A stretch of DNA of 64,000 bases from Chitinophaga pinensis. Lineage in GTDB: Bacteria > Bacteroidota > Bacteroidia > UBA7662. The notes beneath the pieces were generated by a model. It was not told the origin of the DNA, ran no database searches, and was given only the letters and a program-made list of their open reading frames with translations. The stretch spans positions 1-64,000 of the forward strand of contig CAMCHJ010000003.1 in NCBI GenBank assembly GCA_945874665.1, in the 5' to 3' direction. Position 1 is the stretch's first letter; every line of letters begins with the position of its first letter. The translations under genes and the position numbers were made by a program. Shown here in pieces: positions 1 to 64,000 of this stretch.

Positions 1-888
1 GGCAGCGTTACCAATCCACGCTTTATTATCACTGCCACGGTAGATATCGGCACCAAGGATATCATTGCAGGTCCTCCACAGATGATTGCACAACAGTTGA
101 GTCTTACTATTTATATTGGAGATGTCGTCACGAAAACGCTTTTTTCAAGCCTTACTCTCAATTTAAAGGGAGTGGGAACCAATGAAAATAAGTCATTTAT
201 TGAGGCGATTAAGCGCATTAACCCGAAAAGTGAGGAGGCAAAAGAACTTTTGGATGAGGGTAAATCTAAAATCATATCTTATTACAGTGCCAATTGCGAC
301 TTTATTCTCAAAGAAGCACAAACCTTGGTAAAGCAAGAAAAATACGATGAAGCCATTTACCAGCTTTCGTTGGTACCTGATGTCTGTCAAGATTGCTATT
401 TCAAGTGCCTAGATACACTAGTTTCAGTATATCAACAAAAAATTGATACCGATTGTCAAGTGAAATTCAACGAGGCCAAAGTCATTTGGGCCGCAGCTCA
501 AACCCCGAATGGCGCGGAACGAGCAGGAGACGTGCTCAGTACCATAAACCCAATGGCCAGTTGCCAACCAGAGGTTTCTATTTTCATCAAAAAGGTCGAT
601 GCCAAACTCAAGGCCGATGAAAAAGCAAGATGGCAGTTTAAAATGAAACAATATGCTGATAAAATTGCAATGCAAAAAGAACAAGTAAGAATAGTAGAAG
701 AGAAAGGAAAGCGAGATGATACCTATAGGGAGAATCAATCGCAGCGCGATGCAATTTCACAGGAAAAACAATCAGCTCGAAATTTCGAGTTAGATAAAAT
801 CAGAGTAAACACATACAGAGAGGTAGCAGTGGAGCAAGCCCGAAATCAACCTAAAACAGTTACTTATAATAACATTTATTGGAGATGA
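1..888 (+). CDS. ORF1: hypothetical protein, 5' end outside window
   Basis: The reading frame is open from base 1 and the first ATG is only at 82, so the gene begins upstream of the window and 295 codons are visible. I do not recognise an assigned function. The visible part starts with a beta-rich stretch (NPRFIITATVDIGTKD), continues with a Cys-containing helical middle, and ends in a highly charged, probably coiled-coil tail rich in Lys, Glu, Gln and Arg before a short NNIYWR end. The stop TGA overlaps the ATG of the SIR2-like gene (ATGA), so the two are probably translationally coupled. The similarity of the beta-rich stretch to other Bacteroidota hypothetical proteins is my recollection and is unchecked. 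Confidence 0.75.
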   Translation, partial: GSVTNPRFIITATVDIGTKDIIAGPPQMIAQQLSLTIYIGDVVTKTLFSSLTLNLKGVGTNENKSFIEAIKRINPKSEEAKELLDEGKSKIISYYSANCDFILKEAQTLVKQEKYDEAIYQLSLVPDVCQDCYFKCLDTLVSVYQQKIDTDCQVKFNEAKVIWAAAQTPNGAERAGDVLSTINPMASCQPEVSIFIKKVDAKLKADEKARWQFKMKQYADKIAMQKEQVRIVEEKGKRDDTYRENQSQRDAISQEKQSARNFELDKIRVNTYREVAVEQARNQPKTVTYNNIYWR

Positions 889-1814
889 TTAAGGATTTTA
901 TAAATAAAAACGCTGGAATAAAATTTACGATTGTTTTAGGGTCAGGATTCCACATTCAAAAAAATTCAAATACTATTTTAAATAGTTGGGAGATGCTTTT
1001 AAAAAAAATGGATCCTAACTTTGTAAGCCAAGGTAATTACTTATTAGACTTTGAACAGATGATATTAAGTGAAAAATCTTCTCTTCAATCGTCAGATGTT
1101 GAAAAACTAAAATTATCTCAAGTAGCAAAATGTTTGAAAAAAGTACAAGAAAATCTTGATTTAGAAAAATTAAATCAATATCCTATAGAAATTTTCAATC
1201 CAGATATTATCTCGGACATAGTAATATTGAATTTTGATGAAGTTGCAGAAAAAATATGCAAGGAAGTTCTCAAATGTAAAATATCATCAATTCAATATGT
1301 TGAGATAGATGAAAAATTAAAAAGTGAAGCCAAAATTCATCAAACTACAAGATTCAAAGAAGTTATTTTTCCAAACAAAGGAATTATTCGATTTTGGCAT
1401 CCTCATGGTTCAATTGCTAAATCTTCAGAAATGATATTAAGTGCAAGAAGCTATGCAATGCACATTGTAAATATTGAAAGGTTGAGAAAGCATTCTAAGT
1501 CCAAACTAAAAAACAATAATAAATTAAATACTTGGTATGATCAGCTGATTCATCAACCTGTGTTAATATTAGGTGCTTCTATATCTAATTCAGAATGGGA
1601 CCTATGGAGTGCCTTTATTAACAGAGAACGTAATTTTTCTAAAAAAGATAATAAAGAATTTCGCAGACCAATTTATCAAATGAGAAGCTCGGAAAATTTA
1701 ATTTCAAATGAAAATGACAAAAAAACAAATGAACAATGGTTTGAACCGCTTTTTGAAGAAAAATATTGTTTCAATGAACAATGGTCAATGCTCTCTAAAA
1801 TTATATCAAAATGA
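885..1814 (+). CDS. SIR2-like domain protein (predicted NAD-binding/NADase fold)
   Basis: The product is 309 residues. Motifs in SIR2-family order are visible: GSGFH at 19-23 (nucleotide-binding loop), NFD at 116-118 (Asn of the NxD motif), HPHGS at 172-176 (His before Gly-Ser) and ILGASISNSEW at about 229-239 (Rossmann strand plus S-x-x-E/D segment). Stand-alone SIR2-like domains in bacteria are often NAD-degrading effectors of defence systems; that role here is inference. I chose ATG 885, which overlaps the ORF1 stop, over a TTG at 879. The stop overlaps the next ATG (1811, ATGA). Base composition is very AT-rich compared with the core genes, which suggests transfer. No second effector or sensor domain is evident. 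Confidence 0.7.
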   Translation: MIKDFINKNAGIKFTIVLGSGFHIQKNSNTILNSWEMLLKKMDPNFVSQGNYLLDFEQMILSEKSSLQSSDVEKLKLSQVAKCLKKVQENLDLEKLNQYPIEIFNPDIISDIVILNFDEVAEKICKEVLKCKISSIQYVEIDEKLKSEAKIHQTTRFKEVIFPNKGIIRFWHPHGSIAKSSEMILSARSYAMHIVNIERLRKHSKSKLKNNNKLNTWYDQLIHQPVLILGASISNSEWDLWSAFINRERNFSKKDNKEFRRPIYQMRSSENLISNENDKKTNEQWFEPLFEEKYCFNEQWSMLSKIISK

Positions 1815-2259
1815 AAGTATTTTACTTATTCATAATTTTCACTTTTATTGATTACAATGCATTTGCACAATCCTTCAATGATGAAAAAGTTAGTTTAACG
1901 AATTTCATCAAACGGATGCACACAGCTAAACCCTTTGAAGGAGTAAAAATTATTGATGACTACGATCATCAGTATTTCGTTTCGGTTATTAGCTTGGAAA
2001 AAGCTAAATACACAAGTGAATTAACTATGAATCGTGTTGCTCAAGTGAAAGCACAATCGCAGGCCAGTACTTTTTTGAATGGGGCCACAATTTCGATGGA
2101 GATGTTAATCACAACTAAAGAATCCAAGGACTCAACGAATAATATAAAAACGACAGTTGAAACGGTTGAACAATGGGTTTCTCTCAAGGCCTTGAGTTAT
2201 TAACAAATTTTAACAACGCAGATAGTTTGAGAATGGTTTTTAATTATTTTAGGAATTGA
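1811..2259 (+). pseudogene. A': small secreted protein, frameshifted paralogue of the gene at 5616
   Basis: This copy starts with a signal peptide (MKVFYLFIIFTFIDYNAFAQ, cut after AQ) and aligns closely with protein A at 5616-6104, including the shared block NRVAQVKAQSQASTFLNGA. The frame terminates at TAA 2201-2203 after about 130 codons. Compared with A, roughly six residues after VEQ are missing and the frame is shifted. From 2176 a second frame reads GFSQGLELLTNFNNADSLRM and onward to TGA 2257-2259, matching GFSKGLELLTNF of A. A deletion near 2174 therefore truncated the protein. A shortened 130-residue product could still be made. It is coupled to the SIR2-like gene by ATGA and lies 34 bp before B1. 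Confidence 0.75.
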
Positions 2260-2293
2260 AAAAAGAATAAAATAAATAACAAAAAAAACAAAA

Positions 2294-3649
2294 ATGAAAT
2301 CAATTTTTAAATCAATTATTATTACTGGACTATTTGTATTTTTACAACAAATAGTTTTTGCCCAAGACGCAGATAAAACTGTTGCAATCACTGTAAGTGG
2401 TAGTGGAAAAACGCAAGATGATGCTAAGCAATCTGCATTACGTTCTGCAATTGAACAGGCCTTTGGTGCTTTCATTTCCTCTAAAACAGAAATATTAAAT
2501 GACCAAGTTGTGGCGGATCAAATGTCATCCGTTACTAGTGGAAACATAAAATCTTTTGACTTACTTAACGAATCTCAGCTTCCTGATGGTAGCTGGGGTG
2601 TAACTTTAAAAGCAATTGTTTCGGTTGATAAACTCACAAGTTTTGTGGAAGCAAAGGGTATTGCCATAGAAATAAAAGGCGGTATGTTTGCTTTAAATAT
2701 CAAACAGCAATTATTAAATGAGCAAGGTGAAATTAAAGCAGTTAGCGAAATGGTAGGATTACTTCATGAACCAATGCAAATTTCTTTTGATTATGTTATT
2801 AAAAGTAGCGATCCTAAATCGTTAGACGCAGAAAGTAGAAACTGGGTAATACCTCTAGTTGTGACAGCAACAACTAATGAAAATATTGATTTTTGTGCAA
2901 ATTATTGTATTAAAACATTAGAAGCGCTAAGCCTTTCTTCTGAAGAAGTAACAAGCTATAAGAGTTTAAACAAAGCCGTTTTCCCCGTTGTCATTATATA
3001 CAATTGGGTTACCAAAACTTTTTATTTAAGAAAACAAAGTAGTATAAATGCATTAATCACGCTTACAAGTCAGTGGGCTTATTATACTCGTTTATTTACA
3101 GTGCAATCTGGAATGGATAAATCAAATGGAAATGGCGTAGGTAAAATACACAAGTTTATGGATCATCGATACTTAAAAACTGATGGTATCACAATTAACT
3201 TTTTAACAATAGGAAAACAGGCCGCCACATTTACTTGGCAGGATAAACGAACGCTTGCACAAATTGAACAAATGACTGGATATACAGTAAAGCCAAGAGG
3301 CGTTGTTTCACAATATAAGCATGGTGGTTTTGTTGTTTTTGAAGAAAATGGGCATGGTTTAGTAGCTGCAATTACAGATCTAGGGAATATGGATTGGAAC
3401 TCTGCCAAAACGGCCTGTGATGAATTGATTTTAAATGGATATAGCGATTGGCATTTACCTGCAAAAGAAGAATTAAATGCACTTTTTGTTAATTTGAAAC
3501 AGGTAGGAGTTGGCGGTTTTGAGAATTACTACTATTGGAGTAGCACTGAGGGAAATGATAGAGCGTGGATTCAGAACTTCAGTAATGGCGACCAGCACGT
3601 AAACCCCGGATACTCAAAAATCAATGTTCGGGCTGTGAGGACTTTTTAA
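2294..3649 (+). CDS. B1: secreted protein, FlgT-N-like N-terminal domain plus DUF1566/C-type-lectin-like C terminus
   Basis: The product is 451 residues with a signal peptide ending VFAQ near residue 24. Residues about 30-125 form the domain shared with B2 and B3, containing SGSGKTQDDAKQSALRSAIE and SVDKLTSFVEAKG. It resembles the N-terminal domain of flagellar assembly protein FlgT/LPP20-type proteins, although no flagellar gene is nearby. Residues about 335-451 form a DUF1566-like domain with DWNSAKTACDELILNGYSDW, HLPAKEELNALF and YYYWSSTE, ending NVRAVRTF. DUF1566 proteins adopt a C-type-lectin-like fold and are frequent targets of diversity-generating retroelements. The terminal segment after YYWSSTE looks like such a variable region. 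I infer a secreted or surface protein with a variable ligand-binding tip. Confidence 0.75.
   Translation: MKSIFKSIIITGLFVFLQQIVFAQDADKTVAITVSGSGKTQDDAKQSALRSAIEQAFGAFISSKTEILNDQVVADQMSSVTSGNIKSFDLLNESQLPDGSWGVTLKAIVSVDKLTSFVEAKGIAIEIKGGMFALNIKQQLLNEQGEIKAVSEMVGLLHEPMQISFDYVIKSSDPKSLDAESRNWVIPLVVTATTNENIDFCANYCIKTLEALSLSSEEVTSYKSLNKAVFPVVIIYNWVTKTFYLRKQSSINALITLTSQWAYYTRLFTVQSGMDKSNGNGVGKIHKFMDHRYLKTDGITINFLTIGKQAATFTWQDKRTLAQIEQMTGYTVKPRGVVSQYKHGGFVVFEENGHGLVAAITDLGNMDWNSAKTACDELILNGYSDWHLPAKEELNALFVNLKQVGVGGFENYYYWSSTEGNDRAWIQNFSNGDQHVNPGYSKINVRAVRTF
3527..3643 (+). other. Candidate DGR variable repeat (VR) at the end of B1
   Basis: The codons for YYYWSSTEGNDRAWIQNFSN and the following GDQHVNPGYSKINVRAVR encode the usual position of a DGR variable region, at the extreme C terminus of a lectin-fold DUF1566 domain. 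Positions after AW-QNF are dominated by codons such as agt, aat, gac, cac, aac, ccc, tac and atc, which can be derived from AAY codons by changing only A at the first two positions. The invariant-looking end (NVRAVRTF) would be the initiation-of-mutagenic-homology side. No matching template repeat or reverse transcriptase was found in the window, so the assignment is inference. Confidence 0.45.
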
Positions 3650-3933
3650 CTATTTATCAATTTAACTATTTTAACTAACCGCGGAGTGGTCTAATTTTTA
3701 TTAGTGGCATTATTAACGATTTACCCGTTTTCAAAGATATATCTGGTTTAAAGCCCTTTCTGAAAACATGAAATAATTATTTTTAATATTTCACTTTAAT
3801 TGAATACAACTGTTTGCAAATATAATGAACTCGTAACCCTCGTAGTCTATGACCAATGAAAAACTTCAGATGAATCAAATTAGACTAGGAATAATGCAAA
3901 AAAAAACAAATTCCAATCTTTAATCAAATAAAC
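3650..3933 (+). other. 284-bp intergenic gap between B1 and B2
   Basis: No ORF of note. Immediately after the B1 stop there are repeated TTTAACTA-type motifs (3648-3678) followed by a short GC-rich patch (CCGCGGAGTGG, 3679-3689) and a weak AT hairpin CTAAT-TTTT-ATTAG at 3691-3704. The remainder is AT-rich and presumably contains the promoter of the B2 operon. I did not find a convincing TTTG-N19-TAnnTTTG promoter in it. Confidence 0.4.
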
Positions 3934-5157
3934 ATGAAACAACTATTTTTTATCCTGGCTCTGGCATTTAGTGTCAATGCTTACTCACAAGATGATAAAA
4001 CCGTAACCCTTGTTGTAAGCGGGCAAGGCAAGACGCAAGATGAAGCTAAGCAAAGCGCTTTGCGAAGTGCCATTGAACAGGCGTTTGGGGCATTCATATC
4101 GTCAAAGTCAGAAATACTAAATGATGATTTAGTTAAGGATGAAATTGTTTCCATTTCAAATGGGAATATTCAAAAATACGAATTGCTTACTAAAGATTAT
4201 ATTCCAGAGGGGTATTATGTGGTGACATTAAGGGCTGTAGTTTCTATCTCCAAGCTGACGAGCTTTTGTGAAAGTAAAGGTATTGAGGTTTCGTTTAGAG
4301 GCGATTTATTGTCTGCAAATATTGAGTTGATAGAAATAAATAAAGCCAGTGAATTGATTGCCATGAAAAATTTGATAAAAATGTCAAATGATTGGTTGAT
4401 AAAGTGTTTTAATTATTCACTTGAAACATCAGAGCCTAGGAATACCAATGGACGTTACCAAATTAGCCTGACTGTATACACACTTTTGAATTCTAACTTT
4501 GTTGGCTTTAACAATTATATAACGAACACATTAAAGAGTATTAGTTTGAGCAGCGCGGAAATTTCGAAATTTGACAAATTACAAATTGAATATCATAAAG
4601 TTCAAATTTTAAATTCAGATAAATCTAAAAGCACAGTTTATTTAAGAAATGAGGAGAGTTTAAATATGCTTATGGAATTGTTTAAATATCCAGAGGTGCA
4701 TTTGCACAATTTTATAGTTTCTAATAATTTGGAAGCAATTGATGGATATAAATTTGACAAAGTAATTCGATCTGATCAAAGGTCAGCTATTGCTAAGCAT
4801 AGTAGTGTTCAAGTCTTCAATAAATATATTTTTTTTGATGTTACAATCGGTCAAGGGTTTCCATTGGGTGCAGAAGATGAATATACGGCTTATGCTAAAA
4901 CAAAACACGGAGTAATCTCTACATTACTTCCCATAGAGTTAGAATATAATCGTTTCCCCTTAATGATGAAAGGAGATTACTCTGTGTTTAATTATGACCC
5001 GCATGGACGGAGGTTTGGAAAAAACCAAACACTTTCAATTTCGTTTTTCTGCCCTAATGACAGAGGAGTGGTTTCTGTTAGGCAATTTGATTATTCATTC
5101 GATAAAGAAAAAATTAAGAGCATAAGTAAATTCGAGGTCAAACAATATAAAAATTAG
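3934..5157 (+). CDS. B2: secreted protein with FlgT-N-like N-terminal domain
   Basis: The product is 407 residues with a signal peptide (MKQLFFILALAFSVNAYSQ). Residues about 24-120 are clearly homologous to B1 (GKTQDEAKQSALRSAIEQAF, then FGAFISSKSEILND, then SISKLTSFCESKG). The middle section (about 130-230) is still alignable to B1 and B3, but the last 170 residues are unrelated to the DUF1566 end of B1 and carry no domain I recognise. It probably starts a second transcription unit after the 284-bp gap, since the GIY-YIG-like gene follows after only 6 bp. Function unknown; an exported, periplasmic or surface location is inferred from the signal peptide. Confidence 0.75.
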   Translation: MKQLFFILALAFSVNAYSQDDKTVTLVVSGQGKTQDEAKQSALRSAIEQAFGAFISSKSEILNDDLVKDEIVSISNGNIQKYELLTKDYIPEGYYVVTLRAVVSISKLTSFCESKGIEVSFRGDLLSANIELIEINKASELIAMKNLIKMSNDWLIKCFNYSLETSEPRNTNGRYQISLTVYTLLNSNFVGFNNYITNTLKSISLSSAEISKFDKLQIEYHKVQILNSDKSKSTVYLRNEESLNMLMELFKYPEVHLHNFIVSNNLEAIDGYKFDKVIRSDQRSAIAKHSSVQVFNKYIFFDVTIGQGFPLGAEDEYTAYAKTKHGVISTLLPIELEYNRFPLMMKGDYSVFNYDPHGRRFGKNQTLSISFFCPNDRGVVSVRQFDYSFDKEKIKSISKFEVKQYKN

Positions 5158-5163
5158 GACAGA

Positions 5164-5619
5164 ATGAAAATAGCCAAATTCGAATGCCTGAAAGGTCGCT
5201 ATTGTGAACGTCCTGTCTTGTTTCACAAAGAAATGGATTATGCGCAAGCCATTTATAATGCGAATATTCCTTACCGCCCAGGTGTGTATTTGGTTTATTC
5301 AACCACTGGGCTTAATCACGTGGATAAGGAATTGTTGTACTACGGCAAAGCGGGTGTTACTAAGAACGGCAAGAATCCTTCACTCAATTTTCACCAACTA
5401 CCCATTAGATTACTGGCTGCTACAAAGAGGCCAAAGGAATATACTCTCAGCGATAAAAATGATGTTTTAAGAGCAAAGATTTGGCCCTGGTATATTGAAT
5501 GAGGATGCTTTGAAGGGCTGAGAATTTATTGGTTCATCACGGAATGGCCAACTGAAGATCCGAATGAACTTGAGTCAAAAATAAAGAATGAGCTTCCTAA
5601 CCGGAATAATAAAATATGA
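5164..5619 (+). pseudogene. GIY-YIG-like protein interrupted by an in-frame TGA
   Basis: The frame from ATG 5164 runs to TGA 5500-5502 (112 codons), but the same frame remains open beyond it (GCFEGLRIYWFITEWPTEDP and onward) to TGA 5617-5619, which overlaps the next ATG (5616, ATGA). Both the continued coding character and the ATGA junction indicate that 5503-5619 was coding. PGVYLVYS and LLYYGKAG match the GIY and YIG motifs of the GIY-YIG fold, followed by RL and AKIWPWYIE. A full-length product would have 151 residues. It is either a pseudogene by nonsense mutation, a sequencing error, or a truncated form lacking the C-terminal part. Nuclease activity is not demonstrated by the sequence. 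Confidence 0.6.
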
Positions 5620-6104
5620 AAAGACTAACCCTTTTAATGGCATTTATTGTCATCCAGTTTAATGCTAATGCGCAATCCTTTAATGAGGATAAAACAGCAT
5701 TTTCCAACTTCCTGAAGCGCATGTATGTTGCCTCTCCCTTTGAAGGCGTTAAGGTGGTAGACGACTATGAAAAGCAATACCTGATTTCGGTTATTTCCCT
5801 CGATAAGGCCAAGTACACTTCCGAATCGGTTATGAATAGGGTTGCACAAGTGAAGGCACAATCGCAGGCCAGTACATTTTTAAATGGAGCCAGCATATCG
5901 ATGGATTTGATAATAAATACAAGGGAAGTCACCGACACCAAGGGGCAAACAGAAAGTATCACAGAAACCATGGAACAGATAAAGCAGAATTCCATCGGCT
6001 TTTCTAAGGGTCTAGAGCTACTCACTAATTTTGATTCAGCAGATGGCAAAAAGGTAGTGTTTGTTTACATGCGAGAATTAGATACGAAGACAAAAAATGA
6101 TTAA
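5616..6104 (+). CDS. A: small secreted protein, intact paralogue of the 1811 gene
   Basis: The product is 162 residues with a signal peptide ending NANAQ. It shares with A' the sequences SNFLKRMYVASPFEGVKVVD, SVISLDKAKYTSE and RVAQVKAQSQASTFLNGA. No known domain is recognised. The start ATG overlaps the stop of the extended GIY-YIG frame, and B3 follows about 43 bp downstream, repeating the order X-A-B seen at 885-3649. I infer that A and B proteins act together outside the cytoplasm. The copy at 1811 has lost the end by frameshift, so this may be the only fully functional A. Confidence 0.75.
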   Translation: MKRLTLLMAFIVIQFNANAQSFNEDKTAFSNFLKRMYVASPFEGVKVVDDYEKQYLISVISLDKAKYTSESVMNRVAQVKAQSQASTFLNGASISMDLIINTREVTDTKGQTESITETMEQIKQNSIGFSKGLELLTNFDSADGKKVVFVYMRELDTKTKND

Positions 6105-6147
6105 ATCATTACGAACAAAGGTTTATCCCACTGCTAAATTCAAACTG

Positions 6148-7671
6148 ATGAAAAAATATTTTTACTTGCTGCTCTCCTTTACATTGACTCTATTTCATGT
6201 TCAAGCTCAAAACGAAGGGAAATCAGATCTAATAAGTATAAAAGTTGTTGCCTCGGGCAAAACTGAAACTTTGGCTCTAACTGAAGCCTTGCGCTCGGCC
6301 TTGACGCAAACATCCTCTGTGTTTATTAGTGCCAATACAACAATTATTAATGATCAAATTTCGAAAGATGAAATCGCAATGATCAACAATGGTTCTATAG
6401 CTGGCTACAAGTTAGTTGATAAACATGAAAATACAGATGGGACTGTTTCCATCACGTATGAGGTGACTGTATCTGTAAATAAACTAACATCATTTGTTGA
6501 AAGTACTGGAGGAGCAACCGAATTGAAAGGCAGCCTATTTGCTGCCAACATAAAGCTGCAAGAGTTAAATGAAAAAGCCGAGCAAAAAGCAGTTGAAGAC
6601 TTGATTACCGTATCACAAACCATCTTGAAAAATTCATTTGATTACAAAATCGAAAATGGAGAGCCAACTGAACAAAATGGGAAATGGAAAATACCGTTAA
6701 TTATTTCAATTACTAAGAATAAGAATTATGATGAGTTTGTAAAGTTTTTTAGTGCTAGTTTGGCTGGGATTTCAATGAACAAGGCAGAGCAAGATGCATA
6801 CATCAAATTAAATAAACAACTATATGCCATTGGCCTTTTCGATAATTCTAAGTTGACAATAAACACGCCTTCGGTTGCAAGATATCATAGTACCCAGGAA
6901 TCAATCCAAGGGTTATCGAGTATGAATTCAGATATTGAACTCTTTGAAAATAAATTTTACATAAATAAAAAAGGAAATTATGAAGCTATTTTTTTGAGGA
7001 ATGAATTCTCCTATAAATCCTTAGAAAATTTTGTCATTAATGTGGAAAGAGAGCTTTTTTCTGATTTAGTAATTACGAATGGTGTAACAGACGAGTTGAT
7101 AGGCAGACAAGAGAGGTACAAAATTTCAGGTTATCTATCCAATATTAATTTATCGTTCGTTTCCTCCGAAACAGTTCCAATTGTTAGAAATGGATTTGCT
7201 TATTTGGGTGGAAATATGTTCAATGAAAATAAGAAAAATTTGATTGATCCTGGAATTACAGGAATTTGGTTTGGTTGGAATTGGGAAAAATTCAAATCAC
7301 CTGTGGTTGTTCAATTACGTAATGATTTTTGGGAATCGCGAATGGTTGGTTTTAATGAAAAGCGTAATACTTGGATGTCTTTTCAGGATCTTTCTACAGA
7401 CCTGACAACGATAAATTTTTTTGAAGGATATTTAGATTACATATTTGGCAATTATATTCTGCACGTCAAGAAAGTAAATAATTTGAATTATGAGTATCAA
7501 GCACAACATAAAAACAGCAATCCAAAATCAATCATTTCGTTCCCCTTACAGCTTACATCTATAGGTAATGACGCCGGTGAGGTATATAAATTATATTTAG
7601 ATAATACTTTATTGACTGAGGAGATTTCACAAGTTTCAGAATATCGTGTGAAGGTGGATACGCGAAAATAG
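6148..7671 (+). CDS. B3: secreted protein with FlgT-N-like N-terminal domain
   Basis: The product is 507 residues. ATG 6148 gives a clean signal peptide (MKKYFYLLLSFTLTLFHVQA); an upstream in-frame ATG at 6097 overlaps gene A and would add 17 residues that spoil it. Residues about 25-130 are related to B1 and B2 (LTEALRSALTQTSSVFISAN, SVNKLTSFVES) although more divergent. The C-terminal 300 residues are unlike B1 or B2 and contain several Trp/Gly-rich beta-like segments (GITGIWFGWNWEKF). Function unknown. It is the last gene of the AT-rich accessory block and is convergent with leuS. Confidence 0.72.
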   Translation: MKKYFYLLLSFTLTLFHVQAQNEGKSDLISIKVVASGKTETLALTEALRSALTQTSSVFISANTTIINDQISKDEIAMINNGSIAGYKLVDKHENTDGTVSITYEVTVSVNKLTSFVESTGGATELKGSLFAANIKLQELNEKAEQKAVEDLITVSQTILKNSFDYKIENGEPTEQNGKWKIPLIISITKNKNYDEFVKFFSASLAGISMNKAEQDAYIKLNKQLYAIGLFDNSKLTINTPSVARYHSTQESIQGLSSMNSDIELFENKFYINKKGNYEAIFLRNEFSYKSLENFVINVERELFSDLVITNGVTDELIGRQERYKISGYLSNINLSFVSSETVPIVRNGFAYLGGNMFNENKKNLIDPGITGIWFGWNWEKFKSPVVVQLRNDFWESRMVGFNEKRNTWMSFQDLSTDLTTINFFEGYLDYIFGNYILHVKKVNNLNYEYQAQHKNSNPKSIISFPLQLTSIGNDAGEVYKLYLDNTLLTEEISQVSEYRVKVDTRK

Positions 7672-8058
7672 AGTGCGCCTTTGTCCTATTCCTCAATCTC
7701 TAGACCAGGGGCATGCTTATTTAAATTTATTTTGAGGTCCGCCTTATACTTGCGGACGCTTTTAATTAGATTTTTAGCCTTTTAAAGGATCTAAGAAAGT
7801 ATTCCAATGTCTTTTTAACCCGTTGTATTGCGCATTATTTCGTTTTAACCCTTATCACTAATGCCTGTTGGTTGCTACTTCGCTCTTCGATTGAGCGATA
7901 TCCTAAATGCAACACGACCATAGTTTACAATTAGCAGCAATTGTAAGTAGTAAACACCCTCCAAAAACACAACATCCCCTGCCGGTGTATTGGCGTTCCC
8001 GAGCTGGTCCTAGTCAATAAGGCCACCTCACCACCGCAACGCTCTTTTCCGCCTGCCC
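7672..8058. other. 387-bp non-coding stretch with inverted repeats at the edge of the accessory block
   Basis: There is no intact ORF. Inverted repeats are GTCCGC-N9-GCGGAC (7737-7757), CGCTC-N7-GAGCG (7881-7897) and TTACAATT-N6-AATTGTAA (7925-7946). On the minus strand a stop-interrupted frame is visible (YGRVAFRISLNRRAK, QPTGISDKG, then later segments). From memory this resembles a stretch repeated in intergenic regions of other Bacteroidota genomes, so it may be a dispersed non-coding element or a decayed gene. I cannot verify this. The base composition changes from AT-rich (left) to GC-richer (leuS, right) across it. Confidence 0.35.
7737..7757. terminator. Hairpin between convergent B3 and leuS
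   Basis: A perfect 6-bp stem GTCCGC/GCGGAC with a 9-nt loop is followed on the + strand by gcttttaatt. It lies 65 bp after the B3 stop and could terminate that operon. The T tract is short, so the call is tentative. Confidence 0.35.
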
Positions 8059-10935
8059 TTAAAAAACGAGGTTCACGATTCTGCCGGGCACCACGATGAT
8101 TTTTTTCAGCGTACGGCCTGCTTGTAGGTGTACCACCTTTTCGTTGGCCAACACCAGCGCTTCGAGCGCTTCTTTGCTGGCATTAATGGGCATGGTGAGG
8201 TTGAAACGCATTTTTCCGTTTTCTTGGATGGGATAATCAAAGGTGTCGTCAACCAAATAGTTGGCCAGGTAAGTAGGAAAAGCTGCTGCATGCACCGATG
8301 TGGTGTGGCCCAGTGCGCGCCACAAACTTTCGGTCATAAAGGGCGCAAAAGGAGCGAGGAGGCGCACGAGCGGGTCGAGGACTTCAGCTTTACGGCATTT
8401 GAGCGCCTGCAGGTCGTTTACACAAATCATAAAGGCACTTACGCAGGTATTAAACGAGAAGCGCTCCATGTCGTCGGTAATTTTTTTGATGGTGCGGTGG
8501 ATGATTTTGAGCTCGGCTTCGCTGGCAGCCTCTTGGCTCAGCGCCAGTTCGCCATTTTCGTGGAACAAACGCCACAGCTTTTGGAGGAAACGATACACGC
8601 CTTCAATGCCTTTGGTGTCCCAGGGCTTGCTGTCCTCGAGCGGCCCTAAAAACAGCTCGTACAAACGCAGTGTATCGGCGCCGTATTGGGAGATGATGTC
8701 GTCGGGGTTGACCACGTTCCATTTAGACTTCGACATTTTTTCGACTTCCATCAGCACTTCTACCTTGTCTTCAAAAAACTCCAATTCGTTGGCGTTGGTG
8801 ATGAAGTTTTGCGCCACCTCTTTGGAGGCAATGCTCAGGTTTTTAAAGGGATTGTATTGCTCGTCCTGCGAGCTATTTAATGCGTCGAGCTGCTGTTGGC
8901 TAATGAAATACCTCCCGTTTTCATGTTCCGTATAGGTGGTAGGGAAGTGCTTGATGGCTTTTTGAAGATTGGCATCGCCGTTGCTTTGCTCCTTCCAAAC
9001 AGCATTTGGAGGCAGCAAATAGGTTTGCTCTTGCCAAACGAAGCAGGCAAATTTACTTTGGCCCTGAATCATCCCCTGGTTTACCAGCTTTTTAAAGGGC
9101 TCTTTGAAGCCAATGAACTGGCGGTCGTACAAAAACTGGGTCCAAAAACGGGCATAGAGCAAATGCCCCGTGGCGTGCTCCGAGCCGCCCAGGTACAGGT
9201 CTACTTGCTGCCAATAGTCTACCGCGGTACGATCGGCAAAAGCCTGCTCGTTTTGCGGGTCCATGTACCTCAAAAAATACCAGCTCGATCCCGCCCAACC
9301 CGGCATGGTAGTGGTTTCGAGCGGGTGCCCTTGGTATTGCCAATTGCTGGCGCGCGCCAAGGGCGGCTCACCATCTTCGGTGGGCAGGTATTTGTCAACC
9401 GCCGGCAAGGTAATTTGGTCGATGTGTTCAAAAGGAACGGCCTTGGGAATGCCGTTTTCAAAATAAATAGGTACGGGCTCGCCCCAATAGCGCTGTCGAC
9501 TAAAAATAGCGTCGCGCAAGCGGAACTGCACTTTGCCTTTGCCGCAGCCGAGCTTTTCTAAAGCGGCAATGGCTACACCAATGGCTTCTTTGGCCACCAG
9601 GCCGTTTAAAAAGTCGCTGTTGATCATGCGCGCTTCCTTGTTGGCATTGGCAGCCAGTTCAACCTCGCTGCCGGCTACCACGGCGATGATGGGAAGCTTA
9701 AAATGCCGCGCAAAACGCCAGTCGCGCTCATCACCGCCCGGTACGGCCATCACAGCACCTGTGCCATAGCCAGCCAAAACGTAGTCGGCAATCCACACAG
9801 GTATGGGTTGTTGGGTAAAAGGATGGAGCACATAGGCGCCGGTAAAGGCCCCCGAAACCGTTTTTACATCGGCCATGCGCTCACGCTCTGAGCGGTTTTT
9901 GGTTTTGAGGATGTAGGCGGCTACCTCGGCTTGTTGCGCAGGGGTGGTGATTTGGCCTACTAATTCATGCTCTGGCGCCAACACCATAAAGCTTACCCCA
10001 AAAATGGTATCGGGCCGGGTGGTAAACACCTCAATGCGCTCGGTATGTGCTGCTAGTTGAAAATGGATAGAAGCGCCTTCAGAGCGTCCGATCCAGTTTT
10101 TTTGTTGCTCTTTGATGGCATCCGACCAGTCTATTTCGCCCAGTCCATCCAACAGCCGTTGGGCATAAGCCGAAATGCGCATCATCCATTGCTTCATCAT
10201 GCGGATCTCCACAGGATAACCGCCGCGCTCTGAAACGCCGTCTTTTACCTCGTCGTTGGCCAAAACGGTACCCAAAGCGGGACACCAATTTACGCGGGCT
10301 TCGGCTAAAAAGGCCAACCGATAGTGCATCAGCGTATCGGCTTGCTGCACCGCTGTCATGCCAAGCCATTGCGCCGCGGTAAAAGCTGCCGCATTTTCAT
10401 CGCTGTGGGCCTGTAATCCCATCGTGCCTTGCGCTTCTAAATGCTGTATCAAAGCGCTGATGGGCCGGGCTTGCTGCGTTGCTTTGTCGTACCACGACTC
10501 AAACAACTGTATAAATATCCACTGTGTCCAACGGTAATAGGCCGGGTCGCAGGTTTGCACCTCGCGCGACCAGTCGTAGCTAAAGCCAATTTTGTTGAGT
10601 TGCTCTTTGTAGCGTTTGATATTGGTGGCTGTGGTTACCGCTGGATGTTGTCCCGTTTGAATGGCATACTGTTCTGCCGGCAAACCAAAAGCGTCGAAAC
10701 CCATGGGGTGCAGCACATTAAAGCCCTGCATGCGTTTGTGCCGTGCCACGATATCGCTGGCGATGTAGCCCAGGGGGTGGCCCACATGCAAGCCCGCTCC
10801 AGAGGGATACGGGAACATGTCGAGGACGTAGTATTTTGGTAAAGCTGACCCAGGTGCTTTGGTTTTATAAAGCTCTTGCTCTTGCCAAAGGTTACTCCAA
10901 AAGGACTCGGCCTGCTCAAACGAATATTCTGACAT
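8059..10935 (-). CDS. leuS: Leucyl-tRNA synthetase
   Basis: LeuRS charges tRNA-Leu with leucine in the cytoplasm. The product is 958 residues from ATG 10935 (an upstream TTG would add seven residues). The class I signatures are present: HVGH within PYPSGAGLHVGHPLG near residue 50 and MSKSKWN in the C-terminal third. The editing insertion (CP1) lies between them, including the GTGAVMAVPGGDERD segment. Length is somewhat above the usual 860-930 because of an insertion before the KMSKS loop. It stands alone, convergent with B3 and divergent from ftsX. A TATTTTTG -7-like element lies about 20 bp upstream. Confidence 0.97.
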   Translation of the reverse strand: MSEYSFEQAESFWSNLWQEQELYKTKAPGSALPKYYVLDMFPYPSGAGLHVGHPLGYIASDIVARHKRMQGFNVLHPMGFDAFGLPAEQYAIQTGQHPAVTTATNIKRYKEQLNKIGFSYDWSREVQTCDPAYYRWTQWIFIQLFESWYDKATQQARPISALIQHLEAQGTMGLQAHSDENAAAFTAAQWLGMTAVQQADTLMHYRLAFLAEARVNWCPALGTVLANDEVKDGVSERGGYPVEIRMMKQWMMRISAYAQRLLDGLGEIDWSDAIKEQQKNWIGRSEGASIHFQLAAHTERIEVFTTRPDTIFGVSFMVLAPEHELVGQITTPAQQAEVAAYILKTKNRSERERMADVKTVSGAFTGAYVLHPFTQQPIPVWIADYVLAGYGTGAVMAVPGGDERDWRFARHFKLPIIAVVAGSEVELAANANKEARMINSDFLNGLVAKEAIGVAIAALEKLGCGKGKVQFRLRDAIFSRQRYWGEPVPIYFENGIPKAVPFEHIDQITLPAVDKYLPTEDGEPPLARASNWQYQGHPLETTTMPGWAGSSWYFLRYMDPQNEQAFADRTAVDYWQQVDLYLGGSEHATGHLLYARFWTQFLYDRQFIGFKEPFKKLVNQGMIQGQSKFACFVWQEQTYLLPPNAVWKEQSNGDANLQKAIKHFPTTYTEHENGRYFISQQQLDALNSSQDEQYNPFKNLSIASKEVAQNFITNANELEFFEDKVEVLMEVEKMSKSKWNVVNPDDIISQYGADTLRLYELFLGPLEDSKPWDTKGIEGVYRFLQKLWRLFHENGELALSQEAASEAELKIIHRTIKKITDDMERFSFNTCVSAFMICVNDLQALKCRKAEVLDPLVRLLAPFAPFMTESLWRALGHTTSVHAAAFPTYLANYLVDDTFDYPIQENGKMRFNLTMPINASKEALEALVLANEKVVHLQAGRTLKKIIVVPGRIVNLVF

Positions 10936-10953
10936 TTGTGGTTGAATGAAACG

Positions 10954-10961
10954 CAAAAATA
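10954..10961 (-). promoter_or_regulatory. Putative -7 element of leuS
   Basis: On the minus strand this reads TATTTTTG, matching the Bacteroidota TAnnTTTG -7 consensus, 18 bp before the leuS ATG. No clear TTTG -33 box was found at the expected spacing. Confidence 0.4.
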
Positions 10962-11054
10962 GGCAATACCGCTGTTTGTTTCTTTTCTTGAACTAAAAAC
11001 AATGTAGACGCTTTGGATAGCGGGAATAAGTCTTATTTTAGCGCTGTAATTGCT

Positions 11055-11933
11055 ATGTCAGAACAATCGCAACTCAAATATTTCCGTCGCAAAGCACGAA
11101 GAACCACCGTTACGGCTGTAATCAGCATTTCGTTGGTGTTGTTTTTATTGGGGCTTTTTAGCGTTTTGGTGATGAATGCCAAGATGTTATCCGATTATGT
11201 GAAAGAACACCTGGAGGTTCAAATTTACTTGAACGACGAGGCGGAGCTAAAGGATATCAAAACTTTAGAGCGCCAAATGACGGCGATGCCTTATGTTAAG
11301 GAGCTCGATTTTGTTTCGAAAGAGGCAGCAGTAGCGGTATTAACGGCTGACCTAGGTGAGGATTTTGTTGATTTTTTAGGGTATAACCCTTTGTTGTCGT
11401 CATTTAACATGACCGTTACGGCAAATTTTGCCAACAGCGACAGTTTAAAGTTGGTGAAAGCTTTCCTCCTGGCTAATCCTGCCGTAAAAGAGGTGTACTA
11501 CCAAGAAAACGTGCTCGACCTCATCAATAAAAACCTGCAAACCATTGCCTTGGTAATTGCGGGTTTCAGCGTTTTGTTGTTGCTCATTACCATTACTTTA
11601 ATCAACAATTCCATTCGCCTGTCGCTGTATTCGCAACGTTTTTTAATTAAAAGCATGCAGCTGGTGGGCGCCACGGCTTGGTTTATCAAGAAGCCTTATC
11701 TGTTAAAAAGCTTTTTGCAAGGCTTGTTAAGTGTATTGGTTTCAGTGGCGCTGTTGTTTGGCGTGATGCAAGTAAGTGATGCACAATTGCCGGAGTTGCG
11801 AGACTTGCGCAACGATACCTACACCCTGATCATTGGCGCAGGCATGCTACTCATTGGCTTGGTAATCAGTTTAGTAAGCACTTGGTTTGCTATTTCTAAA
11901 TATTTAAGAAACACAATCGACGATTTATACTAA
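11055..11933 (+). CDS. ftsX: Cell division ABC-transporter-like permease FtsX
   Basis: FtsX is the membrane partner of FtsE and controls peptidoglycan hydrolases at the division site. The product is 292 residues from ATG 11055, with N-terminal TM near 20-45, a periplasmic domain (about 50-165: VQIYLNDEAELKDIKTLE), then three TM segments (IALVIAGFSVLLLLITITLI; LLSVLVSVALLFGVMQV; LIIGAGMLLIGLVISLVSTW). The order 1 TM, extracellular loop, 3 TM is the FtsX topology. ftsE is not adjacent, which is common in this phylum. The DUF3098 gene starts at its stop codon (TAATG), heading a five-gene unit. Confidence 0.92.
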   Translation: MSEQSQLKYFRRKARRTTVTAVISISLVLFLLGLFSVLVMNAKMLSDYVKEHLEVQIYLNDEAELKDIKTLERQMTAMPYVKELDFVSKEAAVAVLTADLGEDFVDFLGYNPLLSSFNMTVTANFANSDSLKLVKAFLLANPAVKEVYYQENVLDLINKNLQTIALVIAGFSVLLLLITITLINNSIRLSLYSQRFLIKSMQLVGATAWFIKKPYLLKSFLQGLLSVLVSVALLFGVMQVSDAQLPELRDLRNDTYTLIIGAGMLLIGLVISLVSTWFAISKYLRNTIDDLY

Positions 11934-12154
11934 TGAAAAATTCGACTAAAGAAGCTGGCGTTTTATTGTTCAGCAAAAAGAATTATACCTGGATGCTGAT
12001 AGGCTTGGGTTTGATTGCCCTTGGTAATATTTTGATGATTGGCACAGAAGACATTTATGGCTTCACGAAGATTACCTTGGCGCCGATTTTGATCATGGCG
12101 GGTTTTTTGATCGAAATTTACGCCATACTGTACCGGCCAAAAGCCAAAGCCTAA
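11933..12154 (+). CDS. DUF3098 small membrane protein
   Basis: The product is 73 residues with two TM helices (WMLIGLGLIALGNILMIG; LAPILIMAGFLIEIYAIL) and short charged ends. It matches the DUF3098 pattern of Bacteroidota genes placed directly after ftsX. The start overlaps the ftsX stop (TAATG) and uppP follows 3 bp later, so it is co-transcribed with division and cell-wall lipid genes. Its molecular function is unknown; a role alongside FtsX is inferred only from the fixed neighbourhood. Confidence 0.85.
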   Translation: MKNSTKEAGVLLFSKKNYTWMLIGLGLIALGNILMIGTEDIYGFTKITLAPILIMAGFLIEIYAILYRPKAKA

Positions 12155-12157
12155 AAC

Positions 12158-12952
12158 ATGACGTGGTTTGAAGCGGTAGTGATCGCCATTGTGGAGGGTC
12201 TTACCGAGTTTTTACCAGTGAGTTCCACTGGTCACATGATTCTTACGTCTGCCTTGATGGGCATCCACGAAGACGATTTTGTAAAGTCCTATGAGGTTGT
12301 TATACAGCTGGGCGCCATTTTGGCTGTATTGGCCATTTATTACAAGCGCTTTTTGGTGAGTTTCGACATCTACCTCAAGCTTTTTGTAGCGTTTTTGCCT
12401 ACGGGCATCGTTGGGCTAGTGGCCTACAAAGCCATCAAAGCATATCTATTTAATCCTTTAACCGTAAGTCTCTCGCTCATTGTAGGTGGTGTAGTGTTGA
12501 TTTTGCTGGATAAATGGACCGCCAAAAAGGAATCTAAATATGTGGAAATCGAGCATATTTCCTACTTAGATGCCTTGAAAATAGGATCAATTCAGTGCTT
12601 GAGCATGATTCCTGGCGTATCACGATCAGCCGCAACCATTTTTGGAGGTGTGTATGCAGGTTTTAACAGGGTGCAAGCCGCAGAGTTCAGTTTTTTACTC
12701 GCCATTCCCACCATGTTCGCCGCTACAGGCTACGACATCCTCAAAAACAGAGCGCTTTTTAACGCTGATGGCCTGGTGATCATGCTGGTAGGCGGTTTGG
12801 TAGCGTTTGTAGTGGCTATTTTGGCTGTGAAAGCCTTTGTAAGTTTCTTAACCAAGTACGGTTTTAAACATTTTGGCTATTACCGCATTGTTGTAGGCAT
12901 TTTGTTTTTGATTTATGCCTACCAAACGGGTTTGCAGTTAGCTATTGATTGA
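12158..12952 (+). CDS. uppP: Undecaprenyl-diphosphatase UppP (BacA family)
   Basis: This integral membrane enzyme recycles undecaprenyl diphosphate to the monophosphate carrier used for peptidoglycan and surface polysaccharides. The product is 264 residues with about seven to eight TM helices and both family signatures, EGLTEFLPVSSTGH near residue 13 and PGVSRSAATIFGG near 150. The Glu of the first motif and the Ser/Arg of the second are the catalytic residues known for the family. The stop overlaps the truB start (TGATG). Confidence 0.96.
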   Translation: MTWFEAVVIAIVEGLTEFLPVSSTGHMILTSALMGIHEDDFVKSYEVVIQLGAILAVLAIYYKRFLVSFDIYLKLFVAFLPTGIVGLVAYKAIKAYLFNPLTVSLSLIVGGVVLILLDKWTAKKESKYVEIEHISYLDALKIGSIQCLSMIPGVSRSAATIFGGVYAGFNRVQAAEFSFLLAIPTMFAATGYDILKNRALFNADGLVIMLVGGLVAFVVAILAVKAFVSFLTKYGFKHFGYYRIVVGILFLIYAYQTGLQLAID

Positions 12953-13653
12953 TGCTTGATTTTCAAAAGGGAGAGGTGTTGCTCTTCGATAAACCGCTCG
13001 GCTGGACTTCTTTTGATTTGGTAAAAAAAGTGCGTAATCTCATTCGCATTAAAAAAGTGGGCCACGCAGGCACGCTTGATCCATTGGCTACAGGCCTCAT
13101 GATTTTGTGCACGGGCGCCATGACCAAGTCCATTGAAAGGCTCACCGGCATGGACAAAACGTACACTGGCACCTTGCGTTTGGGTGAAACCACCCCCAGT
13201 TACGACCGCGAAACGGAGGTCAACGCTACTTTTCCATACGAGCACATTACTGCTGAACAAATGGCAGCGGTAGCAGCCACGTTTACCGGCGATTTGATGC
13301 AAATTCCACCTGCGCACTCAGCCATTAAAGTCGATGGCAAGCGTTTATACGTTGATGCGCGCAAAGGCATTGAAGTTGAAATTAAACCGCGTCCTGTACA
13401 CATTCACGGTTTCGAAATCACGGCGGTGGCACTCCCTGACGTGCATTTTACTGTTAAATGCAGCAAAGGCACCTACATTCGTTCGTTGGTTTTTGATTTT
13501 GGAAAAGCATTAGGTAGTGGGGCGGTTATGACCGAACTTTGCAGGACCAGCATCGGTGACCATGCCCTCGAAGGCGCTTGGCAATTAGCCGATTTTGAAG
13601 CCATGATTAAAGCAAACAGCGCACAAAGGGATGAAGGTTTACCACGGACTTGA
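12952..13653 (+). CDS. truB: tRNA pseudouridine-55 synthase TruB
   Basis: TruB isomerises U55 in the T loop of tRNAs. The product is 233 residues. The catalytic Asp lies in HAGTLDPLATGLM near residue 40, and the N-terminal LLFDKPLGWTSFDLV and GTYIRSLVFDFG segments are typical. ATG 12952 overlaps the uppP stop; an upstream TTG would add one residue. The protein is shorter than E. coli TruB and lacks an obvious PUA domain, as in many Bacteroidota. The 3' end overlaps ribF by 23 bp. Confidence 0.95.
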   Translation: MLDFQKGEVLLFDKPLGWTSFDLVKKVRNLIRIKKVGHAGTLDPLATGLMILCTGAMTKSIERLTGMDKTYTGTLRLGETTPSYDRETEVNATFPYEHITAEQMAAVAATFTGDLMQIPPAHSAIKVDGKRLYVDARKGIEVEIKPRPVHIHGFEITAVALPDVHFTVKCSKGTYIRSLVFDFGKALGSGAVMTELCRTSIGDHALEGAWQLADFEAMIKANSAQRDEGLPRT

Positions 13654-14575
13654 ACATTTTAAAGCCGAAAAACCGGTTGTGCTCACCATCGGCTCTTTCG
13701 ATGGCGTGCATTTGGGTCACCAGGAGCTTTTAGCGCGACTGAAAGCCAAGGCCTTGGAAATCGGTGGTTTGTCGGCACTGATGACTTTTACGCCGCACCC
13801 GCGCATTGCCTTAAACAAAGACAAAGAAAAGTTACGATTGCTCACCAATGATGCCGAAAAAGAGGCCTTGCTGCGTTATTTTGGTTTGGATGTGTTGATT
13901 TTTATGCCTTTTGACCAAGCCTTTTCAAGTCAACCCGCTGCCGTTTTTTTAGAGGAAGTTTTGCTTGACAAAATTGGCATGAAGCACCTGGTGATTGGCT
14001 ATGACCATAAATTCGGTCAAAACCGTTCTGGTGACATTCATTTTTTGCGGGCGCAAGCAGCAACAAGTCAGCGTTTTAGTGTAGAAGAAATTTCACAACA
14101 AACCATGGATGAGTTGGCAGTGAGTTCAACCAAAATTCGCTTGGCCATAGAAGCAGGAGATGTGATGTTGGCACAGAAGCTTTTGGGATTTCCCTACAGT
14201 TTGAGCGGTGAGGTTGTAAAAGGTGACCAAATTGGCCGCAAGCTGGGCTATCCAACGGCCAATCTCGCGCTGAATGATGTGTATAAGCAAGTGCCGTGCG
14301 CAGGTGTTTATGCCACTGAAATTGAGGTGGGAGGGCAGTCGCACCGCGCCATGACCTACATTGGTACCCGACCCACCCTTGCGGGTACACGAAACAACAT
14401 CGAGACCAACATCTTGGATTTTCAAGGCGATTTATACGAACAATCGATGAAAATTCACTTTTTGCAGCACATACGTGCCGATGTGAAATTTGAAAATTTA
14501 GAAGAGCTCACGCAGCAAATTGCCCGTGATGAACGCAAGGTGCGGCTGTACTTCGGCTTGCCTGAGCTGCCTTAA
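13631..14575 (+). CDS. ribF: Bifunctional riboflavin kinase / FAD synthetase RibF
   Basis: RibF converts riboflavin to FMN and FMN to FAD. The product is 314 residues. The N-terminal nucleotidyltransferase domain has SFDGVHLGHQEL near residue 22 (HxGH type), and the C-terminal flavokinase domain has GRKLGYPTANL near residue 200. It is translationally linked to truB by overlap. The stop TAA shares the bases TTAA with the stop of convergent holA. Confidence 0.95.
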   Translation: MKVYHGLEHFKAEKPVVLTIGSFDGVHLGHQELLARLKAKALEIGGLSALMTFTPHPRIALNKDKEKLRLLTNDAEKEALLRYFGLDVLIFMPFDQAFSSQPAAVFLEEVLLDKIGMKHLVIGYDHKFGQNRSGDIHFLRAQAATSQRFSVEEISQQTMDELAVSSTKIRLAIEAGDVMLAQKLLGFPYSLSGEVVKGDQIGRKLGYPTANLALNDVYKQVPCAGVYATEIEVGGQSHRAMTYIGTRPTLAGTRNNIETNILDFQGDLYEQSMKIHFLQHIRADVKFENLEELTQQIARDERKVRLYFGLPELP

Positions 14576-15591
14576 GCCAACAGTTTATACACCATCTCCT
14601 TCAGCAACTCACCATCCTCGGTTTCGTTGCTGCCTAAGCCTTTCGATTTTAAATCGTACTCCAGTAAAATGCCAATGCTTTTTTTGGTTCTCGGGAGACT
14701 AAAATTGCGGGCGTAGGTGTCGTAATCTTTTAAGAAATATGGATTTACGCCCAATGCCGCGGCCATTTGTTGCTGAGAGGCCCCTTTTTGGTAGTGGTAG
14801 TTGTAAATTCTGCTGAAAAACGAGTATAAAGACCCAATGCAAACGGGCATGCTGAAATTGCTAGCCTTCGGACTTTCAGCAAAGTAGTTTACAATCTGAA
14901 AAGCTTTGAAGGTGTCTTTGCGACCAATGGCATTCTGCAGCTCAAAAACATTGTAGTCGCGACTAATGCCGATGTATTTTTCAATGAGTTCTACCGTAAT
15001 GGCAGCACCTGGCTCCAGGTTTATGGCTAGTTTTTCGACTTCTGAAGCAATGCGACTGAGGTTGTTGCCCAGGTACTCGGCCATGATGGCTGCCGTTTCG
15101 CTGGTTACCTTAAAGCCTTGTTCCTGAATAAAAACTTCAATCCATTTTGCCAGTTGATAGTCTTTTACCTTTTCGCTCAAAAAAACCAGGCCTTTTTCAT
15201 CTGCGATTTTGTACGATTTTTTGCGCTTATCGAGTACTTTGCTTTTGAATGCAAGCACTAAAAAGGTGCTGCCTAGTGGCTTTTCGAAATAGCTTTGCAG
15301 CTTTTCATATTCTTTATCTGACAGGCCTTGGGCTTCTTTGATGAGCACCAATTGCCGTTCAGCCATCATCGGAAAACGGCGTGCGGCATTTACAATGGTC
15401 ACTGCGTCCACATCGCGCCCATACATCACCGTTTGGTTAAATCCCTTTTGCTCCTCGGGAATGGCTTCATTTTCGATCCAATGGGTAATTTTATCCATGA
15501 AAAAGCCTTCCTCACCATGCAATAAAAGAATGGGGGGGTATTTGCGATTTTGGAGTTGCTTGAGCAGTTCGGGAAAGCTTATCTGGGCCAT
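14572..15591 (-). CDS. holA: DNA polymerase III delta subunit HolA
   Basis: The delta subunit opens the sliding clamp within the clamp loader. The product is 339 residues with the N-terminal LLHGEEGFFMDKI segment and the central LAKWIEVFIQEQGFKVTSET and YLGNNLSRIASEVEKLA segments characteristic of the family. The C-terminal domain contains GLGSNETEDGELLKEMVYKLL. It lies 2 bp after the AMP nucleosidase gene and overlaps ribF by four bases at the convergent stops. Confidence 0.9.
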   Translation of the reverse strand: MAQISFPELLKQLQNRKYPPILLLHGEEGFFMDKITHWIENEAIPEEQKGFNQTVMYGRDVDAVTIVNAARRFPMMAERQLVLIKEAQGLSDKEYEKLQSYFEKPLGSTFLVLAFKSKVLDKRKKSYKIADEKGLVFLSEKVKDYQLAKWIEVFIQEQGFKVTSETAAIMAEYLGNNLSRIASEVEKLAINLEPGAAITVELIEKYIGISRDYNVFELQNAIGRKDTFKAFQIVNYFAESPKASNFSMPVCIGSLYSFFSRIYNYHYQKGASQQQMAAALGVNPYFLKDYDTYARNFSLPRTKKSIGILLEYDLKSKGLGSNETEDGELLKEMVYKLLA

Positions 15592-15593
15592 TT

Positions 15594-16364
15594 TTAGAAG
15601 CGCAAGTGTTTAACTGTAAGTCCGTTATTGATGAGTTGTTTCAGCGACCCAATACCTACTTTTAGGTGGTTGCTAACAAAGTCTGCCGTGACTTTAGCAT
15701 CGCTTTCAGTCGTTTTTACGCCTTCTGGAATCATGGGTTGGTCGCTAATGAGCAGCAAGGCACCCGTAGGAATGCCATTGTGAAAGCCGGTGGTAAATAC
15801 GGTAGCGGTTTCCATATCAATGGCCATGGCGCGAATGGTACGGAGGTATTTTTTGAAATTTTTGTCATGCTCCCAAACCCTGCGGTTGGTGGTGTACACG
15901 GTGCCTGTCCAGTAATCGAGCCCATGATCGCGTACCGTTGTAGAAATGGCTTTTTGCAAAGCAAAGGAGGGAAGGGCGGGTACTTCAGGTGGTAAGTAGT
16001 CGTTAGAGGTGCCTTCGCCCCTAATGGCAGCAATCGGCAGTACCAGGTCGCCGATGGCATTTTTGCGTTTCAAGCCGCCGCATTTACCTAAAAAAAGCAC
16101 TGCTTTGGGGTGGATAGCGGTTAGGAGGTCCATCATGGTGGCAGCCATCGGACTACCCATCCCAAAGTTGATGAGGGTAATGCCATCGGCCACTACTGTT
16201 TGAATGGGCTTATCGAGGCCCATAATAGGCACTTGATACCATTCCGAAAACATTTTGAGGTAATGCGAAAAGTTGGTTAACAGCACATAAGGGGTAAAAT
16301 CCTCCAGCTGTCTACCTGTGTAGCGCGGAAGCCAATTGTTTACAATGTCTTCTTTCGTTTTCAT
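15594..16364 (-). CDS. amn: AMP nucleosidase
   Basis: This enzyme hydrolyses AMP to adenine and ribose 5-phosphate. The product is 256 residues, the short single-domain form found in Bacteroidota rather than the about 480-residue E. coli form. Nucleoside-phosphorylase fold signatures are present: LFLGKCGGLK, AIDMETATVFTTGF and LISDQPMIPEGVK. ATG 16364 is preferred; the longer frame adds 20 unconserved residues into the divergent promoter. holA follows 2 bp downstream. A related phosphorylase cannot be excluded from sequence alone. Confidence 0.85.
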   Translation of the reverse strand: MKTKEDIVNNWLPRYTGRQLEDFTPYVLLTNFSHYLKMFSEWYQVPIMGLDKPIQTVVADGITLINFGMGSPMAATMMDLLTAIHPKAVLFLGKCGGLKRKNAIGDLVLPIAAIRGEGTSNDYLPPEVPALPSFALQKAISTTVRDHGLDYWTGTVYTTNRRVWEHDKNFKKYLRTIRAMAIDMETATVFTTGFHNGIPTGALLLISDQPMIPEGVKTTESDAKVTADFVSNHLKVGIGSLKQLINNGLTVKHLRF

Positions 16365-16416
16365 ACTTTTGTTGCAGGCTAAATTAAACAATAACCACCT
16401 CTTTTTGCGTGATTTT

Positions 16417-16884
16417 ATGCACAACCAGCAACTCGACCTCCCCGTTTTTGATTACCGATTTAAGGAAGAAGGTGGTAAAAAGTGTCTTTTTGATGTCTTT
16501 CGAAAAAAGTTTGTGGTGCTAACGCCTGAAGAATGGGTGCGCCAGCACCTGCTGCAGCATTTGTGGCGCAATTTGGGATTCCCGATGGCTTTCATTTCTG
16601 TGGAAAAAAGCTTTTTGGTGGATGGCCTCCAAAAGCGTTACGATGCTGTGATTTACAACCGCGATTTTAAGCCGCTCTTGCTCATCGAGTGCAAAGCACC
16701 TGCTGTTGCGGTCGATCAAGTTGTTTTTGACCAGGCGGCACGCTATAACCGCAGCTTGCAAGTGCCCTTTATGTTGGTAAGCAATGGATTAACGCATGTT
16801 TTGGCGCAGGTAGATGCAGCAGCCGGCCGCTATGTTTTTGCCAATGGCTTGCTGAGTTACGATGCATTGATCGCTGCGCAGTGA
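16417..16884 (+). CDS. Solo HsdR N-terminal (type I restriction endonuclease-like) domain protein
   Basis: The product is 155 residues. It has the PD-(D/E)XK arrangement of the HsdR N-terminal nuclease domain: YDAVIYN (Asp) near residue 87, LLLIECKAPA (Glu-x-Lys) near 100, and QAARYN. No helicase domain, hsdM or hsdS follows, so it is not a normal restriction system. ATG 16417 is 52 bp from the divergent AMP nucleosidase start. From recollection this single-domain gene next to holA/amn is common in Bacteroidota, which suggests a housekeeping DNA-processing role. Confidence 0.75.
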   Translation: MHNQQLDLPVFDYRFKEEGGKKCLFDVFRKKFVVLTPEEWVRQHLLQHLWRNLGFPMAFISVEKSFLVDGLQKRYDAVIYNRDFKPLLLIECKAPAVAVDQVVFDQAARYNRSLQVPFMLVSNGLTHVLAQVDAAAGRYVFANGLLSYDALIAAQ

Positions 16885-16887
16885 TGT

Positions 16888-17562
16888 TTACAAGGCCTTG
16901 GCCAATGTTTTCATTTCGCCATTAAAAATCACTTCTAAGCCTTCGTCGGTCTTGATAGAGTTCAACAACATGGCTTGGGCAACAATGCGCACGTGAATTG
17001 AGCGGAATCGAACTGGAAAAAGCCACTCGAACAAAGGTGAAAGGACTTTAGCGATACGTTCCCCAACACGTACTTCTTGGCGGTCGCCCAACAGCAAGCC
17101 AGGTCTGTAAATCGATAGCCGCTCAAAGCCCACGGCCTCGAGTGCTTGCTCGGCTTCACCCTTTACCTGGTTATAAAAGAAGCCCGACTTGGCATCGGCG
17201 CCTACCGCACTGATCAGGCTGAAATGGGTAACACCGGCTTGTTTGGCAACATTTGCGGCATCTACCACCATGTTGTAGTCTACCTTTTTGAACGCTTCTT
17301 TGCTGCCTGCTTGTTTCATGGTGCTGCCCAAACAGCAGTAAACCCTGCTGATGCCTGAAAAGGCATCGAGGTGTTTCACCAAATTGCTCAAATCGGCTTG
17401 TACAAACTGTATTTTATGATGGTCATAAGGTGCAGGGCGACGGCCCAAACACACGATGCTGTTTACTTTGTCGCTTTTCACAAGCTCCTCAAGCAATACA
17501 CTGCCCACAGCACCTGTATAACCAAGGATCAGGGCGTTAAAAAAAGGTTGATGGATACTCAT
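16888..17562 (-). CDS. NAD(P)-binding Rossmann protein, TIP30/HTATIP2-like
   Basis: The product is 224 residues. The N-terminal dinucleotide-binding motif is LILGYTGAVGSVLLEEL, followed by LGRRPAP, VYCCLGSTMKQAGSKEAFKK and a Y-N-Q-V-K-G-E motif (FFYNQVKGEAEQAL), which is the pattern of the atypical SDR family that includes TIP30. The last third contains YRPGLLLGDR. Substrate unknown. It is coupled to rlmH (stop/start overlap at 17562) and convergent with the HsdR-N protein. Confidence 0.85.
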   Translation of the reverse strand: MSIHQPFFNALILGYTGAVGSVLLEELVKSDKVNSIVCLGRRPAPYDHHKIQFVQADLSNLVKHLDAFSGISRVYCCLGSTMKQAGSKEAFKKVDYNMVVDAANVAKQAGVTHFSLISAVGADAKSGFFYNQVKGEAEQALEAVGFERLSIYRPGLLLGDRQEVRVGERIAKVLSPLFEWLFPVRFRSIHVRIVAQAMLLNSIKTDEGLEVIFNGEMKTLAKAL

Positions 17563-18038
17563 TAGGCGTGGTGGTAAGGTTCGTTTTTGAGGATGGTAAA
17601 GGCACGGTACAATTGCTCTAGGAAAATGATCCTCACCAGTTGATGTGAAAAGGTCATTGCAGAAAGGGATATTTGAAAATCGGCCCGCTTGTAAATATCG
17701 TCACTAAATCCGAAGGCACCGCCAATCAAAAAATCTATTTGAGAGCGACCGGCAACCGACCATTTTTCAATTTCAGTGGCAAAGGCGGGGGAATCAAATT
17801 TTTTGCCCCGTTCATCTAAAAGCACTACCCAGCTTTTGGCGGTGAGCTGCTTTTGAAAAAGCGCACCCTCTCGTTTGCAAAGTTCGTCTTGCTGTAAATT
17901 GGTGGCGTTTTTGATGGATGGCAGGGTAATCAGCTCAAATTGGCAATAATGTTTAAGCTTCTTTTCGTAGAAGTCGATGCCAGCTTCAATAAAAGCCTCT
18001 TGGTTTTTGCCAATTTGGAGTAAACGTACTTTCAACAT
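17562..18038 (-). CDS. rlmH: 23S rRNA (pseudouridine1915-N3)-methyltransferase RlmH
   Basis: RlmH is a SPOUT methyltransferase acting on assembled ribosomes at helix 69. The product is 158 residues, the family's normal length. The SAM-binding knot segments LIGGAFGFSDDIYKRA and LSAMTFSHQLVRIIFLEQLY are both present at the C-terminal side, ending in the conserved NEPYHH(A). It follows the FKBP gene terminator and precedes the Rossmann protein without a gap. Confidence 0.96.
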   Translation of the reverse strand: MLKVRLLQIGKNQEAFIEAGIDFYEKKLKHYCQFELITLPSIKNATNLQQDELCKREGALFQKQLTAKSWVVLLDERGKKFDSPAFATEIEKWSVAGRSQIDFLIGGAFGFSDDIYKRADFQISLSAMTFSHQLVRIIFLEQLYRAFTILKNEPYHHA

Positions 18039-18051
18039 GCTATAAAAATAA

Positions 18052-18077
18052 GAAAGCCTCCACTAGGGGAGGCTTTC
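18052..18077 (-). terminator. Rho-independent terminator after the FKBP lipoprotein gene
   Basis: A 10-bp perfect stem GAAAGCCTCC/GGAGGCTTTC with a 6-nt loop is followed on the minus strand by TTATTTTTAT. It lies between the FKBP stop (18097) and rlmH (18038), so rlmH probably has its own promoter. Confidence 0.8.
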
Positions 18078-18096
18078 GTTGCTTTTTTAAGTTCGA

Positions 18097-18789
18097 TTAT
18101 TTGTCGATGCTCAACAATTCCACTTCAAAAATGAGGGTGGCATGTGGACCAATCAACTGACCAGCACCGCGCTCGCCATATGCCAAATCACTTGGCAAGA
18201 AGATGCGGAACTTTGAACCTACTGGCATAAGCTGTAAAGCTTCTGTCCATCCAGTAATTACACCGTTTAAAGGAAATGAAGCAGGCTCACCGCGATCTAC
18301 TGAACTGTCGAATACTTTGCCATCGGTAAGTGTACCGTGGTAATGTACCGTTACTTTGTCGGTAGCTACTGGCTTTGCACCTTCGCCCATGGTCAGTACT
18401 TCGTACTGTAAACCGCTAGCAGTGGTGGTTACACCAGCTTTTTTGGCGTTTTCAGCAAGAAATGCTTCACCGGCAGCACGACCTTCAGTTGCTTTTTTCT
18501 CCATCATTGAAGCAAAGTAGGCTTGGATGAGGGTGTTGGCCTCTTCTTCGCTAATGCTAAGGGTTTTGTCACCCATTACATCTTCCATTGCTTTCATCAT
18601 GGCAGCGATGTTGATGTCGCCAAAGCCTTGACCCTTGAGGTTGTTGCCGATGTTTACACCTAAGCTATAGCTTACGGTGTCCATTTCCGTTTTAAGAGCT
18701 GCGTTTTTGTCCATTTTCTTTTGACCATTGCAAGCCGTGAATGCAAATACACTCAGGCCTGTTACTAATAAAATTGATTTGAGTTGCAT
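18097..18789 (-). CDS. FKBP-type peptidyl-prolyl isomerase lipoprotein
   Basis: The product is 230 residues. A lipoprotein signal (LLVTGLSVFAFTAC, lipid-modified Cys near residue 19) points to a membrane-anchored periplasmic foldase. Residues about 30-110 form an FKBP N-terminal dimerisation domain (SYSLGVNIGNNLKGQGFGDI), and 125-230 form the FKBP catalytic domain with VTVHYHGTLTDGKVFDSSVD and YGERGAGQLIGPHATLIFEV. This is the Mip/FkpA architecture. ATG 18789 gives the correct signal peptide; a 16-codon extension does not. A terminator follows. Confidence 0.93.
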   Translation of the reverse strand: MQLKSILLVTGLSVFAFTACNGQKKMDKNAALKTEMDTVSYSLGVNIGNNLKGQGFGDINIAAMMKAMEDVMGDKTLSISEEEANTLIQAYFASMMEKKATEGRAAGEAFLAENAKKAGVTTTASGLQYEVLTMGEGAKPVATDKVTVHYHGTLTDGKVFDSSVDRGEPASFPLNGVITGWTEALQLMPVGSKFRIFLPSDLAYGERGAGQLIGPHATLIFEVELLSIDK

Positions 18790-18833
18790 AATTTTTGTTT
18801 GTAACGGTGCGAATATAAGTGATAAAATACAAA

Positions 18834-19445
18834 TCATTTAATTTCTTCGTCGATTGATAAGATTTTAACATAGTGAAGACCTTCAAAACGCTTCTGAGCT
18901 GGTTCTATGAGGTCTACATCGCCTTCGAAGTGGATGATGAGTGCTGTTTGGTCAGCGTTTAGCTGGGGCTTGAGGCCCAGTTCGTTCATCACTTTCTGAA
19001 TTTCTGAAAAGTGCTCGTAGCCGCAACTGATACGCAATTGGCGCAGTTTAGGCAGCGGCACTTTTTCACAAAGTTCAAGGGCTGCTTGCGCCGCACCTCC
19101 ATAAGCGTCAATGAGTCCACGCACCCCCAGCAAAGTGCCCCCAAAATAACGCACAACGACTACAAAAGTATTGGAGAGGTTAAACTGATCGATGGCGTTG
19201 AGAATGGGCCTGCCGCCTGTTCCTGCTGGCTCACCATCGTCGTTGCTGCGCTGCCTTTCGCCGGTTTCGCCCAAGCGATAAGCGTAGCACCAATGCCTAG
19301 CAGCAAGGTGTTCTTTCTTTAGCTGATCTAGGATGGGCTGAATTTCACTGGCATCAAAAACCTCATAAGTATATCCAATAAACTTACTTCCTTTATCTCT
19401 ATAAATGGCGCTTTGGAAGCTAGTCAAGTGATTTTTCCGCATCAT
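18834..19445 (-). CDS. IMPACT/YigZ family protein (UPF0029)
   Basis: The product is 203 residues. It contains SKFIGYTYEV, HWCYAYRLGE, DDGEPAGTGGRPIL and the family signature RYFGGTLLGVRGLIDAYGGA. The C-terminal part is the DUF1949-type ferredoxin-like domain. The E. coli homologue YigZ has no firmly assigned reaction. The start (ATGATG, 19445 or 19442) overlaps the stop of the upstream transporter gene, so ribD, transporter and this gene form one unit. Confidence 0.9.
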   Translation of the reverse strand: MMRKNHLTSFQSAIYRDKGSKFIGYTYEVFDASEIQPILDQLKKEHLAARHWCYAYRLGETGERQRSNDDGEPAGTGGRPILNAIDQFNLSNTFVVVVRYFGGTLLGVRGLIDAYGGAAQAALELCEKVPLPKLRQLRISCGYEHFSEIQKVMNELGLKPQLNADQTALIIHFEGDVDLIEPAQKRFEGLHYVKILSIDEEIK

Positions 19446-20302
19446 CAGGCTATGATGCTGTAAAGGAGAATGGAAGCTACGGCAGCCATGAGTGCCAGCC
19501 ACTGTTTGCCTTTAGGTTGTTCCTTAAATAGCAACCAAGCCCCAATGGCTGCCAGTAATATGGTGCCTACATTGAGTAAGGGAAAAATCACGGCACCGTT
19601 GATTTCGGAGCGAAAAGCCTTTAAAAGGCCAAAAACAGATAAAAAATTGGTGATTCCGAGTACAAGTCCAGCCCCAAAGCTTCTCCAACTAAACAAGGCC
19701 TTGCTTTGTAAATGCTGTATGCCAATAGCAGTCCAGCCAAAAACAGCAGAGGTGCCAAATAAAGTCATTAAAAACAGACCGTGCTGGGTGGGTGGCAGCA
19801 ATTTCACTTCTACATAGTTTAAACTGGCATCCGCCAAGCCTCCACCTAAAAAAATGACCAGCGGTAAAAACCAAACTTTTTGGGCTTGCGTATTTGTCTT
19901 TGTGCCATGACTGCTCCAAATAATCGCAACTACCGCCAATACGAAGGCGCCCAGGTGTTGCCAGTGCAATTCACTTTGGTACAACGAAAAGGCCAGGATC
20001 ATGGGTATGGCAAACGACATTTTGGCTGCAATGGTGGTTACATTTACGCCGAGTTGTTGCGCACTTTTACCAATCAAAACAAACAGCAGTACAAACAACA
20101 AGCCGATAAAAGCGGCCCAGGGTAGCCAAGGTGTCGAAAGCCCTAAGGCCGGTAGGTCGCCCTGCAATGCCCACCCCAACACAATGCAACTGAAATAATT
20201 GCTGGCTACGGCTACTAAGGTTTGAACCTTCCAGCGTTCGAACTGCCTAAAAAGCAGGAAATTGAAAACTGAACAGCTGATGCTGAGCAAAAGCCAAATC
20301 AT
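19445..20302 (-). CDS. EamA/DMT-family membrane transporter
   Basis: The product is 285 residues with about ten hydrophobic helices in two repeats, typical of the drug/metabolite transporter superfamily (for example WAAFIGLLFVLLFVLIG, ILLAAIGAWLLFKEQPKGKQ, the latter being the usual EamA end motif). Substrate unknown; position directly after ribD may hint at a flavin-related or unrelated metabolite. ATG 20302 overlaps the ribD stop. The longer frame adds 17 polar residues and is rejected. Confidence 0.85.
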   Translation of the reverse strand: MIWLLLSISCSVFNFLLFRQFERWKVQTLVAVASNYFSCIVLGWALQGDLPALGLSTPWLPWAAFIGLLFVLLFVLIGKSAQQLGVNVTTIAAKMSFAIPMILAFSLYQSELHWQHLGAFVLAVVAIIWSSHGTKTNTQAQKVWFLPLVIFLGGGLADASLNYVEVKLLPPTQHGLFLMTLFGTSAVFGWTAIGIQHLQSKALFSWRSFGAGLVLGITNFLSVFGLLKAFRSEINGAVIFPLLNVGTILLAAIGAWLLFKEQPKGKQWLALMAAVASILLYSIIA

Positions 20303-21297
20303 GATTTTTGTTTCATGTAAATATTTAATTTGTCTATACCAATTGTTTGGCAATCAATTAAATATGATTTATCTATATGGGGTGCACTGAGTCCTTGTCC
20401 CAGCTCATGAGGGGCTGTAAACAGCCGTATTTCGTCCCACAAACCTGCCTCTAAAAAAGCCAATAAAAGCTGCTGACCACCTTCCACGAGCAACGACTGT
20501 ATGCCTTGCTGGTGCACTTTTTCTAACAGCTGTGGCAGTTGCTGGGCTAGCTGGCCTTCGGTAACGGCGAGTCGAGTGGTAGGCGCGGCTGCATCAAACA
20601 CCTGCCAATCAGCGCTGAGAAAGGGGGGGTGTTCCACCACAAAGCGATGCGGATGGGGGCCCGCTACCAAACGCGTTGTAAGCGCAGGATCATCGGCCAG
20701 CACGGTGCCCGCTCCAACCAGGATGCCACTTTCTATCGCACGCCAGCGGTGGGTGAGGATTTTGCTTTCTTCACTGCTGATCCAATAATTGCCAGGCTTG
20801 GAAGGCGCCATAAAACCATCAGCACTTTGCGCCCATTTGAGTACGATGTAAGGTCTTTTTTGCTCTTGAAAAGTGAAAAACCTGCGGTTCAGCTGGCGGC
20901 CTTCCTGCTCCAACACACCTGTAATTACTTCGCAGCCTGCTGCTCGCAACTTGGCAATGCCTTTGCCTGCCACTTCAGGAAAGGGATCTATGTTCGCTAC
21001 AACCACTTTTTTAATCCCTTTTTCGATGATTAAAAGACTGCAAGGGGGTGTTTTGCCAAAATGCGCACAGGGTTCTAAGGTAACATACAGCGTGGCGTAA
21101 GGGAGCAAGGCTGGGTTTTGCACAGCGGCAATGGCGTTTACTTCGGCATGGGCCTCGCCGTATTTTTGGTGCCACCCTTCTCCAATAATTTCTCCATCAT
21201 GCACAAGCACACAGCCTACTAGGGGATTAGGAGCTACTGCTCCCGTACCCAAAGCAGCAAGTTCCAGGGCCCTGCGCATGAATTGCTCGTGTTGCAC
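20299..21297 (-). CDS. ribD: Bifunctional riboflavin biosynthesis deaminase/reductase RibD
   Basis: RibD deaminates and reduces the pyrimidine intermediate of riboflavin synthesis. The product is 332 residues. The deaminase zinc site is HAEVNAI plus PCAHFGKTPPC (residues about 50-85), and the reductase domain follows (KWAQSADGFM, LVEGGQQLL). The start is probably GTG 21297 because the family's HExxMRRALELA opening lies upstream of the first ATG. It is the head of a three-gene minus-strand unit. Confidence 0.95.
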   Translation of the reverse strand: MQHEQFMRRALELAALGTGAVAPNPLVGCVLVHDGEIIGEGWHQKYGEAHAEVNAIAAVQNPALLPYATLYVTLEPCAHFGKTPPCSLLIIEKGIKKVVVANIDPFPEVAGKGIAKLRAAGCEVITGVLEQEGRQLNRRFFTFQEQKRPYIVLKWAQSADGFMAPSKPGNYWISSEESKILTHRWRAIESGILVGAGTVLADDPALTTRLVAGPHPHRFVVEHPPFLSADWQVFDAAAPTTRLAVTEGQLAQQLPQLLEKVHQQGIQSLLVEGGQQLLLAFLEAGLWDEIRLFTAPHELGQGLSAPHIDKSYLIDCQTIGIDKLNIYMKQKS

Positions 21298-21366
21298 GCG
21301 GTAAAGTTAACAAAGCCGGAGTTCGCACTAACACCTTTTTTTGCTTAGAAAATCACATCTTTGCGC

Positions 21367-22209
21367 ATGCATCAGGGGGCACGGACTTATCAGGAGGTTA
21401 AAAAACAAGATTTCGACCAGCCACTGGCCAAGCAGTATGCTGCTGGAGAATTGCGAGCGATGTGGTTGGCATGGCTGGCCTGTAAAGCAGACAAAGTCGC
21501 AAGCAGCTGGGCCAATTTGCAGTATGAGCCATTTCCTGGGCATTTACGGCAGGAGCTGGCTGCAACTGTGGTTTCGCTTCAATCGGGTAAGCCGCTTCAA
21601 TATGTGCTCAACGAAGCTTATTTCTTAGAACGGAAGTTTGTTTTAAACGAAAGTGTACTCATTCCTCGCCCCGAAACCGAAGAATTAGTGCTTTGGATGC
21701 TCGAAAGTCTGCCCGCTACCGACTTACATCTCATCGATTTAGGCACAGGCAGTGGCATCATTCCAATCAGTTTAAAGCTTGCACGACCGCATTGGCAACT
21801 TACTGGTGTTGATTTATCTCCCGAAGCCATCGCTACCGCAAAAATAAACGGGGCACGGCTTGCTGCCGAGGTACATTGGCTGGAAGCAGACATGTTGACC
21901 CTATCCTTACCACCTTGGGATGTTTTGGTAAGCAATCCGCCCTACATTCCCTACAACGAAGCCGCAAGTTTGTCCCCGCAGGTACGGGATTTTGAGCCTG
22001 CTATGGCCCTGTTTTCACCTACAACCGATGCCTTGCTTTTTTACAAGGCCATTGCCGAGCATGCACACCAAGCACCACCAGGCAAACAGCTCTTTTTGGA
22101 GCTCAATTACGAAAAAGCCCTCGAGATTGAGGGCTTATTTGAAGGTATGAAAACCGAATTACGCGCTGATTTGCAGGGCAAAGCGCGCATGCTGCGGGTG
22201 CTTACTTAA
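21367..22209 (+). CDS. prmC: Release factor glutamine methyltransferase PrmC
   Basis: PrmC methylates the GGQ glutamine of release factors RF1 and RF2 (prfB is at 33.7 kb). The product is 280 residues. The SAM site is DLGTGSGIIPISL near residue 122 and the catalytic VSNPPYIPY near 190; IPRPETEELV precedes them. ATG 21367 is preceded by CATCTTTG only 3 bases upstream, close to the TAnnTTTG -7 element, so the mRNA may be leaderless. The stop shares TTAA with convergent fabD. Confidence 0.94.
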   Translation: MHQGARTYQEVKKQDFDQPLAKQYAAGELRAMWLAWLACKADKVASSWANLQYEPFPGHLRQELAATVVSLQSGKPLQYVLNEAYFLERKFVLNESVLIPRPETEELVLWMLESLPATDLHLIDLGTGSGIIPISLKLARPHWQLTGVDLSPEAIATAKINGARLAAEVHWLEADMLTLSLPPWDVLVSNPPYIPYNEAASLSPQVRDFEPAMALFSPTTDALLFYKAIAEHAHQAPPGKQLFLELNYEKALEIEGLFEGMKTELRADLQGKARMLRVLT

Positions 22210-23093
22210 GCAATAGCAGCACTGCTGGCTGGCATCTGGCGATCTACTTTTTTCAAGAGCCCTTGGAGCACTTTGCCTGGACCAACTTCGGTAAAGGAGC
22301 TCGCGCCATCACCAATCATGTGCTGCATGGTTTGGGTCCATCGTACCGCACCCGTTAACTGATTAATCAGGTTTTGCTGGATTTCAGCTGGGTCAGTTAC
22401 GCCTTTGGCGGTTACATTTTGGTAAATAGGACAAACAGGGACTTTGAAGGTTGTTTCTTTGATGGCAGCCTCTAGCTCTAGTCGGGCTGGCTCCATCAAA
22501 GGGGAGTGGAATGCGCCGCCTACAGCCAAAACTACCGTTTTAAGCGCTCCAGCAGTCTTTAAGGCCTCGTTGGCAAGCTCAATACCCGCAATGCTGCCGG
22601 AAATCACCAATTGACCGGGACAGTTGTAATTGGCTGGCACCACAATTTCATTGGTAATACTGGCACATACAGCTTCTACAACTGCGTCTTCCAAGCCGAG
22701 TACGGCCGCCATGGTGGAGGCCTCTAATTCACAAGCCTTTTGCATGGCCATGGCACGCTTAGCTACCAAACGCAGGCCATCTTCAAAAGCCATACTGCCG
22801 CAGGCTACGAGGGCCGAAAACTCGCCTAAGGAATGACCTGCCGCCATTTCTGGTTGAAATTCGGCACCCAGCAAACGTGCCACCACTACCGAATGCAAAA
22901 AGATAGCAGGTTGGGTTACTTTGGTTTGGCGAAGTTCTTCTTCGGTGCCGTCAAACATGATATCGGTGATGCGAAAGCCTAAAATATCGTTGGCTTGTTC
23001 AAAGAGGGCTTTGGCACCCGGGTATTGGTCGTATAAATCCTTGCCCATGCCAGGAAATTGGGCCCCTTGCCCTGGAAATACATATGCTTTCAT
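22206..23093 (-). CDS. fabD: Malonyl CoA-ACP transacylase FabD
   Basis: FabD loads malonate on acyl carrier protein for fatty-acid synthesis. The product is 295 residues. It has the N-terminal FPGQGAQFPGMG motif, the nucleophile Ser in GHSLGEFSAL near residue 92 and the catalytic His in AFHSPLMEPA near 200. It is monocistronic, separated from the PTPS gene by 73 bp and convergent with prmC with overlapping stops. No other fab genes are near. Confidence 0.96.
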   Translation of the reverse strand: MKAYVFPGQGAQFPGMGKDLYDQYPGAKALFEQANDILGFRITDIMFDGTEEELRQTKVTQPAIFLHSVVVARLLGAEFQPEMAAGHSLGEFSALVACGSMAFEDGLRLVAKRAMAMQKACELEASTMAAVLGLEDAVVEAVCASITNEIVVPANYNCPGQLVISGSIAGIELANEALKTAGALKTVVLAVGGAFHSPLMEPARLELEAAIKETTFKVPVCPIYQNVTAKGVTDPAEIQQNLINQLTGAVRWTQTMQHMIGDGASSFTEVGPGKVLQGLLKKVDRQMPASSAAIA

Positions 23094-23166
23094 AACGTTT
23101 AAATTTGGTAAACAGATAGGGTTAAAGGCCTAATTGAGCCTGTTTTGGTTAATTGAAGCGGCGTTT

Positions 23167-23586
23167 TTAGTGTTCTGGACCGAAATATTCAACAAAATTC
23201 CGCTCTGTTTCGTACAGCTTAACACTGTGCAGGCGGTAGTTGTCTGCATTTAAATACGGACTGAGCTGCTCCCAAATGCCCATGGCTATGTTTTCGGTAG
23301 AGGCCATTTTGCCTTGCATAAAGGGCACGTCGAGGTTGATATTGCTGTGATCAAGCACATCAATCACATAGGTTTTGATGATGCTGCTCATTAATTTTAA
23401 ATCGATTATAAAACCAGTTTCTGGATCTGGAGTGCCCTTTAAGGTTACATAAAGGTCGAAATTATGTCCATGCCAGTTTTTATTGGAGCATTTCCCAAAT
23501 ACCTCTTCATTTTTGGCATCCGACCAATGGGGGTTCCATAATTTGTGAGCAGCGTTAAAGTGCTCCTTGCGTGTTAAGTAGATCAT
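23167..23586 (-). CDS. 6-pyruvoyl-tetrahydropterin synthase / QueD family protein
   Basis: The product is 139 residues. The zinc ligands are His of FNAAHKLWN and HGH of NWHGHNFDLY; LDHSNIN carries the catalytic His. The Cys-to-HGH spacing (C-x5-HGHN) is that of PTPS-type enzymes rather than the C-x3-HGH of classical QueD. It may act in pterin or in queuosine precursor synthesis; no queC, queE or folE is in the window to decide. ATG 23586 is preferred over a 9-residue extension. Confidence 0.88.
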   Translation of the reverse strand: MIYLTRKEHFNAAHKLWNPHWSDAKNEEVFGKCSNKNWHGHNFDLYVTLKGTPDPETGFIIDLKLMSSIIKTYVIDVLDHSNINLDVPFMQGKMASTENIAMGIWEQLSPYLNADNYRLHSVKLYETERNFVEYFGPEH

Positions 23587-23602
23587 ATGCTGATTCAGGC
23601 GG

Positions 23603-23610
23603 CAAATATA
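23603..23610 (-). promoter_or_regulatory. Putative -7 element before the PTPS/QueD gene
   Basis: On the minus strand this reads TATATTTG (TAnnTTTG consensus), 16 bp before the chosen ATG. No good -33 TTTG was found. Confidence 0.4.
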
Positions 23611-23729
23611 CAACAGTAAGCGCGGATTGAAAATTGTTGAGGCGTGTATCCAGGCAGGTTTTCGGCGATTGTTGGGGAGATTAGATGGATTTTAATCAAG
23701 CAAAAGCATAATTTCGGTATAATTGAGTC

Positions 23730-23737
23730 TATTTTTG
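23730..23737 (+). promoter_or_regulatory. Putative -7 element of the heptose epimerase gene
   Basis: TATTTTTG ends 4 bases before the ATG at 23742. If it is the -7 box the transcript would start at or very near the start codon. Confidence 0.35.
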
Positions 23738-23741
23738 AGCT

Positions 23742-24710
23742 ATGATAGTAGTTACTGGTGCAGCAGGATTTATTGGAAGCTGTTTGGTTGCAGGTTTAAA
23801 TGAAGCAGGATACAACGACTTGGTGTTGGTGGATGATTTCAGTAGGCCCGACAAAACGCCTAATTACGCCCAAAAGAGCTATTCTAAATTGGTTGAGCGC
23901 GATGCGTTTTTCGATTGGTTGGCGCAGGAGCAGGCTTCGGTACAGTACATTTTTCACCTGGGCGCACGCACAGACACCACGGAGTTCGACATCAGCATTC
24001 ATACTCGTCTCAATTTGGAGTATAGCAAAAGCATTTGGGAAGCCTGCGTTCGTTACGGCATTCCCCTTGTTTATGCTTCTAGCGCGGCCACTTATGGTGA
24101 TGGCGCTTTTGGTTTTGACGATGAGGATGCCAGCATCTTGCCCAAGCTGCAGCCCTTAAACCCGTATGGAGACTCTAAACAGGCTTTCGATCTTTGGGCT
24201 TTGGCACAGCCTAAAAAGCCGTATCAGTGGGTGGGACTTAAGTTTTTTAATGTTTATGGTCCTAACGAATACCACAAAGGCCGCATGGCATCGGTTGTTT
24301 TTCACGCCTATAATCAGATTTCGGCTACCAAAAGCATGAATTTGTTTCGTTCGCACCGTGCGGAATATGCGGATGGAGGGCAGTTGCGTGATTTCATTTA
24401 TGTGAAGGATGTGGTTCGGCTTTGCATTTGGCTGATGGAAAATCGCAAAGTGACGGGGTTATTCAATTTAGGAACAGGCCAAGCCCGCACCTTTAACGAT
24501 TTGGCCAAGGGCGTTTTTAAAGCCATGGAGTTACCTGCCCAGATTACCTTTGTAGATACGCCAAAAGACATTCGCGACAAATACCAATATTTCACAGAGG
24601 CCAAAATGGAAAAGCTCAAAAAAGCGGGCTACCCACATGCATTTACGAGTCTTGAGGCAGGCATTCATGCATACGTCACCGAATTTTTGAACACAACCAA
24701 GTACTTTTAA
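23742..24710 (+). CDS. hldD: ADP-glyceromanno-heptose 6-epimerase
   Basis: HldD epimerises ADP-D-glycero-manno-heptose to the L-glycero form used in the LPS core. The product is 322 residues. The Rossmann motif is VTGAAGFIGSCL, the active-site Ser is in YASSAATYG and the YxxxK pair is in NPYGDSKQAF near residue 145. FFNVYGPNEYHKGRMASV is typical of HldD. The last bases overlap the next ATG (TAATG), linking it to the histidine kinase gene. Other heptose genes are absent, but kdsC at the right edge agrees with LPS synthesis. Confidence 0.9.
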   Translation: MIVVTGAAGFIGSCLVAGLNEAGYNDLVLVDDFSRPDKTPNYAQKSYSKLVERDAFFDWLAQEQASVQYIFHLGARTDTTEFDISIHTRLNLEYSKSIWEACVRYGIPLVYASSAATYGDGAFGFDDEDASILPKLQPLNPYGDSKQAFDLWALAQPKKPYQWVGLKFFNVYGPNEYHKGRMASVVFHAYNQISATKSMNLFRSHRAEYADGGQLRDFIYVKDVVRLCIWLMENRKVTGLFNLGTGQARTFNDLAKGVFKAMELPAQITFVDTPKDIRDKYQYFTEAKMEKLKKAGYPHAFTSLEAGIHAYVTEFLNTTKYF

Positions 24711-27700
24711 TGGGACGCAAACGCCTCCTTGAACTTCTGGTATGGGTGCTGTTTGGCGCCTTTTTGCTGCTTGGCGTTTACAACCAAATATCGGTCCGTA
24801 AAAAGACTGCCGACTACCTCACGGATGCGTCACAAAGCTTTGAAAACAAATTGCTTTCGGCCGAACAAGACTTCAACAAATGGTTTGAACGAAGCAAGGA
24901 GCTCAAAAACAAGCCATTCGAAGCCTGGTATGGTCTAAATGAAGCCAATCCTTTACCAGAGGAAATAGTGGTGTGGGAAGGCGACAGTTTGATTTATTGG
25001 AGCGGATCGCGGCTTACCCTCGACGACATCTCTACCTTACAACCAGGCTATGTGGCATTAGAGAATTTGATAGGCTACTGTATTGAAAAAAAGCATGGTG
25101 ACATACGGCAATACTATGTGGTTAAACTCAAGAATAACTACGCAGAAGAGAATCAGTATCTCAAAAACGATTTGATAAGCGCTTTAGATGGCCGCGACCA
25201 AATCAGATTGCTTGATAAAACCGAAAAGGGAACTTCTGTAAAAGATGCAACTGGCGCCATAGCCTTCAAAATCAGCTTGGCTTTTAACCAGCGAAGCATC
25301 AATTTAAGTAGTCATGAGCGCTATTCAGCCATCTGCTTTGTACTTGCCATAGCCTTTGCTATTCTTTTGTTTTTTATCCGCCTGGAGCATGCAGCCATTG
25401 AAAGACGCCCTTGGTACAGTCTGTTTGAGTTTACCGTACCGCTTCTGGTGATTCGTTTTTTGCTGTTTAATTACCGCGATTCAATAGGTTTTACATCCCT
25501 TGAGCTTTTTGACCCTAAAATTTTTGCTTCTCATTGGTTGTTGCCCTCCTTTGGTGATTTGTTTTTGCATTTGGTGATGCTCATTTTGCCATTGGCCTTT
25601 GCGTTTCGTTATCGGGTTATTTACAACCATAAAATGCAGCAAATCACAAGTTATTTCCAAAAGCCTGTGATTTTATTTGTGGTCAATACGTTTTTCGTTT
25701 TGTTCCTGCTAGTGAGTTTGCTCATCAGCCGAGATTTGGTTTTTAGCAGTGACATTCCGATTGGTTTAGAATATATTTTCGATTTTAATGGCTACACCTA
25801 CTTGGCCATTTTTACCTACTTGGTATTTATTGGCGTGAATGCGGCTACCTTTTATTTGCATTTTAAATACGTACTTAAAGGATTTTCGATCTGGAGCGTA
25901 GGCGGGTTAATGCTGCTTACAGCCGTATTTATCTACTGGCTGTTCTCCTTTACGGGTGAAATCACCTGGCTAAAAATGTATTGGCGTTGGTGGGTTTTCT
26001 TATGGCTATGCTTCCTGTTGATACAAGCGTTCTCATTGTCGAGATGGCGTTTTGGCATTTATTTTAATGTTTTTATCGCCTTGTGGAGTCTGCTTTTTGG
26101 CTATCAGGTAAGCGAAGCCCTCTACCGAAAGCAAGTTGAAAAGGCCCGATACACGGCGCGCAAAATTTTTGCCCCCAATGATCCAACCGCTATTTATTTG
26201 CTGCTCGACCTCATTCCTAAAATGCAACAGGATGAGGAAATTAAGGACTACAAAACGAGAAATACGGCAGCTGCTAGCCTGCTGCAAAATAGACTTCAGT
26301 ATGTTTATTTGAAAGGCTATCTCGAAAAATACAGTCTACAAGATGCCGTTATCATTGCTGGCCAAGAGCTAGAAGCGCATCAAATCGCGGGTTTTCAAGA
26401 CGACCTACAGCAAATTGACCGCTTCAGTATGCTGCGTCAGTTTAAACAAAATGCGCGGCAGGGCTATTCGCTGCGGGTGCCATTTCAAAGCGACCGCAAC
26501 CACGTGGATACCTTGGTAGTGCGACTTGTGCAGAAAAGCCTGAAGCCCGACAGTCCATTCCCTGGCTTATTGGTTGAAGGCGACTTTGTGCAGCGCAAGA
26601 CCTTCAGTAGCTTTTCGTTTGCTTTGTATGAAAGCGGTCTGCTCATACAGCAGGGCGGAAAATACCCGTATCAGTTGGTGTCGAGTAGTTGGGAAGGCAT
26701 AACAGAGGAGTACAGTCTATCTGAAATCGGAAACCTCTCGCATTTTATTTATAAGCCCGACGAATTTAACATCATTGTGGTCAGTTTTAGCTCCAGCAAT
26801 TGGATACGGGTGTTGGCTTTGTCCTCTGGTTTGTTTTTGTTGATGATTTTGTTGCTTTTTGTCTTCAACCGACTCATTTCAACGCAATTTAATTGGCAGC
26901 GTTTTTTTCATTTAAACTACCGCAACAGGATTGAAATCGCCCTCATCGGGTCGGTATTAACAATCATGGTGGTGATTGGATACGTTACCATCACCTACAC
27001 CGTACTGCGCAGCAGAGGTAATACAGAAGAGCTCGTTACGTCGCGTTTACAAGATATTCAAGCAGCGGTGGAGGGCATTTTAAGAGCCAAGCAGGGCGGT
27101 ATGCGGCTTGGGTTTCGAGAAGATTTCCAGCTGAACCAAGTGGCAGCCAATTTATCGGCCGACTTTTCTATTTATGGCCTAGATGGCAAAATCAGATACA
27201 GCACACAGGAAAAACTCTTTGACCGGAACCTGCTATCAGAATTAGCCCAACCTGATGCTTTTTATCAGGTAGTGCGGTTACAGCAAACGGTTTATTTGCA
27301 AAACGAAAGGGTGGGGCAATTCGCCTTTAAGTCGGCCTATGTGCCCTTACGCGATTCAAAAGGCGCGTTAATGGGCATGTTGAACATGCCATCTTTCGAT
27401 ACAGACGTGCTCGAAAAGGCGGAACTCAACGAGTTTGTAGGGAGTCTGTTAAGTCTGTATTTTATCATGCTTTTGTTGGCAGGTATCATTGTTCTGGGAT
27501 TAGCAGAGCGCATTACATCGCCTATTAAATTGCTCACCGAAGTCATTCTCAAAACCAAAGCGGGCATGCGTAACCAAATGCCTGCTTGGAAACGCAAAGA
27601 TGAAATTGGCGCTTTGATAAGCAGTTACAACAACATGGTAGAGGAGCTCGATCAAAGTGCGAAACTTTTGGCGCGGTCAGAGCGTGAATTGGCTTGGCGT

Positions 27701-28408
27701 GAAATGGCGCGGCAAATATCCCATGAAATCCGAAATCCTTTAACGCCAATGAAGCTAAAGCTGCAGCGGATGTTGCGAGATTATGCTGAAAACCCCACTC
27801 GTTTTAGTGAGCGGTTCAGGTCTGAAGCCTTGTTGGTACTGGAGCAAATTGATGTTTTAGCAGCGGTAGCGGGCGAATTCAGTTCCTTTGCCCAGGTGCA
27901 AGTGGGAGAGAAACAGTCTTTTGACCTGAGGCAGAATTTGTTTTCGGTCTTGGGCCTTTACGACCAACAAATGACCATTGTGTATGAAGATGGCTTGGCT
28001 GCACTGCCGGCCATGCCTTTTGCGCAAGCCATGTTGCAGGACGAAAAATCGTGGCCAAAGTGCATTGCTTTTGGGGATGCACTGCAGGTGCAGCGTGTTT
28101 TTCAAAATTTGATCAAAAATGCCCTTCAATCTGTTCCAGAAGCCAGAAAACCCGAAATCCAGATCCGTTTGTATCAAGCAGGTGCCTTTTACAACATTGA
28201 TTTGATTGACAATGGAAGCGGCATCCCCTTAGAAAACCGGGAACGTATTTTTCAGCCCAACTTTACCACCAAAAGCTCGGGAATGGGTTTGGGCTTGGCT
28301 ATTGTGAAAAAAATCATGGAGCAAAACGAAGGGAACATTGGTTTTGAAACAACAGAAGGCGTTGGATCACGTTTTTATGTTCAATTCCCTGTTCATCAGG
28401 ACGCCTAA
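24710..28408 (+). CDS. Large membrane sensor histidine kinase, NtrY-like
   Basis: The product is 1232 residues. There is a TM near residue 8-28, an extracytoplasmic region, a block of about eight TM segments (210-460), further TM segments near 705, 745 and 915, then HAMP (ERITSPIKLLTEV), the H box with phospho-acceptor His about 1005 (QISHEIRNPLTPMKLKL), the N box (QNLIKNALQSVP), and the G boxes (DNGSGIP, FTTKSSGMGLGLAIVKKI). The H box NPLTPMKL is that of NtrY kinases. No response regulator is adjacent, so the kinase is orphan in this window. It is coupled to hldD and to the beta-barrel gene by TAATG overlaps. Confidence 0.9.
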   Translation: MGRKRLLELLVWVLFGAFLLLGVYNQISVRKKTADYLTDASQSFENKLLSAEQDFNKWFERSKELKNKPFEAWYGLNEANPLPEEIVVWEGDSLIYWSGSRLTLDDISTLQPGYVALENLIGYCIEKKHGDIRQYYVVKLKNNYAEENQYLKNDLISALDGRDQIRLLDKTEKGTSVKDATGAIAFKISLAFNQRSINLSSHERYSAICFVLAIAFAILLFFIRLEHAAIERRPWYSLFEFTVPLLVIRFLLFNYRDSIGFTSLELFDPKIFASHWLLPSFGDLFLHLVMLILPLAFAFRYRVIYNHKMQQITSYFQKPVILFVVNTFFVLFLLVSLLISRDLVFSSDIPIGLEYIFDFNGYTYLAIFTYLVFIGVNAATFYLHFKYVLKGFSIWSVGGLMLLTAVFIYWLFSFTGEITWLKMYWRWWVFLWLCFLLIQAFSLSRWRFGIYFNVFIALWSLLFGYQVSEALYRKQVEKARYTARKIFAPNDPTAIYLLLDLIPKMQQDEEIKDYKTRNTAAASLLQNRLQYVYLKGYLEKYSLQDAVIIAGQELEAHQIAGFQDDLQQIDRFSMLRQFKQNARQGYSLRVPFQSDRNHVDTLVVRLVQKSLKPDSPFPGLLVEGDFVQRKTFSSFSFALYESGLLIQQGGKYPYQLVSSSWEGITEEYSLSEIGNLSHFIYKPDEFNIIVVSFSSSNWIRVLALSSGLFLLMILLLFVFNRLISTQFNWQRFFHLNYRNRIEIALIGSVLTIMVVIGYVTITYTVLRSRGNTEELVTSRLQDIQAAVEGILRAKQGGMRLGFREDFQLNQVAANLSADFSIYGLDGKIRYSTQEKLFDRNLLSELAQPDAFYQVVRLQQTVYLQNERVGQFAFKSAYVPLRDSKGALMGMLNMPSFDTDVLEKAELNEFVGSLLSLYFIMLLLAGIIVLGLAERITSPIKLLTEVILKTKAGMRNQMPAWKRKDEIGALISSYNNMVEELDQSAKLLARSERELAWREMARQISHEIRNPLTPMKLKLQRMLRDYAENPTRFSERFRSEALLVLEQIDVLAAVAGEFSSFAQVQVGEKQSFDLRQNLFSVLGLYDQQMTIVYEDGLAALPAMPFAQAMLQDEKSWPKCIAFGDALQVQRVFQNLIKNALQSVPEARKPEIQIRLYQAGAFYNIDLIDNGSGIPLENRERIFQPNFTTKSSGMGLGLAIVKKIMEQNEGNIGFETTEGVGSRFYVQFPVHQDA

Positions 28409-31400
28409 TGACGCGATTATTTGCTTGGATTTGTTTTGTTTTAGTGGTGTTGGCAGGCAGCAGTGGCCGTGCGCAAGATTTGGACAGCAAAAGGAGCAAG
28501 GTAGTTTTGGTAACAGATTCGATGGTGCTGTTAGACAGTTTGCCCGTCATTACCAACAGCGTTTACATCAAAGCCAAACAAGGTATCTGGCATAAACTAG
28601 CTGATTCAAGCATTTTTAATCAAAAGTACATTTTTATTCCTCAGTATATAAATGAGACCATTGAGGTGCGTTACCGGGTGCTCATGTACGCCTTTCATCA
28701 ACCCATTTTTAACAAAGATGCCCGACTAAGCACCGACATTCGATTCGCTCGAGAGAACCCGTTCAATGTATTGCCTGAGCAGCAGCAGGCCGATAACCTA
28801 TTTGATTTTCAGCAACTCGACAAACAAGGCAGTATTTCGCGTGGTTTAGGCGTAGGCAACAACCAAAACTTAGTCTTAAATGCAGGCTTTAACCTGCAGC
28901 TTTCAGGTAAATTAACCGATTCGGTAGAGTTGTTGGCCAGCATGACCGATAATAATTTGCCTTTTCAGCCGGATGGCTACACACAGCAACTGCAAGACTT
29001 TGACCGGGTGTTTGTTCAAATACGCGATCGAAAAAACAGCTTGATTGTGGGAGACTATGATTTAACGCGGCCAAACAGCTACTTCCTCAACTTCTTCAAA
29101 AATGTAAAAGGCGCACGCATCGACAACACCATTACACAGCTAGCCAAGGGCACGTTAAAGCAAACAGCCAGTTTTTCAGCCGCTCGAGGCCAATTTGGCC
29201 GCAATGTTTTTTTGGGAAGAGAAGGAAACCAAGGGCCTTACCGCCTCATCGGCAACAATCCCGGTGAGTTCATCGTCATTCTCGCCGGCTCTGAGCGCAT
29301 ATACATAGATGGCGAGTTGCTCAAACGAGGTGAGCAATACGATTATGTGATTGACTACAATACAGCAGACCTCATTTTTACACCTAACAGATTAATCACC
29401 AACCAAAGCCGCATCATTGCAGAGTTTGAGTATGCCAATCAGGCTTTCGCGCGAAGCATTGCCTATTATGGTGCGGATTACGAGCGGAACCGCGTTAAAA
29501 TCGGTTTTCATTCCTATCGCGAATCCGACAACCGTAACCAGCCGCTTTTTCAAGACCTCAGCAACGATCAGCAGCGGTTTTTAAGCACCTTAGGCGATTC
29601 AGTGGGAGCTGCAGCATTCCCTTCAGCAGTCGAAAGTCCTTTCGATGGTCGCCAAATACGTTACAAACAGATAGATTCACTCGGCTTTTTCCCTGTGTAT
29701 GTGTACAGCATCCATCCCGATTCCGCCCGTTTTTCAGTGAGTTTCAGTTTGGTAGGACAAGGCAGGGGCGATTACATCCAGGCTATTTCTACCGCTAACG
29801 GACGGGTTTTTCAGTGGGTTGCGCCAGAAATCAGCAATGGCGATACCCTACGCAAAGGCACCCACGCGCCAGTCATACGGCTCACCGCGCCCAATCGCTT
29901 GCAAATGAGTACCCTCAATGCGGCGCTTCCCATTGATCAACATACCAATTTGCTAGTGGAAGGCGCGCAATCGGTTAACGACCAAAACCTGTTCTCCGAC
30001 ATCAATAATGAAAGCAACCAAGGCTACGCCTTAAAAGCTAAATTGCAAACCAATCGCCCATTGAATGCAGCTAAGAACCTGCTTTTGCGGGCTGCATTAG
30101 ATGTTGAATGGCTCGATGACAACTTTAAAATTGTACAGCCCTACCGGAACATGGAATTTGCCCGCGACTGGAATGTACCCACGCTGTACGCGGAGCGCGA
30201 AGAGCGCATGACGGGGCTACTGGTAGGATTAAGCTACAAAGATTCGACGCGCATTGACTATAATTTTAAGCAATACCTCATTTCTGATCTTTATCAAGGC
30301 AGCAGACAAGGTCTGTTGGCAACGCACCACGACAAAAAAACACAAGCAGCCGTGTCTTACGATGTGCTTTCGTCGAGCTCCGCCTTTTTTGAAGGCGATT
30401 ATACGCGCGCCAAAGCAAACATACAGCGAACATTTGGCCGGTTGCAAGCTGGAGCCTCCTATGAGCTCGAAGACAACCTCGTTTTTAGGCCAGGAACGGA
30501 TACTTTAGCCATCAATAGCTTTAGATTTGATATCGCCAACCTCTTTGTGAGCTATCAAACAGCAGCCTTCGATAAAATCAGTTTGCGCTATACCTATCGA
30601 AACGACCTATTGCCCTTTGGCTTAACGGATTTGCAAGAAACCCAAACGGGCCACAGCTATACCTTGGCAACGGAGTTGAACCGCTGGGAAGACCATCTTT
30701 TTAAATTGACAGCCACGTACCGACTGCTCAATACCTTTGAAACCCCAGAGCAATTGGCAAATCGCGAAGGCAATTACCTGGGTCAGCTAGAATACAGCGG
30801 TAATTTTATCAAGAAACTATTGACGTGGAGCAGTTTTTATTCGTTTTCACAGGGGCAGGAGTTGAGACGGGAAATTGCCTATTTAGAAGTGCCACGCGGA
30901 CAAGGCAATTATACTTGGATCGACTACAATGAGAATGGCGTGCAGGAGCTCGACGAATTTGAATTGTCGTTTTTTACAGATCAGGCCAATTACATTAAGA
31001 TATTCATCCCGGGAAACACTTTTGTGGCCACCTATTCTAACAAATTCAACCAAACGTTTCAGCTCAATCCTGCCAATCTGCTTTCTAAGAAGCATTGGTT
31101 GTCGCGTTTCAGCAATCTTACAGCTTTCTCCATGGAGCAAAAAAACCAAGGAAATAGCGCCATTACCTTTCTCAATCCTTTTGATTTGCGTTTAGCAGAC
31201 ACCTCGTTGGTTGCGGCTAATGGCAACATTCGCAACACCTTATTTTACAACAGAAACAGTCCTAAGTTTGGCATTGACTTCGGTTACCAGCGTAATTTGC
31301 AGCGGATACTGCTCGCTAACGGCACCGAAACCCGGGAAAACACCGATCAAAATATCCGTTTACGCTGGAATGTGCTGCAGCAATTAAATTTTGAGAGTTT

Positions 31401-31878
31401 GCTCCAAAGAGGCCAACGGGTACTAACCGCAGATTTATTTGCTGTACGTAATTACAACATTAACCAAGTAGAGTGGGTGCCGGCTTTGAATTGGACTGCC
31501 AACAGCAAATTGCGTGTTGGGTTAAAATACGCCTACCGTGAAAAGGTAAATGAACGTACGCTCCTTGCCAGCGAAACTTCTGCGGAACGGGTAAATATCC
31601 AAGAATTGGGAGGGGAGCTGAACTACAACTTATTGGCTTCAAGTGCTATCCGCATTACTTTCTCCAATATCAACAACTCCTTTATCGGCGACCCCAACAG
31701 TCCTGTGGGTTTCGAAATGCTCCAAGGCCTCTTGCCCGGCAGCAACCAAGTGTGGTCGGTGAGTTTGTTCCGAAAACTATCTAATAACCTGCAGCTTAAC
31801 CTTACCTACGATGGCCGAAATGCCAAAAACACGCCTGTGGTTCATACAGGCAGGGTGCAGGCGCGCTTGGTTTTTTAG
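28408..31878 (+). CDS. Very large outer-membrane beta-barrel candidate, function unknown
   Basis: The product is 1156 residues with an N-terminal signal peptide (FAWICFVLVVLAGSSGRAQ). A conserved-looking central part contains GSISRGLGVGNN, SGKLTDSVELLASMTDNNLP, GREGNQGPYRLIGNNPGEF and YDYVIDYNTADLIFTPNRL, where a rigid domain is inserted. From about 480 onward alternating hydrophobic/polar strands dominate (for example RIDYNFKQYLISD) and the chain ends in Phe, as outer-membrane barrels often do. I recall similar uncharacterised proteins in Bacteroidota but no assigned function. It overlaps the histidine kinase stop (TAATG) and is convergent with the CsaA-like gene, with overlapping stops. Confidence 0.75.
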   Translation: MTRLFAWICFVLVVLAGSSGRAQDLDSKRSKVVLVTDSMVLLDSLPVITNSVYIKAKQGIWHKLADSSIFNQKYIFIPQYINETIEVRYRVLMYAFHQPIFNKDARLSTDIRFARENPFNVLPEQQQADNLFDFQQLDKQGSISRGLGVGNNQNLVLNAGFNLQLSGKLTDSVELLASMTDNNLPFQPDGYTQQLQDFDRVFVQIRDRKNSLIVGDYDLTRPNSYFLNFFKNVKGARIDNTITQLAKGTLKQTASFSAARGQFGRNVFLGREGNQGPYRLIGNNPGEFIVILAGSERIYIDGELLKRGEQYDYVIDYNTADLIFTPNRLITNQSRIIAEFEYANQAFARSIAYYGADYERNRVKIGFHSYRESDNRNQPLFQDLSNDQQRFLSTLGDSVGAAAFPSAVESPFDGRQIRYKQIDSLGFFPVYVYSIHPDSARFSVSFSLVGQGRGDYIQAISTANGRVFQWVAPEISNGDTLRKGTHAPVIRLTAPNRLQMSTLNAALPIDQHTNLLVEGAQSVNDQNLFSDINNESNQGYALKAKLQTNRPLNAAKNLLLRAALDVEWLDDNFKIVQPYRNMEFARDWNVPTLYAEREERMTGLLVGLSYKDSTRIDYNFKQYLISDLYQGSRQGLLATHHDKKTQAAVSYDVLSSSSAFFEGDYTRAKANIQRTFGRLQAGASYELEDNLVFRPGTDTLAINSFRFDIANLFVSYQTAAFDKISLRYTYRNDLLPFGLTDLQETQTGHSYTLATELNRWEDHLFKLTATYRLLNTFETPEQLANREGNYLGQLEYSGNFIKKLLTWSSFYSFSQGQELRREIAYLEVPRGQGNYTWIDYNENGVQELDEFELSFFTDQANYIKIFIPGNTFVATYSNKFNQTFQLNPANLLSKKHWLSRFSNLTAFSMEQKNQGNSAITFLNPFDLRLADTSLVAANGNIRNTLFYNRNSPKFGIDFGYQRNLQRILLANGTETRENTDQNIRLRWNVLQQLNFESLLQRGQRVLTADLFAVRNYNINQVEWVPALNWTANSKLRVGLKYAYREKVNERTLLASETSAERVNIQELGGELNYNLLASSAIRITFSNINNSFIGDPNSPVGFEMLQGLLPGSNQVWSVSLFRKLSNNLQLNLTYDGRNAKNTPVVHTGRVQARLVF

Positions 31879-32234
31879 CCGATTCGTACGCCATTGGCTG
31901 TGCTGCGTTCTGGCTGGAGCAAAATCACTTTACCTGCCTCGTCTACCGCGCCTAATACCAAGCATTCCGACATAAAATTGGCAATTTGTTTGGGCGGGAA
32001 GTTCACCACCGCAATCACCTGCCTACCAATTAAAGCCTGGGCATCGTAAAGCTGGGTGATTTGGGCGGAGGACTTCCGCAGGCCAATGCTTGGTCCAAAG
32101 TCAATTTCGAGCTGATAAGCGGGTTTACGAGCTTTTTCAAAAACGACTGCCGAGACGATGGTACCTACCCGCATCTCCACTTGCTCAAAAGTTGCCCAAT
32201 CGAGCGTTGCTATTTGATGAGGCGCATCAGCCAT
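31875..32234 (-). CDS. CsaA-like tRNA-binding domain protein
   Basis: The product is 119 residues and consists of one OB-fold tRNA-binding domain: RVGTIVSAVVFEKARKPAYQ, IGLRKSSAQITQLY, GRQVIAVVNFPPKQIANFMSE. This is the CsaA pattern, a homodimeric tRNA-binding protein proposed to act as a chaperone in Bacillus. The start overlaps the end of the aldehyde dehydrogenase gene by 25 bp, so the two are co-transcribed. Alternative: a YgjH-type tRNA-binding protein. Confidence 0.88.
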   Translation of the reverse strand: MADAPHQIATLDWATFEQVEMRVGTIVSAVVFEKARKPAYQLEIDFGPSIGLRKSSAQITQLYDAQALIGRQVIAVVNFPPKQIANFMSECLVLGAVDEAGKVILLQPERSTANGVRIG

Positions 32235-33631
32235 TTGATGAGCTTTTGTTTTTGCGGTCCGTACGGTGGATACAGCATTTTGTTCACATTGAAACGAGTG
32301 AATTGATGGAAAACAGACTTTTCATGAGAAAAAGTTTTGAATCCAGCCAAGCCATGGTAATTGCCAAAACCACTTTGGTTGATGCCGCCAAAGGGCAATT
32401 CTGGATTGGTAATATGCACTACTACATCGTTGATGCAACTGCCACCAGAAGAAGTTTGCTGTAAAATTTGGTTGATTTTGAAGTCGTTTTTGCTGAAAAC
32501 ATACAAGGCCAACGGCTTATCGTGCGCATTGATGTAACTGATGGCATCTTGGGTGTGGTTTACACCTACCAAGGGTAAAATCGGTCCAAAAATCTCCTCT
32601 TGCATCACCAGCATGCTGCTGTCAACAGGGCTGATAACAGTTGGACTTAAACGCCTGTTTTCATCGTCGAAATGCCCTCCAAGTAATATTTTGGCTCCTT
32701 TTTCAGTGGCATCTTGCAATAAATGCCGCATCCGGTTGTAGTGTCGCTCGCTTACAATGGCCGACATGTCGGAAGAGGTTTCGTCTTTACTTTTGAAAGT
32801 TTCCATTGCCTTGCCAAGTGCTGCCACAAAAACCTCAATCATATCCTTGTTAATAAGCACATAATCCGGTGCAATGCAGGTTTGTCCCGCATTCAAAAAC
32901 TTGCCCCACATCAATTTGGCTGCTGCAGTTTGCAAATCCGCCGATTCATCAATAATGGCAGGTGATTTACCGCCTAATTCGAGGGTCACGCCGGCCAAAT
33001 GTTTGGCTGCTGCTTTCATAATTTCTCGGCCTACAGGCGTACTTCCTGTAAAAAAGATGTGGTGAAAAGGTTGTTCTAACAGGGCTTGTGATGCTTCTAT
33101 GCCCCCTTCAACTACCCGTACTTCCTCGGGTGCAAAGGTACTGGCAATCACTTTGCCGATAATCTTGGTGGTATGGGGAGTGAATTCTGAAGGCTTGATG
33201 GTAACCGCGTTGCCCGCAGCCACAGCTGCAATCAAGGGGGCAAGTGCTAAATAAAATGGGTAGTTCCAGGGTGCAATGATCAAAACAACTCCTTTGGGCT
33301 CGTAATGAATCACCGATTTTCCTAGTAAAAAAGGGAAGTGGTTGCTTACGCGTTTGGGGCGCATCCAGTTGCTTAAATTTTTCTTGAAATACTTGATTTC
33401 CATGTACAAAGGTGCTAGCTCCGTAAGCTTTACTTCAACCGATGGCTTCTTAAAATCTTCCCACATGGCCTGCATCAGCTCGTCTTCATGCGCGCTGATG
33501 GCCGCATGAAGGCGTTCCAGTTTAGCCACGCGTTCATTAGCGGTGGTGAGCCGCAGGCTGTGACTAAAAGTTAACTGCTCTTGGTACATGGTGTCAAGTA
33601 ACGAGTTGGGCGGCTGAAGGTTTTTCTCCAT
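32210..33631 (-). CDS. Aldehyde dehydrogenase
   Basis: NAD(P)-dependent oxidation of an aldehyde to the acid; substrate unknown. The product is 473 residues. The catalytic Glu is in TLELGGKSPAI and the nucleophilic Cys in LNAGQTCIAPDYVL near residue 245; NYPFYLALAPL and GNAVTIKPSE form the cofactor site. The short length and C-terminal FGNYHGLAGFKTFSH plus hydrophobic tail match the ALDH3-type (fatty or aromatic aldehyde) subfamily. ATG 33631 is chosen; the longer frame adds 16 unconserved residues. A further internal ATG is possible. Confidence 0.92.
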   Translation of the reverse strand: MEKNLQPPNSLLDTMYQEQLTFSHSLRLTTANERVAKLERLHAAISAHEDELMQAMWEDFKKPSVEVKLTELAPLYMEIKYFKKNLSNWMRPKRVSNHFPFLLGKSVIHYEPKGVVLIIAPWNYPFYLALAPLIAAVAAGNAVTIKPSEFTPHTTKIIGKVIASTFAPEEVRVVEGGIEASQALLEQPFHHIFFTGSTPVGREIMKAAAKHLAGVTLELGGKSPAIIDESADLQTAAAKLMWGKFLNAGQTCIAPDYVLINKDMIEVFVAALGKAMETFKSKDETSSDMSAIVSERHYNRMRHLLQDATEKGAKILLGGHFDDENRRLSPTVISPVDSSMLVMQEEIFGPILPLVGVNHTQDAISYINAHDKPLALYVFSKNDFKINQILQQTSSGGSCINDVVVHITNPELPFGGINQSGFGNYHGLAGFKTFSHEKSVFHQFTRFNVNKMLYPPYGPQKQKLIKWLMRLIK

Positions 33632-33695
33632 AGGATTTGGATGTGCGGTTAACAGCAATGGAGAACTGAAGTCCACCACGGTGCTAATGTATGGC

Positions 33696-34803
33696 TTAAT
33701 TGTCTTTATTGTTCAAGGCACTTTCTTGCTGCTCCATCAGGTAGGCTTTGATAAACTCCTCCAGATCACCATCTAGTACAGCCTGTACATTGGATGTTTC
33801 GTAACCCGAACGCACATCTTTGATGAGTTTGTAGGGATGTAAAACGTAAGAACGTATCTGTGAGCCCCACTCAATTTTCTTCTTGGTAGCCTCAATGGCG
33901 TCGCGGGCTTCGTTTCTTTTGCGAATTTCGAGCTCATAGAGCTGCGATTTTAGCATTTGCATGGCGCGCTCTTTGTTGCCAATCTGTGAGCGTTCTACTT
34001 GGCACTGGATTTGAATGCCAGTGGGTTTGTGGAAGAGCTGCACCTTGGTTTCTACTTTGTTTACGTTTTGACCACCGGCACCACCTGAACGGGAGGTTTG
34101 AATCTCGATATCAGCTGGATTAATTTCAATTTCGATCGTATCGTCTACCAGGGGATAGGCATAAACCGAGGCAAACGACGTATGTCTGCGCGCATTTGAG
34201 TCAAAAGGGGAGATGCGCACCAAACGATGCACGCCATTTTCGCTTTTCAGGTAGCCATAGGCAAAATCGCCTTGAAACTCGAGTGTTACCGATTTAATGC
34301 CGGCCTCGTCACCGTCTTGCAAGTCTAGTTCACGCACGGTATACCCTTGTCGCTCGCCGTACATGATGTACATGCGCATGAGCATCGACGCCCAATCTTG
34401 ACTCTCCGTGCCTCCTGCGCCTGAATTGATGGTGAGCACCGCGCTCATCTGATCTTCTTCACTGCGCAGCATGTTTTTGAACTCGAGCTTTTCGAAGAGC
34501 TGCACGGCGCTGTGATAATGCGCATCCAACTCATCAGCACTCAGTTCACCGGCTTGCTGAAACTCATAATATACTTCTAGATCGCCATAAGCGGCTGCTG
34601 CTTCGTCGTACATGGCCACCCATTGCTTGGGCATTTTGACCGATTTCATGAGTTTTTCGGCTTTTTCGGCATTGTCCCAAAAGCCAGGGGCCGTTGAACG
34701 GTCCTCAATGTCTTTGATCGCGGCTAATTTGCTATCGACGTCAAAGATACCTCCTCAGCGCTTCTAATCGCGCTCTCAAGTCTTCTAAATGCTCTGCTCT
34801 CAT
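33696..34803 (-). CDS. prfB: Peptide chain release factor 2 with programmed +1 frameshift
   Basis: RF2 terminates translation at UGA and UAA. The gene is in two frames: 34803-34744 encodes 20 residues ([20 protein letters not shown]) and stops at TGA 34743-34741. After skipping T 34743, the second frame 34742-33696 encodes 348 residues ([20 protein letters not shown] and onward). The slip site AGG AGG TAT CTT TGA C has the Shine-Dalgarno-like AGGAGG, the CTT slippery codon and weak TGAC context of the classical autoregulatory site. The GGQ loop is [18 protein letters not shown]; the tripeptide region follows the RF2 pattern. Total about 368 residues, normal for RF2. Confidence 0.96.
34741..34755 (-). 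promoter_or_regulatory. RF2 autoregulatory +1 frameshift site
   Basis: On the minus strand AGG AGG TAT CTT TGA. Slow termination at UGA when RF2 is scarce favours slippage of the CUU tRNA onto UUU, restoring the main frame. AGGAGG lies 3 bases before the CTT codon, the spacing known to stimulate +1 slippage. Confidence 0.93.
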
Positions 34804-34849
34804 AAGGCTGCTAAGATAGTGGTTTTGCTTGAAAAGTGGACTGTGGCGG

Positions 34850-35224
34850 CTATCTTCCCCAATTATTGGGAAACCATACGTCTTCATAATGGATGATTTC
34901 TATGGGCATTGGTCTTAAAATCACATAAAATAAATCAAACCGAATTTCACCTTCAAAAGGCGCTTGTTCCAAATATTGAATGGCTGCTTTGGTAAGGGAA
35001 CGAAATTTAGATCGATTTACTTTTTGCGCTGGCGGTAATACATAGCCGTTTTCGAAGGTCTTTACCTCCACAAAAACCAAGATTTCAGCGATTTTAACCA
35101 CCAAATCGAGTTCATAAGGGTGAAAGCGCCAGTTTTTGGCCATGATTTCAAATCCTTTTTCTTCTAGGTAATTGGCCACTAATGTTTCACCATGCAAGCC
35201 AGTTTGCGTATTTTTGGAGTTCAT
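34850..35224 (-). CDS. YraN family protein (UPF0102), endonuclease-like fold
   Basis: The product is 124 residues. The PD-(D/E)XK-like pattern is visible: G-x-x-GE near residue 12 ([18 protein letters not shown]), YELDLVVK (Asp) near 38 and LVFVEVKTF (Glu-x-Lys) near 52. Family members resemble Holliday-junction resolvases, but no activity is established. It is divergent from pgi; 43 bp separate the two starts and contain the palindrome GTGACA-N6-TGTCAC. Confidence 0.9.
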
Positions 35225-35234
35225 AAGCGTCCTT

Positions 35235-35252
35235 GTGACATTAAATTGTCAC
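35235..35252. promoter_or_regulatory. Palindrome in the yraN/pgi divergent promoter
   Basis: GTGACA-TTAAAT-TGTCAC is a 6-bp perfect inverted repeat with a 6-nt spacer, located 16 bp before the pgi ATG and 11 bp before the yraN ATG. Placement suggests an operator for a dimeric regulator (FNR/CRP-like half-sites are possible). This is inference. Confidence 0.4.
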
Positions 35253-35267
35253 TTAAATATAAAAAGC

Positions 35268-36917
35268 ATGTTATCTCGAATCAAGCCAACTAAAACAAAT
35301 GCGTGGAAACAACTGACAGCACATCAGGCTGAAATGGCTTCGGTGCATCTGCGGCAGCTGTTTGCAGCTGATCCTGACCGTTTCAAGACCTATTCAATTG
35401 TTTGGAATCAGTTTTTGGTGGATTATTCAAAAAACAGAGTAACGCCTGCCATCTTGCAACATTTGCTGGCTTTGGCAGAAGAATGTGAACTGGCGCAGAG
35501 CATCGCACAGTGCTTTGGGGGTGAGGCGATCAACGAGACTGAAAAGCGAGCTGTACTGCATACAGCCCTGCGGAACCGAGGCAGTAACCCGGTATTTGTG
35601 GATGGCGAAGATGTAATGCCCGCAATTAAAGCGGTTTTGGCACAAATGAAAACCTTCTCCACGGCCGTGATAAGTGGTAACTGGAAAGGGTATACCGGAA
35701 AGAGCATCACGGATGTTGTAAATATTGGCATTGGGGGCTCTGATTTAGGGCCTGTAATGGTGACAGAAGCTTTAAAAGCTTACAAAACGCACCTGAACAT
35801 GCATTTTGTGTCGAATGTAGATGGTACACACTTGGCGGAATGTTTAAAAGGACTAAATCCTGAAACTACTTTGTTTTTGGTGGCATCCAAGACCTTCACC
35901 ACCCAAGAAACCATGACCAATGCCCACAGTGCCCGCACTTGGTTTTTGCAAACGGCCAAAGAGGAAGCCTACATTAGCAAACATTTCGTGGCCTTATCTA
36001 CCAATACCAAGGCAGTGGTTGCGTTTGGCATCGATGCAAACAATATGTTTCAGTTTTGGGATTGGGTGGGTGGCAGATACAGTTTGTGGTCGGCTATTGG
36101 TTTGAGTATTGCGCTGGGCATAGGCTTTGACCACTTTGAGGCGTTATTAGCCGGCGCGCACCAAATGGATCAACACTTTTTAAACACTGATTTCAAGCAG
36201 AATATCCCTGTAATGCTGGCTTTGATAGGTATTTGGAATACCAATTTCTTGGGCGCAACCTCAGAGGCCATTTTGCCATATGACCAATATTTACACCGAT
36301 TCGCGGCCTATTTTCAGCAAGGCAACATGGAAAGCAATGGCAAAACCGTTGATCGCAATGGTGAGCGCATTGACTACAGCACAGGCCCAGTCATTTGGGG
36401 AGAGCCAGGTACCAATGGCCAGCACGCCTTTTATCAGCTCATTCACCAAGGCAGTCACCTCATTCCTTGCGATTTTATTGCTCCTGTAAAGAGTTTAAAT
36501 CCGCTTGGCGACCACCATCCTAAACTGATGGCCAACTTTTTTGCACAAACGGAGGCGTTGATGAACGGTAAAAACTTAGAGGAGGTAAAGAAAGAATTGG
36601 CGAATTTGGGCTTCAGCGATGCAGAAATTACAGCCCTAGCTCCCTACAAAGTATTCGAAGGAAACAAGCCCACCAATTCAATACTGATTGATCAAATCGA
36701 TCCATTTAACCTAGGGGCGCTGATTGCCATGTATGAACACAAGATTTTTGTACAAGGTGTAATCTGGAACATTTACAGTTACGACCAGTGGGGTGTGGAG
36801 CTGGGTAAGCAACTGGCTGGCGCCATTCTTCCTGAATTGCTGCAAGCATCAGAAGTCAAGAATCACGACAGCTCCACCAACGGACTTATCAACCATTTTA
36901 AGCGTCATGCCCAGTAA
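35268..36917 (+). CDS. pgi: Glucose-6-phosphate isomerase
   Basis: Interconverts glucose 6-phosphate and fructose 6-phosphate. The product is 549 residues, the full family length. Signatures are [26 protein letters not shown] and the C-terminal [20 protein letters not shown], with FVSNVDGTH and SKTFTTQE between. ATG 35268 is chosen: the 32 extra N-terminal codons of the longer frame cross the divergent promoter. The product feeds ManA, encoded next. Confidence 0.97.
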
Positions 36918-36963
36918 GGGGAGCATGTTTCGTTTAAACTAATTTTGACGTTATAACCGCACT

Positions 36964-37956
36964 ATGAACATCAATTACCCGCTGAAATTTCAGCCCATTT
37001 ATAAGGAAAAGATTTGGGGTGGCCAGAAAATCAAGACCATCCTCGACAAAAACTTTGGTAATCTCCCCAATTGTGGCGAAAGCTGGGAATTATCGGGTGT
37101 TTCTGGCGATGTTTCTGTGGTGACCAACGGGCCACTGGCTGGCACCGATCTCAACCAGCTATTGGCCGAAGCCGGTGAAAGTTTGATGGGAAAGCGTGTT
37201 TATGCGGCAAGTCCTAATGAATTCCCGCTGCTCATCAAATTTCTAGACGCCAACGAGTACCTCTCTATTCAGGTGCACCCTAACGATGAGCAGGCCAAAG
37301 CCAAGCACGGCTGTTTGGGCAAAACCGAAATGTGGTACATACTACAAGCCGATCCAGCTGCCACATTGATAGCTGGTTTGAGTAAAAATACAGACCGACA
37401 AGCCTATCAAGCGCTGCTGGCCAATAACGGTTTGAAAGAAATTCTCAACGAAGAGCAAGTGGCCGCTGGTGATGTGTTTTTTATTCCTGCAGGCCGCGTG
37501 CATACCATCGGAAAAGGCATTTTACTCGCAGAAATTCAACAAACAAGCGATGTTACCTACCGCATTTATGATTTTGATAGGGTAGATGCGCAGGGCAAAA
37601 AGCGGGAGCTTCATACGGCCCAAGCGCTCGAGGTGATCGACTTTAAAAAGCATGATCAATATAAATCTACTTACCAAGATTTACCAAATCAATCCAACCA
37701 ATTGGTTTCGGACAAGTACTTCGAAACCAATAAACTCACCCTCACCCGTTCTTTACAGCGCGAGCTATTACAGCTCGACTCGTTCATCATTTATATTTGC
37801 GTGGAAGGCAGCGGTAGCATAACGGCAGGTACATCAACGGTAGCCATCAAAAAAGGCGAAACAGTTTTAATTCCTGCTAGCATAGCCACGATCAGCCTGC
37901 TGCCAAACGAAACATTGACCTTACTAGAAACGTATGTGCCTCATGCCCATGAATGA
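36964..37956 (+). CDS. manA: Mannose-6-phosphate isomerase, class I
   Basis: Converts fructose 6-phosphate to mannose 6-phosphate for GDP-mannose and polysaccharides. The product is 330 residues, a zinc cupin. The metal and active-site segments are LSIQVHPNDEQA, GKTEMWYILQA and IPAGRVHTIGKGI, with DVTYRIYDFDR later. Starts 46 bp after pgi. The 3' end overlaps lipB by about 8 bp, so all three may be co-transcribed. Confidence 0.95.
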   Translation: MNINYPLKFQPIYKEKIWGGQKIKTILDKNFGNLPNCGESWELSGVSGDVSVVTNGPLAGTDLNQLLAEAGESLMGKRVYAASPNEFPLLIKFLDANEYLSIQVHPNDEQAKAKHGCLGKTEMWYILQADPAATLIAGLSKNTDRQAYQALLANNGLKEILNEEQVAAGDVFFIPAGRVHTIGKGILLAEIQQTSDVTYRIYDFDRVDAQGKKRELHTAQALEVIDFKKHDQYKSTYQDLPNQSNQLVSDKYFETNKLTLTRSLQRELLQLDSFIIYICVEGSGSITAGTSTVAIKKGETVLIPASIATISLLPNETLTLLETYVPHAHE

Positions 37957-38650
37957 GGTAAAAGTACTCGACCTTGGCCGCAGGGATTACCAAGCCGCTT
38001 GGGACTACCAAGAACAGCTTTTTAATGCCAAATTGCGTTTAAAAACTGCAAACCGAGACCTTTCTCCAGAAAATCAACAGGCCATTTCCCATGAATTGCT
38101 CTTTGTAGAGCATCCACATGTATATACTTTAGGAAAAAGCGGCAAACCAGAGCACCTGCTCTTAAACGAGGCGGAGTTACGAGCCGCTGAGGCTACCTAT
38201 TACAAAATCAACCGCGGCGGTGACATTACCTACCATGGTCCCGGACAGTTGGTTGTGTATCCGCTGCTCGACCTCGAGCAATTTAAAACCGACATTCACT
38301 GGTACATGCGCTCGTTGGAAGAAGCTGTGATTCAAACCCTAGCCAAATGGGGTATCGTAGGAGGGCGCTCGGCTGGTTTTACTGGCGTTTGGTTAGATGC
38401 AGCCGAGGAAACCAAAGCCCGAAAAATTTGCGCAATGGGAGTACGTACCAGTCGTTGGATTACCATGCACGGCATTGCCCTCAACGTAAATACCGATATG
38501 CGTTACTTTGAGCACATTGTACCCTGTGGTATCGAGGATAAGGCAGTTACTTCGATGGCCACAGAGTTAGGTGAATCTGTTTCAATGGATGCCGTAAAGC
38601 TTCACTTTCAACAAGCCTTCAGCGAAGTGTTTGGTGCCGAAATGCGTTGA
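37949..38650 (+). CDS. lipB: Octanoyltransferase LipB
   Basis: Transfers octanoate from ACP to lipoyl domains, the first step of protein lipoylation (substrates would be 2-oxoacid dehydrogenase complexes such as the one whose E1 is at 52.7 kb). The product is 233 residues. RGGDITYHGPGQLVVYPLL is the family signature, AMGVRTSRWITMHGIALNVN follows, and the catalytic Cys and Lys lie in VPCGIEDKAVTSM. In-frame ATGs at 37934 and 37943 are alternatives. lipA is not adjacent. Confidence 0.95.
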   Translation: MNEVKVLDLGRRDYQAAWDYQEQLFNAKLRLKTANRDLSPENQQAISHELLFVEHPHVYTLGKSGKPEHLLLNEAELRAAEATYYKINRGGDITYHGPGQLVVYPLLDLEQFKTDIHWYMRSLEEAVIQTLAKWGIVGGRSAGFTGVWLDAAEETKARKICAMGVRTSRWITMHGIALNVNTDMRYFEHIVPCGIEDKAVTSMATELGESVSMDAVKLHFQQAFSEVFGAEMR

Positions 38651-38743
38651 TTTTATCTCAAATCAAGCATTTAGGTACATTTTATAGAGAATAACATACA
38701 CCGCTTTGGCGTTGGAATGGTTAGATTTGTACAAAGCCAATTT

Positions 38744-41620
38744 ATGTTTAAGAAAATCCTTATCGGCAGCTCCGCCCTTATTGCGCTGGTTTTAGTTGCG
38801 GCCATCGTGCTTCCAATTGTTTACAAAGACAAAATCAAGTCACTAGCGGTTGCCGAAATCAATAAATCCCTCCAAGCAACAGTAAGCTTGAGCGATGTAA
38901 GTCTTAGTCTTTTCCGCAATTTCCCCAATTTCAGCTTTAGCATGGAAGACTTCACCATCATTAACCATGCGCCCTTTGAGGGAGATACTTTGGCGCACAT
39001 GGGTGCTTTTAGGTTTGAAATTGATTTGATGTCGGTGCTCCGTGGTGACGATTTAAACATCAAATCGATTGCCATTGCCGATGCCCATTTTAATCTCAAA
39101 ATGCTGGCAGATGAGTCGGTAAACTGGGACATTACCATTGCCGATACCACACAAGTAGAAGATACCACAGCGTCAGCTTTCGCCTTCGGCATCCAGAAAT
39201 ACAGCTTAAAAAATGTGAACCTCACCTACGACGATGCTTTTTACAAGCAAAAGGCGGTCATTAAAGCAATGGACCACGTAGGTACAGGCGATTTTACATT
39301 GGATGATTTTATATTAAAAACCAAGACCGAAATCGCCTCCCTCGATTACAGCTACGAAGGGGTAAAATACATTTCCAAAGCCAAAGGCAAGTTCGATGTG
39401 CCGGTTGCGATCAACATGCCTGCTTTCAGTTTTACATTCACTGAAAACGACCTTTATCTCAACGAACTCAACCTCAAATTCGCTGGCGTTGTGGCCATGC
39501 CAAACGATGACATCAGCATGGACTTGGTCTTTAATACGCCCCAAAGCGATTTCCGGGCCTTGCTTTCAGTAGTGCCAGGGGTTTTCAACGAATATTTTGA
39601 AGACATCAAAACTTCCGGAAAATTCATTTTTGATGGTAAGATGAAAGGAGTGTATAACGATACCAGTATGCCTACTTTCGACTTCAAGTTACGCGTTGAT
39701 AAGGGGTACTTCCAATACCCAGATTTGCCGGCAGCTGTGAAAAACATTGTCATGGACCTGCACATTGCCAATCCAAACGGCAATTTAGATGCCACGGTAG
39801 TCGATTTAAAGACGTTAAGTCTCGATCTCGGCGGTAATCCCTTCAGCATGCGCTTGCTCACCAGTCACCCTGTGAGCGATCCGCGTATCGATGCTTCTGT
39901 AAAAGCCAACATCAACTTGGCTGAAGTAAAAAACTGGTACCCTGTTGAAGCGGTGAAAGCCCTTGACGGCCGCATTTCAGCCGATTTAACAGCCAAAGGC
40001 AAAATGAGCGCCATCGATCAAAAGCGTTTCAGCGATTTTGTGTTAGATGGACAAATGACTTTGACAGATTTTCACACCACTTATGAAGGCCTCGAACAAG
40101 GTGTTGATATCAAAAAAGCCAGCCTGCGTTTTAGTCCCCAATTTGTATCCCTCGACGAATTTGCCGTTCAAATGGGGTCCAGTGATTTTCAAGCCAACGG
40201 CCGCATTGATAACCTGGTACAATATTATTTTGATGCCGATGTTTTGAGAGGCACATTCAATACTTCCTCTAAGGTCCTCAACCTGAACGAACTCATGGGC
40301 GATGGGGAAGTGACCAGTAGTGAGGCCTCCGCTGCGGACAGCAACACGCTTGAAGTCTTTGAAATACCTGCTAACATTGATTTTGCGCTCAACGCCAACT
40401 ATAAAAAGGTGCTTTACGACAATATGGACATCTCCAATGTGGTTGGAGCGCTTGTTTTGCGTGATCAAGCAATTGGTTTTAAGGATGTGAGCATGAATCT
40501 TTTAGGGGGCACCATGCAAATGGGTGGCACTTATGATAGTAAGGATATCAAAAGGCCGGCCATCGACTTCAACCTTGCCTTGCAAGCGTTTGGGGTGCAA
40601 GAAATATTCAAAACCTTTGTCACCATGCAAAAAGTGGCACCGATTGCGCAGTACACCAGCGGTAATTTGAGTACTGGTTTTGACTTAGAAGGGGTGCTGT
40701 TAAAAGACATGAGTCCGGACCTCCAAACACTTTCTGGCGGTGGGTTTCTCAAAATCCCCAGGGCCACCATTTCCGGTTACAAGCCTTTAGAAATGCTGGC
40801 GGATGTGCTAAAGCTGGATAAATTGCGCAAAATGATGATCAGCGATGTGCAATTATCTTTCGAATTCGAAAATGGCCGCTTGTATGTACGGCCATTCGAT
40901 ATTCAGTATCAGGACATTAAATTCACCATTTTTGGCTCTAATGGTTTTGACCAAACTTTAGATTACACCATTAACCTAGCCATTCCACGCACGCAACTGG
41001 GTACTGCCAACACTTTCCTGACAGGCATTTCGAAGCAAGCTGCAGCTAAGGGCATTGATTTAAATCTTTCTCCGATCATCAATATTAAAGTGCATTTGAC
41101 GGGTACTCATACCAATCCTAAAATTACTACCGACTTAGGCGACATGGCTGGGGATGCCGCTGCTAACCTCAAGCAGCAGGCCATCGACGAGCTTGCCCGA
41201 CGTAAAAAGGAGTTGGAAGACAAGGCAAAGGCAGAAGCCGAGCGTTTGAAGCAAGAAATAGCAGGTAAAAAGGACGAATTAGAGAAAAAAGCACGCCAGG
41301 AATTGGATAAAAAGCGTCAGCAAGCCAAAGCGGAAGCCGATAAGCTTTTGGCCGATGCCAAAGTGCAAAGCGATCGGCTGCGCGCCGAAGGCAAACGAGC
41401 TGCTGATGTGATTAGAAAGGAAGGGGATGCTGCTGTTAAAAAACTTGTAGCCGAGGCAGGTAGCAATCCTCTTAAAAAGTTAGCAGCTGAAAAGGCAGGC
41501 GAACAGCTTAAAAAACAGGCGGAAACGCGTGCGCAACAGGCCGAAAGAGAAGCCAATACCCGTGCTGACCAATTGATGGCAGAGGCTCAGGCGCGCGTTA
41601 ACCAATTGCTTAATCCTTAA
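38744..41620 (+). CDS. AsmA family protein with a charged C-terminal coiled coil
   Basis: The product is 958 residues. A TM anchor (LIGSSALIALVLVAAIVLPIVY) at 5-27 is followed by an AsmA-type domain (SLSLFRNFPNFSFSMEDFTI; FRFEIDLMSVLRGDDLNIKS) and, around 600-790, the AsmA C-terminal repeat (FDLEGVLLKDMSPDLQTL; YQDIKFTIFGSNGFDQTLDY). AsmA-like proteins are envelope-spanning and implicated in phospholipid movement and outer-membrane assembly. The last about 140 residues are Ala, Lys, Glu and Gln-rich and predicted coiled coil, an unusual addition. ATG 38744 is preferred over an upstream GTG/ATG at 38717. A TAGATTTG element at 38722 may be its -7 box. Confidence 0.85.
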   Translation: MFKKILIGSSALIALVLVAAIVLPIVYKDKIKSLAVAEINKSLQATVSLSDVSLSLFRNFPNFSFSMEDFTIINHAPFEGDTLAHMGAFRFEIDLMSVLRGDDLNIKSIAIADAHFNLKMLADESVNWDITIADTTQVEDTTASAFAFGIQKYSLKNVNLTYDDAFYKQKAVIKAMDHVGTGDFTLDDFILKTKTEIASLDYSYEGVKYISKAKGKFDVPVAINMPAFSFTFTENDLYLNELNLKFAGVVAMPNDDISMDLVFNTPQSDFRALLSVVPGVFNEYFEDIKTSGKFIFDGKMKGVYNDTSMPTFDFKLRVDKGYFQYPDLPAAVKNIVMDLHIANPNGNLDATVVDLKTLSLDLGGNPFSMRLLTSHPVSDPRIDASVKANINLAEVKNWYPVEAVKALDGRISADLTAKGKMSAIDQKRFSDFVLDGQMTLTDFHTTYEGLEQGVDIKKASLRFSPQFVSLDEFAVQMGSSDFQANGRIDNLVQYYFDADVLRGTFNTSSKVLNLNELMGDGEVTSSEASAADSNTLEVFEIPANIDFALNANYKKVLYDNMDISNVVGALVLRDQAIGFKDVSMNLLGGTMQMGGTYDSKDIKRPAIDFNLALQAFGVQEIFKTFVTMQKVAPIAQYTSGNLSTGFDLEGVLLKDMSPDLQTLSGGGFLKIPRATISGYKPLEMLADVLKLDKLRKMMISDVQLSFEFENGRLYVRPFDIQYQDIKFTIFGSNGFDQTLDYTINLAIPRTQLGTANTFLTGISKQAAAKGIDLNLSPIINIKVHLTGTHTNPKITTDLGDMAGDAAANLKQQAIDELARRKKELEDKAKAEAERLKQEIAGKKDELEKKARQELDKKRQQAKAEADKLLADAKVQSDRLRAEGKRAADVIRKEGDAAVKKLVAEAGSNPLKKLAAEKAGEQLKKQAETRAQQAEREANTRADQLMAEAQARVNQLLNP

Positions 41621-41634
41621 ACGTGGCCACTAAA

Positions 41635-42075
41635 ATGCAAGTAGATTCATTTATGGCTGCAGCCATTGCAGAAGCAAAGGCAGGTTTAGCGGAGGGAGGC
41701 ATTCCCATCGGCGCTGTGTTGGTGCAACATGGCCAAATCATTGCCCGGGGTCGCAACAAACGGGTGCAAGAGCACAACCCCATCCTCCATGGTGAGATGG
41801 ACTGCTTGTTTAATGCGGGCCGTGTAGGCAGTTATAAAAATACGGTCATCTATTCAACACTTATGCCTTGCTATATGTGCGCAGGAACCATCGTTCAATT
41901 CAAAATCCCGAAAGTGATTGTGGGCGAGTCCAAAACATTCTCTGGCGCTCGGGCCTTTATGGAAGCGCATGGGGTGGAGGTAATCGATTTAAACGATGCT
42001 ACTTGTATCGATATGATGGAAGGCTTCATACAGCAGTCACCAGAGTTGTGGAACGAAGACATAGGGGAGTTGTAG
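41635..42075 (+). CDS. Nucleoside/cytosine deaminase family protein
   Basis: The product is 146 residues with the CDA zinc site HGEMDCL (His, catalytic Glu) near residue 60 and TLMPCYMCAGTIVQF (two Cys) near 82. These sequences, including the C-terminal DATCIDMMEGFI and PELWNEDIGEL, resemble yeast-type cytosine deaminase more than TadA, so cytosine or a related base is the likely substrate. ATG 41635 is chosen; a GTG at 41623 (3 bp after the AsmA gene) is possible. A terminator follows at 42128. Confidence 0.85.
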   Translation: MQVDSFMAAAIAEAKAGLAEGGIPIGAVLVQHGQIIARGRNKRVQEHNPILHGEMDCLFNAGRVGSYKNTVIYSTLMPCYMCAGTIVQFKIPKVIVGESKTFSGARAFMEAHGVEVIDLNDATCIDMMEGFIQQSPELWNEDIGEL

Positions 42076-42127
42076 CGCCTGCACCACCTTGTGCTTGTTA
42101 TGCCTGCCTTTAAAATCTCAGGAAACA

Positions 42128-42161
42128 AAAAAGCCGTTGTTCTTTCGAGCAACGGCTTTTT
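42128..42161. terminator. Bidirectional terminator between the deaminase gene and rplS
   Basis: AAAAAGCCGTTG-N10-CAACGGCTTTTT is a 12-bp perfect stem with A and T tracts on both flanks, between convergent genes ending at 42075 (+) and 42178 (-). Confidence 0.9.
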
Positions 42162-42177
42162 ATGTAATAAGCTAAAA

Positions 42178-42522
42178 TTAGCGCTTGGTCTTGATTTTGG
42201 CGGCTTTGCCTTTTGCTTCACGCAAGTAGAACAAACGGGCACGACGTACGAGACCTCTGTTCAATACTTCTACTTTGTCGATGTAAGGTGACGCAGAAGG
42301 GAAGATACGCTCTACAGCGATACCGTTAGAGATTTTACGTACTGTGAAAGTTTCAGTGGTGCCGCTACCACGACGCTGCAAAACTACGCCTTGGAAAACC
42401 TGGATACGCTCCTTGTTACCTTCTTTAATTTTGTAGTGCACAGCTACCGTATCACCCGCTTTAAAGGGGTTCAGGTCAACACCAACTTTAGTATTTTCTG
42501 CTACAAATTTTACCAGGTCCAT
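42178..42522 (-). CDS. rplS: 50S ribosomal protein L19
   Basis: The product is 114 residues. KIEV-like core motifs are present: [40 protein letters not shown] and [20 protein letters not shown], ending in basic [10 protein letters not shown]19 sits at the 30S/50S interface. It has its own promoter (42557-42586) although it follows trmD in the usual rpsP-rimM-trmD-rplS order. Confidence 0.97.
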
Positions 42523-42556
42523 GATATTATGATTATTCTTTTTTCGAAACGAGATG

Positions 42557-42586
42557 CAAATATACGGTTTTACATATTAACGCAAA
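42557..42586 (-). promoter_or_regulatory. Putative promoter of rplS
   Basis: Minus strand TTTG (42586-42583), 18-bp spacer, TATATTTG (42564-42557), close to the Bacteroidota consensus TTTG-N19-TAnnTTTG, 34 bp before the rplS ATG. Confidence 0.65.
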
Positions 42587-42600
42587 ACATAAATGCGTAA

Positions 42601-43293
42601 TTAATGCTGATTTTTGTCTTCAAATAGCCCTGGTCTGCGCACCTTCGTACGTTCCACGGCTTGTTCGTGCCGCCAATCTTCGATTTTTGCTTCGTGGCCC
42701 GACAAAAGCACTGCTGGAACTTCCCAGCCTTCGTAGTTTGAAGGACGGGTATATGCCGGTGGCGCCACCAAGCCATCTTGAAATGAATCGGATAGGGCTG
42801 AAGTTTCATCGTTGAGCACGCCGGGCAACAACCGCACTACGGAGTCTGCCACAATAGCCGCAGCCAATTCCCCTCCGGTGAGCACATAATTACCAACCGA
42901 AATTTCCAGGGTGCATAAATGCTGTCGCACCCGTTCATCTACCCCTTTGTAATGTCCGCAGAGCAGAATAAGGTTACCAGTGATGGCTAATTTATTACAC
43001 AAAGCCTGATCTAAAAGCTGTCCATCTGGCGACATATAAATCACTTCGTCGTAATGGCGTTCCGCTTTGAGCTTGTTGATGCACTTGTGAATAGGCGCAA
43101 TCATCATTACCATGCCTGCACCGCCGCCATATGGCTGATCGTCGATTTGTCGGTATTTATTCGTGCTGTAGTCGCGCAAGTCGTGCACCACAATCTCTGC
43201 CAAGCCTTTTTCTTGTGCCCGCTTCAAAATGCTGTGCGACACAAAGCTATCTAGCAACTGCGGCACGGCGCTTAGGATATCAATACGCATCAT
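42601..43293 (-). CDS. trmD: tRNA (guanine37-N1)-methyltransferase TrmD
   Basis: TrmD is a SPOUT methyltransferase making m1G37, which prevents +1 frameshifting. The product is 230 residues. The SAM knot contains [18 protein letters not shown] and [30 protein letters not shown] lies near residue 55 and [17 protein letters not shown] near the C terminus. The start overlaps the rimM stop by four bases. Confidence 0.97.
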
Positions 43294-43817
43294 GAGGTGT
43301 ATACATCTAACAAGCCACCTGGCAATCGCACATGTATGCTTCTCGTCGATTTTTCAACCTTCACCAGGATGTCATCATGCATGGGGCACAGCACCTCATG
43401 GCCTTGGTGGTCAAACTGTAATAAAAATTGCTGTGGCGTTTCGAGCACGCCTGTTACTTCGCCAACAGCGCCTAGTTCTTCATCTATCACCTGCATGCCT
43501 ACCAACTCATGGAAGTAATACTTGTCGTCGGGGAGGTTAGGCAAGGCTTTCAGTGGCAAGTGCACCGTAGCGCCAACCAAATCGGCCGCGCCTTCTTCGT
43601 CATCGATGTCTTCGAATTTCAATAGCACTTGCGTGGCTTTAAAGGCCTTTTGCTTTTGCACTAAAAAAGGGATCAGTTTGCCCTTGATTTCAAGGAAAAC
43701 TGATCCCAATTTACTGTAATCCGAAGGTTTGTCAACATCCATTACCATCAGCAGTTCTCCGTTAATGCCGTGAACGCGCTCTAGGTAACCTAGCTCAAAT
43801 ACTTCGTCGAAAGTCAA
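43290..43817 (-). CDS. rimM: 16S rRNA processing protein RimM
   Basis: RimM assists maturation of the 30S head. The product is 175 residues: an N-terminal RimM domain ([19 protein letters not shown]) and a C-terminal PRC-barrel ([40 protein letters not shown]). It lies between rpsP (4 bp) and trmD (4-bp overlap) in the conserved order. Confidence 0.95.
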
Positions 43818-43821
43818 AAGC

Positions 43822-44508
43822 TTATTCGGCTGCGCCTGCTTCTTTCTTTTCTTCTTCTTCGTCCGCTGCAGGTGCTTCTTCAGCTGCTGGAGCTGCTTCT
43901 TCAGCTGCTGGAGCTTCTTCAGCCACTTCCTCAGCTACTGGAGCTTCTTCAACGGCTACTTCTGCTTCTACAACTTCCTCTGCAGCTACTTCCGCAACCA
44001 CTTCAGTTACTTCTTCGGCAGCAGCTTCTTCAGCGGCTTCCTCAGCAACTAGCGTGTTTTTAACCAAAATGGCAGCCGCACGAGCGTCTTTCACTTTAGC
44101 TTCTTGCTCCATAGCAGCTTTTCTGCGCTTCTGATCAGCAGCACTTAGGTTACTCACCTTGGTGTTGATCAAAGTTTCTTTAGAGGCAACCCATGCTTCA
44201 AAGCGCTTTTCAGCTTCTTCCTGCGTGAGGGCTTCTTTTTTTACACCTTCTAACAAGTGCTTCTTTATCAGAACACCTTTGTAAGAAAGGATGGCACGAC
44301 AAGTGTCACTAGGCTGGGCTCCGTTGAAGAGCCATTCTACTGACTTGTCTACATTTAAATCGATGGTTGCCGGATTGGTGTTTGGATTGTATAAACCCAA
44401 ACGCTCAATAAATCTCCCGTCTCTCGGAGCACGTGCATCAGCCACCACAATATGATAGATAGGCTTACCCTTTCTACCATGACGCTGTAATCTAATTTTT
44501 ACTGGCAT
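43822..44508 (-). CDS. rpsP: 30S ribosomal protein S16 with long acidic Ala/Glu extension
   Basis: The product is 228 residues, whereas a typical S16 has about 80-90. Residues 1-85 are canonical S16 ([36 protein letters not shown]). A second segment (about 85-145) is helical and charged. From about 150 to the end it is nearly all Ala, Glu and Val with some Pro (for example [20 protein letters not shown]). C-terminal extensions of S16 are known in Bacteroidota; this one is longer than I expect. The coding DNA includes a 21-bp tandem repeat. Confidence 0.95.
43874..43915. repeat. Two tandem 21-bp copies within the S16 extension
   Basis: The unit GCTTCTTCAGCTGCTGGAGC plus T occurs perfectly twice (43874-43894, 43895-43915), with decayed copies further right. 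On the coding strand it encodes an Ala/Pro/Glu heptad. It probably arose by slippage and can change the extension length. Confidence 0.85.
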
Positions 44509-44532
44509 TTAAACGTTGTTTTAAACGAACCG

Positions 44533-44563
44533 CAAAGATAATAGAAAAGCCTAAGTGTGCAAA
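44533..44563 (-). promoter_or_regulatory. Promoter of the rpsP-rimM-trmD operon
   Basis: Minus strand TTTG (44563-44560), 19-bp spacer, TATCTTTG (44540-44533). This fits the Bacteroidota consensus TTTG-N19-TAnnTTTG exactly, 24 bp before the rpsP ATG. Confidence 0.85.
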
Positions 44564-44621
44564 TACTTGGTGAGGATTGTTTGCATACTTAGGCAATTTA
44601 TTTTGAGGGGGATGCAGGCTG

Positions 44622-45950
44622 CTAGCGACGCAAACCTGGCATTTTTGGCATTTTGCCCATGCCGCCCATCTGATTCATCTTTTTCATCATGTCGCGCATA
44701 TCGCTGAATTGCTTCATCAGTTGATTGACTTGCGTAACGGAGGTGCCAGAACCTTTAGCTAAGCGCTCACGCCGACTGCCATTTAAAAGGTTGGGATTGG
44801 CGCGCTCGGCAGGGGTCATCGACTGAATGATGGCCTCTACATGTTTAAAGGCGTCGTCGCTAATGTCGATGTCCTTGAGAGCTTTGCCCATACCCGGTAT
44901 CATGCCCATCAAATCTTTCAAATTGCCCATTTTTTTGATCTGGCCAATCTGCGAGAGGAAATCGTCAAAGTCGAATTGGTTTTTGCTGATTTTTTTGTTG
45001 ATACGAGCAGCTTCCACCTCGTCGATTTGAAGCTGTGCCTTTTCTACCAAACTCACCACGTCGCCCATGCCGAGGATGCGGTTGGCCATGCGGTCGGGAT
45101 AAAATACATCCAACGCCTGCATTTTTTCTCCGGTACTCACAAATTTGATGGGCTTACCAACGGTGTAGCTGATGGTAAGGGCAGCGCCACCCCGTGCATC
45201 ACCATCTAGCTTGGTAAGCACCACGCCGTCGAAGTTTAAGCGCTCGTTGAAGGCCTTGGCTGTATTTACAGCATCTTGTCCTGTCATGGCATCGACCACA
45301 AAAAGGGTTTCGCCTGGCTTGATGCTGCGGTGTACAGCCTCAATTTCGTTCATCATCTCCTCATCCACCGCTAGTCGGCCAGCCGTATCCACAATTACGA
45401 TGTCGTAACCTTGGGTTCCGGCGATTTTTATGCCGTTTTCTGCTATTTTGACAGGATTTTTGTTGCCTTCTTCGGTGTAAACGGTTACGCCCACTTGCTC
45501 GGCAAGCACTTGCAATTGGTTGATGGCGGCGGGACGGTAAACGTCGCCGGCAATCAACATAACCTTTTTGCCCTGACCTTTTAATCGGGTTGCAAGTTTG
45601 CCTGTAAAGGTGGTTTTACCTGAACCCTGCAGTCCTGCAATTAAAATAATAGCGGGATTGCCTTTGGTGTTGATATCAACCGATTGCCCACCCATCAAAC
45701 GGGTAAGCTCTTCGTTCATGATTTTCACCAATAACTGACCAGGGGAAACGCTTTTGATTACATTTTGTCCTAGCGCCTTGGTTTTTACCGTGTCGGTAAA
45801 TTCTTTGGCAATTTTATAGTTGACGTCGGCATCCAAAAGGGCGCGACGAATTTCCTTCATGGTTTCCGAAATGTTGGTTTCGGTGATGCGGCCTTCGCCT
45901 TTGAGGACCTTAAACGCGGATTCTAATCTATCGGTAAGTTTTTCAAACAT
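44622..45950 (-). CDS. ffh: Signal recognition particle GTPase Ffh
   Basis: Ffh binds signal peptides of nascent membrane proteins with 4.5S RNA and docks to FtsY. The product is 442 residues: N domain, then G domain with GLQGSGKTTFTGKLA (P loop), DTAGRLAVDEEMM and TKLDGDARGGAAL, then the Met-rich M domain (RMANRILGMGDVVSLVEKAQ; QFSDMRDMMKKMNQ), ending in GGMGKMPKMPGLRR. A TATTTTTG -7-like element lies at 45970-45977. Confidence 0.97.
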   Translation of the reverse strand: MFEKLTDRLESAFKVLKGEGRITETNISETMKEIRRALLDADVNYKIAKEFTDTVKTKALGQNVIKSVSPGQLLVKIMNEELTRLMGGQSVDINTKGNPAIILIAGLQGSGKTTFTGKLATRLKGQGKKVMLIAGDVYRPAAINQLQVLAEQVGVTVYTEEGNKNPVKIAENGIKIAGTQGYDIVIVDTAGRLAVDEEMMNEIEAVHRSIKPGETLFVVDAMTGQDAVNTAKAFNERLNFDGVVLTKLDGDARGGAALTISYTVGKPIKFVSTGEKMQALDVFYPDRMANRILGMGDVVSLVEKAQLQIDEVEAARINKKISKNQFDFDDFLSQIGQIKKMGNLKDLMGMIPGMGKALKDIDISDDAFKHVEAIIQSMTPAERANPNLLNGSRRERLAKGSGTSVTQVNQLMKQFSDMRDMMKKMNQMGGMGKMPKMPGLRR

Positions 45951-45969
45951 CTTGCTGCAATATGAGGTG

Positions 45970-45977
45970 CAAAAATA
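45970..45977 (-). promoter_or_regulatory. Putative -7 element of ffh
   Basis: On the minus strand TATTTTTG, 19 bp before the ffh ATG; the -33 box is not clear. Confidence 0.4.
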
Positions 45978-46036
45978 AGGAATTGTTTTCCAAAGCCATC
46001 CACATAGCGGGAGGGTTTAGGGGTATAACAACATAA

Positions 46037-46064
46037 AAGCCGCTTCTGTTGAAGGAAGCGGCTT
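46037..46064 (-). terminator. Terminator after the sigma factor gene
   Basis: AAGCCGCTTC-N8-GAAGCGGCTT is a 10-bp perfect stem, followed on the minus strand by TTATGTTGTT. It lies 17 bp after the sigma-factor stop and before ffh. Confidence 0.8.
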
Positions 46065-46081
46065 GATGTCGTTTAGGCATT

Positions 46082-46945
46082 TTAGCCTAAATAAGATTTG
46101 AGCATTTTGCTGCGTGAGGTGTGGCGCAAACGCTTAAGAGCTTTGTCTTTAATTTGACGAACGCGTTCTCGGGTGAGGTCAAACTTTTCGCCAATATCCT
46201 CAAGCGACATGCCATGGTCCATGCCAATGCCAAAGTATAGCTTAATTACCTCGCGCTGACGCTCAGTAAGGGTAGCCAATGAACGGTCGATTTCGTTAGC
46301 AAGCGACTCTTGCATTAAAATGCCATCGCTTTTGGGCGCATCTTCGTTGATGAGTACGTCGAGCAAGGTATTTTCTTCTCCTTGAACGAAAGGCGCATCC
46401 ATAGAAATGTGGCGACCGCTGATGTTCAAAGTGCTTTCCACCTCGTCGGTCGATACCTCCAACATTTCTGCAAGTTCTTCTACAGATGGGTCACGCTCAT
46501 ATTGCTGCTCGAGCTGTGAGAAGGCTTTACCAATCTTATTCAAGGAGCCCACACGGTTCAAGGGGAGACGTACGATGCGGGAATGCTCGGCCAAAGCCTG
46601 CAAAATCGACTGACGAATCCACCAAACGGCGTATGAAATAAATTTAAAACCACGGGTTTCGTCAAAGCGCTTGGCGGCTTTAATCAAGCCTAAATTGCCT
46701 TCGTTGATCAAATCACTTAAGGTTAAACCCTGGTTTTGATATTGCTTAGCTACAGAAACCACAAAGCGCAAGTTGGCTTTGGTGAGCTTTTCGAGCGCGC
46801 GCTGATCGCCTTCACGTATCTTTTTAGCTAAAATCACTTCCTCTTCCGGGGTAATTAAATCCACCTTACCAATTTCTTGCAGATACTTTTCAAGTGACTG
46901 ACTTTCGCGGTTGGTGATCGATTTGGTGATTTTTAACTGACGCAT
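46082..46945 (-). CDS. rpoD: Primary sigma factor (RpoD-like, short Bacteroidota form)
   Basis: The product is 287 residues, far shorter than the about 613 of E. coli sigma-70 because region 1.1 and the non-conserved region are absent, as is usual in this phylum. Region 1.2 is [20 protein letters not shown], region 2 has [20 protein letters not shown] and [19 protein letters not shown], region 3 is present, and region 4 has [14 protein letters not shown] and [18 protein letters not shown]. It would direct recognition of the TTTG/TAnnTTTG promoters seen here. A -7-like TACCTTTG is upstream. Confidence 0.95.
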
Positions 46946-47003
46946 ACGTTTGTTTAAAAATGAAATGAATGGCTAGAGAACAGGCTGTATTCTTGCGAAA
47001 GTG

Positions 47004-47011
47004 CAAAGGTA
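47004..47011 (-). promoter_or_regulatory. Putative -7 element of the sigma factor gene
   Basis: On the minus strand TACCTTTG (TAnnTTTG), 58 bp before the ATG. No -33 TTTG at good spacing. Confidence 0.4.
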
Positions 47012-47100
47012 TAAATTATTTTGCGCTATAAAAAGTTCATTTTACTGATAATGAATGAATAACATAAACCAATGTGCTTTTATTTTGTTTAGAAAGACAT

Positions 47101-47108
47101 TAAGTTTG
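47101..47108 (+). promoter_or_regulatory. Putative -7 element of the DUF2452 gene
   Basis: TAAGTTTG ends 4 bases before the ATG at 47113, which would give a leaderless or nearly leaderless mRNA. Confidence 0.35.
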
Positions 47109-47112
47109 TTAC

Positions 47113-47598
47113 ATGTCACTAGAAGAAGTTAAAGAGAAGCAATATTATACAGGTAATCAGGCCTTTGCGCCAATTCCATTACACGTAGGCTCTGCTATCA
47201 TTCGTCCCATCGATAAAGGAAAGCTCAAGGTTACGGCGCTCGAAACCGTAGAAAAACAAGCCAATCAACAAATTTCTATGCTCAAAAAGCAGGCGGAGCT
47301 CATTATGCAGCAAGTGCGTGAGATTGAAATTCGAGTGAGGATTGCCGAAGAGATATATACAGCCGACATTAGTTTTGAGCCAGTGATTGGTAATGATTAC
47401 CACTTATATGAGAAAAAGTCGGGCGACCGGGTGCTCTCCATGCTGTCACCAGCCGATTGGGGTAAGAAAATCCCATTCGAAAAATTTGTAGCCAGCGTTA
47501 AGCTCCTAGGCGACCGCACCTGGGAGGTGCTGGAAGTTGGGGCAGGTTTTAATGCCCAGCAGGAACAAACGGCCGAAACTACTTATACCGAAGCCTAG
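47113..47598 (+). CDS. DUF2452 domain protein
   Basis: The product is 161 residues. The core is a helical segment (QISMLKKQAELIMQQVREIE) followed by EPVIGNDYHLYEKKSGDRVL and LSPADWGKKIPFEKFVASVK, the pattern of DUF2452, a family of unknown function with eukaryotic members. No signal peptide, so cytoplasmic. It stands alone between the divergent sigma factor gene and a strong convergent terminator. Confidence 0.8.
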   Translation: MSLEEVKEKQYYTGNQAFAPIPLHVGSAIIRPIDKGKLKVTALETVEKQANQQISMLKKQAELIMQQVREIEIRVRIAEEIYTADISFEPVIGNDYHLYEKKSGDRVLSMLSPADWGKKIPFEKFVASVKLLGDRTWEVLEVGAGFNAQQEQTAETTYTEA

Positions 47599-47667
47599 TA
47601 CTTAGGCGTCTGATGAATGGACTGCTATAAACAGCATGCGCCTTTCATCCGCTGATTGTTTAGAAAT

Positions 47668-47702
47668 AAAAAAGCCGAACGTGTTGAACGTTCGGCTTTT
47701 TT
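47668..47702. terminator. Bidirectional terminator between DUF2452 and the 43-residue protein gene
   Basis: AAAAAAGCCGAACG-N7-CGTTCGGCTTTTTT is a 14-bp perfect stem with A/T tracts, between convergent genes ending at 47598 (+) and 47722 (-). Confidence 0.93.
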
Positions 47703-47721
47703 ATATCGTAATGCCTTGCTA

Positions 47722-47853
47722 TTAAGCTTCTGTAGCTACTTCAGCATTTTCGTTTTTGTAACTGCCAAGGGTTGTTTTTTTCAAGCCTTGGTTGCGGAGC
47801 CTAGACCTGGTTTTGTTCTTGGCGGCTTTTCTTTTGATTTTAGTAACGCCCAT
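47722..47853 (-). CDS. 43-residue highly basic protein
   Basis: A small ORF: MGVTKIKRKAAKNKTRSRLR followed by NQGLKKTTLGSYKNENAEVA and TEA. The first 27 residues contain about eleven Lys/Arg and no acidic residue, resembling small ribosome-associated or RNA-binding proteins; the tail is neutral to acidic. It is flanked by a strong terminator downstream. I recall short basic proteins of this type (MGxxKxKRKA) in other Bacteroidota but cannot name the family. A function in ribosome or RNA binding is inference from composition only. Confidence 0.65.
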   Translation of the reverse strand: MGVTKIKRKAAKNKTRSRLRNQGLKKTTLGSYKNENAEVATEA

Positions 47854-47903
47854 GGTTTTTTCTTTAAGGCTGCAAATATATCATTAACAAACGTGAACTC
47901 AAA

Positions 47904-49286
47904 TTAATATCCAAGAATTTTTAAAACCTGTTTACTGCTTTGTTCTTCTTGGAAGAGTTGGTAGTCGAGGTTGTTGTCTTTGGTTTTTCTGATCAACACG
48001 TGCCGCGGCGTAGGAATGAGGCAGTGGTGAATTCCGCCGGTGCCGCTAAGCGTTTCTTGATAGGCACCGGTATGGAAGAAGGCCAAATACTGGGCTTTCC
48101 TCGTTTTAGGCATCCAGGTTGACGCGTTATTTTGTTCTGTTTTATAAAAATCTAAACCATCACAAGTAATCCCGCCGAGGTTTACGCGCTCGTATTCCGA
48201 ATCCCAGTTGTTTAATGGCAGCACAATAAAGCGCTGGTTCATGGCCCATACGTCAGGTAACATGGTGATTAAACTGCCATCCACCATTAACCACTTTTCG
48301 CGGTCGTTTTGCTGCTTGCGGCCCAATACCTTAAATATGATACCAGAAGCCTCTGCCACCGTATAGCTGCCAAATTCTGTGATGATGTCTGGCTCAGGTA
48401 CGTCGTTTTCGTTGCAAATCGTTTTAATGCGATTTACTATTTCCCCAATCATGTACTCGTAGTCGTAGTCGAATTCAAGGGTGTTTTTAAACGGCAACCC
48501 GCCACCAATGTCGAGGGCGTGCAAATCGGGACAAATTTTCTTCAGCTTCACGTAAGTCGTCACCAACTTCTCGAGTTCGTTCCAAAAGTGCGGGGTATCG
48601 TTAAAGCCTGAACTCACAAAGAAGTGAAGCAGCTTCAACTTAAAACGATCGTCGTCTTTGATTTTACTTTGGTAAAAATCCACTATTTCATCCGCCCTAA
48701 TGCCTAAACGCGAAGTGTAGAAAGGATAATCGGGTTTCTCTTCAGCCGACAAACGGATGCCCACGCTGATGGGTATCTCCACTTCGTTGTCGTAATAGTT
48801 AAACTCTTCTTTGTTATCAAGGATAGGAATGATGTTGTGAAAACCATCATGAATCAAATCCACAATGTTCTCTTTGTAGCTGTCTTTTTTGAAGCCATTA
48901 CAAATAACCATGATGTCCTTGGTAATCATGCCTTTTCGCTCTAAAGCCTCAATGATGGGCATATCAAAGGCCGAAGAGGTCTCGAGCTGGATGTCATTAG
49001 AGAGCGCTTCTTCTAAAATATGCTTGAAATGCGAGCTCTTGGTGCAGTAGCAGTAGGTGTAAGTTCCCTGATAATTATGCTTTTTGAAGGCATCGTTAAA
49101 AAGCTTTTTAGCCTTCTGAATTTTCCGAGAAATTAATGGTAGATAGGTGAAACGCAGGGGAGTACCAAAGGTTTCTCCTAGTTCCATCAGGTTGATATCA
49201 TGGAAATACAACTCATCATCGATGAGTTTCCAGCCTTCCTGGGGGAATCCGACACTTAAGTCGAGGAATTCTGCATAACTTTGCAT
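47904..49286 (-). CDS. speA: Biosynthetic arginine decarboxylase (fold III PLP)
   Basis: Converts arginine to agmatine for polyamine synthesis. The product is 460 residues, the Bacteroidota form. The PLP lysine is in YTYCYCTKSSHF near residue 75, the glycine-rich phosphate-binding loop is ALDIGGGLPFKNT near 243, and the catalytic Cys region is LGGITCDGLDFYK near 375. ATG 49286 is preferred to a 9-residue upstream extension. It is divergent from the arginase-family gene, 59 bp away, consistent with arginine-to-polyamine metabolism. Diaminopimelate or carboxynorspermidine decarboxylase activity is less likely. Confidence 0.88.
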   Translation of the reverse strand: MQSYAEFLDLSVGFPQEGWKLIDDELYFHDINLMELGETFGTPLRFTYLPLISRKIQKAKKLFNDAFKKHNYQGTYTYCYCTKSSHFKHILEEALSNDIQLETSSAFDMPIIEALERKGMITKDIMVICNGFKKDSYKENIVDLIHDGFHNIIPILDNKEEFNYYDNEVEIPISVGIRLSAEEKPDYPFYTSRLGIRADEIVDFYQSKIKDDDRFKLKLLHFFVSSGFNDTPHFWNELEKLVTTYVKLKKICPDLHALDIGGGLPFKNTLEFDYDYEYMIGEIVNRIKTICNENDVPEPDIITEFGSYTVAEASGIIFKVLGRKQQNDREKWLMVDGSLITMLPDVWAMNQRFIVLPLNNWDSEYERVNLGGITCDGLDFYKTEQNNASTWMPKTRKAQYLAFFHTGAYQETLSGTGGIHHCLIPTPRHVLIRKTKDNNLDYQLFQEEQSSKQVLKILGY

Positions 49287-49310
49287 GGGCCTTAACGCTA
49301 AATTTTGTCG

Positions 49311-49318
49311 CAAAGTTA
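49311..49318 (-). promoter_or_regulatory. Putative -7 element of speA
   Basis: On the minus strand TAACTTTG (TAnnTTTG), 24 bp before the speA ATG. Confidence 0.4.
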
Positions 49319-49345
49319 GGTTATTCAGCCCATTAATACACGATT

Positions 49346-50302
49346 ATGTCAGAATTAGTCCTTATTGAAGTTAAATCAGAATTAGGTGCAGGCACCCGCG
49401 GCGCAAGTTTGGGGGTGGATGCCATTAAAATTGCTGCCCACGACTTTGCATCCAAGTTTTTTCTCAAGATCGATCGCTTGGAAGTTGCCCATAAAAACGA
49501 ATTGTTGTACGAGCCAGTGCGCACGCCATTTGCGCGTTATGCCGAAGGCATTCACGAAGTACTGCAAAATGTGGCCAATACTGTGGCGGGTACTATCAAA
49601 GAAGGCAAGTATCCTATTGTATTGGCGGGTGACCACAGTACAGCGGCAGGTACCATTTCGGGTATCAAAATGGCCCATCCCAAAAAGCGGTTGGGCGTGA
49701 TTTGGGTAGATGCCCATGCGGATTTACATTCTCCTTTCACTACGCCATCTGGCAATATGCATGGCATGCCTTTAGCAATGGTTACCGCTGAGGACAATAC
49801 CGAGTGCAAATCGAATGAACCAGATGAAAAAACACTGGTACTTTGGAATAAAATCAAAGGCATTGGCGGTATAACGCCGAAGGTGCAGCCTGAAGATATT
49901 GTATTTATTGCCGTACGAGATATAGAACCACAAGAGGCATTTCTCATGAAGAAGCACAACATGAAAAATTTCAGCGTGGTCGATGTGCGGAAAAGAGGGG
50001 TAGAGAAAGTGGCTTTTGAAGCCCTGACTTCGCTGGAGAAGTGCGATATCATTTATGTTTCGTTTGACGTAGATAGCATGGACCCGAAAGTAAGCATGGG
50101 CACCGGAACGCCAGTGCCAAGCGGTATCAACGAGCGGGAAGCTGGCAAACTGCTGCAAAATTTAGTAAGCAGTACCAAAGTAGTTTGTTTTGAGATGGTG
50201 GAAGTAAATCCAACCCTCGATAAAGAGAACCTCATGGCTGAAAACGCCTTCGAAATTTTAGTGAAAGTATCTAATTCTATTTCTAACCAGTCTACCTTTT
50301 AG
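49346..50302 (+). CDS. Arginase/agmatinase family hydrolase
   Basis: Mn-dependent ureohydrolase. The product is 318 residues. Metal ligands are in LAGDHSTAAGT (His), IWVDAHADLHSPFTTPSG (Asp-x-His-x-Asp) and YVSFDVDSMDP (Asp-x-Asp). NMHGMPLAM and GINEREAGKL are typical of arginases. The neighbour speA makes agmatine, so agmatinase (putrescine formation) is an alternative to arginase (ornithine plus urea); the sequence alone does not decide. argS follows 5 bp downstream. Confidence 0.88.
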   Translation: MSELVLIEVKSELGAGTRGASLGVDAIKIAAHDFASKFFLKIDRLEVAHKNELLYEPVRTPFARYAEGIHEVLQNVANTVAGTIKEGKYPIVLAGDHSTAAGTISGIKMAHPKKRLGVIWVDAHADLHSPFTTPSGNMHGMPLAMVTAEDNTECKSNEPDEKTLVLWNKIKGIGGITPKVQPEDIVFIAVRDIEPQEAFLMKKHNMKNFSVVDVRKRGVEKVAFEALTSLEKCDIIYVSFDVDSMDPKVSMGTGTPVPSGINEREAGKLLQNLVSSTKVVCFEMVEVNPTLDKENLMAENAFEILVKVSNSISNQSTF

Positions 50303-50307
50303 AACGT

Positions 50308-52095
50308 ATGAGTTTGCATGAAAAGCTGATATCTGAATCAATCGGAAAATACGTTTATAATAAATACCAAGTATCTAATGAGGACTTAAACCTCCTGTTT
50401 CAACAAACTCGGAAGGAGTTTGAAGGGGATGTGACTTTGGTGATTTTTGGATTGACCAAATTGCTGAAGTTAACGCCTCCGGCCTTGGGTGCGGAGCTCG
50501 ATGAGGTGCTTACGGCCATTGAGTTTGAGGGGGCATGCTTGGTGCGATCTACCAATTTAGTGCAGGGCTTTCTGAACATCAGCTTAAGCGATGCCTATTG
50601 GCTAAGTCGTTTGAAAGCTAATCGCCTAGAGCTGCCAAAAACGGGTAAAAGAACCGTTGTGGAGTATTCTTCTCCCAACACAAATAAGCCATTGCACCTT
50701 GGCCATATTCGCAATAATTTACTCGGGCATTCGGTGAGTAGAATTTTACAAGCCGCTGGTGATGAAGTTGTTAAAGTGCAAATAATCAACGACCGTGGCA
50801 TCCACATTTGCAAATCGATGGTGGCTTGGCAAAAGTTAGGTAAAGGCGAAACGCCTGAAAGCACTGGCTTAAAAGGCGACCACTTGGTAGGTAAGTATTA
50901 CGTAGCGTATGACAAAGTTTATCGGGAAGAAGTCGCCCAACTCCTTGCCAAAGGTGTAAGCGAAGAGGAAGCCAAGGCCAATGCGCCCATCTTGCAAGAA
51001 GCTCAAACCATGTTGCGCCAATGGGAAGCTGGTGATGCCGGCGTGAAGGCGCTTTGGGAAACCATGAATAACTGGGTTTATAGCGGTTTTAATGCCACTT
51101 ATGAGCGTTTGGGGGTGAGCTTTGATAAAAATTACTACGAATCTAACACCTATTTGCTCGGCAAAGACAAGGTACTTGAAGGCCTTAAAAAAGATGTATT
51201 CTACCGCAAAGAAGATGGCTCGGTATGGGCTGATTTAACAGCGGCTAAGCTCGATCAGAAGGTGGTTTTGCGCAGTGATGGTACCTCGGTATACATGACC
51301 CAAGACATTGGAACGGCCATTGAGCGTTATCAGGAATGGCAAATGGACCAGACCATTTATGTGGTTGGGAATGAGCAAGACTACCATTTTAAGGTGCTCT
51401 TTATTATCCTTGATCGGTTAGGCTACGACTGGGCCAAACAATGCTACCATTTATCGTATGGCATGGTAGATTTACCAAGTGGTAAAATGAAGTCACGCGA
51501 GGGCACCGTGGTTGATGCCGATGAATTGATAAACGAAGTAATTGCTGGGGCTCGTGAAAAAACCTTGGCACTAGGTAAGCTGGATACGAGTTCTACTGCC
51601 GAACAGGAGGCTTTATTTGCCCAGATTGGCCTAGGTGCCTTGAAATACTTCATTTTAAAGGTTGATCCGCAGAAAAGAATGCTCTTTAATCCTGAAGAAT
51701 CGATTGATTTGAACGGGAATACAGGTCCTTTCATTCAATACAGCCATGCACGCATTCGATCAATTTTGCGGAAAGCAGAGGCCTTGAATTTGTTGCCTGC
51801 AGCCCCTTGGACACAGCCTGAAACCTTAGAGCCAACAGAACGCGTGTTGATTCAGCACCTCGTGGGTTACAGCGCTGTGGTACTAGAGGCAAGGGATAAA
51901 TTGAGTCCAGCCGTGGTATGTCAATATGCCTACGACTTGGCTACTACCTTTAATCGCTTTTACCACGAATGTCACATTTTAAACGAGGAAAGAGCTGAAA
52001 TCAAGCTATTTCGTTTGAATTTGGTGGGTTTAACGGCAGATGCTTTGAAACAAGCCTTGTACCTGATTGGCGTAGAGGCACCAGAGCGGATGTAA
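50308..52095 (+). CDS. argS: Arginyl-tRNA synthetase
   Basis: Charges tRNA-Arg. The product is 595 residues. The HIGH-type motif is KPLHLGHIRNNLLGHSV near residue 128, the N-terminal Add1 domain precedes it, YMTQDIGTAIERYQEWQMDQ and NGNTGPFIQYSHARI are family-specific, and the anticodon-binding DALR domain ends the chain. SGKMKSREGTVV replaces canonical KMSKS, as usual in ArgRS. Co-transcribed with the arginase-family gene. Confidence 0.97.
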   Translation: MSLHEKLISESIGKYVYNKYQVSNEDLNLLFQQTRKEFEGDVTLVIFGLTKLLKLTPPALGAELDEVLTAIEFEGACLVRSTNLVQGFLNISLSDAYWLSRLKANRLELPKTGKRTVVEYSSPNTNKPLHLGHIRNNLLGHSVSRILQAAGDEVVKVQIINDRGIHICKSMVAWQKLGKGETPESTGLKGDHLVGKYYVAYDKVYREEVAQLLAKGVSEEEAKANAPILQEAQTMLRQWEAGDAGVKALWETMNNWVYSGFNATYERLGVSFDKNYYESNTYLLGKDKVLEGLKKDVFYRKEDGSVWADLTAAKLDQKVVLRSDGTSVYMTQDIGTAIERYQEWQMDQTIYVVGNEQDYHFKVLFIILDRLGYDWAKQCYHLSYGMVDLPSGKMKSREGTVVDADELINEVIAGAREKTLALGKLDTSSTAEQEALFAQIGLGALKYFILKVDPQKRMLFNPEESIDLNGNTGPFIQYSHARIRSILRKAEALNLLPAAPWTQPETLEPTERVLIQHLVGYSAVVLEARDKLSPAVVCQYAYDLATTFNRFYHECHILNEERAEIKLFRLNLVGLTADALKQALYLIGVEAPERM

Positions 52096-52115
52096 AGCCT
52101 ACACTTTTAAAAATG

Positions 52116-52138
52116 AAATCCCGCTTCTGGCGGGATTT
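52116..52138. terminator. Terminator between argS and the LOG-family gene
   Basis: AAATCCCGC-N5-GCGGGATTT, 9-bp perfect stem followed by a T tract on the + strand, 20 bp after the argS stop and just before the convergent LOG stop. Confidence 0.88.
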
Positions 52139-52140
52139 TT

Positions 52141-52731
52141 TTATTGCACTTTGGCATCTTTGAGCTGCATGTCCCAAATGGCGGCGTTTTGAGCAGCCAA
52201 TAGAATATCTTCAGGCTTGGTTACCACGGTCCACATATTTTTGTGGTTCGCCGACATGAAATTTTCGGTTTCACAAAGTGCCAATTGCGCCAAAAGAGGG
52301 TCGTAAAAGCCATCTTGATTAAAGATAACGATGGGGTGTGGGAATAGGCCAAGGCGCTTCCAAGTAATGGCTTCGAGTAATTCTTCGAGCGTGCCAGAAC
52401 CGCCAGGCAGCGCGATGAGTGCATCTGTGCCTTCTAAAAAGCGTTTTTTGCGTTCGTGCATGTCCGCTACAAAGTGAAACTGCTTCACTTGTTTGTGGGC
52501 CCATTCTACTTCTTTCATAAAATTGGGCATGATGCCGGTGATTTCTCCTCCGAGCTCAAGCATTTGGTCGGCGAGCCGGCCCATTAAGCCCGTTCCGCCG
52601 CCACCATACACTACTTTTACTTGATTCCGAACCAAGTTTTCGGCCAAAACATCTACTGCCAACAAGTATTTTTTAGGCGTGATTGCGGAAGAGGCACAGT
52701 AAACGCAGACTTGTCGGATGGTTCTGCTCAT
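52141..52731 (-). CDS. LOG family protein (cytokinin riboside 5'-monophosphate phosphoribohydrolase-like)
   Basis: The product is 196 residues. VVYGGGGTGLMGRLAD and the signature LPGGSGTLEELLEAITW near residue 110 define the TIGR00730/LOG family, which hydrolyses nucleoside 5'-monophosphates to base and ribose 5-phosphate in characterised members. Native bacterial substrate unknown. It begins 1 bp after the E1 gene stop and ends at the argS terminator. Confidence 0.93.
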   Translation of the reverse strand: MSRTIRQVCVYCASSAITPKKYLLAVDVLAENLVRNQVKVVYGGGGTGLMGRLADQMLELGGEITGIMPNFMKEVEWAHKQVKQFHFVADMHERKKRFLEGTDALIALPGGSGTLEELLEAITWKRLGLFPHPIVIFNQDGFYDPLLAQLALCETENFMSANHKNMWTVVTKPEDILLAAQNAAIWDMQLKDAKVQ

Positions 52732-52732
52732 T

Positions 52733-55159
52733 TTAGATGTATTTGGGGAAGCTGCTTGGGTCAGTTTCGCTCATGATGTCGTAAACCGCTTCTACAACAT
52801 CCTCCACACTTGGCTTGCTGAAGTAGTCGCCATCGGTGCCATAGGCTGGCCGGTGGGCTTTAGCGGTGAGTGTACGGCCTGGACTGTCGAGCCAGAAGTA
52901 TGCGCCCTGCTCTTCCATCAAATGCTGGAAGATAAAGGCTGAGGCACCCCCAGGAACATCCTCATCGAGGATCAGAAAACGGTTGGTTTTTTTTACCGAT
53001 TTAATTAAGTCATGCTCGAGGTCAAATGGCAAAAGTGATTGTATATCAATTATTTCTGCACTTATTCCAGTTTCGGCTAATTGCTTCGCTGCGTCTAAGG
53101 CTATGCGGCAGCACGAGCCATACGTAATGATGGTAATATCGTCGCCCTCGCGTAAGGTTTCGGGCTTGCCGAGCGCAACGGTAAAGCTATCCAGGTTATC
53201 AGGCATCGTCTCTTTTAAACGGTAACCATTTAAACATTCAATAACCAAGGCGGGCTCATCGCTTTTGAGTAGCAGGTTATAGAAGCCTACAGCTTGAACC
53301 ATGTTACGAGGTACTAATAAATGCATGCCTCGGATGCTGTTGATGATCATACCAATGGGTGACCCAGAGTGCCAAATACCTTCGAGTCTGTGCCCGCGTG
53401 TTCGAATGATCAACGGGGCCTTTTGACCGCCTTTGGTTCGGTATTGCAGGGTAGCAATATCGTCGCTCATAATTTGGATGGCATACAAAAGGTAATCGAG
53501 GTACTGAATTTCGACTAAAGGACGTAAACCACGCATCGCTGCACCAAACCCCTGGCCTACAATGGTCATTTCACGTATACCCGTATCTGAGATGCGGATT
53601 TCACCGTACTTGTCTTGCATGCCTGAAAAGCCCTGGTTTACATCTCCGATTTTTCCTACATCCTCACCAATGGCAAAAAAACGAGGCTCACGTTGAAAAA
53701 TGCTGTCGAACGCCTTGTTTAAAATTTCATAACCGTTTAAAGCGGTGCTGTTTTCTGTAAATACAGGAGGAATTATGGCTTGCTTCCCAGTAGCGCCAGC
53801 TGATTCGCTGTGCAAATAACTGCTATACAAGTCCTCGTGTTTTTTATTGAGGTTGTTTTTGAAATGGCGTAGCTGTTCGAGTGCTTCGCTGCTTTCGTGT
53901 CTACAAATCCGCAGCGTGCGGCGAATGGCTCCCATGATGTCTTTGCGAATAGGATCAAGCGCACTGGCCAATTCGTTTTTTACCACAGCCACAAAACTGG
54001 CATTGGCAGAGGTGGCCACCACAGCCTCTAGCAATACTAGGGCCTCTTGAAACTCGACTTCAATATCATTCCTGAAGGCTGAATAGGCAGCTTTTTGGGC
54101 TGCTTTGACGTAGGTTGTAGCTTCTTTTTCGATGACTTCAAGCGCTGCTTCGGTGCTAATACCTTGCGACAACATCCAGTTGCGCATCTGAACCAAACAA
54201 TCGTGTTCTTGCTCCCAGGCCAGGCGCTCTGGCGATTTGTATCGCTCATGTGAGCCTGAAGTGGAGTGACCTTGCGGCTGCGTTACCTCTGTGATGTGGA
54301 AAATGGCAGGCATGTGCGTACTGCGCATCTCCTCAATAGCCGTAAGGTAGGTTTCGCATAAGGTAGGATAGTCCCAGCCCTTGGCCGTATAAATGCGAAA
54401 ACCATTGCCATTTTCGTTCGTGGCAAAGCCGCTGAGGATTTCACTGAGGTTTTCTTTCGTTGTTTGATATTTGGCAGGCACCGAAATGCCGTATTGGTCG
54501 TCCCAAATGTTGACTGCTAGCGGCACCTGTAACACGCCTGCTGCATTGATGGTTTCCCAAAAATGCCCCTCTGAGGTGGAAGCATTGCCAATGGTTACAA
54601 AGCTAACTTCGTTGCCATGCTTGCTGAAGTTGGTGAATTGATGTAATTCAGGATTGGAGCGATAGAGCTTAGAAGCAAAGGCAATACCCAATGCTCGGCC
54701 CATTTGGCCTGCCGTAGGTGAGATGTCAGAAGTGGAGTGCGGCTCAGCAGTCAGGTCTTTCCATTGACCTTGATCATCTAAAAAGCGGCTGGCAAAATGC
54801 CCGTTCATGAGTCTACCTGCTGAGGCTGGTTCAGCCTCTAACGATACGTGGGCATACAATTGTGCAAAAAACTTGCGCACGTCACTCATGCCAGTGGCAA
54901 ACATGAAGGTTTGATCGCGGTAGTAACCCGAACGGATGTCGCCATTTTTGAAGGCTTTGGCCATCGCTAATTGCGCTACTTCCTTGCCATCTCCAAAAAT
55001 ACCGAATTTGGCTTTGCCAGTGAGTACCTCTTTACGGCCTAACAAGCTCGCTTGGCGGCTTTCATAAGCAATCCGGTAATCTTGGAGCACTTCATTCTTG
55101 AAGTCTTCAAAGGTAACGGGACTGTTTTCGGGCTTGAGATTGGCTGTAGACTTCGACAT
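52733..55159 (-). CDS. Fused 2-oxoacid dehydrogenase E1 alpha/beta
   Basis: Thiamine diphosphate-dependent E1 of a branched-chain or pyruvate-type dehydrogenase complex. The product is 808 residues. Residues about 20-420 are E1 alpha (YYRDQTFMFATGMSDVRKFF; TIGNASTSEGHFWETINAAG; STSGSHERYKSPERL) and about 490-808 E1 beta (FAIGEDVGKIGDVNQGFSGM; YLDYLLYAIQIMSDDIATLQ; LILDEDVPGGASAFIF). The subunits are separate genes in many bacteria; the fusion is frequent in Bacteroidota. ATG 55159 is chosen over a 30-residue upstream extension. E2 and E3 genes are not in the window. Lipoylation by LipB (37.9 kb) would support the complex. Confidence 0.9.
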   Translation of the reverse strand: MSKSTANLKPENSPVTFEDFKNEVLQDYRIAYESRQASLLGRKEVLTGKAKFGIFGDGKEVAQLAMAKAFKNGDIRSGYYRDQTFMFATGMSDVRKFFAQLYAHVSLEAEPASAGRLMNGHFASRFLDDQGQWKDLTAEPHSTSDISPTAGQMGRALGIAFASKLYRSNPELHQFTNFSKHGNEVSFVTIGNASTSEGHFWETINAAGVLQVPLAVNIWDDQYGISVPAKYQTTKENLSEILSGFATNENGNGFRIYTAKGWDYPTLCETYLTAIEEMRSTHMPAIFHITEVTQPQGHSTSGSHERYKSPERLAWEQEHDCLVQMRNWMLSQGISTEAALEVIEKEATTYVKAAQKAAYSAFRNDIEVEFQEALVLLEAVVATSANASFVAVVKNELASALDPIRKDIMGAIRRTLRICRHESSEALEQLRHFKNNLNKKHEDLYSSYLHSESAGATGKQAIIPPVFTENSTALNGYEILNKAFDSIFQREPRFFAIGEDVGKIGDVNQGFSGMQDKYGEIRISDTGIREMTIVGQGFGAAMRGLRPLVEIQYLDYLLYAIQIMSDDIATLQYRTKGGQKAPLIIRTRGHRLEGIWHSGSPIGMIINSIRGMHLLVPRNMVQAVGFYNLLLKSDEPALVIECLNGYRLKETMPDNLDSFTVALGKPETLREGDDITIITYGSCCRIALDAAKQLAETGISAEIIDIQSLLPFDLEHDLIKSVKKTNRFLILDEDVPGGASAFIFQHLMEEQGAYFWLDSPGRTLTAKAHRPAYGTDGDYFSKPSVEDVVEAVYDIMSETDPSSFPKYI

Positions 55160-55181
55160 GAGCGCGTAATTTAAAGAAACA

Positions 55182-55189
55182 CAAAGATA
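55182..55189 (-). promoter_or_regulatory. Putative -7 element of the E1 gene
   Basis: On the minus strand TATCTTTG, 22 bp before the ATG; no -33 TTTG at standard spacing. Confidence 0.45.
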
Positions 55190-55319
55190 AGGAAAACGGG
55201 CTAAAGGTGGATTAAAGGCTTTCAATCGCTTTTTGAACCTTTTCATCAAATTTTAACTTTTTTGATTCTTAAACTTTTGTACTTTTGAGTTACTCTAAAT
55301 GTATTTAATCAAAAAAAAT

Positions 55320-55778
55320 ATGAAAAAGCTATTTGCAATCCTCTCTTTCGTTGCCATTTCTGGCACTGTATTGGCACAATCAGCTACCCCTGCTGCTGAT
55401 AATCAAAAGAAAGGCGAATTTAAGTTCGAGAAAGAAATTCATGATTTTGGAAGCATCTCGGAAGGCGAGATGGCCACCTATGAGTTTACCTTCACCAATA
55501 CAGGCAAAGAACCACTCATTATTTCTAATGTTGCTGCTTCATGCGGTTGTACAACACCTAGTTGGACGCGTGAGCCAGTGAAGCCAGGCGAAAAAGGTTC
55601 GATTAAGGCAGTTTATAATTCTGCTAACCGTCCAGGTCCATTTACAAAGCAAGTAACCATCACCAGCAATGGTAAAACACCAACCAAGGTACTTACGATT
55701 AAAGGTGTAGTCGATCGCCAGCCAAGTGGTGTTCCTGAAATCAAAAACAGCGGCGTAAGTCCGGTTACAAAACCATAA
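55320..55778 (+). CDS. DUF1573 secreted protein
   Basis: The product is 152 residues with a signal peptide (MKKLFAILSFVAISGTVLAQ). The DUF1573 core follows: KEIHDFGSISEGEMATYEFT, FTNTGKEPLIISNVAASCGC, TTPSWTREPVKPGEKGSIKA. This is an immunoglobulin-like (ASPM/SPD-2/Hydin-like) domain of unknown function, common in Bacteroidota secretomes. ATG 55320 gives the signal peptide start. TACTTTTG at 55280-55287 is a -7-like element. A terminator at 55798 follows. Confidence 0.85.
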   Translation: MKKLFAILSFVAISGTVLAQSATPAADNQKKGEFKFEKEIHDFGSISEGEMATYEFTFTNTGKEPLIISNVAASCGCTTPSWTREPVKPGEKGSIKAVYNSANRPGPFTKQVTITSNGKTPTKVLTIKGVVDRQPSGVPEIKNSGVSPVTKP

Positions 55779-55797
55779 TTCGCTTCAAATGTTAAGT

Positions 55798-55827
55798 AAC
55801 CCGTGTATCTTTGCACGGGTTTTTTTG
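55798..55827 (+). terminator. Terminator hairpin of the DUF1573 gene with a promoter-like loop
   Basis: AACCCGTG-TATCTTTG-CACGGGTT followed by TTTTTT. The 8-bp stem plus T tract is a good intrinsic terminator 20 bp after the DUF1573 stop. The loop is exactly TATCTTTG, the -7 promoter consensus, 24 bp before the aminotransferase ATG. Confidence 0.8.
55806..55813 (+). promoter_or_regulatory. Putative -7 element of the aminotransferase gene
   Basis: TATCTTTG fits TAnnTTTG and is well placed (24 bp) before ATG 55838, but it is also the loop of the preceding terminator. No TTTG was found 19 bp upstream. Confidence 0.45.
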
Positions 55828-55837
55828 TTTCATAGCT

Positions 55838-57037
55838 ATGCCAGTAATTTCTAAAAGAGGAGAAGCGATGCCTTCTTCACCAATTCGTAAGCTTGTTCCA
55901 TTTGCAGAGGAGGCTGCCTCCAGAGGTGTAACGATTTATCATTTGAACATCGGTCAGCCAGACATTGAAACGGCTCCGGAGTTCATTGAAGCGATGCATA
56001 ATTTTGAAGGAAAAGTCCTTGAATATTCGCATTCCGCTGGTTTTGAGTCGTACCGCAGACGTTATGCTGAGCGTTTTCAAGAGCGCGGATTAAATATTGG
56101 TCACAACGAAATCATCATTACCACTGGTGGCTCAGAGGCCATTGTGTTTGGCATGATGAGCTGTTTGAACCCTGGTGATGAAGTCATCATTCCTGAACCA
56201 TTTTACGCCAACTACAATGGTTTTGCACAGATGGCTGGGGTGAAGGTGGTGCCTGTAACCACGTACATCGATGATAGTTTTGCCTTGCCTGCTGCTAGTG
56301 AGTTTGAAAAACTGATTAACAAAAACACCAAGGCCATCGTTATTTGCAATCCTAACAATCCAACCGGTACGCTGTATACTGACGAAGAGCTAAATCAACT
56401 CCGAGAATTGGTGATTAAGCATGATTTGTATTTGTTTGCAGATGAAGTGTATCGGGTTTTTGTTTACGGAGATAAGGAACATACCTCCATTCTAAGCTTA
56501 CCAGGTTTAGAACAGCATGCCATCGTGGTAGAAAGTGTTTCTAAGATTTACAGTGCTTGTGGTGCACGCATTGGCGCCTTGGTTACTAAAAATAAAGCGG
56601 TCATTGCTACGGCTATGAAATTTGCACAGGCGCGATTGAGTCCGCCTACCTTAGAGCAAATCGGTGCCATGGCAGCACTTGAAACGCCACAAGCGTATTT
56701 TGATGCTGTTCGAGACGAGTATATTAGTCGCCGCGACTTGGTTGTAAACGCCCTCCGGAATATGCCAGGCGTAGTTTGCCCTAATCCCGGTGGTGCTTTT
56801 TATTGCGTGGTACGTTTACCGATTGACGATAGTGATTCCTTCTGTCAGTGGATGTTGGAATCGTTTGAGTACAACAAACAAACAGTAATGATGGCACCGG
56901 CGACTGGTTTTTATGCCAGTTCAGGCCTTGGTAAAAATGAAGTACGGATTGCTTATGTGCTTAAAAAGGAATACCTCGAGCAGGCCATGGTTTGTTTGGC
57001 GAAAGGCTTGGAAGCCTATGCCAAGAGACTTGGTTAA
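55838..57037 (+). CDS. PLP-dependent class I/II aminotransferase
   Basis: The product is 399 residues. The PLP lysine is in VESVSKIYSACGARIGALV near residue 237; ICNPNNPTGTLY and LFADEVYRVFVY are class I hallmarks (AspC/AlaT type). An aspartate or related amino acid is the likely donor, not provable here. ATG 55838 is chosen; the upstream frame start lies in the promoter/terminator. A terminator follows at 57060. Confidence 0.92.
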   Translation: MPVISKRGEAMPSSPIRKLVPFAEEAASRGVTIYHLNIGQPDIETAPEFIEAMHNFEGKVLEYSHSAGFESYRRRYAERFQERGLNIGHNEIIITTGGSEAIVFGMMSCLNPGDEVIIPEPFYANYNGFAQMAGVKVVPVTTYIDDSFALPAASEFEKLINKNTKAIVICNPNNPTGTLYTDEELNQLRELVIKHDLYLFADEVYRVFVYGDKEHTSILSLPGLEQHAIVVESVSKIYSACGARIGALVTKNKAVIATAMKFAQARLSPPTLEQIGAMAALETPQAYFDAVRDEYISRRDLVVNALRNMPGVVCPNPGGAFYCVVRLPIDDSDSFCQWMLESFEYNKQTVMMAPATGFYASSGLGKNEVRIAYVLKKEYLEQAMVCLAKGLEAYAKRLG

Positions 57038-57059
57038 TCACCTTAAAAATTCGATTATA

Positions 57060-57098
57060 CAAAACCCCTCGATAAGTAATCGAGGGGTTTTGTTTTTT
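57060..57098 (+). terminator. Terminator after the aminotransferase gene
   Basis: CAAAACCCCTCGAT-N5-ATCGAGGGGTTTTG, 14-bp perfect stem followed by TTTTTT, 22 bp after the stop. Confidence 0.93.
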
Positions 57099-57275
57099 AC
57101 CTGCTTAAAGATTTGAATTTTGATGAGCTTCGAATATTTTTCAAAAAGCAATCGAGAAATCACGAAGATGTTTAAATTGGAGCTTCCCTTTACAAATTGC
57201 TTGTTCATGGTAGCACTGTTTTTCAAACGGCTTGCTACTTAAAAACCAATTTTATTGACATAACCGAAATTCAAA

Positions 57276-59171
57276 ATGATACAGCCCATCAGCTCATTCG
57301 ACGAGTATAAACAAGTTTATGCCGCTAGTATTCAAGATCCCGCCAAATTTTGGGGTGAGGTAGCTGATCATTTTGACTGGAAAAGTCGCTGGCAAAATGT
57401 GTACAGTGGTGATTTCTCGAAAGCTGAAGTAAAGTGGTTTGATGGTGCCACATTGAACATAACTGAAAACTGTTTAGATCGGCATTTAGCGGAGCGTGGT
57501 AACAAGTTGGCCATGATTTGGGAGCCTAACGATCCAAAAGAGCGCTATGTGCGTTACACTTTTAGAGAGTTACACGAACAGGTTTCAAAGTTTGGCAATG
57601 TTTTACGAGCACAAGGGGTAGTGAAAGGCGATCGGGTGTGTATTTACATGCCCATGGTTCCGGAATTGATGGTGGCTGTACTGGCTTGTGCCCGCATCGG
57701 GGCTGTTCATTCGGTTGTTTTTGCAGGATTTGCAGCACACAGTTTATCCGATCGCATCAATGATTCGGCTTGCAAGGTGGTCATAACCGCCGATGCACTG
57801 AACCGTGGGGCCAAGCAAATTCCTTGTAAAGCGGTTATTGATGAAGCTTTGTTAAGCTGCACCTCAGTTGAAAAAGTGATTGTTTATGAGCGTGCACGAT
57901 GGCCGGTACAAATGGTTGCAGGTCGCGATATTTGGTGGCATGAAGCCATGGCCACGGCCAGTATACATTGCGAGCCAGAGGTCATGCAAGCCGAAGACAT
58001 GCTCTTTATTTTGTATACTTCGGGATCAACAGGGAAGCCAAAAGGCGTAGTTCATAGCTGCGGCGGCTATATGGTATATACCGCCTACAGCTTTGCAAAC
58101 GTTTTTCAACCTAGGGAAAGCGATGTTTACTGGTGCACAGCAGATATTGGCTGGATTACAGGTCACAGTTATTTGATTTATGGTCCCTTGCTCAACGGCA
58201 CCACCACTTTGATTTTTGAAGGTGTGCCGACCTATCCAGATCCAGGCCGTTTTTGGCAGGTTTGCGATAAACATGCAGTCAATATTTTTTACACAGCACC
58301 TACCGCTATTCGTTCGTTGATGGCAGCAGGTGAAGATCATGTGCTTGCTTACAGCTTGGATAAACTGCGGGTATTGGGATCTGTTGGAGAGCCCATTAAT
58401 GAAGAAGCTTGGCATTGGTACAACATCCACGTGGGCAAAGAACGTTGTCCTTTAACCGATACCTGGTGGCAAACCGAAACAGGGGGCATCATGATTGGTG
58501 CATTGGCCGGGGTTTCGCCTTTGAAGCCGAGTTTTGCAGGATACCCGCTGCCAGGTATTCAGCCAGTTTTGCTCAATCAAGCTGGTGAGGAAATCCATGA
58601 AAATGAGCAGGAGGGGTATTTGGCCATTAAGTTTCCTTGGCCTTCGATGATTAGGACCACCTATGGCGACCACGAAAGGTGCCGATTGACTTATTTTGAT
58701 ACTTACAAAGGCTACTATTTTACGGGAGATGGCGCGAAGCGTGCTACCAATGGCATGTATAAAATTATTGGCAGGGTTGACGATGTGATCAATGTTTCGG
58801 GACATCGTTTTGGCACCGCCGAAATCGAAAATGCCATCAACCAAAATACTCATATTGCGGAATCAGCCGTGGTAGGTTATCCACATGAGATAAAGGGACA
58901 GGGTATTTATGCCTTTGTGGTGCGTAAGGACAAGGTTTTTGATTCAATCAATTTGCGAGGCGAAATCAACGAAACGGTTACGGCACAAATTGGCAAAATT
59001 GCTAAGCCAGATAAGATTCAAATTGTAAGCGCATTGCCGAAAACCCGATCGGGCAAAATTATGCGCCGCATTCTCCGAAAAGTAGCAGAGGGCGATGTAG
59101 GCAATCTGGGGGATACCAGCACCTTACTCGATCCTTTAGTGGTTGAGGAAATTGTGGCAGGTAAGCTGTAA
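57276..59171 (+). CDS. acs: Acetyl-CoA synthetase
   Basis: Activates acetate to acetyl-CoA through acetyl-AMP. The product is 631 residues, normal length. The adenylate-forming motifs are LYTSGSTGKPKGVVHSCGGY near residue 248 and DTWWQTETGGIMIGAL near 392; the C-terminal lysine that is acetylated in characterised enzymes is in KTRSGKIMRRIL near 590. GFAAHSLSDRINDS and YWCTADIGWITGHSY are typical of Acs. The region 57099-57275 before it holds no other gene. Confidence 0.96.
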   Translation: MIQPISSFDEYKQVYAASIQDPAKFWGEVADHFDWKSRWQNVYSGDFSKAEVKWFDGATLNITENCLDRHLAERGNKLAMIWEPNDPKERYVRYTFRELHEQVSKFGNVLRAQGVVKGDRVCIYMPMVPELMVAVLACARIGAVHSVVFAGFAAHSLSDRINDSACKVVITADALNRGAKQIPCKAVIDEALLSCTSVEKVIVYERARWPVQMVAGRDIWWHEAMATASIHCEPEVMQAEDMLFILYTSGSTGKPKGVVHSCGGYMVYTAYSFANVFQPRESDVYWCTADIGWITGHSYLIYGPLLNGTTTLIFEGVPTYPDPGRFWQVCDKHAVNIFYTAPTAIRSLMAAGEDHVLAYSLDKLRVLGSVGEPINEEAWHWYNIHVGKERCPLTDTWWQTETGGIMIGALAGVSPLKPSFAGYPLPGIQPVLLNQAGEEIHENEQEGYLAIKFPWPSMIRTTYGDHERCRLTYFDTYKGYYFTGDGAKRATNGMYKIIGRVDDVINVSGHRFGTAEIENAINQNTHIAESAVVGYPHEIKGQGIYAFVVRKDKVFDSINLRGEINETVTAQIGKIAKPDKIQIVSALPKTRSGKIMRRILRKVAEGDVGNLGDTSTLLDPLVVEEIVAGKL

Positions 59172-59193
59172 GGATTGATGCGCAGTGCAGGTA

Positions 59194-60174
59194 TTAACCT
59201 AACATGCGCATACCATAGAGGAGGATTACCAACGCGATTATTTGCGTAGCGAAAATTAAACTCCCGCTCAAGGCCGCTTGAGGACCCATTTTAACCATTT
59301 GTTTTAAATTGATACTTAGACCAATTCCGCTCATAGCCAGCAGCAACAAGTAATTGCCAGTTTTTTCAAGTCCCTTCGTGTAAACTACAGGAAACAGGCC
59401 GCTTGAGGTAATGATGGCGGCAATCATAAATCCCCATACATAATTGGGGATGATGCTCAGTTTTAGCTTTGCATCGGCCGAATTTTTACTCATGCGATAG
59501 CTAATGAATAAAATAACTGGACCGAGCAGCAGAATCCTGCCCATTTTGATGAGCAAGGCCAGGGCGCCTGTTTCGGGCGAAATGCTGTAGCCAGCAGCTA
59601 CTACGTGGCCAACAGACTGGAGAATAGCTCCTGTAAAAAGGGCACTTTCGCTGGTAGAAAGCTCCAAAGCCTTAGCCATGGCAGGAAAAAGAAAGATGCC
59701 AATGGTGCCTAGCAGGTTCACCACAGTAACTGCCAAGCCAATTTCGGTGACGGTAGCTTTTAAAGCAGGTGCCGTGGCAGCTATGGCGCTATTGCCGCAA
59801 ATGCCACTGCCGGCGCCTAAAAGCCAGCGCATCGAAAGGGTCATTTTTCCGCAGTACCACTGAGAGCTCAGCAAGGTAAGCGCTACCATAAACACAATGA
59901 TCAAGAGGTAAATTGGAGAAAGTTGCTGTAGCAGCATTACGTTAAGGCCAAAGCCTAATAAAATGGTAGCAGCAGCCAACAAGTGCTTTTCAGCATATTT
60001 AAAAACTTGGATGCTTTTTTCTGACCAAGAAACAAGGTTGCCAAGGAGCAGCGACAGTACTAAAGCGATGGTAATGGCGCCTGGACCAGGAATGTAAGGG
60101 GCTAGGAAAGTTGCCAATACGGCAATGCCAAGGAGTATAAGCCAACCAATGCCGTTTTTGGGGATTTGAAACAT
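59194..60174 (-). CDS. YeiH/UPF0324 family putative sulfate exporter
   Basis: The product is 326 residues with about ten TM helices. The motif LGAGSGICGNSAIAATAPAL near residue 120 and the QSVGHVVAAGYSISPETGAL segment are typical of the YeiH family, annotated as sulfate exporter on weak evidence. It is monocistronic. Substrate not known. Confidence 0.88.
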   Translation of the reverse strand: MFQIPKNGIGWLILLGIAVLATFLAPYIPGPGAITIALVLSLLLGNLVSWSEKSIQVFKYAEKHLLAAATILLGFGLNVMLLQQLSPIYLLIIVFMVALTLLSSQWYCGKMTLSMRWLLGAGSGICGNSAIAATAPALKATVTEIGLAVTVVNLLGTIGIFLFPAMAKALELSTSESALFTGAILQSVGHVVAAGYSISPETGALALLIKMGRILLLGPVILFISYRMSKNSADAKLKLSIIPNYVWGFMIAAIITSSGLFPVVYTKGLEKTGNYLLLLAMSGIGLSINLKQMVKMGPQAALSGSLIFATQIIALVILLYGMRMLG

Positions 60175-60346
60175 GTTTGTAAATATGTAGAATTAGTTCA
60201 ATGTAATAGGTTACTTAGGTCACATGCGTTTGGGAAATGCTGAGAAAATTAATTGTCATTATTTTTGGATTATAAATCCGAATAGCATATCATTGGAGTT
60301 CCTAATCTGTTGAATGAACTTCACGGTTCAGTGGCGAAGAGCCAGT

Positions 60347-60376
60347 AAAAGTGCGTTGGTATACTGACGCACTTTT
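60347..60376 (-). terminator. Terminator after the saccharopine dehydrogenase-like gene
   Basis: AAAAGTGCGT-N10-ACGCACTTTT is a 10-bp perfect stem at the 3' end of the gene; its last bases abut the stop codon at 60376. The minus-strand T run is short (TTTT), the plus-strand run is TTTTT. Confidence 0.7.
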
Positions 60377-61719
60377 TATTTAAACTGCACGCCGTAAGCT
60401 TTCAATTCTTCCATAATGGGCTCGTACAAAGCCTTTTCGGTAGGAATCAAAACACCTTTCAATTTTAATTTCCCTTCCAAAAATAGGCGCACTGAAATGG
60501 CGAGCGGCAAGCCAACAGTTTTAGCCATGGCGGTGTAGGTTTCGTTTTCGCCTTCGAGTAACAAAGTGGATGACTCAGTTTTACTTACACCAGCTATCTC
60601 ATAAACTAAACGGTGGTGCATCACAATGAGATCGCGATCACCGGGAGCGAGTTGCCATTTGCGCTCGAGCATTTCGAGGAGCAAATCGGCAGGACTACCG
60701 CTTTTGCGTTGAAAGCAACGGTCGCTGAAAAAGTCGAGGTAATCAAATTGCACCATGGTGGTTGCTATCTGGGCTTCATCCAAATTCATGCGCTCTCGAA
60801 GCAGGTTCTCGAAACCTATTCGTACAGTTGCGCTGTTGTCTGGCGGTAAAAACATGTTTAGAAAATCGCGATAGCTCAATTTCTCGCAGTCATTTAGCTG
60901 TAATTGGTCGTTCGTTAATCCCAAAAAAACCAAAATTGCCCAGCCTTGACAAAAGTCGGGGTACCGAAAAGTCGCTCTTAAAATGGTATGAGCCGATTCC
61001 AATGCATAAAAGTCTTTATAGGGGAGCGAATCGCGATTTGCATAGGCGTCCAGAGGGCCAAAACCAGGCACATCAACGCTTTCAAACTCTCTAAAAATAC
61101 GGTTATACGGCTTAAAACGGATGTAATTATTGGCCAGGAAGCGTGCGGGACCAGGTTGAGCGGCCATCACCACGTTGCGTGGGTTCCATGAGAACTTATA
61201 ATGCCACGGATTGGTATCACAATCGCGTGGCACCAAACCGCCAGTGTAGGAGTAAAGAGCTTTGATGGTGCCGCCTTTTGCCCTAATGCCGTCGATCAGT
61301 TCCATGGTGCTCATGTGATCGATACCTGGGTCGCAGCCTATTTCATTCAAAAACAACAGTCCTTTTGCGGCAACCGCTTCGTGCATGTCCTTCATGGCGT
61401 CAGAGATGTAAGAAGCTGTGAACATCGATTTACCGAGCGCTAAACAAAGCTCAGCTACATGTATGTGCATGTCGGCGGGCATCAGCGAAACAACTACGTC
61501 TGAAGCAGCAATTTCATGGTGTAAGCTACTGGTGTCTTTTAAGTCGAGCTGAATGGCGCGTGCGGCCTTACTGTTTCCAGCTTTTTGCTGGGCGGAAGCT
61601 GCGTGTAAGTCGGCAATTGTAACCTGCCAGCCGTTTTTCTCGGCATGTTTGAGCAAGTATTCAATGAGGTAAATGGAGGAGCGACCAGCGCCTAGTACAA
61701 GAATTTTTTTCAAAACCAC
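60376..61719 (-). CDS. Saccharopine dehydrogenase family (C-terminal domain type) protein
   Basis: The product is 447 residues from GTG 61719. The Rossmann motif is KILVLGAGRSSIYLIEYLL, and the catalytic half contains NEIGCDPGIDHMSTMELID, followed by YSYTGGLVPRDCDTNPWHYK, all features of saccharopine dehydrogenase/LYS9. A lysine catabolic or homospermidine/carboxynorspermidine-like role is possible; the reaction is inferred by family only. cdd is divergent, 81 bp away. Confidence 0.88.
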   Translation of the reverse strand: MVLKKILVLGAGRSSIYLIEYLLKHAEKNGWQVTIADLHAASAQQKAGNSKAARAIQLDLKDTSSLHHEIAASDVVVSLMPADMHIHVAELCLALGKSMFTASYISDAMKDMHEAVAAKGLLFLNEIGCDPGIDHMSTMELIDGIRAKGGTIKALYSYTGGLVPRDCDTNPWHYKFSWNPRNVVMAAQPGPARFLANNYIRFKPYNRIFREFESVDVPGFGPLDAYANRDSLPYKDFYALESAHTILRATFRYPDFCQGWAILVFLGLTNDQLQLNDCEKLSYRDFLNMFLPPDNSATVRIGFENLLRERMNLDEAQIATTMVQFDYLDFFSDRCFQRKSGSPADLLLEMLERKWQLAPGDRDLIVMHHRLVYEIAGVSKTESSTLLLEGENETYTAMAKTVGLPLAISVRLFLEGKLKLKGVLIPTEKALYEPIMEELKAYGVQFK

Positions 61720-61800
61720 CGCGTTTAAAGGTTGTTTGTTATATTTTGGACAATATTAGTGAGTATTCGTGTCAATGAGAAGCACGGAAAAGCGGAAAAC

Positions 61801-62283
61801 ATGAAAGAAATTAGCAAGAATTGTCAGTTAAAGGTGCATGAAAATGCTGAACTCCTTGAGCCACAGGTAAAATTACTTTTAGATGGCGCCTTAGAAGCCA
61901 CCAAGCGTGCGTATGCACCCTACTCAGATTTTCATGTAGGCGCCGCCATACAACTTGCGAACGGTGAGTTGATGTTAGGTTGCAACCAAGAAAATGCAGC
62001 GTTTCCCAGTGGACTTTGTGCCGAGCGAGTTGCTTTTTTTGCCGCAGGCGTACAGTTCCCGGGCGTTGCCATTGAGTCTGTGGCGATAACGATTCGTTCC
62101 GATTCAAAAGCTGATGAACATCCTGCGGCGCCATGCGGAGGTTGTTTGCAAGTAATGCGCGACGTAGAACAGCGGCAAGGAAGTGCTATCAGGATTTATT
62201 TAAAAGGAGCAGGCGAGCCCGTTTTTGAAGCAGCTAGTGTGGCTACCTTCTTGCCTTTTGGCTTTGCGTTGGTGGCGAAATAA
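61801..62283 (+). CDS. cdd: Cytidine deaminase
   Basis: Deaminates cytidine and deoxycytidine for pyrimidine salvage. The product is 160 residues from ATG 61801 (the longer frame adds 23 unlikely residues). The zinc site is LCAERVAFF (Cys, Glu) near residue 78 and PCGGCLQVM (two Cys); YSDFHVGAAI and CNQENAAFPSG are substrate segments. It belongs to the homotetrameric small type. Convergent with maf without a gap. Confidence 0.95.
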   Translation: MKEISKNCQLKVHENAELLEPQVKLLLDGALEATKRAYAPYSDFHVGAAIQLANGELMLGCNQENAAFPSGLCAERVAFFAAGVQFPGVAIESVAITIRSDSKADEHPAAPCGGCLQVMRDVEQRQGSAIRIYLKGAGEPVFEAASVATFLPFGFALVAK

Positions 62284-62856
62284 TTACAACTCAAAGCTTC
62301 GCAAGGCATTATACAGGGCTTCGGTAGGCAGTCCCATTACATTGGTATACGAGCCTTCGATGCGAGCTATGGCGATGTTTCCAAGCCATTCTTGGATACC
62401 ATAGGCACCTGCTTTATCGTATGGCTGGTATTTCTGGATGTAATACTGAATCTCTTCGTCAGTGAGGTGATTAAACAGCACGCTGCTTGTGCTGCTGAAA
62501 GTTACCGTGTCGTTGGTTGTGCGAAGACAAACGCCTGTGATTACGGTTTGTAATTTGCCTGATTGTTTGCGCAGGAGGATGGCAGCTTCCGCGGCGTTAT
62601 CAGGCTTTCCCAATACTTCACCGTCTAAAACGACAACCGTATCAGCAGTTAAGAGCAGCTCTTCGTCAGAAATGTGGTAGGCCGCCGCTTTTTTACCAGC
62701 AAGGTAAACAGCCACTTTTTCGGCTGCGAGTTCTTTAGGGTAGCTTTCATCTACTTCCTGAAGCCTAACGCTAAACGGTACATCCATCTCCTGAAGTAAT
62801 GCCTGGCGCCGCGGTGAACCTGAGGCAAGTATGAGTTTGAAAGGCAGTTCGAGCAT
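62284..62856 (-). CDS. maf: Maf-family nucleoside triphosphate pyrophosphatase
   Basis: House-cleaning nucleotide pyrophosphatase, also linked to septum formation. The product is 190 residues. ILASGSPRRQALLQEM near the N terminus, ADTVVVLDGEVLGKP near residue 75 and YDKAGAYGIQEWLG (where Asp and Lys act) are the family signatures. ATG 62856 overlaps the UbiA stop (TAATG), so maf is last in the kdsC-ubiA-maf unit. Confidence 0.94.
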   Translation of the reverse strand: MLELPFKLILASGSPRRQALLQEMDVPFSVRLQEVDESYPKELAAEKVAVYLAGKKAAAYHISDEELLLTADTVVVLDGEVLGKPDNAAEAAILLRKQSGKLQTVITGVCLRTTNDTVTFSSTSSVLFNHLTDEEIQYYIQKYQPYDKAGAYGIQEWLGNIAIARIEGSYTNVMGLPTEALYNALRSFEL

Positions 62857-63776
62857 TACAAATACATCAATTCGAAATAGAAAAACGCCATTGAGCCGAT
62901 ACCACCAAGCATGAACCACTTCATTCGACCTGATACCGAAGCATAATCGCTGGTTTGCTTTGAATTTAAAAGGCCAACCAGTGCCAATGCCCCTGGCAAA
63001 AGCACGGCCATAAAGAGGTAAGCTGCTGTATACCAGCTTTGTGATTGTATTTGCATCACCAAAAAGAGTATCAATAATAGTATCGTTATCAGTTGTAGCA
63101 CCACTGCTAAGCGGCGGGTGAAAGCAATGCCGTATTTGATAGGGAGGGTGTTGTAACCTGCTGCCAAGTCGCCTTCGGTATCTTGGATGGCCTTGGCCAA
63201 TTCCCTGACCAAGGTGCTTAAATACGCAAAGCAGGCATAGGCAAGGGTTGCGTACAATAAATAGCGTGCCGATGCGGCAGCCTCTCGGTACAGCACGCTA
63301 ACGGCGATGTATTCGTATAGCAGTGGCAAAAAGACCAAAACTACTAAGAAGGAAGCCACAACCAGGTGTCCAAGCAGGGGAACACCTTTCCAGCTTTCGG
63401 CGTATTTCCAGAGTAAAAAAGTGATGATGATGTGGATGATGGCCAAATTAAGCAGACCTGCTTGCCAGCCAACAACTGCCCCTAAAGCAATGCCGCTTAC
63501 GCTGAGCACACCGTACCAATATAGCGCTTTTTCGGGCGATTGCAGCTTTTTGGCGGGTTTATTTATGGCATCTGCAACTTGGTCGTAATAATCGTTAATG
63601 AGATAGCCGCCTGCTGCTATGAGCACGCAAGAAAGTACCAAGCCCGCAAAACTCCAATGGGAGAGTAGCAAGTGTAGTTCATTGCTTTGGATGATGGGTG
63701 CCATTAAAAAGTAGCGGATACTGATCATCAAAAAAGCAATCATGACCAAATTCGGTGTGCGCAAGTGTTTCAGCAT
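62856..63776 (-). CDS. UbiA-family prenyltransferase (GGGP/geranylgeranyl type)
   Basis: The product is 306 residues with eight or nine TM helices. The Asp-rich prenyl-diphosphate motif is LINDYYDQVADAINKP near residue 65, and a second Asp-rich site is ELAKAIQDTEGDLAAG near 190. In Bacteroidota such genes are commonly annotated as geranylgeranylglycerol-phosphate geranylgeranyltransferase; menaquinone-type substrates are the alternative. ATG 63776 is 4 bp after the kdsC stop. Confidence 0.85.
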   Translation of the reverse strand: MLKHLRTPNLVMIAFLMISIRYFLMAPIIQSNELHLLLSHWSFAGLVLSCVLIAAGGYLINDYYDQVADAINKPAKKLQSPEKALYWYGVLSVSGIALGAVVGWQAGLLNLAIIHIIITFLLWKYAESWKGVPLLGHLVVASFLVVLVFLPLLYEYIAVSVLYREAAASARYLLYATLAYACFAYLSTLVRELAKAIQDTEGDLAAGYNTLPIKYGIAFTRRLAVVLQLITILLLILFLVMQIQSQSWYTAAYLFMAVLLPGALALVGLLNSKQTSDYASVSGRMKWFMLGGIGSMAFFYFELMYL

Positions 63777-63780
63777 TATT

Positions 63781-64000
63781 TTATGCGCTAAGGGCGTTAC
63801 TGACAAACCATTTTCCTTGCATTTGCAACAGCTCTCGCAGCAGGTGCCTTACACAACCTCTGCCTCCATCAATGGGTACAATGTAGTGCGCTATGGCTTT
63901 AATTTCCGGGGCTGCGTCTTGCGGACAAACCGCGATACCAGCCATTTGCATGGCATCGTAATCAGGTAAGTCATCCCCCATATACAATAATTCTTCCTTT
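63781..64000 (-). CDS. kdsC: 3-deoxy-D-manno-octulosonate 8-phosphate phosphatase (KdsC-like), 5' part missing
   Basis: The reading frame is open to the window edge, so only the C-terminal 73 residues are seen. LYMGDDLPDYDAMQMAGIAV is the conserved HAD motif IV segment of KdsC, followed by VPIDGGRGCVRHLLRELL. The enzyme makes free Kdo for LPS. It leads the ubiA-maf unit and fits hldD at 23.7 kb as a second LPS-core gene. Another C2b-less HAD phosphatase (Kdo/NeuAc type) is the alternative. Confidence 0.85.
   Translation of the reverse strand, partial: KEELLYMGDDLPDYDAMQMAGIAVCPQDAAPEIKAIAHYIVPIDGGRGCVRHLLRELLQMQGKWFVSNALSA

Follow-up and report, generated by a model that had tools for sequence, protein, structure and literature searches.

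B1, a gene in the 64,000-nucleotide stretch of Chitinophaga pinensis DNA analysed here (the window), is probably an orphaned target of a diversity-generating retroelement (DGR). That element would have been ordered target, hairpin, avd, template repeat (TR) and reverse transcriptase (RT), and its core was either lost or left behind. Counting for this reading, a template reconstructed from B1's orthologs finds true TRs in other genomes, and the flank downstream of B1 matches the junctions of intact DGRs. The informative region runs past the stop codon to about 3740, beyond the coordinates given in the preliminary description of this gene (Table 1).

Table 1. Features of B1 and its downstream flank (positions in the window)
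Feature	Position	Strand	Description or basis
B1 coding sequence	2294..3649	+	Signal peptide, FlgT-like body, C-terminal Lcl_C domain
Lcl_C (DUF1566) C-type-lectin-like domain	3383..3640	+	PF07603, Foldseek 8q4e
Variable stretch (VR-like)	3521..3625	+	Codons largely derivable from AAY/AAR; divergence, NNC excess, template alignments
Conserved 3' end GTTCGGGCTGTGAGGACTTTTTAA (VRAVRTF stop)	3626..3649	+	At IMH position
Spacer CTATTTATCAATTTAACTATTT	3650..3671	+	Common to DGR targets
Mini-hairpin ACCGC-GGA-GTGGT	3678..3690	+	Degraded form of ACCGC-GNA-GCGGT, one mismatch
Relic of avd 5' end (NDLPVFKDI)	3705..3740	+	1-base deletion relative to intact avd genes

The B1 protein and its lectin domain

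B1 is an intact open reading frame of 451 amino acids, predicted to encode a secreted protein whose body is 38-40% identical to those of B2 and B3. The Pfam model Lcl_C (PF07603, formerly DUF1566) matches residues 364-449 with an E value of 1.8e-13 (3.3e-14 when the genome was searched with PF07603), and the motifs YYYWSSTE, AW-QNF and NVRAVRTF are all present, so that the DUF1566-type lectin fold first proposed for this end of the protein is confirmed. The Pfam search found no Lcl_C domain in B2 or B3, as had been predicted; B2 gave a weak FlgT_N match below the cut-off. B1 is the sole Lcl_C gene above the cut-off in its genome. The best Foldseek match of its AlphaFold2 model (pLDDT 82) is the C-terminal domain of Legionella Lcl (8q4e, E 1.1e-6), which phmmer also identifies as the closest solved relative, and the N-terminal body has no significant Foldseek match. 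DUF1566 is, as previously stated, a common DGR target domain (PMC6642488, PMC4159848), and B1 has the composition of a DGR target gene, namely a C-type-lectin-like domain with a variable repeat (VR) at the 3' end.

A second length-variable stretch, IHKFMDHRYLKTDGITINF, lies at residues ~275-302 (about 3116-3200). Among orthologs it differs by substitutions and indels, and by eye these are not of the DGR codon type.

Codon usage and divergence of the variable stretch

The variable stretch is distinguished from the rest of the gene by its third codon positions. In B1, the ratio NNC/(NNC+NNT) is 12/23 in this stretch and 38/172 in the body (p=0.003), which places the abundance of AAY-derivable codons noted earlier above chance. 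Orthologs L042, L044, L046 and L047 have the same excess over their own bodies (p 2e-5 to 0.009). It is not seen in L043, L048 and L049, and the signature is therefore not universal in the gene family. Across B1 and five orthologs, C makes up 38% of third positions in the variable stretch against 9% of those in the framework, the pattern that an AAY-rich template would give. Most DGR-linked Lcl_C genes also have an NNC excess, and a conserved Lcl_C family from the same taxonomic family (WTSSQSGSSTAWALNF) has none.

The last ~35 codons are the most diverged part of B1 and these five orthologs. Among five closely alignable members (B1, L042, L044, L046 and L047), divergence at codon positions 1/2/3 is 0.13/0.10/0.33 in the body and 0.42/0.42/0.34 in the variable stretch. 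With L086 added, positions 1 and 2 together rise 3.5- to 8-fold over the adjoining framework, and position 3 rises 1.0- to 2.9-fold. Codon-position divergence and NNC excess thus both locate a variable repeat where the preliminary description had put it. The transition/transversion ratio was rejected as a further test for DGR activity, being uninformative at this divergence. L042 and L086 have almost identical frameworks (0.07/0.04/0.08) but strongly divergent variable stretches (0.46/0.43/0.24), a sign that renewal may have occurred recently somewhere.

The contig carrying another ortholog ends exactly where the variable stretch starts (...DYWS; L045:3271). This single case fits an assembly break on strain heterogeneity.

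The downstream flank

The region 3' of B1 resembles the junction between target and avd in intact DGRs. The GTTCGGGCTGTGAGGACTTTTTAA-type 3' end is common to other Lcl_C targets, including DGR targets with an adjacent RT, and the spacer CTATTTATCAATTTAACTATTT recurs as an exact pattern in L043 (twice), L046 and the DGR of genome G061; its core 12-mer is present in the window a single time, against an expectation of 0.04. The 5-bp mini-hairpin was missed by an exact hairpin search (>=6 bp) and was revealed by comparison of flanks, where B1 and L046 have it in common with the G061 DGR target. As folded DNA it has -1.6 kcal/mol in B1 and -4.7 in its intact relatives. B1 accordingly has both the conserved 3' end and the downstream hairpin of a recipient site.

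In intact DGR loci the hairpin is followed by an avd start of the form M(A/E)LYYDLPVFKD. At B1 we found no intact avd; what is left of it is a frameshifted remnant of its first ~13 codons. The relic is short, about 36 bp, and homology ends at about 3740, inside avd. The B1 flank 3652-3740 aligns to L133 over 91 alignment columns with 76% identity (E 2.8e-11 in a small local search), and the avd part alone scores 38.3 bits, the best of 444 control slices of the window reaching 31.9. L046 retains a shorter avd start and L043 degenerate traces. Taken together, the spacer, the hairpin and the broken avd start point to a former target-avd junction.

Of 395 Bacteroidia genomes sampled, 30 had matches to a 76-nt query built on the junction. 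Nearly all strong matches sit after the WSSTE...VRAVRAF end of Lcl_C-type genes, a position that the query favours because it includes the coding end. A DGR RT adjoins the B1-type flank in L132, L135 and L150; most matches have no RT within ~1.5 kb on each side. Many Bacteroidia Lcl_C genes (L128-L155) have the DGR-type flank and no RT nearby, and these are candidate orphan or remote targets.

An inferred template and real template repeats

We built a 147-nt template by hand from the orthologs, with AAY/AAR at variable positions, and used it as a search query only. The query retrieved true TRs in two genomes, G013 and G061. G013, from the same family as the source genome, has a single locus that combines a target, an avd-like gene, a TR and an RT of the IGNLTSQ type, and its TR and VR differ mostly at TR adenines. 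A degenerate pattern from the middle of the template matched five IMG/VR contigs; in two of these, L107 and L109, every substitution between TR and VR is at a TR adenine. The phage contigs L105-L109 encode complete or near-complete DGRs whose template archetype is that of the cellular Lcl_C systems. Among viral contigs we found no relatives of B1 and no template carrying its own 3' end.

The G061 TR served as an independent classifier of adenine and other sites in six variable stretches of the B1 family. Pairwise differences fall on 54% of adenine sites and 28% of other sites, and 44 of 49 adenine columns are variable, as against 33 of 56 others (p=3e-4). This comparison of sequences supports templated variation without proving it, since the non-adenine sites include structural residues. 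B1 alone shows no adenine bias against this foreign template (mismatches at 19/47 and 20/55 sites). L044 has a different set of VRAVR codons, which is close to the end of the G061 template.

Search for the retroelement

No RT or TR was recovered from the genome of B1 (96% complete, 35 contigs). Searches of this assembly with the RVT_1 profile and with a DGR-RT profile, which scores 1e-191 on G013 and 5e-159 on G061, gave no matches. Against the same assembly, blastn with the VR returned only short chance matches besides B1, and blastn with the inferred template returned B1 alone. The window has nothing RT-like and no template repeat, consistent with the first reading of it, and none of the components of a complete DGR (a DGR-clade RT, a TR matching the VR at non-adenine sites, an intact avd gene) was identified. 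The preliminary description had suggested that B1 is a remote target of a DGR elsewhere in the genome and had proposed a genome-wide search for RT and template repeat; that search found neither, and with a broken avd start downstream of the gene the suggestion is not upheld. It had also named an outcome that would refute its reading, namely a complete genome with neither RT nor template repeat and no adenine-specific strain variation in the 3' end. The first part was observed in the 96%-complete assembly and the second was not, as adenine-type variation is seen among orthologs.

The DGR-RT profile found nothing in the ortholog genomes G390 and G288 (each 99% complete), and no DGR RT was detected in the genomes of L042 or L086. 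Some remaining ortholog genomes gave only weak matches, to other RT classes. We rejected these as the missing RT: L055 and L056 are retron-like, L053 is group II intron-like, L057 joins an RT to a long C-terminal part unrelated to it, and L054 is one other non-DGR match.

Orthologs and genomic neighbourhood

Orthologs of B1 occur in Bacteroidota MAGs. At least two come from other families of the class (G390, family f54, and G288, family f13), and two other genomes of the source genus have none, a distribution that points to horizontal transfer. Across orthologs, the FlgT-like body and the framework half of the Lcl_C domain are jointly conserved, and the DGR-type flank occurs in three divergent members (B1, L046 and L043), which indicates an old junction in this gene family.

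B1 lies within a conserved Bacteroidota operon (1-7671 of the window, and L042-L052). A DUF6175 protein is encoded upstream in orthologous loci. The operon also comprises small QSFxDEK proteins and a tandem series of FlgT-like paralogs that differ at their C-termini, and between these lie genes of intracellular appearance that vary from locus to locus (SIR2-like at 885-1814, HNH in L043, SIR2/AbiH-like in L049). The operon resembles a cargo-swapping, possibly defence-related island; defence-system models run on it gave only weak PtuB/PtuA-like matches, to an HNH-like protein in L050. The open reading frame at 5164-5618 (MKIAKFECLKGRYCERPVLF...) is interrupted at 5500-5502 by a TGA in frame, reads on from there without a stop to about 5618, and is possibly a fresh pseudogene.

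One locus, L043, has two Lcl_C genes (1-342 and 4663-6072) with about 75 bp of identical 3' flank. Their frameworks are 81% identical and their variable stretches unrelated, and only one of the two has C-rich third positions.

Origin and present state of B1

We propose that B1 descends from a gene that either belonged to a working DGR or was copied from one. This element would have introduced random bases in the variable stretch wherever the template has adenine, making new lectin binding surfaces on a secreted protein, and the core (avd-TR-RT) would later have been deleted or left behind. The gene has probably also moved between families of Bacteroidia. The binding surface would now be largely frozen and drifting slowly, with the hairpin mismatch, RTF in place of RAF and several NNA codons as likely signs of drift. 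B1 is probably inactive as a DGR target at present: the hairpin mismatch and the RTF end, together with the requirement for a hairpin downstream of the VR in BPP-1 homing (PMC3240598), suggest a weak or dead site. The mismatch is not conclusive, because L150 also carries one yet has an adjacent DGR RT.

Several points count against the orphan reading: the relic of avd is short, B1 alone shows no adenine bias against the foreign G061 template, the hairpin mismatch has a parallel in L150, a DGR may exist on an unbinned element outside the 96%-complete assembly, and the variable stretches of L042 and L086 diverge on a near-identical framework. The last of these could also mean that a DGR elsewhere in the same cell, on a plasmid, prophage or contig missing from the assembly, still diversifies B1 in trans. 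B1 has a full recipient site (VR, conserved 3' end and hairpin), the variable stretches of orthologs have the look of recent renewal, the same template archetype is known from phage DGRs, mobile elements get lost from MAGs, and trans-diversification of remote targets has been explored in Thiohalocapsa PB-PSB1 (PMC10907252). An active remote target would, however, have its cognate RT and TR in the same cell, and both are absent from the 96% of the genome that was recovered; two 99%-complete ortholog genomes likewise have no DGR RT, the B1 hairpin is weakened, and no viral contig had a template bearing B1's own 3' end. We consider current diversification of B1 quite improbable. It is unlikely, too, that B1-type genes at large are mobile targets with no retroelement of their own that are re-diversified in trans only on passing through hosts, or on meeting phages, with an Lcl_C-type DGR of compatible template; if true, such population-level hypermutation would explain the divergence of L042 and L086 in genomes with no detected DGR.

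B1 may instead have received its 3' end from a DGR target elsewhere, rather than lost a DGR of its own, if a cassette of variable stretch and flank is swapped between Lcl_C genes. The codon set of L044, the sharing of the flank by Lcl_C genes with unrelated N-termini, and the identical flanks beside different variable stretches in L043 are consistent with such exchange. Conservation of the Lcl_C framework half with the FlgT-like body, and the flank in three divergent members, argue against it, and we regard it as a rather doubtful origin for B1. Unbinned mobile elements, DGR-bearing hosts and 3' cassette exchange are all candidate sources of ortholog renewal. Very improbable is ordinary diversifying selection on the lectin surface with no DGR ever involved. 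An abundance of N, S, Y and D is natural for Lcl_C surfaces, and strong positive selection also raises positions 1 and 2 with little effect at position 3, but it leaves unexplained the C excess at third positions of AT-rich genes and, above all, the DGR-type flank and the avd relic, the latter of which strongly disfavours it. An orphaned target with its core lost or left behind remains the reading that we prefer.

If so, a DGR target can be recognised in the absence of RT or TR by its scar, which comprises the codon signature of the VR, the spacer, the GNA mini-hairpin and the beginning of avd. Orphan or remote targets of this kind are missed by surveys that take RTs as their starting point; Roux et al. 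2021 state that remote targets would escape their own approach (PMC8144416). Should the variable stretches of orthologs still be undergoing renewal, diversification in trans could be tested directly.

Comparison with known systems

The closest counterparts of B1 are the Lcl_C-targeting DGRs of Bacteroidia, L075 in G013 and L096/L132 in G061. They share with it the Lcl_C target domain and the template archetype AW-(K/N)-(Q/M)-NFNNGN-NNNNKNNNN, and their genes are ordered target-avd-TR-RT; the spacer and GNA mini-hairpin are common to B1 and the G061 system. Unlike them, B1 lacks an intact avd, a TR and an RT, and it has a FlgT-like body where their targets have repeat-containing N-termini. The Legionella Lcl domain differs in being carried on a collagen-like stalk, and nothing in the literature searched describes it as a DGR target. 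The mtd target of BPP-1 also has an inverted repeat 3' of the VR, the loop of which is similar to the GRNA consensus (PMC3240598), although its hairpin has an 8-bp stem and 4-nt loop and that of the B1 type a 5-bp stem and 3-nt GNA loop.

Orphan targets have been described before in Treponema denticola. Isolates of this species with no core DGR retain orphan target genes, which the authors read as remnants or as genes acquired alone (PMC4891356). These resemble B1 as target genes in genomes with no RT and TR, and differ from it in phylum and in target protein. New in B1 are the FlgT-like host protein, the spread of its gene family across families of the class Bacteroidia, and the avd scar.
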